From positions 1 through 54,545 of the forward strand of contig JAPKCA010000003.1 in the NCBI GenBank assembly GCA_028823145.1: a DNA stretch of 54,545 nt, in the 5' to 3' direction. This document shows, in pieces, positions 1 to 54,545 of this stretch. Both the position numbers and the translations under genes were made by a program. Position 1 is the first letter of the stretch. Every line of letters begins with the position of its first letter. The notes under the pieces were generated by a model. It had not been told where the DNA came from, searched no databases, and saw only the letters and a list, made by a program, of their open reading frames with translations. Origin of the DNA: Flavobacteriales bacterium. Lineage in GTDB: Bacteria > Bacteroidota > Bacteroidia > Flavobacteriales_D > Sanyastnellaceae.

Positions 1-1
1 C

Positions 2-1069
2 CCTCATCCACCGCTTGAAGGACTATTCACCATTGATGAGGAAACCGGCATGACGGGTGCCCTGGGACTTCAAGGAGGCTTTTTGCAAGGGAGCATCCTT
101 TTGAACTTGGATACCGAAGACGACAATGAATTATCCATTGGATGTGCCGGGGGGGTCGATGTCACATCTTCCGGTGCTTATGAAGGCGAATCCGTTAACT
201 CGGAAGTTGAGACGCTTTCCTTAACCGTAAAAGGTGGAGCCGGTGGACACTCAGGCATGGACATCCACAAAGGCATTGCCAATGTCAACAAGGTCATGAA
301 TCGCTTGCTTTTGGTCGCCTTGGAAGAAGTGGATTTTCGCATTTCATCGATTGATGGAGGTGGATTACGCAATGCCATTCCACGTGAATCAAATTGCCAA
401 TTGGTCATCGATTCCGCTGATCGAAAAGCGCTTGAGAGCATCGTTGCTCAGGAAATGAACTTCGTTCAATCCGAGCACCGGTCAACAGATTTAGGCTTGA
501 CATTTACCATAGCCCCGGCCGATAAATTGGCCACCACCGTTTTGCCCGAAGATGAACAGGAGTTGCTCTTGCTCGCCATTCAAACATGCCCTGTTGGTAT
601 TCACCGGATGAGTCCCGAAATCCCCGGATTGGTTCAGACATCCAATAATTTAGCTCGTGTAAGCGTTGGGAATGGACAAATCAGCTTAAAATGCCTTTGC
701 CGCAGTTCTGTAGATTCCGAAAAAGATGATCATGCCCGCAGTATCTCATCGGCCTTTGCTTTGGCCGGACTGGAAACAGCGTATAGTGGAACATATCCTG
801 GCTGGACAACCAATCCAAACAGCGCTATTGCATCTTTATTCCAAGCGCTTTACGAAGAACAATTCGGTGAGTCGCCCCATGTCATTGCCTGCCATGCTGG
901 ATTAGAATGTGGTATTTTGGGAACCAATTATCCCGACATGGACATGGTCAGTTTTGGCCCCAACATCCGCGGAGCTCATAGCCCCGATGAATGTGTCCAA
1001 ATCAGCTCTGTACAGAAATTTTGGGGTTATTTCCTGGAAGGACTGACACGAATTCCTGAAGTAAAATGA
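2..1069 (+). CDS. pepD: Cytosol non-specific (aminoacyl-histidine) dipeptidase, C-terminal part; CDS enters from left edge
   Basis: Frame is open from base 2 (PHPPLEGLFTIDEETGMTGA...), so the listed ATG at 50 is internal. PepD-like motifs: GGAGGHSGMDIHKG, CHAGLECGIL, SFGPNIRGAHSPDE. Confidence 0.92.
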   Translation, partial: PHPPLEGLFTIDEETGMTGALGLQGGFLQGSILLNLDTEDDNELSIGCAGGVDVTSSGAYEGESVNSEVETLSLTVKGGAGGHSGMDIHKGIANVNKVMNRLLLVALEEVDFRISSIDGGGLRNAIPRESNCQLVIDSADRKALESIVAQEMNFVQSEHRSTDLGLTFTIAPADKLATTVLPEDEQELLLLAIQTCPVGIHRMSPEIPGLVQTSNNLARVSVGNGQISLKCLCRSSVDSEKDDHARSISSAFALAGLETAYSGTYPGWTTNPNSAIASLFQALYEEQFGESPHVIACHAGLECGILGTNYPDMDMVSFGPNIRGAHSPDECVQISSVQKFWGYFLEGLTRIPEVK

Positions 1070-1851
1070 TCAACCCCCATGAACGCCCCCTGATTTTGGT
1101 CACCAACGACGATGGCATTCAAGCAGGTGGAATTCGATTCTTAGCTGAAACCTTGTTAGACCTCGGTGATGTAGTAGTGGTGGCTCCTGACCGGCCGATG
1201 AGTGGAATGGGTCATGCGGTCACCATCAATGAAACGTTGCACATGGAAGAGAGTCCATTTCCTGTGGACGGTATCAAGGCGGCATGGCAAACTTCCGGAA
1301 CCCCGGTGGATTGTGTGAAACTAGCCATTTACGAAATTCTCGGTCGAAAACCGGATCTATTGGTCAGCGGCATCAACCATGGGAGCAATGCCTCAATCAA
1401 TGTGATTTACAGTGGCACCATGTCAGCGGCAGTTGAAGGCGCCGTTGAGGGCATCCCTTCGATTGGATTTAGTCTATTGGATCATTCGGCAGATGCGGAT
1501 TTCTCGTCTTGCCAAACGTTTGTCTTAAAGCTAGCTCAACACGTTCTTTCCAATGGCTTACCTGATGGGACATGCCTCAATGTGAATTTCCCCAAGTTGC
1601 CTGTAAAGGACATCAAGGGAATGAAAATCTGTCGCCAATCTGCAGGTTATTGGGAAGATGCGTTCGATAAAAGAGTTTCGCCTGGAGGCCGAACGTATTT
1701 CTGGATGACCGGTAAATTCAACAACCCAGATCAAGGGCAAGACACCGACGAATGGGCTTTGAGAAATGGATATGTCAGTGTGGTCCCGACACAATTTGAC
1801 TTGACCGCTCATCATGCCATTGCAACACTAAATCAATGGGATCTATCATGA
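1066..1851 (+). CDS. surE: 5'/3'-nucleotidase SurE
   Basis: LVTNDDGIQAGGIRFLAE, VAPDRPMSGMGHAVT, SGINHGSNASINVIYSGTMSAAVEG signatures; ATGA overlap with pepD. Confidence 0.96.
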   Translation: MINPHERPLILVTNDDGIQAGGIRFLAETLLDLGDVVVVAPDRPMSGMGHAVTINETLHMEESPFPVDGIKAAWQTSGTPVDCVKLAIYEILGRKPDLLVSGINHGSNASINVIYSGTMSAAVEGAVEGIPSIGFSLLDHSADADFSSCQTFVLKLAQHVLSNGLPDGTCLNVNFPKLPVKDIKGMKICRQSAGYWEDAFDKRVSPGGRTYFWMTGKFNNPDQGQDTDEWALRNGYVSVVPTQFDLTAHHAIATLNQWDLS

Positions 1852-2159
1852 AAAAATGGGACACCATGGGTTGGGGAATTGCCGCAGGAATTCTAGGAAC
1901 CCTAACCGGTTTTTTCATTCTTGCCTTTTGGTGGAGTTCTGAAAATGACACGAGCCTGAGCTACTTCGTGCATACTGTTTTCATTGAAAGCCAACTTTAC
2001 AAAGACTCCATCCTCACCGTCAGTGTACTCTTTAACGTTGCCTTGTTTTGGATAGCCCTTCAAAGTCAATGGGAGAGCTTTGCAAAAGGCGTGATGTTGG
2101 TGATTTTGATTTCGATCCCAGCGATTCTTTGGATTCAAGGCCAATCCTTCTTTAGCTGA
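1848..2159 (+). CDS. Small two-TM hypothetical membrane protein
   Basis: Two hydrophobic segments; start chosen at ATG overlapping the surE stop; sits between surE and lpxB. Confidence 0.7.
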   Translation: MKKWDTMGWGIAAGILGTLTGFFILAFWWSSENDTSLSYFVHTVFIESQLYKDSILTVSVLFNVALFWIALQSQWESFAKGVMLVILISIPAILWIQGQSFFS

Positions 2160-2162
2160 CAG

Positions 2163-3284
2163 ATGAACAACAAAATCTCGCCGAAAAAAAGAATTTTCAT
2201 GGTCGCTGGTGAAGCCTCCGGGGATGCTTATGGCGGATTGCTCGTTCAAGCTTTACTCGCTGCCAACCCTCATTTGGAGATTCGAGCATGGGGCGGTGAG
2301 GAAATGGAACGTGCTGGCGCTCAGGTGACGAAGCATTACCGAGAATTGGCATTTATGGGGTTTTGGGAGGTCCTGAAGAACATCCGAACCATTGCCAGAA
2401 ATCTCACTAGCTGTTGGAACGAAATTCAATCATTTCAACCCGATTCGTTTGTCGGAATTGACTTTCCTGGCTTCAATTTGCGGATTGCTGCAAAAACCCA
2501 CGCCTCGGGCATTTTCTCCCATCATTACATCTCCCCTGCCATTTGGGCATGGAATGCCAAACGTGTCCACCGCATCAAACGCCATGTCGACCGGATGCAC
2601 GTAGCGATGCCGTTTGAACTTGAAGCATACAAATCAGTCGATATGGACGTGCGATTTGTGGGGCATCCACTTCTTGAGGTGCTCGATGCGCAAATGAGCC
2701 CGTCCTCTTCGTTTCCGACTGACAAGCCCATCCTTGCGTTGCTGCCAGGATCACGAAAACAAGAGTTGGATCATATGCTCCCCTTATTTCTCAAGGTCGC
2801 CCAACACAAGCCACAATTCCAACCTGTGATTGCTGGCGCTCCTGGACAAGATGCCGAAGCCTACGCCTTGGCAAAAAGGCACGGCGTTCAAGTGGTCTTT
2901 GGAGAAACACGCGTGTTGATGCAACAAGCAACCTTGGGCCTAATAGCATCCGGAACGGCTACTTTGGAAGCTGCGCTAATTGGTTTACCTCACATCATTT
3001 GTTATCGTACGAGCGCATTGACTTACCAACTGGCCAAACGGCTTGCTCGCGTGTCGTACATCGGACTTCCCAATATTTTATTAGGCAAAATGGGCATTCA
3101 AGAACGCATTCAGAAGGATTGCCACGAAGATCAGCTTGCCAAGGATTTGAACACCTTGCACGACGGCCAGTCCTATACCAAAAAAGGATGGGAACAAAAA
3201 CGAATGTCCGATGAATTAAAGAGCATTTTGGGAACACAAAAAGCCTCAAAATCAGTCGCCGCTTCGATTCTCGAAAATCTATGA
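2163..3284 (+). CDS. lpxB: Lipid-A-disaccharide synthase
   Basis: MVAGEASGDAYGG, GIDFPGFNLR, YYISP-like HHYISPAIWAWNAKRV, LLPGSRKQEL. Confidence 0.95.
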   Translation: MNNKISPKKRIFMVAGEASGDAYGGLLVQALLAANPHLEIRAWGGEEMERAGAQVTKHYRELAFMGFWEVLKNIRTIARNLTSCWNEIQSFQPDSFVGIDFPGFNLRIAAKTHASGIFSHHYISPAIWAWNAKRVHRIKRHVDRMHVAMPFELEAYKSVDMDVRFVGHPLLEVLDAQMSPSSSFPTDKPILALLPGSRKQELDHMLPLFLKVAQHKPQFQPVIAGAPGQDAEAYALAKRHGVQVVFGETRVLMQQATLGLIASGTATLEAALIGLPHIICYRTSALTYQLAKRLARVSYIGLPNILLGKMGIQERIQKDCHEDQLAKDLNTLHDGQSYTKKGWEQKRMSDELKSILGTQKASKSVAASILENL

Positions 3285-4423
3285 ATCGGATCTTATTCAT
3301 TGCCCTTCTGGCGGGGGTTAGCATGCTTTCTGCCGCAAGAGCTCAGGAACTTGTGAAAGTTGGACTCCTTGAACTTTCCAACGCCTCTTCATTCACATGC
3401 AGTTCCGCTTCAGGAGCCCATCGTTTGATTTCACCAACCGGCGACTTCGCTCAAACAATTAGCGGAAAGTTAACCGTCAGGTGCCAATCTGGGAAATTGA
3501 GCGTATCCGGCCTCCCAGACCAAACTCACCTCATTATTCAACCCCTGATAGACGGAAGTCTTTTGAGAGTTTCCGTTCCGGGAAAAGGTCTTCGAAAGAT
3601 GCCGGGATTGGTGCACCTTTTCATACACAACGGATCCATTCGCTGCGTATTGGAAACTCCTTTGGAAGCCTATTTACCTGGCGTAGTAGTTGCCGAAGGA
3701 GGAAAAGGACATGCACCCAATTATTACCAAGCTCAATCCATTGTTTGCCGCACGTATACCATTCAAGCATTGGGCAGGCATGCCATAGAGGGATTTGATG
3801 TGTGCGACGGAGTTCATTGCCAAGTGTTTAAGGGGGTAAGCACAGTCAATGATACCATCCGAGAAGGAGTCTGGGCCACACGAGATTTAATCTTGGTCGA
3901 TGAGCAAAAACAACCAATTGTTGCCGCTTTTCATTCCAATTGCGGAGGTCACACCCAAGGTGCCGAGGCCGTTTGGCAGCGTGCCGTTCCATACCTTGCC
4001 GGGGTTTCAGATGCATTCTGTTTAACCTATCCACACAGCCATTGGGAACAATTAATTTCCACCCAGAAATGGTCGGACTGGTTGGAATCGGAACGGGGAT
4101 ACGAAAGCGAAATCGACAATTGGCTCCCGACAAAACGAAGCGCATTCCTGATGGATAGCGTGGATGCCATTCGAACGGCTCGTGCTCGATCCGCTTTCGG
4201 GTTTCGATCCGGGTTTTTCATTGCCCTTGAAGAAGGCGATTCAACGCGTGTGATCGGTCAAGGATTTGGCCATGGAGTGGGGTTTTGTCAAGAAGGTGCC
4301 ATGGGGCGCGCTGCAGCAGGACATGGTGTTTGGGAGATTTTAAAGCACTACTACCGCGGAGTATCCCTGCTCCCTTGGCAGGAATCGGAAGGCGCACCTG
4401 TTCTCAAAGACCTTGGAGAGTAG
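3281..4423 (+). CDS. SpoIID/LytB domain-containing protein
   Basis: LEAYLPGVVVAEGG, AQSIVCRTYTIQ, FHSNCGGHTQGAEAVW, GQGFGHGVGFCQEGA motifs; N-terminal signal peptide. Confidence 0.9.
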   Translation: MNRILFIALLAGVSMLSAARAQELVKVGLLELSNASSFTCSSASGAHRLISPTGDFAQTISGKLTVRCQSGKLSVSGLPDQTHLIIQPLIDGSLLRVSVPGKGLRKMPGLVHLFIHNGSIRCVLETPLEAYLPGVVVAEGGKGHAPNYYQAQSIVCRTYTIQALGRHAIEGFDVCDGVHCQVFKGVSTVNDTIREGVWATRDLILVDEQKQPIVAAFHSNCGGHTQGAEAVWQRAVPYLAGVSDAFCLTYPHSHWEQLISTQKWSDWLESERGYESEIDNWLPTKRSAFLMDSVDAIRTARARSAFGFRSGFFIALEEGDSTRVIGQGFGHGVGFCQEGAMGRAAAGHGVWEILKHYYRGVSLLPWQESEGAPVLKDLGE

Positions 4424-6008
4424 ATCGTTTCGGATACTCGACCTTATACGAGAATACCCACGATTTTTGCTCGTTTGGAGCCAACGTTGTTTCCCATGAT
4501 ATCACACCCGTGGTTTCATCCAATTCGCCTCCACTTAATTCTTGAGGAAACACCTTGATTTCTGTGCTATTGGACATGGGAATGCGATCCATTACCCGAA
4601 CATTAATCGACCGATTGTGGTGATTGACAACATCAATTTGAAAGGCTTGATTGTTGCGTTTCGTTCCTCCGAAAGCAGAAGTGGAACACAAATCCATCAT
4701 GCGCTTCCGATGAGATCGCACACTGGGATCCTGCCCAAGCGGAAATTCAAGCGTATCTCCAGGAGCTGGCAACGACAATTGAAATGCCCCACGGTAAGCC
4801 CCACCAGCAACCACCTGAACCGCTCCTGCCATCAGCCGAGCTTGATTCCAGTCTGCGCTTGCCGCCAATTGATAGGACTCATCCGAAAACGCAGGCAACA
4901 CCAAATAGGTCAATTCCCCGTCAAGCTTCATCTCCTCCAATGCAATCCGTTCAGGCGATCCATCACCAGCGATTCGCACGGGATGCATCGGCTCAAACGT
5001 GTACCGATCAATGGCCGGTCCATTCGAAATATTTCTCGCTCTCATGCCGCTATCATCCGTCAGATTAACATCTTCGAATATTTGATCCGAAGCAGCAGAA
5101 CTAGCCCATTCATAACCCGTCGACCCACCCTGTCTAACGCTCAAAAACACCGGATCTAAGCTTGGAGGAGCGAGCGATTGAGTTGGGTTTCCAGCTAAAA
5201 ATCGCAAGGAAATGCCTGTCCAAACTGAACCCGTATGTTGTACCACACGGGCATACCGTTTCAAATTGACATTGCCATCATCTGAAACCTGTGCGTCATA
5301 GGCTGTTTCCCAATATGCATCCAAGGCGATGTAGCTTATTTCCACCCGGCCCATCGCCGATGGCTCCCCTATAAGTCGCATGGTAATCTGACCTTCTTGC
5401 AAGGTCTTTTTCTTTTGCCATTCTCTTACACCTGATTCCAAATCGACCACTTCCATCTCCAACGCTTCAATTTCCAACCGCAGTTCCAACATCAGGTACT
5501 CCAATTCCTTCACGCGATCTCTCCAAAAATCCGCCAATTCACGCAAGTCTTCGACCAACAGTGACTCATCTCCCCCAACCTTGCGGTTGGCTTGCACCAT
5601 GGCCCGTTCTTCCTCGTACGCGGCAAGCAAAGCCCGACGCAACGATATCGTCTGTTGAGCGGATTTGATATTTGACGTCAAATCATCCGTCATTTTCTCG
5701 CACTCAGTTACATGCATTGAATCACTTCCAATTTGAGCACTCCGACTTGACAAAGCCCAGTCCATTGGCAGCGCCACTTGAATGCTTTTTTCGTCAAGGT
5801 TTACCGCCAACCCTCCCAGCAATATGTGCGCCTCTCCCAGAGCATTGAGTTTTACCGTTGCTGACCGTTGGATTCGCGCACCACTTTCATACACTGAAAC
5901 ACCATCAATGCTCCATACAGCGCGCTCCTTGATCGGGCCTTGAGCCATAGTGACATAACAAACAATCAAAAACGAAACCGTGAAAAACCTCTTCAGAATG
6001 GTATGCAT
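4404..6008 (-). CDS. DUF4139 domain / mucoidy-inhibitor MuiA-like protein
   Basis: Signal peptide, coiled coil, then WETAYDAQVSDDGNV and C-terminal NHHNRSINVRVMDRIPMSNSTEIKV...LAPNEQKSWVFSYKVEYPK typical of the family. Confidence 0.85.
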   Translation of the reverse strand: MHTILKRFFTVSFLIVCYVTMAQGPIKERAVWSIDGVSVYESGARIQRSATVKLNALGEAHILLGGLAVNLDEKSIQVALPMDWALSSRSAQIGSDSMHVTECEKMTDDLTSNIKSAQQTISLRRALLAAYEEERAMVQANRKVGGDESLLVEDLRELADFWRDRVKELEYLMLELRLEIEALEMEVVDLESGVREWQKKKTLQEGQITMRLIGEPSAMGRVEISYIALDAYWETAYDAQVSDDGNVNLKRYARVVQHTGSVWTGISLRFLAGNPTQSLAPPSLDPVFLSVRQGGSTGYEWASSAASDQIFEDVNLTDDSGMRARNISNGPAIDRYTFEPMHPVRIAGDGSPERIALEEMKLDGELTYLVLPAFSDESYQLAASADWNQARLMAGAVQVVAGGAYRGAFQLSLPAPGDTLEFPLGQDPSVRSHRKRMMDLCSTSAFGGTKRNNQAFQIDVVNHHNRSINVRVMDRIPMSNSTEIKVFPQELSGGELDETTGVISWETTLAPNEQKSWVFSYKVEYPKRSTLQGL

Positions 6009-6027
6009 GGTGAAATTTTATTCGTGA

Positions 6028-7059
6028 TTATGGAAGACAAATTACGGTGTCTTGCCAAATGCCATATCCTGCCCAAAGACCCAGTCCTCCTTCAACATTG
6101 GAAATCATGTTGGTCGGAAAGGCGAACGGGCTTCCTTGGTTTAAAATCAAATTCTCGTAGCTCCGAATGGCATCCAACACTCCTTGGTCAATAGAACACA
6201 TGCGAACCACGACCGTATCTGTGGATTTAAAATATCCCGCCTCACTGCTCGAAAAGTCATCATCCCAGGCCGTACTGCCTGGCGCTGCACCACGAAATGC
6301 GTTGAACACAAAAGACAATCCATTGAAAAACGTGTCGTCAAAAGCACTGCCCATTGGAGCTACAAAGTCCGAATCCTTCATTTCTCCGGCCATCGGATCC
6401 CAGTCAGGCCGAACATTAATACGCTTGGCATACCAGCGGTATGCATTTCCCAATGAATCGGGATCGGCAAACGAAGCATAAAGCAAACCCAATGAATCTT
6501 GGACACCAGGGCTTCCCCACCAAGCACTATCCAAGGGGATCGCGGGGAGAATTTCAGTTTCGGCATGGAGCTCTTGCTCTTCAATGGTTACGTCCAAGAC
6601 GTACTTCGCTCCAAATTGTCCGATGACATTCTCATCGAACGAAGTGTAAACGCACAAATCCAATGAAGCCAACATCTCCGCAGGAAATCCCAACAACTCA
6701 GAAGCTTGATCCAGTAATTCTGGTGAGAGGTCACCCGTACAAAGGGACTGAAGCTCATAACTCACGCCACTCGAAGTCACATGCACCAATGCTCCAGGCA
6801 GAAAAGATTGACCAATGGTACTCGCGTCCACCGGATCAAAATAACCTTGAGTTTTTCCAACAAAAACAATAGGCGGAGCTCCAGATTCAATTTTCCCTTC
6901 TATGACAAAATCAGAATCTACCGCTGGCAACACCACTTCAATTTGTTGCTCACAACCCGACAAGGCCAAGGCCAACAAACAACCAACCCATGGTATGAAA
7001 ACAAACCCCCTCACACCATTTTTGGAGAAACATAAATTGGACATGCAGCAAAAATACAC
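6028..7059 (-). CDS. DUF4249-type lipoprotein
   Basis: Lipobox-like LALALSGC, EQQIEVVLPAVDSDFVIEGKIESGAPPIVFVGKTQ; true start may be the Met at 7044 (MSNLCFSK...). Confidence 0.75.
   Translation of the reverse strand: MYFCCMSNLCFSKNGVRGFVFIPWVGCLLALALSGCEQQIEVVLPAVDSDFVIEGKIESGAPPIVFVGKTQGYFDPVDASTIGQSFLPGALVHVTSSGVSYELQSLCTGDLSPELLDQASELLGFPAEMLASLDLCVYTSFDENVIGQFGAKYVLDVTIEEQELHAETEILPAIPLDSAWWGSPGVQDSLGLLYASFADPDSLGNAYRWYAKRINVRPDWDPMAGEMKDSDFVAPMGSAFDDTFFNGLSFVFNAFRGAAPGSTAWDDDFSSSEAGYFKSTDTVVVRMCSIDQGVLDAIRSYENLILNQGSPFAFPTNMISNVEGGLGLWAGYGIWQDTVICLP
7046..7056 (-). promoter_or_regulatory. Bacteroidota -7-like element TATTTTTG immediately upstream of the 7044 start
   Basis: Minus-strand TATTTTTG (7056-7049) matches TAnnTTTG; no clear -33 TTG. 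Confidence 0.35.
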
Positions 7060-7124
7060 CTCTTCCTAGATGTCATTGGTGGAAACTTTGAAGATAAATA
7101 GCCAAATCATTCGAAATCGGGCCA

Positions 7125-7153
7125 TTGGAATCAGCGAGAGAAGAGTAGTTTTG
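7125..7153 (+). promoter_or_regulatory. Bacteroidota-type promoter for nusB operon
   Basis: TTG (7125-7127), 18-nt spacer, TAGTTTTG (7146-7153), matching TTG-N~19-TAnnTTTG. Confidence 0.6.
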
Positions 7154-7169
7154 TGGTCTACGATTGCCC

Positions 7170-8114
7170 ATGCTTAACCGACGTCATATTCGCATCAAAA
7201 TCCTGCACATCCTCTATGGATTTTATCAGGATTCGGAACCAGATATCGTTTCCACGCGCAAGTCGCTAGACCACGCCATTGGAAAGATGCAAGAGTTGTA
7301 CATCTTGCTCCTCCTCATGATAGGGAGCATGCAGTCCTTTGCCATAGATCGCATTGAAATGGGGAGAAAAAAACAGCTTCCATTACCGGAAGATTTGCAC
7401 CCAAACACCAAGTTCGTGACCAATAAGCCTTTGAGGGCACTGGCGAACAGCAAAAAGCTTCAAAAAGCAGGCGATGAACTGGGGGTTGGTTGGGGCAATG
7501 ATCAAGAATTGCTCAGGAAGATTTTCCGAGACCTTTTGGAGCATGAGGAATATGTTGAATACATGGCATCCGAGGAAAGAGGATTCAAGCATGACCGAGA
7601 GTATTTGATCCGCATGTTCCGCAAGCACATGATCAACAGCGAATTATTCCAAGATAGTCTGGAGGAGCAAAGCATCTATTGGAACGATGATTTGGATTTG
7701 GCCGCTTCGATGGCCATCAAAACCATCAAAACGATTCGGGAAACCGAAGAGGAGATCGACTTGCTTCCATTGTGGAGAGAAGACGATGATGACAAGGAAT
7801 TCATGGAAACCCTGTTTAAGGAATCCTTGGCCCAGTCCGATGTGAATGAAAAGCTGGTCATGGAATCCGCGAAAAACTGGGAATTGGAGCGGATCGCCTT
7901 GATGGATCGCATCCTTATGAAAATGGCAATCGCCGAAGCCAAGTCTTTCCCTTCCATTCCATTGAAGGTGACGCTGAACGAATACATCGAACTTTCAAAG
8001 TATTACAGCACACCGAAGAGCAACGGATTCATCAATGGTATCCTCGATCAATTGTTTACCCAAATGAAAGAAGATGGTTCCATCGTAAAAATGGGTAGAG
8101 GATTGATTGAATGA
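7170..8114 (+). CDS. nusB: Transcription antitermination factor NusB (long Bacteroidota form)
   Basis: MLNRRHIRIKILHILYGFYQ start; C-terminal DRILMKMAIAEAKSFPSIPLKVTLNEYIELSKYYSTPKSNGFINGILD. Upstream TTG at 7164 also possible. Confidence 0.92.
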   Translation: MLNRRHIRIKILHILYGFYQDSEPDIVSTRKSLDHAIGKMQELYILLLLMIGSMQSFAIDRIEMGRKKQLPLPEDLHPNTKFVTNKPLRALANSKKLQKAGDELGVGWGNDQELLRKIFRDLLEHEEYVEYMASEERGFKHDREYLIRMFRKHMINSELFQDSLEEQSIYWNDDLDLAASMAIKTIKTIRETEEEIDLLPLWREDDDDKEFMETLFKESLAQSDVNEKLVMESAKNWELERIALMDRILMKMAIAEAKSFPSIPLKVTLNEYIELSKYYSTPKSNGFINGILDQLFTQMKEDGSIVKMGRGLIE

Positions 8115-8575
8115 TGAAAAATTGGCTGGTCATAGGATCGATAGGAATGGCGTTGATGGCATGCATGGACTCGTCGTCATCCGCCGTATCCACGGACATG
8201 ATTCACATACCTGCAACAGCCAGCGGTAATGTACCTCACGCTTCAGATCTTCCTGGAATTGTTTTTCAGGACACCTTAGTTGACTTAGGATCTATGGTAG
8301 AAGGTGCCCAAAAAGGAGTTTCATTTACGTTTACCAATACGGGGAAGGCTCCTTTGGTTTTAGCGGATGTTTCGACCTCATGCGGTTGTGCCGTGGCAAG
8401 GGATTGGCCAAAACACCCCATTGGGGCAGGCAAGTCCGGGCAAATTCATGTGAATTTCGATAGCCGCGACCGCCAAGGAACCAACGAAAAAACCATATTC
8501 GTCGTGGCCAATACCATACCATCGGTTACCAAATTAACCCTCCTAGTTGACGTGGTTGGACCTACAACACCTTGA
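8111..8575 (+). CDS. DUF1573 domain-containing lipoprotein
   Basis: FTFTNTGKAPLVLADVSTSCGCAVARDWPKHPIGAGKSGQIHVNFDS is characteristic of DUF1573. Confidence 0.9.
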   Translation: MMKNWLVIGSIGMALMACMDSSSSAVSTDMIHIPATASGNVPHASDLPGIVFQDTLVDLGSMVEGAQKGVSFTFTNTGKAPLVLADVSTSCGCAVARDWPKHPIGAGKSGQIHVNFDSRDRQGTNEKTIFVVANTIPSVTKLTLLVDVVGPTTP

Positions 8576-8597
8576 TAAATAAATAACTAAATAACTC

Positions 8598-8918
8598 ATG
8601 CGATCTACTCTCATTCTACAAGCACAATCTGAAGGCGGCCTTAGTTTTTTCATGCTCATCGGAGGCATGTTCCTGATCATGTATTTCTTTATGATCCGGC
8701 CTCAAATTAAGAAGCAGAAAGAAGCCAAAACATTTCGCAATGCTTTAGCCAAAGGAGATAAGGTGGTCACCATTGGCGGCATTCATGGCAAGGTGGTCGA
8801 CATGAACGAAAGAACGGTGCTCTTACAGGTGGAAGGGGCCAAAATGCGGGTCGAAAAGTCGGCCTTGAATCCTGGAGGCGAAGCTTCTGAAGAAGCCATC
8901 AAAGCCAACAACGCTTGA
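8598..8918 (+). CDS. yajC: Preprotein translocase subunit YajC
   Basis: One TM then YFFMIRPQIKKQKEAKTFRNALAKGDKVVTIGGIHGKV. Confidence 0.95.
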   Translation: MRSTLILQAQSEGGLSFFMLIGGMFLIMYFFMIRPQIKKQKEAKTFRNALAKGDKVVTIGGIHGKVVDMNERTVLLQVEGAKMRVEKSALNPGGEASEEAIKANNA

Positions 8919-8922
8919 TCCG

Positions 8923-10395
8923 ATGAAAACGCCGTCGACGCGCACCTCGATGCCGCTTGGTTTGGCTCTATTTCCAGTGCTGGTCTTGATCGTACTGTTG
9001 GCCGCAGATGTCATTGCTTTTGGCGAAGACAGCTCGTATGGAGCCAATCAAATCGCTATGTTATTGGCGGCATTCGTGTCCGGTTGCATTGGCATGGCAA
9101 GAGGCTTGAAATGGAATGTGATCAGTGAGGCCATTGCGAAATCCGTTTCTCAAACTTCCGAAGCGTTGCTCATTTTGCTTCTGATAGGTGCGCTGAGTGG
9201 TGCATGGCTTGTAGCGGGCATCATCCCAGCATTCATCCACTACGGCCTTCAAATCATGGAGCCGGGAATTTTTCTGTTTGCAGCCTGTTTGATCTGTGCT
9301 GTTTTATCCTTGGCAACGGGAAGTTCGTGGGGAACGGTGGGCACGGTGGGCGTTGCGCTGATTGGTATTGGAACTGCTTTGGGCCTAAACCTAGGCTGGG
9401 TGGCAGGCGCCATCATTTCCGGAGCGTACTTCGGAGACAAAATGTCCCCCCTGAGCGATACAACCAACATTGCTCCTGCGGTGGCCGGAACGGATTTGTT
9501 CACCCACATCCGATACATGACGTATACGACCGTCCCGAGCTTGAGCATCGCCTTGATTGTCTTTTTAATCGCCGGATTTGGTGGAGGTGCCAGTGACGCG
9601 CCCTTCAATGAAAGTTTTGCTCAAGGTTATGGTGAGGCTGTCATGAACACTTTTCACATTCACGCGGGCTTATTCATTGCTCCCATCGCAGTCATTGTTT
9701 TGATTGCTCGCAAAGTAGCCGCCGCCCCTGCCCTCTTTATTGGCATCCTATTGAGTGTCGTCACCGCCATTGTTTTTCAACCCGATGTCATCCGAAGCGT
9801 CTCAGGGATTGCTGCTGATCAAGGCAGCTACGCTTTGGCATCCTTTACGGCGAGCATCCAAGCCATGGCATTGGACACGGCAATCGTGACTGGAAATGCA
9901 CTCGCTGATGAATTGCTCACATCCAGAGGAATGCATGGAATGCTCAACACCGTTTGGCTCATTCTTTGTGCCATGGTATTCGGAGCAGTCATGCAAGCCA
10001 CGGGAATGTTGGCTCGAATTACATCGGCCATTCTTCATGGAGTAAACACGACGTTTGGACTCGTTGCGCGAACTACCGGAACCTGTTTGGCTTTTAATAT
10101 CCTGGCATCTGATCAATACCTGGCCATTGTGGTGCCCGGAAACATGTTGAAAGACGCCTACGCCAAGCAAGGGCTTGCACCGGAAAACCTCAGCCGAACA
10201 CTTGAAGACACGGGAACCGTAACGAGCGTATTGATTCCTTGGAACACGTGTGGCGTGGCACAAAGTGGCATCTTGGGCATCTCGACTTGGACCTATTTGC
10301 CCTATTGCATTTTTAATTTGGTCAGTCCCTTGATGACACTTGTTGTGGCGTTCGTTGGATTCCGAATCAGAAAACTTCCCGGCAACGCATCCTGA
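8923..10395 (+). CDS. nhaC: Na+/H+ antiporter NhaC family
   Basis: Polytopic; LATGSSWGTVGTVGVALIGIG, ISGAYFGDKMSPLSDTTNIAPAVAGTDLF, VLIPWNTCGVAQSG. Confidence 0.92.
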   Translation: MKTPSTRTSMPLGLALFPVLVLIVLLAADVIAFGEDSSYGANQIAMLLAAFVSGCIGMARGLKWNVISEAIAKSVSQTSEALLILLLIGALSGAWLVAGIIPAFIHYGLQIMEPGIFLFAACLICAVLSLATGSSWGTVGTVGVALIGIGTALGLNLGWVAGAIISGAYFGDKMSPLSDTTNIAPAVAGTDLFTHIRYMTYTTVPSLSIALIVFLIAGFGGGASDAPFNESFAQGYGEAVMNTFHIHAGLFIAPIAVIVLIARKVAAAPALFIGILLSVVTAIVFQPDVIRSVSGIAADQGSYALASFTASIQAMALDTAIVTGNALADELLTSRGMHGMLNTVWLILCAMVFGAVMQATGMLARITSAILHGVNTTFGLVARTTGTCLAFNILASDQYLAIVVPGNMLKDAYAKQGLAPENLSRTLEDTGTVTSVLIPWNTCGVAQSGILGISTWTYLPYCIFNLVSPLMTLVVAFVGFRIRKLPGNAS

Positions 10396-10445
10396 TGCTC
10401 ACGCATCCAAAGAACCAAGGTTAGAAACTCAGGTTACTGTTATTT

Positions 10446-13325
10446 ATGCCTTCAACCCCCTCCCCGATTGCCCCTGAATCTGACCCGCACGCGGATTGCA
10501 TTGTGGTTCAAGGAGCTCGCGAGCACAATCTGAAGAATATCGACATCACCATCCCGCGAAATAAATTGGTGGTCTTTACGGGAGTTAGCGGGAGTGGAAA
10601 ATCCAGTTTAGCGTTTGACACCATCTACGCTGAAGGACAACGGCGCTACCTCGAGACCTTTTCGACCTATGCTAGGCAATTCATGGGAGGACTGGAGCGC
10701 CCCGATGTAGATCAAATCACGGGGTTGAGTCCAGTCATCAGCATTGAGCAGAAGACCATCAGCAAAAACCCACGATCCACTGTAGGAACCATTACAGAAT
10801 TGCATGATTTCCTGCGACTAGCCTATGCGCGGGCATCAGACGCTTTTAGCCTCAACACGGGAGAAGCCATGGTCCGGTTTACCGATGATGAAGTCGTTGA
10901 AAAACTACTTGAGGCATTCAATGGTCGAAAAATACTCATCCTCGCACCCGTTGTAAAAGGTCGCAAAGGACACTACCGCGAGTTGTTTGAGCACGTGATG
11001 AAACAAGGTTATGTCCGTGCACGAGTCGATGGTGCATTGGTTGAGCTGGAGCCTGGTTTTCGTGTGGACCGCTACAAAGTCCATGACATCGAAGTGATCA
11101 TAGACCGGTTGGCAGTCTCTCTAGAAGATGAACCCCGCATTTTACGCTCCGTCAGAACCGCCTTAACCATGGGCAAAGGCTCCATGAGCGTTTTGACACA
11201 TGACCATGAACAATTGAAGCACTTCAGTAGAAACCTGATGTGCCCGACTACGGGGTTGGCCTACCCAGACCCCGAACCCAATTTGTTTTCATTCAATTCG
11301 CCCTATGGTGCTTGTCCCCATTGCAATGGATTAGGGGAAGTAGCCGAAGCAGACATGAAGCTTATCGTTCCCGATCCATCAAAGAATATCCACCAAGGAG
11401 GAATCCCACCATTGGGCGATTTGAAAGGGAACCGAACTATGCAAGTTCTTGAGGCTTTGCTCAAGCGAGAAGGCGCATCACTAAAAACCCCGATCATTGA
11501 TTTCGATGAAGCCCTTATGGGACAGGTCCTGTATGGTTCAGAAACCAACGTGACGTTGGAAAACAAAATAGGAATCAAAGCGCCCAGTGTTCGGTGGGAT
11601 GGTGTGATTTCGACCATTGAAAAAGCCGCCGAATCGGGAACGAGCATTCCACTCAAGCGTTGGGCACAACGATTTATGAAAAAATGCACCTGCCCACAGT
11701 GCGGAGGTGCACGTCTTCAAAAAATCAGCCTGCAATTTCAATTGGCCGGAAAAAACATTGCCGAATTGGGGAAAATGGATTTGCGCCATCTAGCCGAGTG
11801 GTTTGAATCCTTGGAACCTCAGCTATCCGAACGGCAAAAATTCATCTTGCGTGAGCCTTTAAAAGAAATCCGGGCGCGGATCAGCTTCTTGGTGGATGTC
11901 GGCTTAGAATATTTGGCATTGGATCGTTCTTCAAGAACCCTCTCGGGCGGAGAAGCCCAGCGAATACGGCTGGCTACTCAAATTGGCAGCAAACTGACGG
12001 AAGTGTTGTACATCTTGGACGAGCCAAGTATCGGCTTGCATCAACGCGACAATGCCCGCCTCATCGAAAGTTTGAAAGCCTTAAGGGATGCTGGAAACTC
12101 CGTCATTGTCGTTGAACACGACGAAGAAATGATGCTCGCAGCGGACCATTTGATTGACATAGGTCCTGGGGCTGGAATCCATGGTGGACAGATCGTCGCT
12201 CAAGGATCGCCGAAAACCCATTTGGATGGAGAAAGTCACACTGCTGCATATCTGTCAAAAAAACGGAGCATCCCCATTCCTGAAAAACGGCGAAAAGGAA
12301 GCAAAAAAGCCATCGTATTAGAAGGTGCGACAGGGCATAATCTCAAATCGGTCAAGCTCCGTATCCCGCTGGGAACATTGACTTGCGTCAGCGGAGTAAG
12401 TGGAAGTGGGAAAAGTAGCTTGGTGAACCAAACCCTGTACCCCGCCTTGCACAATCATTTCTATGAAGAGACGAAAATACCCCTGCCTTATTCCAAACTA
12501 AAAGGGTTGCAACATTTGGACAAAGTGATCTCCATCAACCAAAGTCCGATTGGTCGAACTCCACGCTCAAATCCCGCCACCTATACAGGTATTTTCAATG
12601 AAATACGCGCGCTCTTTACCAAGTTGCCGGAAGCGGCCATCCGAGGCTACAAACCTGGGAGGTTCAGTTTTAACGTAATTGGCGGGCGATGCGAGGAATG
12701 CAAAGGGGCCGGACTGAGGACCATTGAAATGAATTTTTTGCCCGATGTGCATGTCGTTTGCGAAACATGCAAAGGCAAACGGTACAACCGAGAAACACAG
12801 GAAGTCCGGTACCGCGGAAAGTCCATTGCGGATGTCTTGGACATGACAGTCGATGAGGCGGTCGGATTCTTTGAAGCTTTTCCAAAACTCAAGCGAATCA
12901 CCAAGACTTTGCAAGACGTAGGATTGGGATACATCACCTTGGGACAGCAATCGACGACTCTTTCTGGAGGAGAAGCTCAACGTGTAAAATTGGCAACAGA
13001 ATTGGCCCGAGTCAGCACCGGAAGCACCTTGTATTTACTCGATGAACCCACAACAGGCTTGCATTTTCAGGACATCCAAATGCTTCTGGATGTGCTCCAA
13101 AGGCTCGTTGAACAAGGCAATACGGTCTTGGTCATTGAACACAATATCGACGTGCTAAAAGTGGCCGACCACCTCATTGACATCGGTCCTCACGGAGGCG
13201 CTGGAGGAGGAGACATCGTTGCCTTCGGCACCCCAGAAGAAGTCGCCGTTTGCAAAAGCAGTGCTACCGCCCCATTTTTGCAAGCAGCATTGGGCATTTC
13301 GCCTATCTTGACCAACGAACAATGA
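10446..13325 (+). CDS. uvrA: Excinuclease ABC subunit A
   Basis: ABC motifs duplicated (GVSGSGKSSLAFDT, GVSGSGKSSLVNQT), zinc-finger CxxC pairs, LSGGEAQR x2. Confidence 0.98.
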   Translation: MPSTPSPIAPESDPHADCIVVQGAREHNLKNIDITIPRNKLVVFTGVSGSGKSSLAFDTIYAEGQRRYLETFSTYARQFMGGLERPDVDQITGLSPVISIEQKTISKNPRSTVGTITELHDFLRLAYARASDAFSLNTGEAMVRFTDDEVVEKLLEAFNGRKILILAPVVKGRKGHYRELFEHVMKQGYVRARVDGALVELEPGFRVDRYKVHDIEVIIDRLAVSLEDEPRILRSVRTALTMGKGSMSVLTHDHEQLKHFSRNLMCPTTGLAYPDPEPNLFSFNSPYGACPHCNGLGEVAEADMKLIVPDPSKNIHQGGIPPLGDLKGNRTMQVLEALLKREGASLKTPIIDFDEALMGQVLYGSETNVTLENKIGIKAPSVRWDGVISTIEKAAESGTSIPLKRWAQRFMKKCTCPQCGGARLQKISLQFQLAGKNIAELGKMDLRHLAEWFESLEPQLSERQKFILREPLKEIRARISFLVDVGLEYLALDRSSRTLSGGEAQRIRLATQIGSKLTEVLYILDEPSIGLHQRDNARLIESLKALRDAGNSVIVVEHDEEMMLAADHLIDIGPGAGIHGGQIVAQGSPKTHLDGESHTAAYLSKKRSIPIPEKRRKGSKKAIVLEGATGHNLKSVKLRIPLGTLTCVSGVSGSGKSSLVNQTLYPALHNHFYEETKIPLPYSKLKGLQHLDKVISINQSPIGRTPRSNPATYTGIFNEIRALFTKLPEAAIRGYKPGRFSFNVIGGRCEECKGAGLRTIEMNFLPDVHVVCETCKGKRYNRETQEVRYRGKSIADVLDMTVDEAVGFFEAFPKLKRITKTLQDVGLGYITLGQQSTTLSGGEAQRVKLATELARVSTGSTLYLLDEPTTGLHFQDIQMLLDVLQRLVEQGNTVLVIEHNIDVLKVADHLIDIGPHGGAGGGDIVAFGTPEEVAVCKSSATAPFLQAALGISPILTNEQ

Positions 13326-14011
13326 AAAAAGGATACAAGCAAAGGGACTGGAATGAGATCAAGACCGATGACAGTTGGTCCATCTTCAAGATTATGGGGG
13401 AGTTTGTTCAAGGTTTCGACGCCTTGCAGCGGATTGGCCCTTGCATCAGCATTTACGGATCGGCAAGAACCGGTGAGGACACTGAGGTTTACAAACAGTC
13501 CCGCGAAGTTGCTCGCCAATTGAGTGAACGTGGTTACGGTGTCATTACGGGTGGCGGTCCTGGCGTCATGGAAGCGGGCAACCGTGGAGCCCATGATGCC
13601 GGAGGCACTTCCGTGGGGCTCAACATCGAATTGCCCTTTGAACAGCACAACAACCCTTACATCGACGACGACAAGAGCATTGATTTCCATTACTTCTTTG
13701 TTCGGAAAGTCATGTTTGTTAAATACTCCCAAGGGTTTGTGGTCATGCCTGGAGGTTTTGGAACGTTGGATGAGTTATTCGAGGCTTTGACCTTGGTGCA
13801 AACATCCAAAGTGGATCCCGTGCCCATTATTTTGTTTGATTCTTCCTTTTGGTCTGGGTTGGTGGATTGGATGAAAAACACCCTTGCCGCTCGTTACAAA
13901 ACCATCGGTGACAATGACCCCAATCTCTTCCACGTGGTTGACACGCCTGAAGAAGTCGTTCAAGTCGTTGATGAATTCTATGCAAAATCACTGCTTCGTC
14001 CCAATTTTTAA
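13322..14011 (+). CDS. TIGR00730-type Rossmann-fold (LOG family) protein
   Basis: SIYGSARTGED, GYGVITGGGPGVMEAGNRGA, VMPGGFGTLDELFEALTLVQT (PGGxGTxxE). ATGA overlap with uvrA. Confidence 0.93.
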   Translation: MKKGYKQRDWNEIKTDDSWSIFKIMGEFVQGFDALQRIGPCISIYGSARTGEDTEVYKQSREVARQLSERGYGVITGGGPGVMEAGNRGAHDAGGTSVGLNIELPFEQHNNPYIDDDKSIDFHYFFVRKVMFVKYSQGFVVMPGGFGTLDELFEALTLVQTSKVDPVPIILFDSSFWSGLVDWMKNTLAARYKTIGDNDPNLFHVVDTPEEVVQVVDEFYAKSLLRPNF

Positions 14012-14020
14012 TTTTTACAA

Positions 14021-14998
14021 ATGAGATTTTTTACTGCGTCACTCGTTCTTCTTTTTACCCAGGCTTGCTGGGCACAATTTCCTTATGTGGGTAGCGACTT
14101 CACTGCCACCTATGTCGACTTAGACAACCCAACTATCCTAGATATCGAAGCTGGATGGGATGATCCTGAGCTCTCGTTCTCCCTTCCATTTGTATTTTAT
14201 TTAGCAGGAATACCTCTGACCGAACTAAACCTTGGGGGAGTTGGAGAAATGGTCTATGCTTTTGATGAAAATGGGTTGATTTCCGTTTTATGGCCATTGA
14301 ACATAGATGTCATGGATGTGAACTATCAGCTAGAGGAGGAATTCAGCACCATCCGACATCAAGTGGACGGCACCGCACCTGACCGTATTTTCAAAATGGA
14401 ATGGAACAATGTCGGATTGTATGAAGAACTTACTTACCTAGAAACGGCGGACGTTCGAATGAACTACCAAATGTGGCTCTACGAAGCAGACGGTATGATC
14501 GAATTCCGCTTTGGACCTGGATCCTTCGGTGAAGAATGGCTGAATGAATACAACTTGACTTCTGGAATCATTACGGACTTTGACTATAACAGTTATTCAG
14601 GAAATTTGTACACGGCAAGTGGCGACCCTTCAGCCCCTCAATGGTCAGAAAACGATAGCTTTGATTCTTGGTATTATGGAGTTGGATTTTTGAATGGCAC
14701 CCCCGAATCTGGTCAAGGCTACCGCTTTACGCAAGTTTCCACGGACATCGTGAATGCCGATCAAGCGACCGTTGACATGTTCCAGATTTGGCCAAACCCC
14801 AATACAGGATTCTTTTCTGTTGCCAATCAATCAAATGACCGTCAACAAATGCATCTACTAGATGCCCAAGGAAAAACGATCCAATCGTGGGTGATGGCTC
14901 CTGATAGCCAAACACCTGTGGCGTGCGAGGCCTGCAGTCCCGGACTCTATTTCATCCAGAATTCCAACGGCCAATCGCAACGATTGGTCATCCAATAA
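14021..14998 (+). CDS. Secreted protein with T9SS type A sorting domain
   Basis: Signal peptide; C-terminal FQIWPNPNTGFFSV...GLYFIQNSNGQSQRLVIQ. Confidence 0.85.
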   Translation: MRFFTASLVLLFTQACWAQFPYVGSDFTATYVDLDNPTILDIEAGWDDPELSFSLPFVFYLAGIPLTELNLGGVGEMVYAFDENGLISVLWPLNIDVMDVNYQLEEEFSTIRHQVDGTAPDRIFKMEWNNVGLYEELTYLETADVRMNYQMWLYEADGMIEFRFGPGSFGEEWLNEYNLTSGIITDFDYNSYSGNLYTASGDPSAPQWSENDSFDSWYYGVGFLNGTPESGQGYRFTQVSTDIVNADQATVDMFQIWPNPNTGFFSVANQSNDRQQMHLLDAQGKTIQSWVMAPDSQTPVACEACSPGLYFIQNSNGQSQRLVIQ

Positions 14999-15002
14999 GG
15001 AA

Positions 15003-18000
15003 TCAATGCTTCATCACGGGAACGCAACTGCGTTGACCTGACTTAAGCATTTCAACCAAGTAAATACCAGGCGACCAGGATGCAACATCCCAGGTTGTCT
15101 GGTATTTTCCGTTCATAGACTCTGATTGTATCAAACGACCTGCCGCATCCAAAACGCGCAACTCCACTCCTTCTGGACTGATGTGATTCAAACGGATGGT
15201 CAAGATCTCATTGGTTGGATTCGGGAACACCGAGAATTCCCCGGCAAGCAGGTCTTCCTGGATCGAAAGAACGGGCTCAAGCCCAATGGTGAAAACGCCT
15301 TCTTCTGGCAGGTCAACTAGAGCGGACCAGTAAGCTCCATTGTTCTGCAATGGATAGAACGAAGGAATGCTCCCCACTTCAAAATCCTCTCCGTCCTGAA
15401 CAATCACACCAAGGGCGGAGGTCGCAAACAATTCACACACTTCTGCATCCTCAAATTGCATGGTCACTGCTCCCACATCACCTGCGCCTTCAAAAGCCCA
15501 AGTTCGTGCCAAGCGGTCTGACAAAAATGGGTAGGACACTTCCACGGCCAAACCACCCCCATCGTGCCCCCAAAAGAGGTACTCACCATCTTCCAAGTCT
15601 TGCGGGTTACTCACCCGGACAACTCCAGTCCCTTGTGCATCTGAGTGCATATCCCATTCATTTTCGCGACCAATTCCAGCGACATCTTCAGCATAATCTG
15701 CTCTAAAGTAATGTTGAATGTTCCCCATAACCATGTCATAGCGAGCCGCGATGTAATTGGATACAATGGTGCGCTGAGATTCAAACAACCGACGATTGAA
15801 AATGAAATGTTCCGCAATCGCCCCTTCTCCAAATCGCTCATCGTAATCCCATCCATAACGGACCTCAACATTGGCCTCCTCCGCTCGAGCGCCGATGTTG
15901 GACCCGGGGAATGGAATGCGCAGGTCGTTGACAATGGTTTGGAAGTTTTGGTCCCAATCGGATTGATCGTAAATCACCCCATAGAATTGAGGCAAGGATG
16001 CATCCACAATCCAATACGGAGTGGCTTGCGCGTAATTGGACTCATCATCGATGACAACGGCCTGGAATGAACTCTGATTCGCGTATGGATGCAATATGAA
16101 TCCATTGGGCTGCCGTGCGCTCGCGATCCAACCGTGATCATTCCATGCCGTCTCGGCACCTTTGACGACGCTAAATGCCGAAATGCCTTGTTTCATCGGA
16201 ACCACCGGCGCGATGATGCAATCATCCACCCCATCAAACGAAATCGCTGGCCGGCCGTTGATACCATCGGCAATCCATTGAGGATGAGCCGCAGCATCAT
16301 CTTGGTATGCGGAAATAAAATTGCCCGACCATTCATCTCTCCATTCGCTGACCCCCGATTCTTCTGTTGCGGTCTCGCCTTGGTCATTAAACGCACCAAC
16401 ATCCCCACGTAACCAAAGGGTCAATGAACTTTCATCTCCCACTCCGCCTGGCCCCCAAGGACCAAATGCATCGGGAACAGGATGATAAACCAACCTCAAG
16501 GTGTCGGAACCTGAGTTGGGCAAAGCATAGCCCCCTACCTCCAAAGCCACTCCTTCTGGAACGACCAAATCGACTGGTCCAAATTCCATCGGATTGATTG
16601 TAAATGTGAATTGGGCACCTTCAGCTTGCAAATCTGACACCGTTCCATTAATTGCTGAAATGTCAGAGGCAATCAACGATTCCATGGACACATCATCCAA
16701 ATTGCGACGGAACACCAATTGAACCGAAGCAGGACCGTATATCGACGTTTCTCCGCTTGCTTGATTCAAGTACGCGATGGCGGGAAAACCTTGAGTCGCA
16801 CCGTGCACATCCGTTTCCCACATGCCTCTACCATAGGTTCCTGCCCGCAACCGGCTGGGATTCTGACTTCCTGAGCCTTGGTACAATTCCAATTCGGTGA
16901 CCCGCACATTGAGCGGCAAGCCTTCCGAGTAATCAATCCAAACCGAATCCGGATTGGACCAATAGTAGACCCCCATATCCGTGCCTGCATACACACCTCC
17001 CGTTCCTGTCGTATCGCAAACCACGGTATTGACAGAAACGCCGGGTAAATCGCCCTCCAATTCCACCCAACTCATTCCGAGATCCGGTGAATACCAAACC
17101 GAATTATTGAACCCGATGTAGACACTGGAGCTATCACCCATCACCGTCTCAATCGCCAAAACAGGCTGGGCGCTCAGAGGTAAATTAGCGCTCAGATCCA
17201 ACCAACTCACGCTATCCGCTTCCACCAATGCAGAATCACACCGGAAAAGCTTTCGGCTTCCTTCGGTAGCAAACAACGTGTGTTCATTGTGGCGATGGCG
17301 GTGCACAACCCGCATAGATGTCAAATCATTTCCCCCCAGTTCCGAGCTAATTCTTTCCCAAACAATGCTGTCCCGTACTGCGTGCTTGATGTTTCGGCTG
17401 CGCCACACGTTCTTCAATCCAACATACATCGTTTCTGAATCCTCTGGAGAAAGCACAAACGGGGTAGACCATGCTCCCCCCTCGTTGATACCCAATTCTC
17501 CATCCGCGACGATGGTTTGCGATTGAATGCCTGGTCCAGTCCGATAGACTCGGCCATATTGAGAACTCGAAAAGAACCACTCCGGATCGTTGGGGTCGTA
17601 GATGCATTCAAAGCCATCTCCCCCACTTCCGCGCGACCACTGCACACCATTGAATAAATACGTGCCGTTGTCTTGGTAGCCGTTCATGGCATGGGTGCCT
17701 GCGTGTGGACTTTGGCCAATCTTGTAAATCTCACCGGTCACAATTCCATTGCTCATGTCCTGCCATTGCTGGTTGTCTTCGTATCGGTAGACTCCACCAT
17801 CATTGGCCAACCAGATCTCATCCGTGTGTGGGTTGGCAACCAAAGCGTGTTGGTCAACATGCAAATAGCTATCCTGGATATCCAACCAGGTTGCGCCGCC
17901 GTCGTCCGAGCGTTTCATTCGAATGCCTCCGACGTATACCCGATCCACCACAACAGGATCGGCCTCTAAGCACATGTCATACCAAGCTTGTCCGCCTTCT

Positions 18001-19118
18001 TGATCTCCAGAAGCACTCCATGCCATGATGTTCGGGGTGTCACTCATTTCTTCAAAATTCAACCCCGTATCAGTCGATTTGAAAAATGCTCGGAACTCAT
18101 AAGTCCCAGCTGAAAGCACATAAACATGGTCCGGAGCAGCCGGGGAAACGGCAATGCACATCCGAGTACTGGGTTGAATCCCATCATTGATATACTCCCA
18201 ATCATCTCCCCCGTTTTCACTCCTCCAGAAACGTCCTTGTCCTGTGGCATACATGATGTCCGGATTGGTCGGATGAAAGCAAATATCCTTGTAATTCTGC
18301 GTATTCGATGAACACTGTGCCCACGTCGCCCCACCATCGCTTGACCGGTGCACACCGCTGTTGGTCGCCGCATAAATCAAATCTTCGTTTTCTGGATGAA
18401 CCAACAAATCGCCTACCACCAAATTGGCAATTCCTTCATTGACAAATTCCCAGTTAATTCCACCATCGGCGGACCTCATCACTCCCATACCTGGGCTATC
18501 TGAAGCGTCCCGATCACCCGTTCCGATATAAACCACCAGAGGATTGGAGGGTGAAATAGCAATGGAACTAACACCCAAGGTGGGCAATGCATCGGTGTTG
18601 GTTTCCCAATGCGCTCCTCCGTCATACGAACGCCATAAGCCACCTGCGGGCGCCCCTGCAAAAATGACCGCTTCGTCTGTTGGATGGAATGTTATGGCAT
18701 TCATGCGACCTACGCCACGGATGTTTTCGCGGGTGGTGACCTCCGTCAATGTCGGACCACAAACCTGCCAATTGCCATTGGGAGAGCGTCCAGCGTCTCT
18801 TCCTTGCAGAATTCTTCTGTGGGCATTCAAAGTGAACTCTGAACCCAAAGCCACCCCATCATCATCGGTTCGGCCATCCATCAAATGAAGCCACCGTTCC
18901 ACCTGTTTGTATCCCGAACCTTTGGTCCGTTCACGCCCCTCCCACTGCATTTCAAACACCGAACGAATCGCATCTGGGTTCGCATCGCTTTGCTGCATCA
19001 ATACAGACCAGTCAGGATCAGAATTCAATGGTTGTTGGGACAACAATTGCGTGTTGCAAACAGCCATTATTAAAACGAAAAAAAAGACGCGAAATGGGCA
19101 AGGAGGTGACATAAGCAT
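15003..19118 (-). CDS. Large T9SS-secreted protein: BNR/sortilin-like repeats + LamG-like domain + T9SS CTD
   Basis: Repeated SxDGGxxW Asp-box motifs (RSYDGGAHWE, RSADGGINWE, RSSDGGATWA, RSENGGDDWE, RSDDGGATWL), LamG-like segment (SLTLWLRGDVGAFND..), C-terminal FSVFPNPTNEILTIRL... Confidence 0.88.
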   Translation of the reverse strand: MLMSPPCPFRVFFFVLIMAVCNTQLLSQQPLNSDPDWSVLMQQSDANPDAIRSVFEMQWEGRERTKGSGYKQVERWLHLMDGRTDDDGVALGSEFTLNAHRRILQGRDAGRSPNGNWQVCGPTLTEVTTRENIRGVGRMNAITFHPTDEAVIFAGAPAGGLWRSYDGGAHWETNTDALPTLGVSSIAISPSNPLVVYIGTGDRDASDSPGMGVMRSADGGINWEFVNEGIANLVVGDLLVHPENEDLIYAATNSGVHRSSDGGATWAQCSSNTQNYKDICFHPTNPDIMYATGQGRFWRSENGGDDWEYINDGIQPSTRMCIAVSPAAPDHVYVLSAGTYEFRAFFKSTDTGLNFEEMSDTPNIMAWSASGDQEGGQAWYDMCLEADPVVVDRVYVGGIRMKRSDDGGATWLDIQDSYLHVDQHALVANPHTDEIWLANDGGVYRYEDNQQWQDMSNGIVTGEIYKIGQSPHAGTHAMNGYQDNGTYLFNGVQWSRGSGGDGFECIYDPNDPEWFFSSSQYGRVYRTGPGIQSQTIVADGELGINEGGAWSTPFVLSPEDSETMYVGLKNVWRSRNIKHAVRDSIVWERISSELGGNDLTSMRVVHRHRHNEHTLFATEGSRKLFRCDSALVEADSVSWLDLSANLPLSAQPVLAIETVMGDSSSVYIGFNNSVWYSPDLGMSWVELEGDLPGVSVNTVVCDTTGTGGVYAGTDMGVYYWSNPDSVWIDYSEGLPLNVRVTELELYQGSGSQNPSRLRAGTYGRGMWETDVHGATQGFPAIAYLNQASGETSIYGPASVQLVFRRNLDDVSMESLIASDISAINGTVSDLQAEGAQFTFTINPMEFGPVDLVVPEGVALEVGGYALPNSGSDTLRLVYHPVPDAFGPWGPGGVGDESSLTLWLRGDVGAFNDQGETATEESGVSEWRDEWSGNFISAYQDDAAAHPQWIADGINGRPAISFDGVDDCIIAPVVPMKQGISAFSVVKGAETAWNDHGWIASARQPNGFILHPYANQSSFQAVVIDDESNYAQATPYWIVDASLPQFYGVIYDQSDWDQNFQTIVNDLRIPFPGSNIGARAEEANVEVRYGWDYDERFGEGAIAEHFIFNRRLFESQRTIVSNYIAARYDMVMGNIQHYFRADYAEDVAGIGRENEWDMHSDAQGTGVVRVSNPQDLEDGEYLFWGHDGGGLAVEVSYPFLSDRLARTWAFEGAGDVGAVTMQFEDAEVCELFATSALGVIVQDGEDFEVGSIPSFYPLQNNGAYWSALVDLPEEGVFTIGLEPVLSIQEDLLAGEFSVFPNPTNEILTIRLNHISPEGVELRVLDAAGRLIQSESMNGKYQTTWDVASWSPGIYLVEMLKSGQRSCVPVMKH

Positions 19119-19137
19119 GGCAGCAATTTACTGCCTA

Positions 19138-19195
19138 TCCGCCATCCTGACGGAATGCCTCCCTCCGTATGTTGGACAACGGGTCAGAATGGCAG
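19138..19195. promoter_or_regulatory. Inverted-repeat region upstream of htpG
   Basis: GCCATcCTGAC (19141-19151) and GTCAGaATGGC (19185-19195) are 10/11 complementary, with an inner ACGGA...TCCGT repeat. Confidence 0.4.
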
Positions 19196-19262
19196 ACTTT
19201 TGACCTCGATTCACCATTGGCTCGGTCATTGAAACAGCAAGAATCAAATAGAATTCAATCCC

Positions 19263-21161
19263 ATGCAAAAAGGAAAAATCAACGTTCAAACGGAAAATAT
19301 TTTTCCGATCATCAAGAAGTTTCTCTACAGCGATCATGAGATCTTCTTGCGCGAATTGGTGTCCAACGCAGTCGACGCAACACAAAAGCGGCTCACGCTT
19401 GCGAAGCTCGGAGAAATCCCCGCCGTTGACGAAAACACGGCCATCGAAGTCATCATCAATTCAGAGGACAAGACGTTGACCATTCGCGACCGAGGCATTG
19501 GCATGACTGAAGAGGAAGTCAACAAGTATATCAACCAAATTGCCTTTTCGGGAGCAACCGAATTCTTGGACAAATACCAAGGAGAGGATGCCAAGACAGC
19601 CATTATAGGCCATTTCGGGTTGGGTTTCTATTCGGCGTTTATGGTTGCGAAGCAAGTCGATATCAATTCCTGGAGCCAACGGGAAGAATCGACTCCTGTC
19701 CAATGGAATTGTGATGGGTCTCCCGAATACAACTTGGGTGAGACCTCTAAAGACGATCGAGGAACGGACATCGTTTTGCACATTGCAGATGACAGCGAAG
19801 AATTTTTAGAACAAGCCCGCATCGAAGGCATTCTGAATAAATATTGCAAGTTCATGCCGGTGGAAATCATTTTGGGGACCCGCACTATCCAAGAAGATGA
19901 CCCCAAGGGCGAGGAGGATGAAAATGGCAACATCAAGAAGGTCGATGTGACTGTTCCAAATGTCATCAACAAGACTCAGCCGTTATGGGGTCGCCAACCG
20001 AAGAATCTGAAAGATGAGGATTACAAAGAATTCTACAAGGATTTGTATCCCATGAACTTTGAAGATCCCCTTTTTCACATTCACCTCAACGTTGACTTCC
20101 CATTCAACTTAACCGGAATCTTGTATTTCCCGAAGTTGAAAAAAGAAATGGAATTGCGTCGAGACAAAATCCATTTGTACTCCAACCAAGTATTCATCAC
20201 GGACAACGTCGAAAACATCGTCCCTGATTTCCTGACCTTATTGCACGGAGTCATCGACTCTCCAGACATCCCCTTGAACGTGTCTCGGTCTTACTTGCAG
20301 GAAGATGCCAATGTCAAGAAAATTAGCGGACACATTTCCAAGAAAGTCTCGGACAAGTTGGGGTCGATGTTCAAAAAAGACCGCGAAGGATTCCAATCGC
20401 AGTGGGACGATTTGAGAATTTTCATCGAATACGGCATGCTCACGGATGAAAAATTCCTCGATCGCGCTAAGAAATTTTTGCTCTTCAAGGATACCCAAGG
20501 TGATTGCCGTACCTACGATGAGTTGATTGCGGAAGTTGGTGAGACCCAAAAGGACAAGAATGGAAAAATCATCCTTCCATATACCAATGATATCAGTGGA
20601 CAACATGTTTTCATTGCACCGGCAATAGACCGGGGCTACAAGGTATTGGTGATGGAAGGGGCTCTGGCGTCCCACATGGTGCAAAAATTGGAAGAAGCAT
20701 ACCCTGACGTTCAATTCAAGCGAGTTGATTCAGAAGTCATTGACACCTTGATCGAAAAGGAAGAAGAATCCACAAGCGCATTGAATGAGAAGCAAGAGGA
20801 ACAAATCAAGCCAGTCATTGAAGGGGCATTCCCTGGAGATTCATACAAGGTGAAATTTGTCGCCATGTCGCCTACTGCCGCGCCGTTGACCATTACACGA
20901 TCAGAATTCATGCGGCGCATGAAAGAACAGCAAGCTGTTGGCGGAGGTGGATTTCAGATGTTCGGAGCATTGCCAGACAGCTATGACGTTTCGGTCAATG
21001 CCAACCACCCGTTGGTTCAAAAGCTCTTGAGTGAAAAAGACGAAGCGCAACGGAGCAAGATGGCAAAACGTGCAGGAGACCTCGCACGTTTGTCACAAGG
21101 TCTTTTGGAAGGTGAAGAATTGACTTCTTTCATCTCAAATGGCTACGCGGAGCTAGCATGA
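19263..21161 (+). CDS. htpG: Molecular chaperone HtpG (Hsp90)
   Basis: LYSDHEIFLRELVSNAVDA, IRDRGIGMTEEEV, GHFGLGFYSAFMVA. Confidence 0.97.
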   Translation: MQKGKINVQTENIFPIIKKFLYSDHEIFLRELVSNAVDATQKRLTLAKLGEIPAVDENTAIEVIINSEDKTLTIRDRGIGMTEEEVNKYINQIAFSGATEFLDKYQGEDAKTAIIGHFGLGFYSAFMVAKQVDINSWSQREESTPVQWNCDGSPEYNLGETSKDDRGTDIVLHIADDSEEFLEQARIEGILNKYCKFMPVEIILGTRTIQEDDPKGEEDENGNIKKVDVTVPNVINKTQPLWGRQPKNLKDEDYKEFYKDLYPMNFEDPLFHIHLNVDFPFNLTGILYFPKLKKEMELRRDKIHLYSNQVFITDNVENIVPDFLTLLHGVIDSPDIPLNVSRSYLQEDANVKKISGHISKKVSDKLGSMFKKDREGFQSQWDDLRIFIEYGMLTDEKFLDRAKKFLLFKDTQGDCRTYDELIAEVGETQKDKNGKIILPYTNDISGQHVFIAPAIDRGYKVLVMEGALASHMVQKLEEAYPDVQFKRVDSEVIDTLIEKEEESTSALNEKQEEQIKPVIEGAFPGDSYKVKFVAMSPTAAPLTITRSEFMRRMKEQQAVGGGGFQMFGALPDSYDVSVNANHPLVQKLLSEKDEAQRSKMAKRAGDLARLSQGLLEGEELTSFISNGYAELA

Positions 21162-21886
21162 GCAACTACGGTGCTTGGATAGGTGGCGCCATCGGATGGG
21201 CTTTTGGAGGTCCAATCGGTGGGATCTTGGGGTACACCTTCGGCAAAATGTTTACAGGCCAATCCCCCGCCATGGAAGGGAGGGGTGCGAGAAACCAAGC
21301 GACCCAACCAGGTGATTTTGCTGCCGCCTTGTTGGTACTCAGCGCTGCGGTGATGAAAGCCGATGGCAAAGTCCTCAAATCTGAACTTGAGTATGTCCGC
21401 TCATTTTTAAAAAACAACTTTGGCCCCGCTCAAGCTGAACAGTTGACTGTGATGCTCAAGGACATCCTTTCGCGACCCATTGATGCCCGAGGAGTGGCAG
21501 AGCAGATTCGGCATCACATGGACCACTCCAAGCGGTTGCTCTTGCTGCAATACCTCTATGGCATTGCCAAAGCAGATGGCCAAGTGCACAGCAGCGAAAT
21601 TGCCCTGCTTGGACAGATTGCCAAGTGGCTAAGCATCAGCGAAAAAGACAGAAAAAGCATCGAGGAGATGTTCCACTCCAACGATGTGAATCCTTATGCC
21701 ATTTTGGAAATTGAGCCGAACGCCTCAGACACGGATGTCAAAAAGGCCTATCGCCGATTGGTGGTGAAATTCCATCCCGACAAAGTGCAAGATTTAGGTG
21801 AAACGCACCAAAAACAAGCGAAAGAACGATTTGTAGCTATTCAGTCGGCTTATGAACAAATCAAGTCAGAACGGGGTATGAAATAG
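21158..21886 (+). CDS. TerB-like + C-terminal DnaJ-domain protein (DjlA-like)
   Basis: GGxxG-rich N-terminus, TerB-like core (ALLVLSAAVMKADGKVLKSELEYVR), J domain (NPYAILEIEPNASDTDVKKAYRRLVVKFHPDKV, HPD present). Confidence 0.9.
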   Translation: MSNYGAWIGGAIGWAFGGPIGGILGYTFGKMFTGQSPAMEGRGARNQATQPGDFAAALLVLSAAVMKADGKVLKSELEYVRSFLKNNFGPAQAEQLTVMLKDILSRPIDARGVAEQIRHHMDHSKRLLLLQYLYGIAKADGQVHSSEIALLGQIAKWLSISEKDRKSIEEMFHSNDVNPYAILEIEPNASDTDVKKAYRRLVVKFHPDKVQDLGETHQKQAKERFVAIQSAYEQIKSERGMK

Positions 21887-21984
21887 CAGACGCTATAAAT
21901 GCCCTTGATACCCGTGGCATTGAAGCTCTTTCGTTCTTATTTTGCCCCCCAATTATCGCCTGACTCACATTACTCGTCAACCAT

Positions 21985-24585
21985 ATGAGAATAAATCTAT
22001 CACCCATCTGGATTGGATGCCTTCTAACCTTTGTGTGCATGCTGGTCCCTGCCCAAGATGCCATTGCCCAAAAGAGCAAGAAAAACAGAGGAAAGAAAGA
22101 GGCTCCCAAAGAGAAAGACAAAGGAAAGAACGACATCAAGTCGCTGAAGAGTTTAACAGAGAAGTGCACTTACTCAGAAGGGCTTTTGGGCATCTATTCC
22201 GATACTGTTTCAGGTGAAAGCTGGGTCAGCGTACCCGATTCCATGTTGGACAGGGAATTTATTTATTTCTCGCACATCAATGATGGAGTTGCTCAATCGG
22301 GATACACCCGTGGAAGCTACCAGAATTCTAAGGTCATCACATTCCACAAGTTCTTCGATCGGATTGAAATCCATGCAGAAAACACGAATTACCACTTCGA
22401 CCCAAATTCTCCTCTTGCCAAAGCTGCCAAGGCCAACATCAACACGCCAATTTTAGCGAGTTTGAAAATAGAAGGGATCGATTCAGCCAAAACCACTTTT
22501 GCCATTTCAGGTGACGCCTTGTTTTTGAAAGAGGAAGTGCAAATGGTCAAGCGCCCAAGCCGCAAGCCCGGAGATGGTGTGTTGGGAAAATTATCCCGTG
22601 AGAAATCCAAAATTGTTGGCATCAACAATTATCCTGAAAACACCGAAATTTCAGTCGATTACGTGTATGATAATCCCGCTCCAAAAACAGGCGGAGCGGC
22701 TCTAGAAGATGCCCGATACATCACCGTTTCATACCAGCACAGCATCTTGCAAATGCCCGATGAAGGATTTGCTCCAAGAAAAGATAATGCGCGAATTGGA
22801 TTTTTCAGCACCCAAACAGAGGACATGACCTCCGCTTCATCCACTCCATGGAAAGACATGATTCACCGTTGGAGATTGGAAAAGCAAGACCCTACCGCGG
22901 CCGTTTCTCCCCCTGTGAAACCCATCGTATGGTGGATTGAGAACACCACCCCGTATGAATTCAGAGACATCATCAAAAGCGGTGTAGAAAAATGGAACCA
23001 AGCATTTATACCGCTCGGTTTCGAAGACGCCGTTGAAGTAAGGGTGCAACCGGATACCGCAGACTGGGACGCTGGAGACGTTCGTTACAATGTTTTGCGT
23101 TGGACCTCATCTCCTAAGCCCCGATACAGTGGCTATGGGCCGAGTTTTGTCAATCCGCGCACAGGCGAAATCTTGGGAGCTGATATCATGCTCGAATGGA
23201 GTGGCATGACCGGTCGACTTTGGCGTTCTGAAGTATTCCAAAATGCTGGAATGAACGAATTGGACGAACTTCCAACTTCAACACGTGCGCATTTTGCAGA
23301 ATGGATGCATCGTTGTGATGCGGGCGCTGTGCAAGCGCAACAAACACTATTCGGTCTAGCCGCGTTGCGAGCTCGTTCATTCACGGACGAGGACCAAGAG
23401 AAATTCACCCGGGAAACCTTGCATCGATTGGTTTTGCATGAGGTGGGGCACACCCTCGGGTTGAGTCATAACATGGCTGGTTCAACCATGTTGTCTCCGG
23501 AGCAATTGAAAGATTCTGCAATCGTGAACGCTCAAGGCATGGCCAACAGCGTCATGGATTATCCCGCCATCAATTTCGCCAAAGACAAGGAAGATCAAAC
23601 CAAATTCTACGACGATCAGCCGGGTCCATATGACCGTTGGGCCATTCGTTATGGATACTCCATTGGATTGAATGATTATGAAGCCGAGGATGCGCGATTG
23701 GAGGGCATTTTAGCCCGTTCAATTGAGCCCAACTTGATGTTTGGAAATGACGCGGATGACATGCGACGACCTGGAGGAGGAATGAACCCAGACGTCAACA
23801 TTTACGATCTTTCCAACAACCCAGTTGCATACGCTTCAGAACGTTGTGAACTCGTCAATCAGCTCTTACCTCAAATACTAGATGAATACGCATCGGACCA
23901 GCAAAGCAGCTATTTCGAAGTGCGCAGAGCTTATTTGACATTAACCGGTGAATACGCGACCCAATTGGGGGTCATGACCCGTCAGATCGGTGGTGTGCGA
24001 TACAACCGCTCACTCCCCTCGCAACAAAATGGGGCACCTCTGCAACCTGTAACAAAAGGCGATCAAAAAGCTGCAATGGCCGCATTGAGCACGTATGCCT
24101 TCGCACCCAATGCGTTTGATGCCCAATCCTCGGTCTACGGATACCTTCAAAACCAAAGAAGGGGATTTGGGTTTTTCAGAGAACCAGAAGATCCAAAAAT
24201 CCACGCACGTCTGGCAAAAGCTCAAAAAGGCGCTCTCGATCATTTGACTCACCCGCGCGTGCTGCAACGCTTAACCGATGCTGCTGCATATGGCAATGAA
24301 TATCACTTAGACGCATTCATGAGCGATTTGACTTCAGCCATCTTCAAAACGGACCTCAGGACTTCCGTAAATACCGCGAGACAGCAACTGCAATTGGGCT
24401 ATGTAAAGCGCTTGATCAATATGCTCGATCCAACCAAAAAATATGACGTCATCTCACAATCTGTAGCACTCTATAATTTGCAGAGAATCGAACGTGAACA
24501 AAAGACTGCGACTTCACCTGATGGATTGACTAGGGCTCATCGAGCGCATGTTCTCTTCCTCATTGAAAACGCTTTGGAGCGGTAA
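21985..24585 (+). CDS. Zinc-dependent metalloprotease (DUF5117/DUF5118 type)
   Basis: LHEVGHTLGLSHNMAGST (HExxHxxGxxH), ENTTPYEFRDIIKSGVEKWNQAF. Confidence 0.93.
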   Translation: MRINLSPIWIGCLLTFVCMLVPAQDAIAQKSKKNRGKKEAPKEKDKGKNDIKSLKSLTEKCTYSEGLLGIYSDTVSGESWVSVPDSMLDREFIYFSHINDGVAQSGYTRGSYQNSKVITFHKFFDRIEIHAENTNYHFDPNSPLAKAAKANINTPILASLKIEGIDSAKTTFAISGDALFLKEEVQMVKRPSRKPGDGVLGKLSREKSKIVGINNYPENTEISVDYVYDNPAPKTGGAALEDARYITVSYQHSILQMPDEGFAPRKDNARIGFFSTQTEDMTSASSTPWKDMIHRWRLEKQDPTAAVSPPVKPIVWWIENTTPYEFRDIIKSGVEKWNQAFIPLGFEDAVEVRVQPDTADWDAGDVRYNVLRWTSSPKPRYSGYGPSFVNPRTGEILGADIMLEWSGMTGRLWRSEVFQNAGMNELDELPTSTRAHFAEWMHRCDAGAVQAQQTLFGLAALRARSFTDEDQEKFTRETLHRLVLHEVGHTLGLSHNMAGSTMLSPEQLKDSAIVNAQGMANSVMDYPAINFAKDKEDQTKFYDDQPGPYDRWAIRYGYSIGLNDYEAEDARLEGILARSIEPNLMFGNDADDMRRPGGGMNPDVNIYDLSNNPVAYASERCELVNQLLPQILDEYASDQQSSYFEVRRAYLTLTGEYATQLGVMTRQIGGVRYNRSLPSQQNGAPLQPVTKGDQKAAMAALSTYAFAPNAFDAQSSVYGYLQNQRRGFGFFREPEDPKIHARLAKAQKGALDHLTHPRVLQRLTDAAAYGNEYHLDAFMSDLTSAIFKTDLRTSVNTARQQLQLGYVKRLINMLDPTKKYDVISQSVALYNLQRIEREQKTATSPDGLTRAHRAHVLFLIENALER

Positions 24586-24604
24586 TACTCTCGGAAATAA
24601 TTAC

Positions 24605-24645
24605 AAAAAAGGGCAGTTCCGGAATCAACCGGAACTGCCCTTTTT
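24605..24645 (+). terminator. Intrinsic terminator (probably bidirectional)
   Basis: 12-bp perfect stem GGGCAGTTCCGG-aatcaa-CCGGAACTGCCC flanked by A6 and T5 tracts. Confidence 0.9.
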
Positions 24646-24678
24646 ATTTCTTGAAAAAATCACTATTCGTCGTCGCTT

Positions 24679-24993
24679 TTAATCCACAAGCCGCGCACCA
24701 GAGAAAATTTGTTCAAGTGCCAACTCCCGAAAAGAAAATACACCGCGCACCTTCCGATGAACAAACCCGCCAAACACGTCTCCAATCTTACCCAAAGGCA
24801 ATGCATAGTGCAAAACATCTTCCATCAAAATGCTGCTATGCAACAAAATACGATTCTCTTTCTTCGTGTGTTATTTCAGTAACTAAATCCATGGTGATTC
24901 CCCATAGCGGCTTGATTTTATACTAAAGAATACCCCTGATTCCTTTGGGCTTATAGGCAACCATTGTTTGGTTTGGATCCGGTGCAATTGCAT
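24679..24993 (-). pseudogene. Degenerate SRPBCC-family (ligand-binding START-like) gene with two internal deletions/frameshifts
   Basis: Minus strand reads in successive frames MQLHRIQTKQWLPISPKESGVFFS / YKIKPLWGITMDLVTEITHEERESYFV / ENRILLHSSILMEDVLHYALPLGKIGDVFGGFVHRKVRGVFSFRELALEQIFSGARLVD*. These are recognisable N-, middle and C-terminal SRPBCC segments with the connecting segments missing. Confidence 0.82.
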
Positions 24994-25054
24994 GCAACGA
25001 TTCCGATTTTCATTTTGTCTAGGTCAAGCATCAACATTTCGGAAATTATCGAAA

Positions 25055-25091
25055 TAAAAAAGTGAAGCATCTGCCGTTGCAGATGCTTCAC
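25055..25091 (-). terminator. Intrinsic terminator-like hairpin oriented to minus strand
   Basis: 13-bp stem GTGAAGCATCTGC-aacg-GCAGATGCTTCAC followed (minus strand) by TTTTTTATTTC. Confidence 0.7.
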
Positions 25092-25262
25092 TACGATTCA
25101 CAACTAGGTCCTCCAAGAACAAATTGTTCATGACCTAAAATCAAATATAATCAGTTTGACTACATATTCAAATAATTCATCGTTTTTTATTGAGCCCCCA
25201 TCGGCATTCAGGCGCTTTAAATACTCTCCTATAACACCCAACAATGATTGATGCTCGGACAT

Positions 25263-25270
25263 TATATTTG
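25263..25270 (+). promoter_or_regulatory. -7-like element TATATTTG directly upstream of the LysM CDS start
   Basis: Exact TAnnTTTG match 6 nt before ATG 25277; no well-placed -33 TTG. Confidence 0.35.
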
Positions 25271-25276
25271 ACGTGC

Positions 25277-26500
25277 ATGTCCTCCAAGACTCGTATTGCC
25301 CTTTTACATCTCTGCTCTGTGATGATTTTTTCATTGCAGAATGCACCCCTGTCCGCTCAATCAGTCGTCAATGAATGGTCAGAAATGATTTCCAATCGGG
25401 TGCAACGTGCCGACTTGATCGCGTTTGAAGAGTGCCAGCCACAGTGGTTGGTACCCAACTTAAAACCGAAATTAAGATCAACGGTTCCCGAAATGGATCC
25501 GTTGGAATTGGCTTTGCAAGCTTGGACCACTGACTTGGAGTTGGAAAACGAATGCGTCCAAGCCTTGATCTCGAATGGGATGGAACGGTGGCAAATCCTT
25601 CAATTGTTGAGAGGGTTGTATGGAATTGATATCGAATTGGCCCTTTCCGAAGAGGATGTTCCTCCATCGTTTCAGTGGCTGCCCATTCTACTCTCCGGAT
25701 ATGACCATGCTTTTGAGGGGACCTCTGAAAAAAAAGGTCTGTGGCACCTTTCTGTTGAAGACAGTGAGAAATTCGGTTTGCACCTGAACGAAATGACCGA
25801 TGACCGGATGCTTGCCTTCGAAGCAACTGCTGCTGCTACTGAAAAAATCAGACGTCTATCTCGGCGCTTTCCCCAATCGCCAGAAAGAACCTTGGTCGCA
25901 TATGTCAAGGGCATGGCGTTCGCGACGCGATGGTCAGGAAAACCGGGGTTCGATCGGGATCTAGACCAATGGTTGACCCTATACCGTGTGGTTGCAAGGT
26001 TGATGGTTAATATAGAGTCGACCCCTTTCGATATGGCTTGGGGACAATGCTTGGCCCAATGGGAACCCATAGCCTACCCAGGTCGAATTCATCGCGAAGC
26101 ACTTTTCAATGTTTTGGGTATGACTCCAACCATTCAGCATGAATTGCTCCCTTGGTGGACCGGTGAAAAACTATCCGAACTCGAATTTGACAACTACGCA
26201 CCCCTATTACCGGCGCGTTGGGCGCTCTTATGGAACAATCGAATAGATCAATTATCGGCTTGGACAGCAGGTTCCGAGCTCACGGTCAATGACAGTGAAT
26301 CGCCAAACTATCCTGTCCAAACACCTCTTACAGAAGCCTCATACGATCCCTGCATCCTTTATGAAGTAAAGGCAGGTGATACGTTGTGGAATATTTCGCA
26401 AAGACACAAAGGCACGACTCCTGAAAACTTGGCCGAAATCAACAACATTGTGGACTACATCCGCATTGGCCAAATCATCTGCATTCCAAAAGCGGAATGA
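25277..26500 (+). CDS. LysM protein with degenerate lytic-transglycosylase-like (SLT) domain
   Basis: Signal peptide (MSSKTRIALLHLCSVMIFSLQNAPLSAQ); SLT-like PPSFQWLPILLSGYDHAFEGTSEKKGLWHLSVEDSEKFGL; C-terminal LysM YEVKAGDTLWNISQRHKGTTPENLAEINNI...IRIGQIICIP. Confidence 0.82.
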   Translation: MSSKTRIALLHLCSVMIFSLQNAPLSAQSVVNEWSEMISNRVQRADLIAFEECQPQWLVPNLKPKLRSTVPEMDPLELALQAWTTDLELENECVQALISNGMERWQILQLLRGLYGIDIELALSEEDVPPSFQWLPILLSGYDHAFEGTSEKKGLWHLSVEDSEKFGLHLNEMTDDRMLAFEATAAATEKIRRLSRRFPQSPERTLVAYVKGMAFATRWSGKPGFDRDLDQWLTLYRVVARLMVNIESTPFDMAWGQCLAQWEPIAYPGRIHREALFNVLGMTPTIQHELLPWWTGEKLSELEFDNYAPLLPARWALLWNNRIDQLSAWTAGSELTVNDSESPNYPVQTPLTEASYDPCILYEVKAGDTLWNISQRHKGTTPENLAEINNIVDYIRIGQIICIPKAE

Positions 26501-28077
26501 ACCGGGCTCCTCATCCCATCCACCAAACCCTTTTATTCTTCCTCTCGGTTGGAACGTTGAGTGCACTTTTCATGTTGCGGCCCGCATCATGGGATTTTAT
26601 TGAATTTCCAAGGTGGTCTCACCTGTTTGAACCCTCAGAAAAGGAGATCAAACCTGAAGATATTTCCCTGCTTCTGGCGGCTTATTCCGACTCGGTCATC
26701 AGCCACTCCAATGATCTTACCACGCCCTTGGATTCGTTGAACCCGATGCCGAAAGATTCATTATCGTTTCGTGGTTTAGATGTCATTAGAAGTGAGGAAA
26801 TCGAAGCGACGGTTCTCGTAAACACCCATGTTCATACGCGATATAACCGATCGCCTCCAACGGACATTCATGAAAATATCGTCCTGCGAGGAACTCCCAA
26901 ATCCTTTGAACTTCTCGGTCGGTTTTTCGAACAATTGGACACCGTTGTGCGGACGAGTTCCTTGCATGTCTTGCATTTTGGCGATTCCCAAATCGAGGGG
27001 GACCGGATGACTTCATTTATCCGTCAAGCATGGCAAAAGAGATGGGGAGGCTCGGGACCGGGTTTCTTATCCCCTATTCCGACTAGCCCATCGCTTGCCA
27101 TGAAACAATCATGGTCAACCGGTTGGAAACGCCATGCGCGTTATGGGAAAAGGGACACGACGATCGGGCACAATCGATATGGAATGCTTGCCTCCTTTGC
27201 AACACATGCCACGGATAACCCTGAAGCAACAAATGCTTGGTTGGAATTCCGACCAAACCTAGCTTCCTATTCCAGCACCAGAAAAGCAGAAGTGGCCACC
27301 CTCCTACTGGGACAAACCGCCTCAACAGGAACAGTTAAGTGTTATCGAAATGAGCATCTTATTGCTTCGCTGCATCTTCCCGATGATAGCATCCATGTGG
27401 AAATTCAAGTGGATCTAATGGACAGCCTTAAATTCACAGACTCATCCTTTGAAAACATCCGCTTTGAATTCGAAGGAACCGTTCCAGAGGTTGACGCCAT
27501 TGGATTCAGCTCTAAATCCGGGGTTGTCGTTCACAACATTGGCATGAGAGGCAGCTCCGGGACTTTGTTTCGTCAGCTTGACCGCACGCAACTGACCGCA
27601 CAACTTCGAGCCCAAAAAGTAGGGTTGGTCATCCTGCAATTTGGTGGAAATGCCGTTCCATACATTGCTGACAGCTCCGCCGTTGAACGATACGGCCATT
27701 GGTTCGCTTCTCAAATCAGACTTTTCAAACAAATCCTTCCAGATACCCCAGTCTTGGTCATCGGACCTTCCGATATGTCCACGAAGGTGGAGAATCAGTT
27801 TGTGACTTACCCCATGCTTGAATTGGTGCGAAGTGCCATTTCAGAAGCGGCATGGAAAGAAGATGCCTTGTTTTGGGACGTTCTACAAGTGATGGGAGGC
27901 AAAGGGTCAATGGCGGCATGGGTGACCAGTGAGCCGCCGTTGGCCAGTTCTGATCACGTGCATTTTACATGGCGCGGAGCAAAGCACATCGCGCAATTGC
28001 TTGATCAAAGCATTGATGCCGAATGGAGCATGTGGAAAGATTGGAAGACCAAGAGCATCGAGAATCCAACTCCATGA
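26497..28077 (+). CDS. SGNH/GDSL-hydrolase-like protein 1
   Basis: N-terminal TM anchor; block I LHVLHFGDSQIEGDR; GGN block LVILQFGGNAVPYI; C-terminal SSDHVHFTWRGAKHIAQLL (DxxH). Confidence 0.8.
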   Translation: MNRAPHPIHQTLLFFLSVGTLSALFMLRPASWDFIEFPRWSHLFEPSEKEIKPEDISLLLAAYSDSVISHSNDLTTPLDSLNPMPKDSLSFRGLDVIRSEEIEATVLVNTHVHTRYNRSPPTDIHENIVLRGTPKSFELLGRFFEQLDTVVRTSSLHVLHFGDSQIEGDRMTSFIRQAWQKRWGGSGPGFLSPIPTSPSLAMKQSWSTGWKRHARYGKRDTTIGHNRYGMLASFATHATDNPEATNAWLEFRPNLASYSSTRKAEVATLLLGQTASTGTVKCYRNEHLIASLHLPDDSIHVEIQVDLMDSLKFTDSSFENIRFEFEGTVPEVDAIGFSSKSGVVVHNIGMRGSSGTLFRQLDRTQLTAQLRAQKVGLVILQFGGNAVPYIADSSAVERYGHWFASQIRLFKQILPDTPVLVIGPSDMSTKVENQFVTYPMLELVRSAISEAAWKEDALFWDVLQVMGGKGSMAAWVTSEPPLASSDHVHFTWRGAKHIAQLLDQSIDAEWSMWKDWKTKSIENPTP

Positions 28078-29354
28078 AATCTTTCTACGTTCATCCAAAA
28101 GCATGGTGTTGCTGGGTCATTATCATCCAATATGGGTTGATCGCTCCCCTCTCTATTGGACAAGTTGAAAACGACCGTGTCAGTTCTGTAGATTCAAATG
28201 TCGTCTGGGTCATTCCTCATGCCCAATCCCCGTTCGAGAATCTCTGGGCGACCATGGATTCATTGGCCAATCGCAATGAAGGGAGCCTCCAGTGTCTATA
28301 TGTTGGAGGATCCCATGTACAAGCTGGCTGGATTGGTCATGGCCTGCGTAAGCGTTTTTCGAATTGGGTATCCAAAAGCGATGAATCGCGGGGACTGATG
28401 CTCCCCTATCGTATGGCCGAGACCAACACCCCTACTCATTTCAGAAGTGAGATTGAAGGCCGCTGGGAAACGAACAAGTGCACTTCAAGCAGATCACTCC
28501 CGCCTTTTGGAGGAACAGGAATACGCGTCACCACCCGAGAGGATCAGGCAAAATGGCAGCATGTCGCCATTCGCCCGGACTCTTCGCTTTTCACCTGCAC
28601 AGAAATCGAAGTCTGGGGACGTGCTTCGGGATGCAGCCCCAAATGGAACGGCACCTCGACACCCGCAATCCGTTCGATACTACCCGATCAAAGGGGATGG
28701 CTCTTTCAATTTGAAGAGCCCGTTGACACGGTAGCTTTCTGCTTGGAAGCGAATGGGCACGGCCCTATCCAATTCGATTTGTTTGGAATGCTTGCGAAAA
28801 CACCACAACCCAACGGACCGAAATTCACCATGCACGAATGGGGACACAATGGAGCTAAGATGGAACACGTTCTACGATGTGAAGGGCTTGGTGAATCATT
28901 GGGTTCTATGGAGCTGGACTTGATTCTCATTGGGATCGGCATCAATGACGCTCATGCTGGCGGCTTGCAATGGAATCCCGTTGACTTCGAAAGTGAATAC
29001 GATAGCCTCATTCACACGATCCGACTTACAAAACCTCTCGCTGCCATCGTACTTCTGACCAACACCGACTCGTTTCGCAAGCGCATGAATCCGGACACGA
29101 ATGCCTTGAAAATTCGTGACGTGCTTTTAGGATTGGCCAAAAAACATCGCCTCGGCGTATACGACATGGGAAAGGCCATGGGAGGCTTAGGTTCTATTCA
29201 ACGGTGGCATGAATTGGGATGGGCACAGGATGACCTGATTCACTTCACTGAAGAGGGGTATGACCAATTGACTCAGTTGATTTTCAATTCATGGCGAAAA
29301 GCCTATGCTGAGAACAACCATTCCGCCCTTCCATTCAAACGTCCCCAGCCTTGA
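28074..29354 (+). CDS. SGNH/GDSL-hydrolase-like protein 2
   Basis: LQCLYVGGSHVQAGWIGHGLRKRF (GDS to GGS), LILIGIGINDAHAGG (GxND), DDLIHFTEEGYDQLTQLI (DxxH). Confidence 0.77.
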   Translation: MKSFYVHPKAWCCWVIIIQYGLIAPLSIGQVENDRVSSVDSNVVWVIPHAQSPFENLWATMDSLANRNEGSLQCLYVGGSHVQAGWIGHGLRKRFSNWVSKSDESRGLMLPYRMAETNTPTHFRSEIEGRWETNKCTSSRSLPPFGGTGIRVTTREDQAKWQHVAIRPDSSLFTCTEIEVWGRASGCSPKWNGTSTPAIRSILPDQRGWLFQFEEPVDTVAFCLEANGHGPIQFDLFGMLAKTPQPNGPKFTMHEWGHNGAKMEHVLRCEGLGESLGSMELDLILIGIGINDAHAGGLQWNPVDFESEYDSLIHTIRLTKPLAAIVLLTNTDSFRKRMNPDTNALKIRDVLLGLAKKHRLGVYDMGKAMGGLGSIQRWHELGWAQDDLIHFTEEGYDQLTQLIFNSWRKAYAENNHSALPFKRPQP

Positions 29355-31042
29355 TGGATTGGTTTCTATATGACCCAGGGGCTCCGCTCAATTTTATGCG
29401 CCCAGCATTTTGGGCATTTCTATTCTGCGTCTTGGCAGGGTTTGCTTTGCTCGAGCGGAAGATTGCCATGCGCAATGCATTCTTGTTTTTAGTCAGTCTG
29501 TTTTTCTATTGGAAAACAAGCGGATTCTTTGTGCTCATCTTGCTTTTTTCAACGGTTTCAGACTGGCTGATTGGTCATCGAATTGGCCATTCTGAAGGCA
29601 ACCGAAGGAAAAGCTGGCTCGCACTGAGTTTGACGCTCAACTTGCTCTTGCTGCTCTATTTTAAATATGCTTATTTCTTTGCTGACAGCATCAATCCGCT
29701 CCTTGGAACACACTGGAATCCAGCGCATATACTAAACCCATTATCAACGATTTCTTTTGGGTCTACCATCCGGTTCGAACGGATTCTTCTTCCCGTAGGA
29801 ATATCGTTCTACACATTTCAAACCATGTCATATGCCATCGACGTGTACCGGAAAGACTTGGCTCCGGTTAAAAGCATTCTCGACTTTGGCTTTTTCGTGA
29901 GTTTTTTCCCTCAATTGGTTGCCGGCCCCATCGTTCGAGCGAAGGATTTTATTCCTCAAATCATGCGTCCATACTCCCTTTCCAAAGCGGGGTTTGGAAT
30001 GGCCCTTTTTTGGATTCTCAACGGAATCCTTAAAAAAGTTTGGTTGGCGGATTATGTGGCTACAAATCTGGTGGATCGAGTGTTTGCCAATCCTTCAAGC
30101 TACACCGGATTCGAAAACCTTCTCGGGCTCTATGGATACAGCCTTCAAGTGTACGGGGATTTCAGTGGCTATACGGATATCGCCATCGGCATCGCTTTGT
30201 TAATGGGTTTTCATTTGCCCATCAACTTTCGTTCTCCATATAAGGCAAGGCATGTCGGAGAGTTCTGGAAACGCTGGCATATCAGCTTATCCAGCTGGCT
30301 CAAAGATTACCTCTATATCCCCATGGGTGGAAACCGAAAAGCCACTGCATTTACATGGATCAGCGGGCTCTTTTTCTTTGGCTTCTTCTGCCTGCTTGCT
30401 CCATCCGTTGGATGGATCCTACTGGCCTCGGGATTGATATTTTTTTGCTGGGCGGCGGCGGCGGCTTTCCCATCCTTTCAAAAACGAATCAGCACCAACA
30501 TCAACATCCTCATGACCATGCTGATTGGCGGATTGTGGCATGGGGCAAGTTGGAACTTTGTGCTATGGGGAGGGTTGAATGGACTGGGGCTGTTGGTCTA
30601 CAAATCATGGCGAAAATGGAGTCCTTGGGAAAAGAAAGACCGGTGGTGGAAACATGGAATAGGCATCCTCATTACATTCCACTTCATCACTTTTACCCGC
30701 ATTTGGTTCCGATCTGGAAGTCACACAGATTGGTCCAGCATTGGCACGCCTCATGACTTATGGCAGGAGTGGTTTGCAGCCAACAGCATGATTGCACAGT
30801 TGACTCAAGCATTCTGGAACAGTCCATTTTTAGAAATCCTCTGGGGATACCGTCAAGTGCTAGGGGTTGTAGCGTTGGGCTATGCGATACACATGCTGCC
30901 TGAAAGGTGGAAAGCTTCTTACCGTTCCACTTTTGCCAACAGCGGGTTTTTCTTACAGCTCCTGATGACCATTGCAGTCATTGCAATCGCATGGGCCGGC
31001 ATGAGTGCTGGACTGCAGCCGTTCATCTATTTCCAATTTTGA
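29354..31042 (+). CDS. MBOAT family membrane-bound O-acyltransferase (AlgI/PatA-like)
   Basis: VGISFYTFQTMSYAIDVYRKD, YGDFSGYTDIAIGIALLMG, RWHISLSSWLKDYLYIPMGGNRK, LIGGLWHGASWNFVLWGGLNG with the conserved His. Confidence 0.96.
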   Translation: MDWFLYDPGAPLNFMRPAFWAFLFCVLAGFALLERKIAMRNAFLFLVSLFFYWKTSGFFVLILLFSTVSDWLIGHRIGHSEGNRRKSWLALSLTLNLLLLLYFKYAYFFADSINPLLGTHWNPAHILNPLSTISFGSTIRFERILLPVGISFYTFQTMSYAIDVYRKDLAPVKSILDFGFFVSFFPQLVAGPIVRAKDFIPQIMRPYSLSKAGFGMALFWILNGILKKVWLADYVATNLVDRVFANPSSYTGFENLLGLYGYSLQVYGDFSGYTDIAIGIALLMGFHLPINFRSPYKARHVGEFWKRWHISLSSWLKDYLYIPMGGNRKATAFTWISGLFFFGFFCLLAPSVGWILLASGLIFFCWAAAAAFPSFQKRISTNINILMTMLIGGLWHGASWNFVLWGGLNGLGLLVYKSWRKWSPWEKKDRWWKHGIGILITFHFITFTRIWFRSGSHTDWSSIGTPHDLWQEWFAANSMIAQLTQAFWNSPFLEILWGYRQVLGVVALGYAIHMLPERWKASYRSTFANSGFFLQLLMTIAVIAIAWAGMSAGLQPFIYFQF

Positions 31043-31064
31043 CCAGGAAACGACTCCTGCATAT

Positions 31065-31217
31065 TCAGTTCACCTCAGTAGGAATTTCAACTGCCTGATA
31101 TGCACTGCACGATTCGGCATTGGCGCACGAAGTCATAATGACAGCAATTGATAGAATTCCAAGAAATGCGATAATCACTTGCTGCAATCGCATTTGGGTT
31201 ATTTTTTGAGAAAACAT
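31065..31217 (-). CDS. Putative 50-aa lipoprotein (below the ORF-track length cutoff)
   Basis: Minus-strand ORF MFSQKITQMRLQQVIIAFLGILSIAVIMTSCANAESCSAYQAVEIPTEVN*: charged N-region, hydrophobic core, lipobox-like IMTSC. A TAAGTTTG (TAnnTTTG) element lies upstream. Confidence 0.6.
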   Translation of the reverse strand: MFSQKITQMRLQQVIIAFLGILSIAVIMTSCANAESCSAYQAVEIPTEVN

Positions 31218-31316
31218 GCTGGTTCCAAACTGAGAATATTGAACGTCTAGATTCCAAACTTAGTATAAGTTCTTCAAACTACCTTCGCGATTGATTCATT
31301 CATCCAAACTTAAACT

Positions 31317-31643
31317 ATGGAACCAATGAGCAAAACTGGCCTTCTACAGGCCACATTAGTGGGTGTTGTCCTGCTGCAAGTACTCTTCCTTTGGGATGTC
31401 ATTCCAGGTCTATGGACACCTGATATCATGGCTCATATTTTGGAATCCATGCTCCCGGTCCGGGGAGTCATCATGTTGGTTGAACTGTTTGGAATCGCCG
31501 TGCTATTTGTCGATGTCGTCACCCGGTTTGATGAATTAAATCCCAAATGGAAAGTACTGCACTGTATAACTGTCGCAGCTTGCATGATCGGCTATATCCT
31601 GCAATTCTTTGTTTATTTCCTCGACAGCGCGTACCTCGAATGA
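31317..31643 (+). CDS. Hypothetical membrane protein
   Basis: Three hydrophobic segments; not assignable by eye. Confidence 0.6.
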   Translation: MEPMSKTGLLQATLVGVVLLQVLFLWDVIPGLWTPDIMAHILESMLPVRGVIMLVELFGIAVLFVDVVTRFDELNPKWKVLHCITVAACMIGYILQFFVYFLDSAYLE

Positions 31644-31656
31644 AGGATTCCCCTTA

Positions 31657-32433
31657 TCAATCCCATTGGTACTGGTAATCACTGTCATTCAGGCGAGAAG
31701 GCATCGAACGATACAATTCAAAACGCTGTTGAATATAGCGGATGAATTCATATTGGGTCCATTGCTGCAACAATTCATCTCCAGGATCGCTAAATGCAAT
31801 AAACGCGTCAAAATCCGCTGGCTTCAGGGTGATGATATCGTAATCCACGTATTTGATAAAAAGTTCCCGCAATAAATCGTGACGCTCATCGCGGTTTTCC
31901 ATTTTCGCTACAGCTCGCTTGCTTTGTTCATCCCTGTTGAACATTTGATACAAAAATGTAATCGGGCTAGAGAACGCATCCACCTTGGAAATTCGGTAAT
32001 CCTCTTCATCATAACCCAGCGCCTCAATGTCATTCAATATTTCCCGCAATTCTCTTGGGGCCACGACTTCCGCCGTTCCTATTTCCACTTGGAGCCGCTT
32101 CAGTTTCACCACCAAGTCCCATTGCCTTCTATCCATTGGAGCAATCCGATCAGTGGTATGAAATCCAATGGCACCGAAAGCAATGGTGTCTCCTGGGCAA
32201 ACCGCCAGCAGAAATGTGCCTTGGTGGTCTACAAATTGACCTCCACCATCCCGGGATCGATTGACGACCATCGCCGCTGGAACCATTCGTCCAGCAGCAT
32301 CCGTTACGGCGCCCGAAACAAACATGAGGCTATCACAACGAAAATTGGGCCATTGTTCTTGACTCCACGCGCGACCCTCAATGGAAACCACGACAATACT
32401 CAACAATGCAATCCGTATAACTGACCTAAGCAT
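31657..32433 (-). CDS. Secreted protein with carboxypeptidase-regulatory-like beta-sandwich domain
   Basis: Signal peptide MLRSVIRIALLSIVVVSIEGRAWSQ; VSGAVTDAAGRMVPAAMVVNRSRDGGGQFVDHQGTFLLAVCPGDTIAFGAIGF. Confidence 0.75.
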   Translation of the reverse strand: MLRSVIRIALLSIVVVSIEGRAWSQEQWPNFRCDSLMFVSGAVTDAAGRMVPAAMVVNRSRDGGGQFVDHQGTFLLAVCPGDTIAFGAIGFHTTDRIAPMDRRQWDLVVKLKRLQVEIGTAEVVAPRELREILNDIEALGYDEEDYRISKVDAFSSPITFLYQMFNRDEQSKRAVAKMENRDERHDLLRELFIKYVDYDIITLKPADFDAFIAFSDPGDELLQQWTQYEFIRYIQQRFELYRSMPSRLNDSDYQYQWD

Positions 32434-32472
32434 AGCGGCAAGATAGTTCCGACCTGGCGTTAACTTCGAAAC

Positions 32473-33564
32473 ATGCCCCAGGATGACGCTCCCAAAAAAA
32501 AACAAGGACGTACCGCTGAACTCGGCTCAACAGCCAAGCTCGAAGCGCAGCAGCGCATTCAGCAGGCCAAAGCTGCGACTTCTGACATTCAGCAATGGGC
32601 GTCTGACCTATGCCATGGAAGCAGAGAAGCATTAAGCAGAGCCATTACACTCGCTGAGAGCACTTTACCTACAGATCGCGCGCGTTTAGAATTGTTGCTC
32701 AAGTTGACGCACCAGCCTGATAGGAGTCAATCAAGTTGGCGCATAGGCATCACCGGTGTCCCAGGAGTTGGAAAGAGCACCTTCATCGAAGAATTTGGCC
32801 TAGAGTGGCTCAGAAAAGGACATCGCGTGGCCGTCTTGGCCGTTGACCCGAGCAGCCAGCGCTCCGGTGGGAGCATCCTCGGTGATAAGACCCGGATGGA
32901 ACGACTAACACGCAGCACAGATGCTTTCATCAGGCCCAGTCCAGCCGCGAAGACTTTAGGCGGTGTTTCAAGAGCGACGCATGAATCGATTCTGCTCTGC
33001 GAAGCTGCGGGCTTTGATCGGATTTTAGTGGAAACCGTGGGAGTGGGACAATCCGAAACCGAAGTGAAAAATCTGACCGATGTCTTTCTTCTATTGATGC
33101 TTGCTGGTGCAGGTGATGAGTTGCAAGGCATCAAGCGAGGAATCATGGAAATGGCGGACTTGATTTTGATCAATAAATGCGATGGATTGAACATTCAACA
33201 AGCACAACAAGCTGTAGCTGTTTACCAACAAGCCATTCATCTTTTCCCCGTTCCTGCTGGCGATCATCAGGTAGAAGTGACTGCCATCAGTGCTCTGGAA
33301 AATACCGGCATTGAATCCACCTGCAAACAAGTCGAGTCGCTCATGGAGTCATGGCATTCAACAGGATGGATTCAAGAATTGAGGTCCTCCCAATGCCAAC
33401 ACCAATTTGAACGACACATCCGCGATTTACTCGTTGAGCAGACCCTGCTAAACCCTTTGCAACAATCTCACTTGGAACAGTTGCAAAGTGAAGTGCAACG
33501 ACAACACATTTCAGCCTATGCGGCTGCGCGATTGTGGATTCAGTCCCTAGCTTCGAAGACATGA
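32473..33564 (+). CDS. meaB: Methylmalonyl-CoA mutase-associated GTPase MeaB
   Basis: IGITGVPGVGKSTFIEEFG, VLAVDPSSQRSGGSILGDKTRM, ILVETVGVGQSE, INKCDG. Confidence 0.95.
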   Translation: MPQDDAPKKKQGRTAELGSTAKLEAQQRIQQAKAATSDIQQWASDLCHGSREALSRAITLAESTLPTDRARLELLLKLTHQPDRSQSSWRIGITGVPGVGKSTFIEEFGLEWLRKGHRVAVLAVDPSSQRSGGSILGDKTRMERLTRSTDAFIRPSPAAKTLGGVSRATHESILLCEAAGFDRILVETVGVGQSETEVKNLTDVFLLLMLAGAGDELQGIKRGIMEMADLILINKCDGLNIQQAQQAVAVYQQAIHLFPVPAGDHQVEVTAISALENTGIESTCKQVESLMESWHSTGWIQELRSSQCQHQFERHIRDLLVEQTLLNPLQQSHLEQLQSEVQRQHISAYAAARLWIQSLASKT

Positions 33565-34496
33565 GTGGATGGATGATTGGGTGGATGAGCATTGCAGGGG
33601 TGTCTGCCGCATTTCTCGTGATCCAGTATTCCGAAATGAAGCACGAGTCGCCCCTTCTCTCTTCTGTCAAAAACCCCTCTGATTTTGTCATCCGACATGC
33701 CCCCGCTTTCGGATGGATTGCATGGTTAATTTTTGGATGGATCGGAGTTCCAAACTTACCCGAAGGCATCGTTTTGACTTCAATGGTCAGCTTTGCATCT
33801 TTGGTGGCGTGGTCCAATCGCAAGGTGATTTCACGTTTGCCTGAAGAAACGGAAGATTCGCCTGAAAATATTCATGCGCGGTTGGTGCAGTTGAGGATTC
33901 AGTTGCAGCGGCTACATGAACGAGAAAGACTCAGCCTCCGATTGGAACGTGCTGAGCAATCGCAAAATGTATTGGACCGATACGAGCAGCGCTTTCAGGT
34001 CATCTTGTTGGCCATTGAACAGCACCTGACCTTTGGTGACCACGAACGCGCTGAACGAATCATCACATTATTTGCAAGGCATCTCAGACACATTCTACAT
34101 GAAGGGTCTACTCCTTTCCTGTCCCTTGCCGACACGTTGGATCACATCAAAACACACATCCGGTTGATGGAATTGCTCACTGCAGGTCGATTCGAGTGTG
34201 AATTGGATGACGGGATGTTGGACGATTCAATCCTCAACAGATACACGGAGAGCTTGCAAATTAGTCCGTGGGTCGAGTCGATGGTTTGGCCATTTTATGA
34301 ATGGGCTGAAAGGACAACCGAACCGATTCCTCCCATTCAATTGCTCATCGATGTCATGGAGGATCAAGTCGATTTCTCCTTTGCACACCCCAACATCAAT
34401 CCAGCGATTATCGCTTGTGACTTTCGCTTAAAATTGTTGGGCGCCGCACAAGGTGTAGAACTCGAAGAATGGTCTTCATCCCTTCAAGTTGCTTGA
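33561..34496 (+). CDS. Membrane protein with degenerate LytS-type (HisKA_7TM/His_kinase-like) cytoplasmic domain, no intact ATPase
   Basis: Two TMs, coiled coil, then EQRFQVILLAIEQHLTFGDHERAERIITLFARHLRHIL...LQISPWVESMVWPFYEW. This is colinear with the intact kinase at 39380 but lacks the HFxFN, N-box and G-box. ATGA overlap with meaB. Confidence 0.6.
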   Translation: MSGWMIGWMSIAGVSAAFLVIQYSEMKHESPLLSSVKNPSDFVIRHAPAFGWIAWLIFGWIGVPNLPEGIVLTSMVSFASLVAWSNRKVISRLPEETEDSPENIHARLVQLRIQLQRLHERERLSLRLERAEQSQNVLDRYEQRFQVILLAIEQHLTFGDHERAERIITLFARHLRHILHEGSTPFLSLADTLDHIKTHIRLMELLTAGRFECELDDGMLDDSILNRYTESLQISPWVESMVWPFYEWAERTTEPIPPIQLLIDVMEDQVDFSFAHPNINPAIIACDFRLKLLGAAQGVELEEWSSSLQVA

Positions 34497-34501
34497 GCGA
34501 A

Positions 34502-35875
34502 TTAACCCAGGCGCTGAACGAGCTGTTCCGCACTGACCATGATTTGCTCTCCTGACTCCATGTTTCGAAGGGTCCATCCTCCCGATTCTCTTTCCGAATC
34601 TCCGCGCATCGCAACAAATGCCACTCCCAAATCTGATGCGTGCTTCATTTGCTTTTTCAGCTTTGCCACATCGGGATAAAGCTCAGATCGTATCCCCGAT
34701 TGACGAGCCGACTGGAGCAACCTAAGTGCATCCTCGACGCCATCCTCATCCATTTGCAGAATGAGCAATTGCGACCCCCCTTTCGATTCTGGCGGAAAGC
34801 ATTGAAAATGTTCCAACACATCGTAAATCCGGTCCGCACCGAAACTGATCCCCACACCGCTCATACCCGCCCAACCAAAAACACCAGTCAAGTCCGCGTA
34901 TCGTCCACCTCCGCAAATGCTCCCAACCGGCGAATCATCAACCCGCACCTCAAAAATAACGCCGGTGTAATAATCGAGTCCCCTAGCCAACGTTGGGTCG
35001 AACACAACATGGTCTATCGCCACACCGCAAAGACCTGCTCGGTCAATCAATTCTGTGATTTCACGCCATGCATCCTGTGCCTCCAAATCATCCGGGTTCA
35101 ACATGGACTTGAGTCCCTTCAATCTCTCCTCGTTCAGAGGTTCTTTCAGCAAACCAAACAACTGCTCCACTTGAAGCAAAGTTTCGGAACCAAATCCTCT
35201 GTTCTCCAATTCGTTTTTGACACCTTCGGTTCCCACCTTATCCCACTTATCCAATGCAACGGTCAAGTCTTGGAGTTGGGATATCACGCCCCATTGACGC
35301 GCCAGACCATTTAATAGACGACGGTCATTGATCACAATACGAAAACCTGGAACACCCAATTCAGAAAGCGCCTCATCGAACAGCAACATCAAGTCCAATT
35401 CGCACAATGGACTTTCCGAGCCGATGATATCCGCATCGCACTGGGTGAATTCTTGATAACGGCCTTTCCCCGGTCGATCCCCTCGCCAGACCGTCTGCAT
35501 TTGGTACCTGCGAAACGGGAATTGCAATTCATTCCTCGACATGACAACAAATCGAGCAAAAGGCACTGTCAAGTCATACCGCAAGGCCTTTTTGGAAATG
35601 GAAGAAACGACCCCTTTGCTATCTTTTTCCGCCCAGGCCTGACCATCCACTTTGGATAAGAAGTCGCCGTTGTTCAGAATGCGAAAGATCAATTGATCCC
35701 CTTCCTCCCCGTATTTCCCGGTTAAAGTCGAGAGATTTTCCATGGCAGGCGTCTCGATGGGCTGAAATCCATGGCGCTCAAAAACCTCTCGCATGATGCC
35801 AAACATCCAATTGCGTCGGGCCATTACTTGAGGACCAAAATCTCGCGTTCCCTTAGGTATGGAAGGTTTACTCAT
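34502..35875 (-). CDS. hisS: Histidine--tRNA ligase
   Basis: KGTRDFGPQVMARR, RYQMQTVWRGDRPGKGRYQEFTQCDADIIG, GGGRYADL, GVGISFGADRI. Confidence 0.97.
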   Translation of the reverse strand: MSKPSIPKGTRDFGPQVMARRNWMFGIMREVFERHGFQPIETPAMENLSTLTGKYGEEGDQLIFRILNNGDFLSKVDGQAWAEKDSKGVVSSISKKALRYDLTVPFARFVVMSRNELQFPFRRYQMQTVWRGDRPGKGRYQEFTQCDADIIGSESPLCELDLMLLFDEALSELGVPGFRIVINDRRLLNGLARQWGVISQLQDLTVALDKWDKVGTEGVKNELENRGFGSETLLQVEQLFGLLKEPLNEERLKGLKSMLNPDDLEAQDAWREITELIDRAGLCGVAIDHVVFDPTLARGLDYYTGVIFEVRVDDSPVGSICGGGRYADLTGVFGWAGMSGVGISFGADRIYDVLEHFQCFPPESKGGSQLLILQMDEDGVEDALRLLQSARQSGIRSELYPDVAKLKKQMKHASDLGVAFVAMRGDSERESGGWTLRNMESGEQIMVSAEQLVQRLG

Positions 35876-35884
35876 GGGACCAAA

Positions 35885-35962
35885 TTACCGTTTGTTGTTA
35901 CGACGGTATTGAATAAACGCAACGATTGTCAAAATCGCCATGGCTAGAAATACATATTGCAT
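35885..35962 (-). CDS. Possible 25-aa single-TM microprotein upstream of hisS
   Basis: Minus-strand ATG...TAA: MQYVFLAMAILTIVAFIQYRRNNKR*; ends 9 nt before hisS ATG. Confidence 0.35.
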   Translation of the reverse strand: MQYVFLAMAILTIVAFIQYRRNNKR

Positions 35963-36001
35963 GCGCAAAAGTTTGAATGTGGGTGCTAAATTCGGGAATT
36001 G

Positions 36002-36907
36002 ATGGGAACGAACGATACACTATACGAACTTTCCGGTCACCAAGGTGCGATTTACGACGCCGTTTGGGATAATCAACGGTCTCGTTGGCTCACAGCAGGA
36101 GGTGATGGGATCGTTGCCGCATGGAAAGAAGGTGACCCCTCCAATGGAAAAGCACTTTTGCACCATGACAAAGCTTTTTTCTGCGTTTTAGCTTTGACAT
36201 CTGGGCTGGTTGCGGGGACCGAAGATGGAGAACTCTTTTTTTTGGATTTAGAAGGCGATGTTTCTCGATGGACAGCCCATAAGGGCGGTGTTTTCTCGTT
36301 GTTGGCCATGGAAGATGGCAGAGTCTTCACTGGAGGAGGTGATGGGAGAATTTTATGCTGGAAGTCGGGGGAGCTCGTGGGAGAATGGACATGGGAGAAC
36401 GCGAGTAAAATCCGAACTCTTGTATCGTATGAAGATTCTATTTTTATTGGTGCCAGCAACGGTGAAGGCCGCCTTTGGAATCCAGAGGCTCCCACGCCCA
36501 TTAAAGATTGCAAGGCCTTGGGCCAGCATCTCGGAGGTCTTTATTGCGCCATGAGATTGGATCATAAAAAAGCTTGGATTACTGGAGGGCGGGATGGACA
36601 CCTGAGGGCGTGGGACGACAACGGCCAACCACTTCTGGAAATTCCGGCTCATGAAGGGGCCATCTACCGGATGGCTATTTCGTCTGAATGGCTTTGGACC
36701 GCGAGCCGAGACAAAACGGTCAAATGCTGGAGTCTCCGAGATCTCTCCCCTGCTTATCGTTGGACCCATCGCGATGGCGGTTGCCGGAGATCGGTCAATG
36801 CTCTGGCCATTGGAGGTCCAAACAACGAATGGCTGCTCGCTGGTGGAGACGACCGCAACGGACACGCCGTGAAATGGAGGAGTTTGCTACCAGATAATGG
36901 GGGATGA
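36002..36907 (+). CDS. WD40 repeat protein
   Basis: Repeated units such as GHQGAIYDAVWDNQRSRWLTAGGDGIVAAW, AHKGGVFSLLAMEDGRVFTGGGDGRILCW, AHEGAIYRMAISSEWLWTASRDKTVKCW. Confidence 0.9.
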   Translation: MGTNDTLYELSGHQGAIYDAVWDNQRSRWLTAGGDGIVAAWKEGDPSNGKALLHHDKAFFCVLALTSGLVAGTEDGELFFLDLEGDVSRWTAHKGGVFSLLAMEDGRVFTGGGDGRILCWKSGELVGEWTWENASKIRTLVSYEDSIFIGASNGEGRLWNPEAPTPIKDCKALGQHLGGLYCAMRLDHKKAWITGGRDGHLRAWDDNGQPLLEIPAHEGAIYRMAISSEWLWTASRDKTVKCWSLRDLSPAYRWTHRDGGCRRSVNALAIGGPNNEWLLAGGDDRNGHAVKWRSLLPDNGG

Positions 36908-37588
36908 ACCATGGCCCACAAGCCAATCGTTGGTTCGACTAAATGGCTTGGAACCAAAGAAGCCACGATAAGCCGATAAAGGACTCGGATGTGGCGCTTG
37001 GATGACGAGGTGTTCGGGCCGATGGATCCAATGCCGTTTGGCTTGCGCGAATTTCCCCCACAGAATAAACACCATGGGCCGGTCTTGTTGGGAAAGAAAA
37101 CGAAAGACCGACTCGGTCAAAGTTTCCCAACCAACATTTTGATGGCTTCCAGGCGCACCCTGCGCTACTGTGAGCACATCATTCAACAACAAAACTCCCA
37201 TTTGACTCCAATGGGAAAGCACCCCTTTCCCTTTCTCGTCCATCAAGGAATCAATCTCCACACCCAAGTCCGATTTCAATTCTTTCATGATATTGCGCAG
37301 CGACGGTGGCAAAGGGGTTCCCGCTAACACTGAAAATGCAAGCCCATGGGCCTGTCCTGGAGCGTGATACGGGTCTTGACCAACCACGACCACTTTCACA
37401 TTGGATGGGGCGCAATCCGATAAGGCTTGAAACTCAAGTCCAAAGGAAGGAAAACAGACACCTCGAGATCGAGCTATTTCCAAGAACCGGTTCAAACTAT
37501 CCCATGAAGCCTTTTCCATTCCATGGGGCATGGCCAATTTCCATTCCTCAGGGAACCGGTCAAAAAGCGAAATATCTTGGACATCCAT
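36887..37588 (-). CDS. ung: Uracil-DNA glycosylase
   Basis: VVVVGQDPYHAPGQAHGLAFSV, LLLNDVLTVAQGAPGSHQNVGWE, APHPSPLSAYRGFFG. Confidence 0.97.
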   Translation of the reverse strand: MDVQDISLFDRFPEEWKLAMPHGMEKASWDSLNRFLEIARSRGVCFPSFGLEFQALSDCAPSNVKVVVVGQDPYHAPGQAHGLAFSVLAGTPLPPSLRNIMKELKSDLGVEIDSLMDEKGKGVLSHWSQMGVLLLNDVLTVAQGAPGSHQNVGWETLTESVFRFLSQQDRPMVFILWGKFAQAKRHWIHRPEHLVIQAPHPSPLSAYRGFFGSKPFSRTNDWLVGHGSSPIIW

Positions 37589-37666
37589 GACGCTAAAATC
37601 ATGGGTTTACCAGTGCTTTCCAACGAGTTTTGGAACTTTTCGTTGAAAACCTATAGCCACGATGCA

Positions 37667-37695
37667 TTGACATAGAAAAGTAAAGGGTACTTTTG
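37667..37695 (+). promoter_or_regulatory. Bacteroidota-type promoter upstream of DEAD helicase
   Basis: TTG (37667-37669), 18-nt spacer, TACTTTTG (37688-37695). Confidence 0.6.
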
Positions 37696-37754
37696 TCTTT
37701 TCGTCCTAACCTCACCGCGAAGGACATATTTTCTAAATCGCTACTTGCCCACCT

Positions 37755-39296
37755 TTGTCCTTAACCGATACCTCGTTGCGTAACAGACTGGAAACCAACC
37801 AAGGGAAAACCCTTTATGGTTACCAAGAGAATGCCATAAATACGCTGATGGGCCGAATGGATAAGTTTCCATCTGGGTACAATCTGCTCTTCCAGCTCCC
37901 GACGGGAGGCGGAAAAACGGTCATTTTCTCAGAGTTGGCAAAGCGTTACATCCTTCAAACAGGTAAGAGGGTGTTGATTTTGACCCACCGAATTGAATTG
38001 TGTGGACAAACGAGCCGCATGCTAACGGATATCGGTGTTCCCAACAAAATCATCAACAGCAAGGTCAAGGATCTCGATGATGATGATGATTATTGGTGCT
38101 ATGTCGCCATGGTGGAAACGCTCAACAACCGTCTGAATGATGAGCGAATCCTCTTCGACAACTTGGGCCTTGTGATCATTGACGAAGCCCATTACAACAG
38201 CTTCAGAAAACTCTTCGGTTTCTTTGCAAAACAGATCATTCTAGGCGTTACGGCTACTCCACTGAGCTCAAACATCAAGCTCCCGCTCAAGGACAATTAC
38301 AATGAATTGATTGTAGGAGAGTCCATCTCTGCATTGGTGGAGAGGGAATTTTTGGCGGAGGCGGTGACGTACAGCTATGATGTCAACCTTCGGTCCCTAA
38401 AAATTGGCATCAACGGGGATTATACCGTCAGCAGTTCCGAACGATTGTACGGAAACTATCTGATGCAAGAAAAGCTGCTATACGCCTACGAAGAGAAAGC
38501 CAAGTCAACGAAAACCCTGATTTTCAACAACGGCATCAACACTTCCAAGTCGGTCCAGGCCATGTTCCAAGAAGAAGGATATGAATGCAAACACTTGGAC
38601 AACACCCATAGCGAAAAGGAAAGGCAGGATATCTTGGAATGGTTTGAGAAAAAAGAAGATGCGATTCTCAGCTCTGTTTCAATTTTAACGACAGGTTTTG
38701 ACTCCCCGTCCGTTGAAACGATCATCCTCAACCGAGCCACTAAATCGCTCACCCTGTACCATCAGATGATTGGTCGTGGTTCTCGCGTATTGCCCCATAA
38801 GAAGAAGTTTAACGTCATAGACTTAGGCAACAATGCCCGACGTTTTGGTCTTTGGGACACCCACATCAATTGGTCTGATATCTTCAAGTCACCCAATTCA
38901 TACATCGAAGGCCTCTACTCCGATGAGGAAATTGAAGAAGAATTCGTCTTTGAGTACTCAGATGAATTGATGGCGAAATTGCAAGGGGGACCTGACCCAG
39001 ATTTCAATATGTCCCAAGCATATGTGGAGGTCACCGTAAAAGGTGGCCGCCCGAAAGAAGCCATTGACCAGAGCATCTTGCACCACATGAGCCTCATTCG
39101 CTTTGTCTGTTCCGATTTCTGGGACGCCTTGGATCTCCTGAAGGAGCTTGAAGGCGACATCACGTACCGTGTTCGCTTGTATTCCAAATGCATCGCCAAG
39201 ACAACAGATAATTATAAAAATTGGCTAAAGGAAGAATACCTCCGCAAATTGCAGAGCGAGTTGAGAAAGGCCTATGCTGACGATGATATCATCTAA
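37755..39296 (+). CDS. DEAD/DEAH-box (SF2) helicase, apparent TTG start
   Basis: YQENAINTLMGR (Q-like), FQLPTGGGKTVIF (Walker A), VIIDEAHYNSF (DEAH), GVTATPLSSN, STKTLIFNNGI, MIGRGSRVLP (motif VI). Confidence 0.9.
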   Translation: MSLTDTSLRNRLETNQGKTLYGYQENAINTLMGRMDKFPSGYNLLFQLPTGGGKTVIFSELAKRYILQTGKRVLILTHRIELCGQTSRMLTDIGVPNKIINSKVKDLDDDDDYWCYVAMVETLNNRLNDERILFDNLGLVIIDEAHYNSFRKLFGFFAKQIILGVTATPLSSNIKLPLKDNYNELIVGESISALVEREFLAEAVTYSYDVNLRSLKIGINGDYTVSSSERLYGNYLMQEKLLYAYEEKAKSTKTLIFNNGINTSKSVQAMFQEEGYECKHLDNTHSEKERQDILEWFEKKEDAILSSVSILTTGFDSPSVETIILNRATKSLTLYHQMIGRGSRVLPHKKKFNVIDLGNNARRFGLWDTHINWSDIFKSPNSYIEGLYSDEEIEEEFVFEYSDELMAKLQGGPDPDFNMSQAYVEVTVKGGRPKEAIDQSILHHMSLIRFVCSDFWDALDLLKELEGDITYRVRLYSKCIAKTTDNYKNWLKEEYLRKLQSELRKAYADDDII

Positions 39297-39379
39297 TAAG
39301 TGATAACGATTGCGAACTGCAATCAGCCGTTAACAAAACGCCCATACGGGAAGCAATGGAACTCGTCTAAATTAACTCC

Positions 39380-40474
39380 ATGCCTGTTTCATATGGATCG
39401 TGGACTGAAGGGTCCGCACTACATCTCGGATTCGCCCTGATTTCGACCTTTTTTGTTTGCCTGCTGATTATGCAGCTGCAAATCCGAAAGAATCGATCGA
39501 CAAGCCTTTCGACAGCCCAATGGGCATTGACCACAATAGGGGTTTTAGCGAGTATCATAAGTTGGGCACTTCAAGTCAACCCAGCGTGGAACGAAACCAC
39601 TTCCTTTAGTCGGTCAATTCCTTGGTGGCTGTTTCTTTCTGCCCTTTGTTTGCTGACACTTTATTGGCATAGTGTGATGCTGCGAAAGAACCAAGGCATT
39701 CCTAAGGACGCCCAAAACGCACTGATTCAAGAACAGCTACTCCTGCAAAGTGTCACTCAAATCCAGCAGAATCTCAAATTGCAAGACGAAGTAAGACATG
39801 CCAAGCGGATCAATTTAAGGTCCCAAATGAATCCTCATTTCTTGTTCAACATCTTGACTGGAATTCAACACCTTCTTTTTTCTGAACAAAGCGAGCGCGC
39901 AAGCCACGTTTTCAGAAGGTTTCGAAAATTGCTGATGCAAGACTTCATCTCCAACGATCGAATCAATGGGGCCTTGAGCCAAGAATTGGAACAAGTCATT
40001 CAATACATGGAATTGGAAAAAGAACGTCTTTCCAAAACCATCCAATGGAGCATTAAACTGGAAGATGGATTAAATGCCCAACAAACCTCTTGCCCTTTGT
40101 TTATCCTTCAGCCGTTGGTTGAGAATGCCATTTGGCACGGACTATCGAGCGAATCGATTGACCAACCCCAATTGCTCATCCAGGTCATTCGGCAAGATGA
40201 AGATTTGCTTCTGATGGTCCATGACAATGGCATTGGATTGGACCTGAATTCATCGAACAAAAAACCTGAACACCAATCCCGAGGGACAGCAATTCTGAAA
40301 GAAAGACTGTCCTTGTTGAGGCACCCAGGGGCATTGGATTTATCGATGCAACACCCGCTCAGCCCCTATACCCAAGGCACGTCATCTGAAATCCGTTTAC
40401 CCCTTTGGGCCCTTGAACCTCCGCCCCACCCCACAGGTGTTAAAACGGCAAACGAGGATCCGGAGCATCACTGA
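39380..40474 (+). CDS. LytS/YehU-type sensor histidine kinase
   Basis: TM segments; RSQMNPHFLFNILTGIQHLL (phosphoacceptor His), LFILQPLVENAIWHGL (N box), VHDNGIGLD (G1 box). Confidence 0.9.
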   Translation: MPVSYGSWTEGSALHLGFALISTFFVCLLIMQLQIRKNRSTSLSTAQWALTTIGVLASIISWALQVNPAWNETTSFSRSIPWWLFLSALCLLTLYWHSVMLRKNQGIPKDAQNALIQEQLLLQSVTQIQQNLKLQDEVRHAKRINLRSQMNPHFLFNILTGIQHLLFSEQSERASHVFRRFRKLLMQDFISNDRINGALSQELEQVIQYMELEKERLSKTIQWSIKLEDGLNAQQTSCPLFILQPLVENAIWHGLSSESIDQPQLLIQVIRQDEDLLLMVHDNGIGLDLNSSNKKPEHQSRGTAILKERLSLLRHPGALDLSMQHPLSPYTQGTSSEIRLPLWALEPPPHPTGVKTANEDPEHH

Positions 40475-41453
40475 TGCTTCCGACCACTCCACTTTGAAAA
40501 AGCAATGAACCCGCCATCGCGATCATGGCTGCATTGTCCGTGCAATAAGCCATTGGCGGAATATGAACCTTCCACCCCATTTCATTTTGACGATGTTCTA
40601 GAGCTTTTCGGAGTGCACGATTGGCCGACACCCCTCCCGCAATGGCCACTTCCTTGATACCCGTTGAAGAGACTGCAGCTTCCAATTTACGCATCAGGAT
40701 TTCTACGATGACCCGCTGAACGCTTGCGGCAATATCAGCAAGCCTCTCCGATATGAAATTTGGATTTTCAGCTTGGGAACGTTGCAGAAAATACAAGACT
40801 TGGGTTTTGAGACCACTAAAACTCATGTCCAACCCCGCCACTTTCGGATGAGAAAACTCAAACGCATGTTCATCTCCATCCGAGGATAAGCGATCCAAGA
40901 TGGGACCCCCTGGATAAGGCAAGCCTAGCAGTTTCGCAACTTTGTCAAAAGCCTCTCCAGCCGCATCATCCAACGTGCTTCCCAAAACCTCCATTTCTCG
41001 TGGACCTTCCACTCGAACCAATTGTGTATGGCCCCCTGATACAGTCAAACACAAAAATGGCAATGACGGAGCATCCCCAGGAGCTAAATAATGAGCCAAA
41101 ATATGGGCATGCATATGATGGACCGGGACCAATGGTAATTCGTTTGCCCAAGCCCAGGACTTCGCAAATGCAGCACCCACATGCAGCGACCCCATCAACC
41201 CAGGACCCTGCGTGTAAGCCACCGCGCTCAATTCTTCGGGTGAAACTCCCGCATCCTTCAATGCCTGCTGAACTGTTGGGACAATATGCTGAGCATGGGC
41301 GCGACTCGCCAACTCCGGCACCACTCCTCCGAATTGTTCATGAACCTCCTGACCTGCCACCACATTCGACAAAACCTGCCTTCCCCGAATAACGGCAACG
41401 CCTGTGTCGTCACAAGATGACTCTATGGCTAAAATACAGGGAGCATCACGCAT
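40440..41453 (-). CDS. tsaD: tRNA threonylcarbamoyladenosine biosynthesis protein TsaD
   Basis: ILAIESSCDDTGVAVI, VPVHHMHAHILAH, LTVSGGHTQLVR, GGVSANRALR. Confidence 0.97.
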   Translation of the reverse strand: MRDAPCILAIESSCDDTGVAVIRGRQVLSNVVAGQEVHEQFGGVVPELASRAHAQHIVPTVQQALKDAGVSPEELSAVAYTQGPGLMGSLHVGAAFAKSWAWANELPLVPVHHMHAHILAHYLAPGDAPSLPFLCLTVSGGHTQLVRVEGPREMEVLGSTLDDAAGEAFDKVAKLLGLPYPGGPILDRLSSDGDEHAFEFSHPKVAGLDMSFSGLKTQVLYFLQRSQAENPNFISERLADIAASVQRVIVEILMRKLEAAVSSTGIKEVAIAGGVSANRALRKALEHRQNEMGWKVHIPPMAYCTDNAAMIAMAGSLLFQSGVVGSISDAPDPRLPF

Positions 41454-41532
41454 GGTGGATTCTGAAAAATTGGATGTGTCGACAGCACAAAATTAAGGCG
41501 TACTGAGGGACTTCACTTAACTTCCCATCGGA

Positions 41533-44500
41533 ATGAGAACCACTGCTCGGAAATACTTTTGGAGAATCAATGGCACTCTCGTCCTTGCTTTTCTGTTGGG
41601 GGTAATTCTCCTCCAATTTTCAGGCATTCAGACTCAATTAGGAAAATGGACCGTCGCGTGGCTCAACAACCAAAATCAATTGCATTTCGAATTGGATCAT
41701 GCTTCCATTGATTGGTGGAATCAATCCTTGGTCATCTCTAAACTATCCGTGGCATCTGAGGAGGATCGCAGTCAAGCAATACACTTGGACCACATTGAAT
41801 TGGGCGATTGGCGGCGCGTTGATGGTGTGTGGTCTTTTGGTTCATTGGACTTGCATCATGGCCACATCGATTTAAATGAACTTCAAGAGCTCTCCAATCA
41901 ACTGGCTTCATCCGAGACAGCCAACGAAGAGACCTTTGCGTTTGCATTGGAATCGCTCGATATCCATGGTTTTACGCTAGAGCAAAGAAATTCAGATACC
42001 ACTTGGACGTTGGAGCTCGACCATCTGAGCATGCTCAATTTGTCCTTAAGTCGTGACACACAACGTGTCAACCTCATTGGATTGTCAGGAAGACTGAAAG
42101 GAACCATGCTCGAGCATACTGATTGGGCGAATGGAATTGAAATCGAAACGCTTCAAGGACAATGGATGGGCGACGAGTCCTCTTGGAGTTGGACAGGTGG
42201 CAATTGGAAGTCGGAACTTTTCGATTTGGATTTTTCGGCAAATGGCCACTGGAATTCTCATCAACTGCGGGACATTCATGCCGACTGGCGCTGGACAAGT
42301 GGACTCCGCATTTTGCAGCTGTCTGAGCATCATTTGTCACCTGAAAGAGGTGATATCTTGCGCTGGATAGAAAGTCTCGCAACATCCCAATCCTTGCAAT
42401 GGGATGGATCATTCGCTTGGAATGAGCGTGGGAATTGGGAAATCGAAACCCACCAATGGAAAGGTGTTCCGCTATTTGAATCCATTCCTGCTTGGAGCAT
42501 TGGTCAAGACATCCATCTTAACTGGACATCTCAAGGCGAAGCGTTGATAGACATCACAGATGCTCTACTGAGCATGCGCAGTGCCCCTCCAATTCTTCAA
42601 AAAAGTTGGCCCGCAGATAACATCGAAGCCATGAGCGTAAAACACAAATCATGGCGCTTGGCATGGGAGACCCGAGATGAGGGATACCACGTCGAATTAA
42701 TATCGACGGGAAAGAGCCACCCTACTCCAGCTTGGATTAAGGTTCATTGGGTACCCTCACCTCATCAACAGCATGCTCGCCTTTCATTCGGAGGACTGGA
42801 AGCTCCAGATTGGCTCCATACCTCGTCTGCATTGACGATTGAAGGTAACGGAGAGGCTGACTGGGACTCCACCGCGTTTGACATCCAATGGCAAAGCAAT
42901 GTGAGTGGAGCAGGAGAAATTGAAGGCTCTGCTCATGGCGTGCGCATGGAATCAACAAACGACGAACCCATGGCATCCTGGCGAATCAACGGGAAACTTG
43001 AATCACTCAACAATCCGTGGCCCGCAGTCTGCCTTTGGGAAGGTCAAATGGATGAAAACCGATGGAGGTTAGAATCGCAGTGGCAGTTAAAGGGCATTGC
43101 ATCACCGCTTTCAGCGCCCAAAAAACCCTGGACGATGTTTGCTGATGCGGAAATTCGAGCCAATGGAAAAAACGCCCATATCGAAGATTTTACCTTGGCA
43201 TTGCGAAACATCAACTTGCTCGAAAATCGAAAACCGAGAGCTTTTGAGCGTCTCGATATCACCGGTAAGCAAACCCAACGCAATTGGACTGTGCAATGGT
43301 ATTCCGATTTAAGCGACGGGAATATCACTGCTGATTCCGACTGGAAAGCATGGTCTCAGTGGTTGGAGGCCATGACAACCCGATCGACTTTTTCATCAAA
43401 AAAAATGCCCCTGTTATTGGCTGAATTTTCCATCCATCGTTTTGCACCAATCGCATTGATTGCTGACCTCCCCTTTGAATTGGAGAATGGAGCAAGGTTG
43501 AAAGCAAATAATCAACAGCGCGGCATTGAACTTCAATTGACCATTCCCTCTTTCTCATGGGATTCCTTTGAGGCGAAGAACGTGCTGCTTCAGGCTGATG
43601 GGAACGTCCAGGAATTCTTCCTCAACGTGCAATGTGATTCGCTCTTGCAAAATCATGCCCCCTGGATTTCCAATGCAGCTTGGGACCTGCATGGTGACAC
43701 CATTTGGTACAGTGACGTAGAATGGCAAGGGAAAGAACCCATTTCAACCGAGTTGCAATGGTCCATGCACCCTGACCAAGACAATCGGCAACGGGTTGAA
43801 TTTTCTAAATTCCAATGGCCTTATGAAGATCAGGTGTTTCAACTCACCACAGCAAGACCTGTTCTCCAAATCGCAAGCCACCAAGGACAATGGAGCATTC
43901 AGAGTGAGGGACTTACCTGGAAGTCCAAAGATTGGACGATTCAAACAGGTGGAGTCTTGCACCAATCCCATCCGAGTGATTGGACCCTATCCGCGGAGGG
44001 AACATCATGGCCCGACCTCGGGACTTACGGGTTTCCGGGATGGCAAGCTCAACGCACCCAACTAGACCTGGATTGGCATGGCACGTTAGACGATTGGGAG
44101 TATGGCGCTCAATTGGACATGGATTCAATCACCTGGAAAAACGTAACGGTATCCAACCTCGAATGCGTTTTATCCGGAGATGCAAAAAGCACGACGTTTT
44201 GGGTCGAAGGAAGAGAAGATGCAACATCTACATGGGGTGGAACAGGTCAGATTCCACATGAGCCTCAAGGACCCCTCCGAGCGCAATTGCTCTTGAAGCA
44301 AGTACCTCTAGAGTGGATCAATTCATGGTTGCCGGAGCAATCGGTTGGCCTGAGCGGCAGTGCTGATGGAGAGCTGGCTATCCAAGGAACCCGACAATCA
44401 CCTGAGATGAATGGTTGGATTCAATCCAATGCCGTTGAAGTGAACATCGAATACCTCGGCACATCGTACCAGTTGGATGGAAGGTGCGAAATCGAACCGG

Positions 44501-45861
44501 ACCAATTTGCCTTAGATCAATGGATCGTTACGGATGAACAAGGTCATCACGCGAAACTAAATGGCACCATTTTACATCAATCCTTTGACCACTGGAATGT
44601 TGATATCGGATTGGAGGCCACAGAGGCCATTCAATGGATGAATCTCAAACGTGACCAAAACGACCTCTTCTACGGAACGGTTCATGCAACAGGTGACATC
44701 AACGTCTTTGGATTTTCAGATAACCTGCAGATTGAGGCAAATTTAAAAACGTCTGCCCAAACGCAATTTGCATTGCCCTTGGATGGAGCCTCTGATGCAT
44801 CTTACGCATCATTTATCCATTTCACAGCACCAACTACCGAAATCCCAGCTATAGCTCCGAAACAGGATTTGTCAAGGATTCGAATGGATCTCAGGGTAGA
44901 GGTGAACGAAGACGCGGAGGCCCGCATCATTTTTGATGAAAGCGTGGGAGATGAAATCATTGGACGGACAAAAGGAACCATTGCGCTCGGCGTTGACGAT
45001 TTTGAACGGTTCACCATGGACGGGCAGTTGGAGGTTGTTGAGGGGGATTATTTTTTCACGCTTCAAAATTTGATCAATAAGCGGTTCGAAATTTCACCGG
45101 GAGGAACCATCACCTGGTTTGGTGATCCATATGACGCAGAAATAAATTTGGATACAAAGTACCAAGTCAGGACCGATTTATCGGGCTTACTCCCCGATGA
45201 GACGGACTTACCCGGGCGCATTCCTGTTGATTTGATTCTGGCTCTTGAAGGGGAATTGATGCGGCCTGAAATAGAATTCACCGTTTCGGTACCGGATGCA
45301 TCACCGCAAATCCAAGCACTCGTTGAAGGAGCTCTGATCAACGAGGAAGAATTAAATCGCCAGGCTCTTAGCTTGTTGGTTTTGAATCAATTCCTCAGTC
45401 CTGACCCCATTACTTCGGCCATCGGAGGCACGGGTGTCCAAGACAAAAGCACAGCTTTCATCGCCAATCAATTGGGGCATTGGATTTCACAAATCTCCCC
45501 GGAGATAGACATTGGCGTTGATTACACCAACGATCAGTTGAGCGGGGAACAAGCCCTTGCTGTGGCATTGAGCACTCGATTGATGAACGACCGCTTGCAT
45601 ATCGAAGGAGCCATTGGAACGCAGAATTTAACCCATGTTTCGGCATCGGATGTGCAACTACAGGACATGACCTTGAGTTATGATTTGGACCAGCATGGGA
45701 ATTTTCAAGTAACCGGGCACACCCGAACCAACCAAGGGCTGAGCGTTCCATATGGCACCAAGACGCAAGGAGTTGGCATCCGGCTCCAAAGAGATTTCAA
45801 CCGTTGGGGAAATTGGAAGTTGAGGAGGGAGAAAAAGTCGAAGTCGAACAATGCCGATTAA
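41533..45861 (+). CDS. tamB: TamB-like translocation/assembly module protein
   Basis: 1442 aa; N-terminal TM; C-terminal DUF490-like IPVDLILALEGELMRPEIEFTVSVPDAS...LLVLNQFLSP...IDIGVDYTNDQLSGEQALAVALSTRLMNDRLHIEGAIG. Confidence 0.9.
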   Translation: MRTTARKYFWRINGTLVLAFLLGVILLQFSGIQTQLGKWTVAWLNNQNQLHFELDHASIDWWNQSLVISKLSVASEEDRSQAIHLDHIELGDWRRVDGVWSFGSLDLHHGHIDLNELQELSNQLASSETANEETFAFALESLDIHGFTLEQRNSDTTWTLELDHLSMLNLSLSRDTQRVNLIGLSGRLKGTMLEHTDWANGIEIETLQGQWMGDESSWSWTGGNWKSELFDLDFSANGHWNSHQLRDIHADWRWTSGLRILQLSEHHLSPERGDILRWIESLATSQSLQWDGSFAWNERGNWEIETHQWKGVPLFESIPAWSIGQDIHLNWTSQGEALIDITDALLSMRSAPPILQKSWPADNIEAMSVKHKSWRLAWETRDEGYHVELISTGKSHPTPAWIKVHWVPSPHQQHARLSFGGLEAPDWLHTSSALTIEGNGEADWDSTAFDIQWQSNVSGAGEIEGSAHGVRMESTNDEPMASWRINGKLESLNNPWPAVCLWEGQMDENRWRLESQWQLKGIASPLSAPKKPWTMFADAEIRANGKNAHIEDFTLALRNINLLENRKPRAFERLDITGKQTQRNWTVQWYSDLSDGNITADSDWKAWSQWLEAMTTRSTFSSKKMPLLLAEFSIHRFAPIALIADLPFELENGARLKANNQQRGIELQLTIPSFSWDSFEAKNVLLQADGNVQEFFLNVQCDSLLQNHAPWISNAAWDLHGDTIWYSDVEWQGKEPISTELQWSMHPDQDNRQRVEFSKFQWPYEDQVFQLTTARPVLQIASHQGQWSIQSEGLTWKSKDWTIQTGGVLHQSHPSDWTLSAEGTSWPDLGTYGFPGWQAQRTQLDLDWHGTLDDWEYGAQLDMDSITWKNVTVSNLECVLSGDAKSTTFWVEGREDATSTWGGTGQIPHEPQGPLRAQLLLKQVPLEWINSWLPEQSVGLSGSADGELAIQGTRQSPEMNGWIQSNAVEVNIEYLGTSYQLDGRCEIEPDQFALDQWIVTDEQGHHAKLNGTILHQSFDHWNVDIGLEATEAIQWMNLKRDQNDLFYGTVHATGDINVFGFSDNLQIEANLKTSAQTQFALPLDGASDASYASFIHFTAPTTEIPAIAPKQDLSRIRMDLRVEVNEDAEARIIFDESVGDEIIGRTKGTIALGVDDFERFTMDGQLEVVEGDYFFTLQNLINKRFEISPGGTITWFGDPYDAEINLDTKYQVRTDLSGLLPDETDLPGRIPVDLILALEGELMRPEIEFTVSVPDASPQIQALVEGALINEEELNRQALSLLVLNQFLSPDPITSAIGGTGVQDKSTAFIANQLGHWISQISPEIDIGVDYTNDQLSGEQALAVALSTRLMNDRLHIEGAIGTQNLTHVSASDVQLQDMTLSYDLDQHGNFQVTGHTRTNQGLSVPYGTKTQGVGIRLQRDFNRWGNWKLRREKKSKSNNAD

Positions 45862-45883
45862 CTTTAGCCTTCAAATCCACCCC

Positions 45884-46930
45884 ATGAAACATCTATTTCG
45901 AATTACCCCCGCTGTTTGGATGCTTATTCTCTCCCCTTCGATGTGGAGTCAAACCACCATTGAATCAAGTGATCTGCCGCAGGGAGGCACGACCTACCCT
46001 ATCGTCAATACCACCGTTTTGGATTTCAATTTGCTCAACCTAGCGGGAGCGGACGTCACATGGGATTTCAGCAATTTGATTGCACTTGTAGATGCTCCCA
46101 TCACTCCTTCCCCCATGAGTGAAGCCTCCATCACCGCTTCTATTGCTTTCAACAGCCCATTCAACTCGGCCTACCAATGCGACTTTTTCCTACCCACCGT
46201 TTTTCCCGATTTGGGCATCGATTTGGGCATTCCACTCGACGGATTCAACAATTTCTATCAAACGGACAATGATTACTACGCCATTGCAGGAATAGGACTG
46301 AGTTCAGCCGGGTTTGATTTACCCGTACCCTATGACGACATCGACGAATTCTTCCCACTCCCCTTTTCGTTTGGAGAAAGCTTTTCAAGTACCGGTTCAT
46401 TTGCTCTGGATTTGACGGGCATCTTGGGGTATTGGCTGGATCAAACTCGAGAAGTGACAGCCGATGCTTGGGGAACGTTGATTTTACCGAGTGGGGACTA
46501 TGATGTCCTGCGAATTCGGACAGAATTGAGTGCTGTGGACAGTGTTTACATCGAGCAATTGGGAGAGCCTTTTGTCATCGATCGAGAACAAGTGATTTAC
46601 CAATGGTGGGCGAATGGGCACGGCTTCCCTCTTTTAGAAGTCACCACCACGAGTGGCATTCCAAGTTGGGCAACCTTTCAAGATCTTGGCACACCCAATG
46701 GAATCGAGAGTCATGAAGGAGATGATCGATTGGAGTTGTACCCGAATCCCGCCGAGGCCGGAAGTTCCATTACTTGGAATGTGAATGCACAAAACTGGAA
46801 GTTTCTCGATAGCTCTGGTCGCACCCTAGATGAAGGAATGGGCAATGACATGCATCTCCCATCGGACCTACCAAGCGGTGTTTACTTTATCGTCGTCGAT
46901 GGCCAATCAAGTCGCTTGCTGATTCAATAG
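45884..46930 (+). CDS. Secreted protein with T9SS type A sorting domain
   Basis: Signal peptide MKHLFRITPAVWMLILSPSMWSQ; C-terminal LELYPNPAEAGSSITW...GVYFIVVDGQSSRLLIQ. Confidence 0.82.
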   Translation: MKHLFRITPAVWMLILSPSMWSQTTIESSDLPQGGTTYPIVNTTVLDFNLLNLAGADVTWDFSNLIALVDAPITPSPMSEASITASIAFNSPFNSAYQCDFFLPTVFPDLGIDLGIPLDGFNNFYQTDNDYYAIAGIGLSSAGFDLPVPYDDIDEFFPLPFSFGESFSSTGSFALDLTGILGYWLDQTREVTADAWGTLILPSGDYDVLRIRTELSAVDSVYIEQLGEPFVIDREQVIYQWWANGHGFPLLEVTTTSGIPSWATFQDLGTPNGIESHEGDDRLELYPNPAEAGSSITWNVNAQNWKFLDSSGRTLDEGMGNDMHLPSDLPSGVYFIVVDGQSSRLLIQ

Positions 46931-46967
46931 CAAGCGCACGCATCCAATCCGCGATGCAGCACAACCA

Positions 46968-47414
46968 TCAAACGTCCAACTTTCCCAAATCCCCAAAAGC
47001 ATCGATTTCCTGGCCAACCTGCTGGTCATACCACGTATCGAGGGCCCAACCTTTTGCAACTTGAGGGTTTCGGAAAATCCTGAACGGCACTGCTGGCTTA
47101 AATAAGGCCCACCGGATCTGATCACGAAGTACCTGAATCGAAGATGGAACGACCACAGCACGCGCTGGAACTCCCTGCATCGCTGATTCCGTTCCCATCC
47201 AAGCCAAGGCCTCTTGTTCAACGAGAGCCACGTTTTTCGGAATCAAAACCAATACAGGCCCTGTACCTCCTGGGAGCAAATCCCGTCGGGCTTCTTCCAC
47301 ACGCATGATCTGATTCAGATCCAACACCGCTTCAGCATGAAAGCGAACGGTATAAAGCCCCATGGAGAACTCAATGGTAGCTTCTTGAAGCGATATAGAT
47401 AAGGTGTGCTGCAT
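46968..47414 (-). CDS. Hypothetical protein, possibly STAS/SpoIIAA-like fold
   Basis: Length and pattern (VLVLIPKNVALVEQEALAWMGTESAMQGVPARAVVVPSSIQVLRDQIRWALFKPAVPFRIFRNPQVAKGWAL) resemble small STAS-like proteins of Bacteroidota. Confidence 0.55.
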   Translation of the reverse strand: MQHTLSISLQEATIEFSMGLYTVRFHAEAVLDLNQIMRVEEARRDLLPGGTGPVLVLIPKNVALVEQEALAWMGTESAMQGVPARAVVVPSSIQVLRDQIRWALFKPAVPFRIFRNPQVAKGWALDTWYDQQVGQEIDAFGDLGKLDV

Positions 47415-47422
47415 GGCTATGA

Positions 47423-48562
47423 TTAATCACAATAAAAATCAGAAAACGGATTGGGGGTACAAAAATTCAAAGCGGCTGTAGCGTCCCCTTCCATCAAATA
47501 CTGAATGGTCGAGGTGGTGTAACCAATACCGTAAACCCCTTGCGATGCACGGGCTGCAAAAAGCCCCAAACCTCCTTTGATATTCGTGTACTCTGGGCGC
47601 TCTTGGATGACACCCGTGACGGGTGAATTAATTTCCAAATAAGTCGCCAATTCATCGTTAGCAATGGTTAAAATAAAATCGATGGCCCTCGCAATTTGCA
47701 CATTTCCATCCCATGTGCCAAGCACCCTTGTGATGTATGGGTCTTCTTCCAATTGCGTTGTCAATGTGGTGAAAAACCGCTCGCCACTCACTGCCTTTTG
47801 CAGGACCTGACCGCCTCCATCATCATTCGTGCTTAGGGAGCCAATGTTCCATTCTACCACACGCTCCTTTTCCTCTAGCAAAACCGTATGGCCCAAATCT
47901 TCCCAAATGCGCTCCATGACATGAATCATCACGGTGATATCATACCGTTTTGCTCCAGCTGTGGAGGACCATTTAAACGTAATGTCCGGGTAAGTCGTTT
48001 GAAAACCCAAGCTCACAAATCCCAATTTAAAATTCGCGACACCTGGAGGCGGCTGAGTAATGTTGCCAATTTGATTCGCAATCATATTGGTCGTCGCCTC
48101 TGCACTTGAATCACCTACAATTTCCAAATCAAAATCGTACTCGGCATCCGCGTTTAACCCTCCTTTTGGAACGAAATACCACATCTGGTGCTCTGGCGCG
48201 TAGAAAATGCCGTTTTCTGTTTTGTTTTGAATCACGGTGTCTTGCAATGGCCAATTCCGAACAGACATGCCATTCATTCGCTCCGTCACTTGAACTTGCA
48301 AATCAGCGGCAGGGTACTCGCTACTATCTGCAACCATCGCCGCATCAAATTGATTGCCATCCCCCAACCACGTTCGATTGATTCGAACCCATTGAGTGTC
48401 CTGAGCAGCATCCAGCAGACTGAAAACCACTGGTGTACGCTGGTATGGAGCCGTCAAATCAATATCTGTCGAGCAGCCTAACCCCCCAACAACCATAACT
48501 GCAAGTGCGGAAATGGGCAGCCAATGCTTCTTCCAAGTGTTCATCTTCATCCAATCAATCAT
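47423..48562 (-). CDS. Hypothetical lipoprotein (DUF4249-like region)
   Basis: Lipobox-like VVGGLGC; TAPYQRTPVVFSLLDAAQDTQWVRINRTWLGDGN. Confidence 0.65.
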   Translation of the reverse strand: MIDWMKMNTWKKHWLPISALAVMVVGGLGCSTDIDLTAPYQRTPVVFSLLDAAQDTQWVRINRTWLGDGNQFDAAMVADSSEYPAADLQVQVTERMNGMSVRNWPLQDTVIQNKTENGIFYAPEHQMWYFVPKGGLNADAEYDFDLEIVGDSSAEATTNMIANQIGNITQPPPGVANFKLGFVSLGFQTTYPDITFKWSSTAGAKRYDITVMIHVMERIWEDLGHTVLLEEKERVVEWNIGSLSTNDDGGGQVLQKAVSGERFFTTLTTQLEEDPYITRVLGTWDGNVQIARAIDFILTIANDELATYLEINSPVTGVIQERPEYTNIKGGLGLFAARASQGVYGIGYTTSTIQYLMEGDATAALNFCTPNPFSDFYCD

Positions 48563-49619
48563 GCTGTAAAGATAGCTCCAACAGAAACTTCATGGTATCG
48601 ACTTCATCTGCATAATCCCAGGGCGCTGGACACTGGGCTTTTCCCAAGCCAACGACCGGTGTGGAAACCTTCAAACGATCAGCTTCAGGCCTTCGAATAA
48701 CACATTGCAAGCCGTCTTGGTAAACATCCAATTGAGCCTCCACCTCGATTACATTATCGTAAAATTCATAGTACAACGTTCCGACGGGACTGACCCATTG
48801 TCGATCCTCTTTGAGCAGGACAAATCCATTTTCGAGCAACGCATCTTGATTGAGCAACCAAATCGCTTTGTGGTAATCGTAATTGTTCGCGTATTTGTTA
48901 TGGTTTCCGAGGAAAGACCATGAAATCCATGCGGCAAACAAGCGGTCCAAATCAAATCCACGGGGCAAGAACAACTTTGTCACACTCCGGCATCCCATTC
49001 CAAAATATCCGAACACATCGTTCCCAAGCTCGACACAATCTGCCTCTGTCTCCTTGCCATCCAATACCGCGACACTCGTCCGTTGACCTCTTAGAATTCG
49101 CGGAACATGGCTGAAATAATATTCGAAATGACGTTTTGTATTGTTGCTTCCCGTGCCAATCACGGCATCTACTTCACGCATGGGTCCTGGCACGAATTCA
49201 AACCGACTGGTCACCTCTTCCCCTCCGTGTTTTGACATGGCACTCAAGGCCGCAGGAATCAAAATAGCATCAGATGAGCTGCATTTTATCACAGCAAAAT
49301 GTCCAGAAAGAAGAACACAAAGAACATCATGCCAACCAACCATCGGCAGGTTTCCAGCCAAAATTAACCCAATCCTTAAAGCTGGATTATTCTCGGGACT
49401 TGGAACGGCATATGGGCGCATCCATTGAGCCAAGGTGTCGGCTATCAGCCAATCACCGACAGCGATCATGGCTTGCTTCGAGTGCTCTGGAGTGAACCAC
49501 CGATTGGCCTCTTCAGCAGCAGTTAGCAAAGACATATCGTCCGAGCCTTCGCCCGAGATTTCTCCTCTTAACCACTTTCCGAGATGAACAAAAGATGATT
49601 CCAATGGGTTCCTATGCAT
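48555..49619 (-). CDS. Acyl-CoA reductase (LuxC-like)
   Basis: LILAGNLPMVGWHDVLCVLLSGHFAVIKCSSSD, GTGSNNTKRHFEYYFSHVPRILRGQRTSVAVLDG, DVFGYFGMGCRSVTKLFLP. Upstream start at 49655 also possible. Confidence 0.9.
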   Translation of the reverse strand: MHRNPLESSFVHLGKWLRGEISGEGSDDMSLLTAAEEANRWFTPEHSKQAMIAVGDWLIADTLAQWMRPYAVPSPENNPALRIGLILAGNLPMVGWHDVLCVLLSGHFAVIKCSSSDAILIPAALSAMSKHGGEEVTSRFEFVPGPMREVDAVIGTGSNNTKRHFEYYFSHVPRILRGQRTSVAVLDGKETEADCVELGNDVFGYFGMGCRSVTKLFLPRGFDLDRLFAAWISWSFLGNHNKYANNYDYHKAIWLLNQDALLENGFVLLKEDRQWVSPVGTLYYEFYDNVIEVEAQLDVYQDGLQCVIRRPEADRLKVSTPVVGLGKAQCPAPWDYADEVDTMKFLLELSLQHD

Positions 49620-49625
49620 GCTGCG

Positions 49626-49633
49626 TATCTTCG
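49626..49633 (+). promoter_or_regulatory. -7-like element TATCTTCG between divergent acyl-CoA reductase and ferredoxin genes
   Basis: One mismatch to TAnnTTTG. Confidence 0.3.
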
Positions 49634-49672
49634 CGGCGAAGTTAGTTCGCACCAAACGAGAAGAAAGACTAC

Positions 49673-50020
49673 ATGGCGATTATGATTACTGATGAATGCA
49701 TCAATTGCGGAGCATGTGAACCAGAATGCCCCAACAATGCTATTTATGAAGGGGGGGCAGGATGGCAATTTGCAGATGGCACAGGCTTTAAAGGTTCTGG
49801 AGATCACCCAACTGTTGGCACCGTAGATGCAGAACAAGAGCAAGATCCCGGAAGCATGGACGTGTATTACATCACCCATTCAAAATGCACTGAATGTGTT
49901 GGCTTTCATGACGAACCACAGTGCGCTGCAGTTTGTCCTGTAGATTGTTGTGTGGATGACCCTGAACATCGGGAATCGGAAGAGTTGTTGCTTGCTAAAA
50001 AAGCGTTCCTTCACTTGTAA
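49673..50020 (+). CDS. 2[4Fe-4S] ferredoxin
   Basis: [19 protein letters not shown] and [22 protein letters not shown]. Confidence 0.95.
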
Positions 50021-50077
50021 GCCATGGAATGTACAATCATTAGGCAATGCAATGACTTGAACCCACGTTCATCTCAT

Positions 50078-50977
50078 ATGAAGTGCTTCTTCTTTGTCAT
50101 CTGTTTATTCAATTTTGGTTGGGTGGAGATGGGACATTCTTCCACTCCGGTGGTCGAAAACCCCATCGATAAATTGGTGGGTTTACACCAAAATTTAATC
50201 CAAGCGGCCGACGAAGATGAACTTCATCTTGCTCATCTGGCACTTCAAGAAGCGATGCTTGACACATGGCGTTCCAATGATTTCTGGACCACGTCATGGG
50301 ACGCATTAGGAGACAGGATGGGAGTTGTTCATGTAGGTGAAAAGAATGAACGCCTTGCCATCATCACTTGGAATGCCGAAAAAAAGAATCGAACTCAACT
50401 TTATGGAGGGGTGGTTATCTTTTTTGATCGTTTTGGCCATCAAATAGTCAAGGAGCTGGAGCAATACGCATCAAAAGTTGCCAATTCTTCGATCGACTCT
50501 AAAAAGCGATTTAAACCCGAAAAATGGCCCGGAGCAATTTACTATGAACTCATCCTTCAACACCTAGGAAAAACACCCATCTATACCCTCCTAGGATGGG
50601 ACGGAGCAGATGGAATTCGGACACGTAAAATTGTGGAAACCTTGACTATTAATGGTGGAAAATTGCGGTTCGGAGCACCGGTCATTGATGCTGGAAAAGG
50701 TTCACAAAAACGATTGATCTTGGAGTTTGCGGATACCGTAACGGCCATGTTGCGGTGGCGAGAGGATTTGAACATGATTGTCATGGATCACTTAAGCGCC
50801 CCTGACGCTTCACTCCTTGGGCGAACAGCGTTTTACGGTCCTGACATGACCTATGATGCGCTGGTTTGGCAAAAAAACCATTGGGTTCTCAAGGAGAATA
50901 TCGACGTACGTGATCCCGATATGAAAGATCCGTGGAACAACCCCAAGCGACCTCGGCGAAGACCTCGAAATGGTTGA
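50078..50977 (+). CDS. Hypothetical secreted protein
   Basis: Signal peptide MKCFFFVICLFNFGWVEMGHSS; long ORF with coding-like composition. Confidence 0.7.
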   Translation: MKCFFFVICLFNFGWVEMGHSSTPVVENPIDKLVGLHQNLIQAADEDELHLAHLALQEAMLDTWRSNDFWTTSWDALGDRMGVVHVGEKNERLAIITWNAEKKNRTQLYGGVVIFFDRFGHQIVKELEQYASKVANSSIDSKKRFKPEKWPGAIYYELILQHLGKTPIYTLLGWDGADGIRTRKIVETLTINGGKLRFGAPVIDAGKGSQKRLILEFADTVTAMLRWREDLNMIVMDHLSAPDASLLGRTAFYGPDMTYDALVWQKNHWVLKENIDVRDPDMKDPWNNPKRPRRRPRNG

Positions 50978-50998
50978 GCTCATTTGTATATTAGCCAC

Positions 50999-51829
50999 AT
51001 GAACCGGATTATTTGCGCACGTCCACTTAGCATTCTTGTCTTTTGTCTCATGGCAAATTTGTGTTGGACTCAAGAGGGGAATACCCCTTCAATTTCTGAA
51101 GAAGATTCCATTCAACAAGCCCATCGTGAAACACAGCAAATGCTGCAGACACAATTGCGAAATATCACCCGGTCTCCTTTGGGAGAAGGTGAAATGTCCT
51201 GGAGCCATGAATTGGAAATTGAGGTGACGCGCGGAGGCCGTTCACTGGTCCAACGGTTTTGGTTTAACCCAAAGAAGGATGGCCCACTCGCTTGGGTCTT
51301 GGATACGATTAAAACAAACGAGTGGCTCTACTTTGACCCGGCAACGAATCAATTGGCTAGCTTATTCATCGCCAGTCAAAACGGCACCATTATCCCAGCG
51401 GCCATGGCTACAAAAATGGGCCTTCGGGGCAATCAAACTGGTCAAGCAAAAAAGCGAAAGTCTCCCTGGAAAGTCATCTCCAATGACTCCCTCTTAACCT
51501 TGGGGTTTGAGGATGATACCAAGACAATGACCGTCGCACTTGGTTCAAAAACACTTTGGCAAGCAGATGGGGTCAATCGGTGGCTAAGCATGCAACCAGT
51601 CCCCGGGTACACCTTGCCCTTCGAATCATCGAAACAGCCCATCGTTCAATTCGAGCAATCCAATGGAGCAGGGCACATTCAATATGCATTCCGAGTCTTA
51701 TCGATGACAGAATTGGAAACGCCACAATCCCTGAGTTTGAACTCCATGATGCTGGATAATCCCGAGCGAAATTTGAGCGTCATTGCAAAAGAATGGGCCG
51801 CAGAGCAAAAAAAGAAGAAGGCTGAATGA
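50999..51829 (+). CDS. Hypothetical secreted protein
   Basis: Signal peptide MNRIICARPLSILVFCLMANLCWTQ (start possibly at this Met); long ORF downstream of and collinear with 50078-50977. Confidence 0.7.
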   Translation: MNRIICARPLSILVFCLMANLCWTQEGNTPSISEEDSIQQAHRETQQMLQTQLRNITRSPLGEGEMSWSHELEIEVTRGGRSLVQRFWFNPKKDGPLAWVLDTIKTNEWLYFDPATNQLASLFIASQNGTIIPAAMATKMGLRGNQTGQAKKRKSPWKVISNDSLLTLGFEDDTKTMTVALGSKTLWQADGVNRWLSMQPVPGYTLPFESSKQPIVQFEQSNGAGHIQYAFRVLSMTELETPQSLSLNSMMLDNPERNLSVIAKEWAAEQKKKKAE

Positions 51830-51832
51830 AGC

Positions 51833-52441
51833 TTATCTAGACAAAGCTCTCTCATCAATCCACACTTCTGTAGCACCACTTCCATAACGCCTTGGATCGG
51901 CTGATCGGCAAGAACAGTTCGGGTAAAATTGCTCAATTCTCGACCAAATTTGATGGCGAAGGGTCCCTTGTCCAATGCCATGAATAAACACCATTCGTTT
52001 GGTTTTTTGCTCAATCCCAATGCGAAGCATTCGTTCAAAATGGGCGAGTTGCAATTCCAACATCGCCCCAGGAGTGAGTCCACGTTGTGAATCCACCAGT
52101 TGATGCATGTGCAAGTCCACTTCGACTTGATCCGTATGAAGCCTCCTCTCCTGGATTTCGGTATATCTCGAATTGAAGTCTTTTTCAATCGCCCGTTGAT
52201 CTGAAGAGCTCACCTCTTGTTGAAGTATTTCAGCGACGGTAGGAACACTTCGATCATAACCAGAAAGTTCCGCTTGCCGATCGACTATCAAAATCAACTG
52301 ATTTATGGCATGGGGAAATTCAAAACCATTCTCATCTTCCACCATCACTCGGTCCTTATCCATGCATTGAGTAACAACACCTTCCCCTACATCGTTTAGA
52401 AAACGAACCTTTGAGCCTACTTGAATCGCATTTGAAGCCAT
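51833..52441 (-). CDS. Smr-domain / DUF2027-like protein
   Basis: VGSKVRFLNDVGEGVVTQCMDKDRVMVEDENGFEFPH; Smr-like VDLHMHQLVD...FIHGIGQGTLRHQIWSRI. Confidence 0.88.
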   Translation of the reverse strand: MASNAIQVGSKVRFLNDVGEGVVTQCMDKDRVMVEDENGFEFPHAINQLILIVDRQAELSGYDRSVPTVAEILQQEVSSSDQRAIEKDFNSRYTEIQERRLHTDQVEVDLHMHQLVDSQRGLTPGAMLELQLAHFERMLRIGIEQKTKRMVFIHGIGQGTLRHQIWSRIEQFYPNCSCRSADPRRYGSGATEVWIDERALSR

Positions 52442-52479
52442 GTGCACGAAATTAGCCCATCTAAAATCACTTTCACTCT

Positions 52480-54063
52480 ATGATTCTTCCATTCCGAACC
52501 GTCCAATTCAGCCAGAGAATCCTCATCCTATTGAGCCTACTCACTTTATGGTCCATTTCAAACGCTCAAATCTCCATAAAGCCCCGACAATTAACCACAT
52601 TGGACGCCGCTTTGGCTTCTTCTCAAAAAAACTTCAATCTTCCTTCGCTATCCGTCGCCATTGTACATGAAGGAAAAGTGATTTTCAGCAAATCCTATGG
52701 AGAACGGATGGCTGGATCCGGCCAACTTACCACACCGAACTCCTTGTATGCCGTTGCTTCCAACACCAAGGCATTCACTAGCGCAGCGCTGGCCCAATTG
52801 GTAGATCAAGGTTTGATTGAATGGGATGATCGCGTACAAAAACACTTGCCCTGGTTTGAACTGTACGACCCCTATGTCACCTCTGAAATGCGCATCCGAG
52901 ACTTGTTGTGTCATCGTAGCGGACTCGAAACATTCAGTGGTGATCTGCTCTGGTATGGCTCCAAACTCACGAGTAAAGAAGTTTTGGTCAGTTCAAAACA
53001 CTTGAAGCCCACCAGTCCTTTCCGGACAACATATGGCTACCAGAACCTCATGTTCATGGCTGCAGGTGCAGTCATCGAAAGTGTGACTGAACAACCTTGG
53101 AAGGGCTACATACAACAAGCATTGCTCGATCAAGTAGGAATGCCACAGTCCGTTCTGAGTACGGATGACCTCGAAACGAGATCAGATGTGGCATCACCGC
53201 ACAACGAATTGGAATCTGGGGAACAAATTCCCATCGAGTGGTTGAATTGGGACAACATGGCACCGGCAGGTGCATTGATCAGCAGCACCGAAGAAATGGC
53301 CCGCTGGATGATGGTTCAATTGGACAGCGGTCGGACCGCAACAGATACGTTATGGAGCAGGCAGCGAACCCATGAAATGTGGAGTATGCATACCCCTATC
53401 CCCGTTTCTTCATGGTATCGGAATCGTTTTCCAAGCATGCATTTTAGAGGCTATGGCCTGGGTTGGGAGCTATACACCTTACATGGACGGAAAATGGTTG
53501 CCCACAGTGGAGGATACGATGGCATGATCAGCAGACAAGTTTTAGTGCCCGAAGAAAAACTAGGGATGATCATCATGACCAATGCCAACTCATCCGTCCC
53601 TTGGGGTTGGGGGCATGACGCCATGGGAATGTTACTCGAGGGTAAAAAGGAATCTCCAACCATTGAATTCTTGTTGGAACGAAAACGGTTGGAACCGCAA
53701 AACCGCATCGAAGATGAAGAAGCCCTAATCGCTTCTCGCGTCCCTCAAGCCTCCCCATCTTTTTCATTGGAGAAGTATCAAGGATTGTACCGAGACCCAA
53801 TGTATGGTGATGTCCGTATTACCCAGAATGACAATCGATTGGAGTTTGATTTCATCCCAACGGACCTCTTCAAGGGTTGGTTAGAACCTTGGCATTACGA
53901 CACCTTTCGATTGCACTGGGGAACGCAGATGATGCTTCCCACAGGAATGGCTCAATTCTCCATGAACATGAAAGGTGACGTGGAGTCCTTGGACTTTGAC
54001 GTGCCCAATCCAGACTTTGATTTCACTGAATTGCACTTTGCCCGAGTGGTTGACAGCGAATAG
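52480..54063 (+). CDS. Serine hydrolase (class C beta-lactamase/PBP-like) with DUF3471-like C-terminus
   Basis: AVASNTKAFTSAALAQL (SxxK), YGYQNLMFMAAG (YxN), AHSGGYDGMIS (HxG). Confidence 0.92.
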   Translation: MILPFRTVQFSQRILILLSLLTLWSISNAQISIKPRQLTTLDAALASSQKNFNLPSLSVAIVHEGKVIFSKSYGERMAGSGQLTTPNSLYAVASNTKAFTSAALAQLVDQGLIEWDDRVQKHLPWFELYDPYVTSEMRIRDLLCHRSGLETFSGDLLWYGSKLTSKEVLVSSKHLKPTSPFRTTYGYQNLMFMAAGAVIESVTEQPWKGYIQQALLDQVGMPQSVLSTDDLETRSDVASPHNELESGEQIPIEWLNWDNMAPAGALISSTEEMARWMMVQLDSGRTATDTLWSRQRTHEMWSMHTPIPVSSWYRNRFPSMHFRGYGLGWELYTLHGRKMVAHSGGYDGMISRQVLVPEEKLGMIIMTNANSSVPWGWGHDAMGMLLEGKKESPTIEFLLERKRLEPQNRIEDEEALIASRVPQASPSFSLEKYQGLYRDPMYGDVRITQNDNRLEFDFIPTDLFKGWLEPWHYDTFRLHWGTQMMLPTGMAQFSMNMKGDVESLDFDVPNPDFDFTELHFARVVDSE

Positions 54064-54101
54064 GACACTTTCGGAACAGAATATCCGTATCTTAGATTGC
54101 C

Positions 54102-54545
54102 ATGTATTTGCCCAACCAACCCCCCTGGTCCGCTTTGTCTCGTCATTGGACGTTGCTGGCAATCGGATGTTTTTTTGCAGTCTCAAGCTTTGCTCAACCC
54201 GCTGTACCGGACAATTTGAACATGGAGCCTTTGCGTGAATGGCTGAATTCCAATTGGTACGAGCCTTTCTTTTCTGATTTGGGTTACAACGGGGCCAGAA
54301 CACAAATGTTTGGCTATACAGATGAGCAAAGTGACTGGATTTATTGCGTGTACACAGGCTTTGAACAACCCGCTGACTTTACCACGTATTTAAATCCCAT
54401 CAACACCGAACACATTGTCCCTCAAAGTTTTTTCGGTTCATTGTCTCCCATGAAATCGGACCTCTTCAACATCCGCCCGTCCTATGAAAATGCCAATTCA
54501 GCACGTGGAAATAGCCCATACGGTGAGGTCACAGATGCGTCAGCG
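54102..54545 (+). CDS. Endonuclease I family protein, N-terminal part (runs off right edge)
   Basis: Open frame to window end; ...WIYCVYTGFEQPADFTTYLNPINTEHIVPQSFFGSLSPMKSDLFNIRPSYENANSARGNSPYGEV (H-N-N type signature). Confidence 0.88.
   Translation, partial: MYLPNQPPWSALSRHWTLLAIGCFFAVSSFAQPAVPDNLNMEPLREWLNSNWYEPFFSDLGYNGARTQMFGYTDEQSDWIYCVYTGFEQPADFTTYLNPINTEHIVPQSFFGSLSPMKSDLFNIRPSYENANSARGNSPYGEVTDASA

Follow-up and report, generated by a model that had tools for sequence, protein, structure and literature searches.

A probable O-acetylpeptidoglycan operon of Bacteroidota led by a predicted pseudo-lytic transglycosylase gene

Four consecutive genes in a Flavobacteriales genome (Sanyastnellaceae; assembly GCA_028823145.1) encode a LysM protein resembling lytic transglycosylases (LTs), two SGNH proteins and an MBOAT, which raises the question of what such a set may do in the cell envelope, and why an LT-like gene leads it. 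The window analysed comprised 54,545 nt of contig JAPKCA010000003.1. A sequence-only reading had proposed an envelope O-acylation machine following MBOAT-SGNH logic, and this is well supported by the shuttle motif of the MBOAT, the assignment of both SGNH proteins to the Ape1 family and the conserved synteny of the locus. We propose that the locus is probably a Bacteroidota O-acetylpeptidoglycan (OAP) operon with a docking pseudo-LT.

Inspection of the open reading frames and of the sequence itself confirmed the four genes at 25277-31042, with all three junctions overlapping, exactly as the sequence-only reading had placed them. Gene 1 (LysM/LT-like, 25277..26500, forward strand as are the other three) encodes a signal peptide, an MltD-like lytic transglycosylase fold and a C-terminal LysM domain, with an in-frame ATG at 25244 as a possible alternative start. 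Direct reading of the sequence showed that it shares an ATGA (26497-26500) with SGNH1 (Ape1b-type, 26497..28077), which shares a second ATGA (28074-28077) with SGNH2 (in the Ape1c position, 28074..29354), while a TGATG stop/start overlap (29352..29356) joins SGNH2 to the MBOAT gene (PatA, 29354..31042). A strong bidirectional terminator-like hairpin 3′ of the metzincin gene (24606..24645, 17-bp stem, T tracts on both strands) is the probable upstream operon boundary. A second strong hairpin (25061-25092), with a T tract on the minus strand, also lies between the metzincin gene and gene 1, and an Rfam and tRNA search upstream of gene 1, hairpins included, gave no match at gathering level. The neighbours scanned were housekeeping genes (Hsp90, TerB-DnaJ, metzincin, MeaB and HisRS), with no glycan synthase or exopolysaccharide genes among them. 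Elsewhere in the window, proteins with type IX secretion C-terminal sorting domains, which are typical of Bacteroidota, are encoded at 15003-19118 (minus strand) and 14021-14998 (plus strand), one of them with a Sortilin-Vps10 domain.

The MBOAT matched PF03062 in Pfam (1.7e-22) and also DltB structures (3e-26), although the latter match is at the level of the fold family only and DltB identity was rejected. It contains FWKRWH with His309 (30278-30280) and GGLWHG with His396 (30539-30541), and terminates in the acyl-shuttle motif FIYFQF (31022-31039) with Tyr559. The FxYxxF pattern forms the C-terminus in 109 of 120 MBOAT homologues, the Tyr being invariant where aligned. In PatA, the Tyr of the same motif is auto-acetylated and passes the acetyl group to PatB (PMC12148441). 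The MBOAT thus has the features of PatA, namely the MBOAT fold, FW(R/N/K)RWH, the catalytic His and the C-terminal FxYxxF with its invariant Tyr, and since the shuttle motif is located on the MBOAT itself, a DltX-like microprotein is not needed. Directly 3′ of the MBOAT gene a small membrane protein of 108 aa is encoded (31317-31643), which is kept in the genus and in some family members; it has no Pfam match, was considered as a DltX-like partner, and is a possible accessory subunit.

SGNH1 and SGNH2 are both members of the Ape1 family. SGNH1 has a predicted N-terminal TM helix (residues 7-26), a disordered linker (68-122) and an SGNH domain with a beta-rich, CBM35-like insert; its GDSL_2 match (1.6e-7) is just under the Pfam cut-off, and SGNH2 matched GDSL_2 with 3.8e-9. 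The SGNH1 profile matched Neisseria meningitidis Ape1 (4k3u, 1.6e-34), and its model matched Campylobacter jejuni Ape1 (8gkd, 6.5e-23, TMt 0.78), the Ape1 proteins of these two species being the best structural matches (TMt 0.78-0.80). For SGNH2 the profile matched 4k3u across residues 60-414 (8.7e-40), hence the SGNH tetrad and CBM35-like insert of Ape1 were recognised by profile and model in SGNH1, and by the full-length profile only in SGNH2. The catalytic sets are Ser164 (26986-26988), Gly352, Asn385, Asp486 and His489 in SGNH1, and Ser80 (28311-28313), Gly260, Asn291, Asp387 and His390 in SGNH2. In 150 SGNH1 homologues the Ser, Asn, Asp and His are invariant and the block II Gly is present in all but one, and the SGNH2 residues are conserved in 112 homologues with a single exception (Lys for Asp).

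Neither protein could be assigned to PatB (DUF459), as the PF04311 match of SGNH1 was below the cut-off (0.013) and SGNH2 had none, and a profile comparison with a PatB structure gave only 0.28. In PatB structures block II has Ser/Asn, a Gly there being typical of hydrolases; with this Gly kept in SGNH1 and SGNH2, neither bears the PatB transferase hallmark. No separate PatB-family gene was found in the window genome and 59 relatives, apart from weak PF04311 matches of SGNH2 homologues. The PatA/PatB logic suggested from the sequence alone therefore stands for the MBOAT, which is a PatA with FIYFQF, but not for the SGNH proteins. As these are of the esterase-type Ape1 family rather than PatB, the locus probably encodes an acetylation/deacetylation pair, and not acylation alone.

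The SGNH1-SGNH2-MBOAT core is a known system, the OAP cluster, which was named together with its order ape1b-ape1c-pat in Bacteroides thetaiotaomicron, B. fragilis and Porphyromonas gingivalis, and is preceded in Bacteroides by a gene for cation efflux (Weadge, Pfeffer and Clarke 2005, PMC1199599). In a B. finegoldii record, an RND efflux system is followed by two SGNH proteins (463 aa and 305 aa) and an MBOAT ending in QPFIYFQF, a layout consistent with the published cluster. The window repeats this order of the three families, with the MBOAT adjacent to the Ape1-family SGNH genes; the QPFIYFQF C-terminus is identical to that of B. finegoldii, and in profile comparisons SGNH1 matched the first and SGNH2 the second SGNH protein of that species (2.6e-67 and 7.6e-38). 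Unlike the published clusters, a LysM/pseudo-MltD gene leads the operon here and overlaps ape1b. Furthermore, SGNH2 has 426 aa and retains a segment of about 100 aa after motif I, whereas Ape1c has 305 aa and lacks this insert, so that SGNH2 is Ape1c by position only and outside the Ape1c subfamily. The PatA-PatB-Ape1 system of Neisseria and Campylobacter (PMC12148441) likewise has a PatA-type MBOAT with the acyl-shuttle hexapeptide and an Ape1-family SGNH with a CBM35-like insert, but here two Ape1-family proteins replace PatB and Ape1, and the gene order is reversed. The OAP (pat/ape) cluster, published in 2005, is thus closer than the AlgI/AlgJ/AlgX logic to which the locus had been likened from the sequence. 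Membership of the AlgI/AlgJ/AlgX group was rejected, as SGNH1 and SGNH2 have the canonical S..G..N..DxxH order and housekeeping neighbours, with AlgJ/AlgX being circularly permuted (H-S-G-N), and Wss membership was ruled out by the same SGNH order and neighbours.

The four-gene arrangement is not a product of chance. Within the genus, 18 loci contain the set, and the LysM-SGNH1-SGNH2-MBOAT series is complete and in the same order in 16, the other two being cut by contig ends. Because the flanking housekeeping genes are conserved in the genus too, stronger evidence comes from other families, where five loci (L052, L053, L055, L057 and L058) have kept the four genes without those flanks. In three genomes of the genus (G015, G016 and G020, of which G016 is only 63% complete) SGNH1 and SGNH2 were undetectable with an MBOAT remnant at most, a pattern pointing to loss of the cluster as a unit. 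The dN/dS values of the LysM gene, SGNH1 and MBOAT were approximately 0.03-0.27. Named relatives (L070-L149) were found with an SGNH1 alignment, a contig scan with a single SGNH2 giving none, and belong to Flavobacteriales, Bacteroidales, Marinilabiliales, Prolixibacteraceae, Cyclobacteriaceae and others. Maribellus luteus (L141) and Phaeocystidibacter luteus (L097) are among those with the complete four-gene operon. Among 150 distinct SGNH1 genes, a set enriched for similarity to the window, 109 had enough flanking sequence; MBOAT was downstream in 96 of these and the LysM gene directly upstream in 54, with all four genes in order in 46 and a LysM-SGNH2 fusion in five, so that synteny, for which the sequence-only reading had suggested a survey across Bacteroidota, is conserved. 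In an even draw of the phylum SGNH1 was present in 40/198 genomes, and on our reading of the neighbourhoods a separate LysM/LT gene occurs in three of the 40 and a LysM-SGNH2 fusion in four. These counts indicate that what the clusters share is SGNH1 with the MBOAT, whereas the LysM protein is accessory; most distant OAP loci lack gene 1, and the chemistry can therefore do without it. Rearranged loci were also seen: six loci from genomes of family f27 have the order SGNH1-MBOAT-SGNH2, with an MBOAT tail of PIYLQF instead of FIYFQF, and in two from family f26 SGNH1 is followed by two tandem MBOAT genes.

Which of the two SGNH proteins transfers the acetyl group is the first point on which readings diverge. 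Based on sequence comparison, SGNH1 is likely to be the transferase in place of PatB, and we think that SGNH2 would be the esterase. SGNH2 is present in 39/60 relatives, and two genomes, both 97% complete (G023 and G034), have SGNH1 and MBOAT without SGNH2; in many loci of the phylum SGNH2 is absent, located 3′ of MBOAT, or on the opposite strand. The persistence of SGNH1 and MBOAT without SGNH2 argues for SGNH1 as the obligate MBOAT partner. The reverse assignment, with SGNH2 as acetyltransferase and SGNH1 as esterase or scaffold, is unlikely but draws on the observation that the only PatB/DUF459 matches in the 60 genomes, eight of them over the cut-off, are on SGNH2 homologues and none on SGNH1. 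Against this, SGNH1 adjoins MBOAT in many loci from which SGNH2 has gone or moved away, it is SGNH1 that resembles PatB in topology, with a TM anchor and a long linker, and the LysM fusions involve SGNH2, as would fit an esterase that roams the sacculus. Such fusions, with one or more C-terminal LysM domains on the SGNH2 homologue, were seen in five loci (L064, L180, L182, L183 and L186), where the separate upstream LysM gene is absent.

Gene 1 matched LysM in Pfam (PF01476, residues 362-404, 26360..26488; 2.8e-13), with matches below the cut-off to SLT (8.5e-4, 19.3 bits versus 21.3) and to the MltD NCBIfam (3.3e-8). Its AlphaFold model (pLDDT 89) had as best PDB match the Pseudomonas aeruginosa MltD with LysM (8rhf, 6e-9). 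Alignment to MltD placed Leu139 (codon 25691-25693) at the catalytic Glu and Val210 (codon 25904-25906) at the Asn of the AYN motif, hence the two hallmarks of an active MltD are missing and the label of pseudo-transglycosylase in the sequence-only reading was apt. Gene 1 therefore shares fold and LysM architecture with MltD (P. aeruginosa 8rhe/8rhf, and the C137 MltD of the window genome), but differs in the loss of Glu and Asn and in its location in an OAP operon. In 66 MltD-like sequences, drawn mostly from these loci, Glu was kept in 17, all with AYN (or SYN), and lost in 49, none of which has the Asn. With the Glu column left out of the alignment, the resulting tree separated the two groups by one branch (SH-aLRT 92, a quick method, and not a starred branch), with Glu and AYN-Asn lost in 49/49 of the gene 1 clade and kept in 17/17 of the other. 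Two other MltD relatives in the window genome (C137 and C156) kept Glu and grouped with the Glu clade, and in five sampled genomes with a pseudo-LT (G261, G262, G264, G265 and G266) another MltD relative, encoded away from the OAP locus, scored higher. Where the OAP locus of a sampled genome carries a Glu-bearing gene, the best match was of about the same length as that gene, the pairing being made on frame length rather than on names, and that gene is probably the main full-length MltD there.

The gene 1 reading frame is intact and has a dN/dS of 0.10-0.26, indicating that purifying selection keeps the pseudo-LT, as a retained pseudoenzyme rather than a decaying gene. With the cutting residue lost, gene 1 probably steers the acetylation machinery instead of cutting. 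We propose that it may be a peptidoglycan-binding pseudoenzyme which docks or stimulates the acetylation/deacetylation pair, based on the LysM domain, the non-catalytic MltD fold, the operon position, the LysM-SGNH2 fusions elsewhere and the precedent of N. meningitidis LtgA, an LT that binds and stimulates the peptidoglycan O-acetylesterase Ape1 (PMC7083599). LtgA is a catalytically active, Slt-type enzyme, whereas gene 1 is a predicted inactive MltD fold and a candidate partner. It is rather improbable that gene 1 is still lytic with a relocated acid, or an unrelated neighbour without a part in acetylation: lytic transglycosylases can use Asp (PMC7083599), Asp143 of gene 1 is four residues from the Glu position, and some Bacteroidota carry a full MltD with Glu at the same place, but Asp143 is Asn in most relatives, leaving the site without any conserved acidic residue, the AYN Asn is lost as well, and where gene 1 occurs, it mostly overlaps or directly adjoins SGNH1. 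No description of such a fourth gene, or of a pseudo-lytic transglycosylase with LysM, was found in the open-licence PMC literature searched, which is weak evidence for novelty.

Peptidoglycan as the likely substrate, also suggested by the sequence-only reading, was strengthened by the MltD/LysM partner, the Ape1-family SGNH proteins and the lack of exopolysaccharide genes among the scanned neighbours, and is what we infer here. That the machine instead acetylates another envelope glycan (exopolysaccharide, capsule or LPS O-antigen, as AlgI/J/X or Wss) is quite improbable, for although alginate, cellulose and secondary wall polymers are also served by MBOAT-SGNH pairs and the acceptor of such a pair is not evident from sequence, the neighbours lack a glycan synthase, both SGNH proteins are Ape1-family with canonical rather than permuted order, and the LysM/MltD partner points to peptidoglycan.

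In the proposed OAP pathway, the MBOAT (PatA) would load acetyl from cytoplasmic acetyl-CoA onto Tyr559 of its FIYFQF tail, and this tail would carry it to the membrane-anchored periplasmic SGNH1, most likely the transferase replacing PatB, which would place it on the C-6 hydroxyl of MurNAc. SGNH2, as an Ape1-like esterase, would remove the acetyl group, and gene 1 may bind glycan or septal peptidoglycan and dock or stimulate the SGNH proteins instead of cutting.

The Bacteroides OAP clusters are listed without PatB, yet O-acetylation amounts to 69% of the peptidoglycan in B. fragilis, and to 27% in B. thetaiotaomicron (PMC1199599). The transferase of Bacteroidota was not named in the open-licence literature searched, and SGNH1 stands out from the genome comparisons as the obligate partner of the MBOAT. 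More tentatively, the locus could represent a PatB-less Gram-negative route, in which an Ape1-fold SGNH transferase is combined with an inactivated LT as a subunit of the acetylation/deacetylation complex that reads the glycan, or has a positioning or activating role. What sets this variant apart, and merits testing, is the pseudo-LT partner together with a core of SGNH1 and MBOAT that lacks PatB. O-acetylation of MurNAc blocks both lytic transglycosylases and lysozymes, and an acetylating gene set which includes a dead LT thus suggests a way in which cells could position or recognise this mark.
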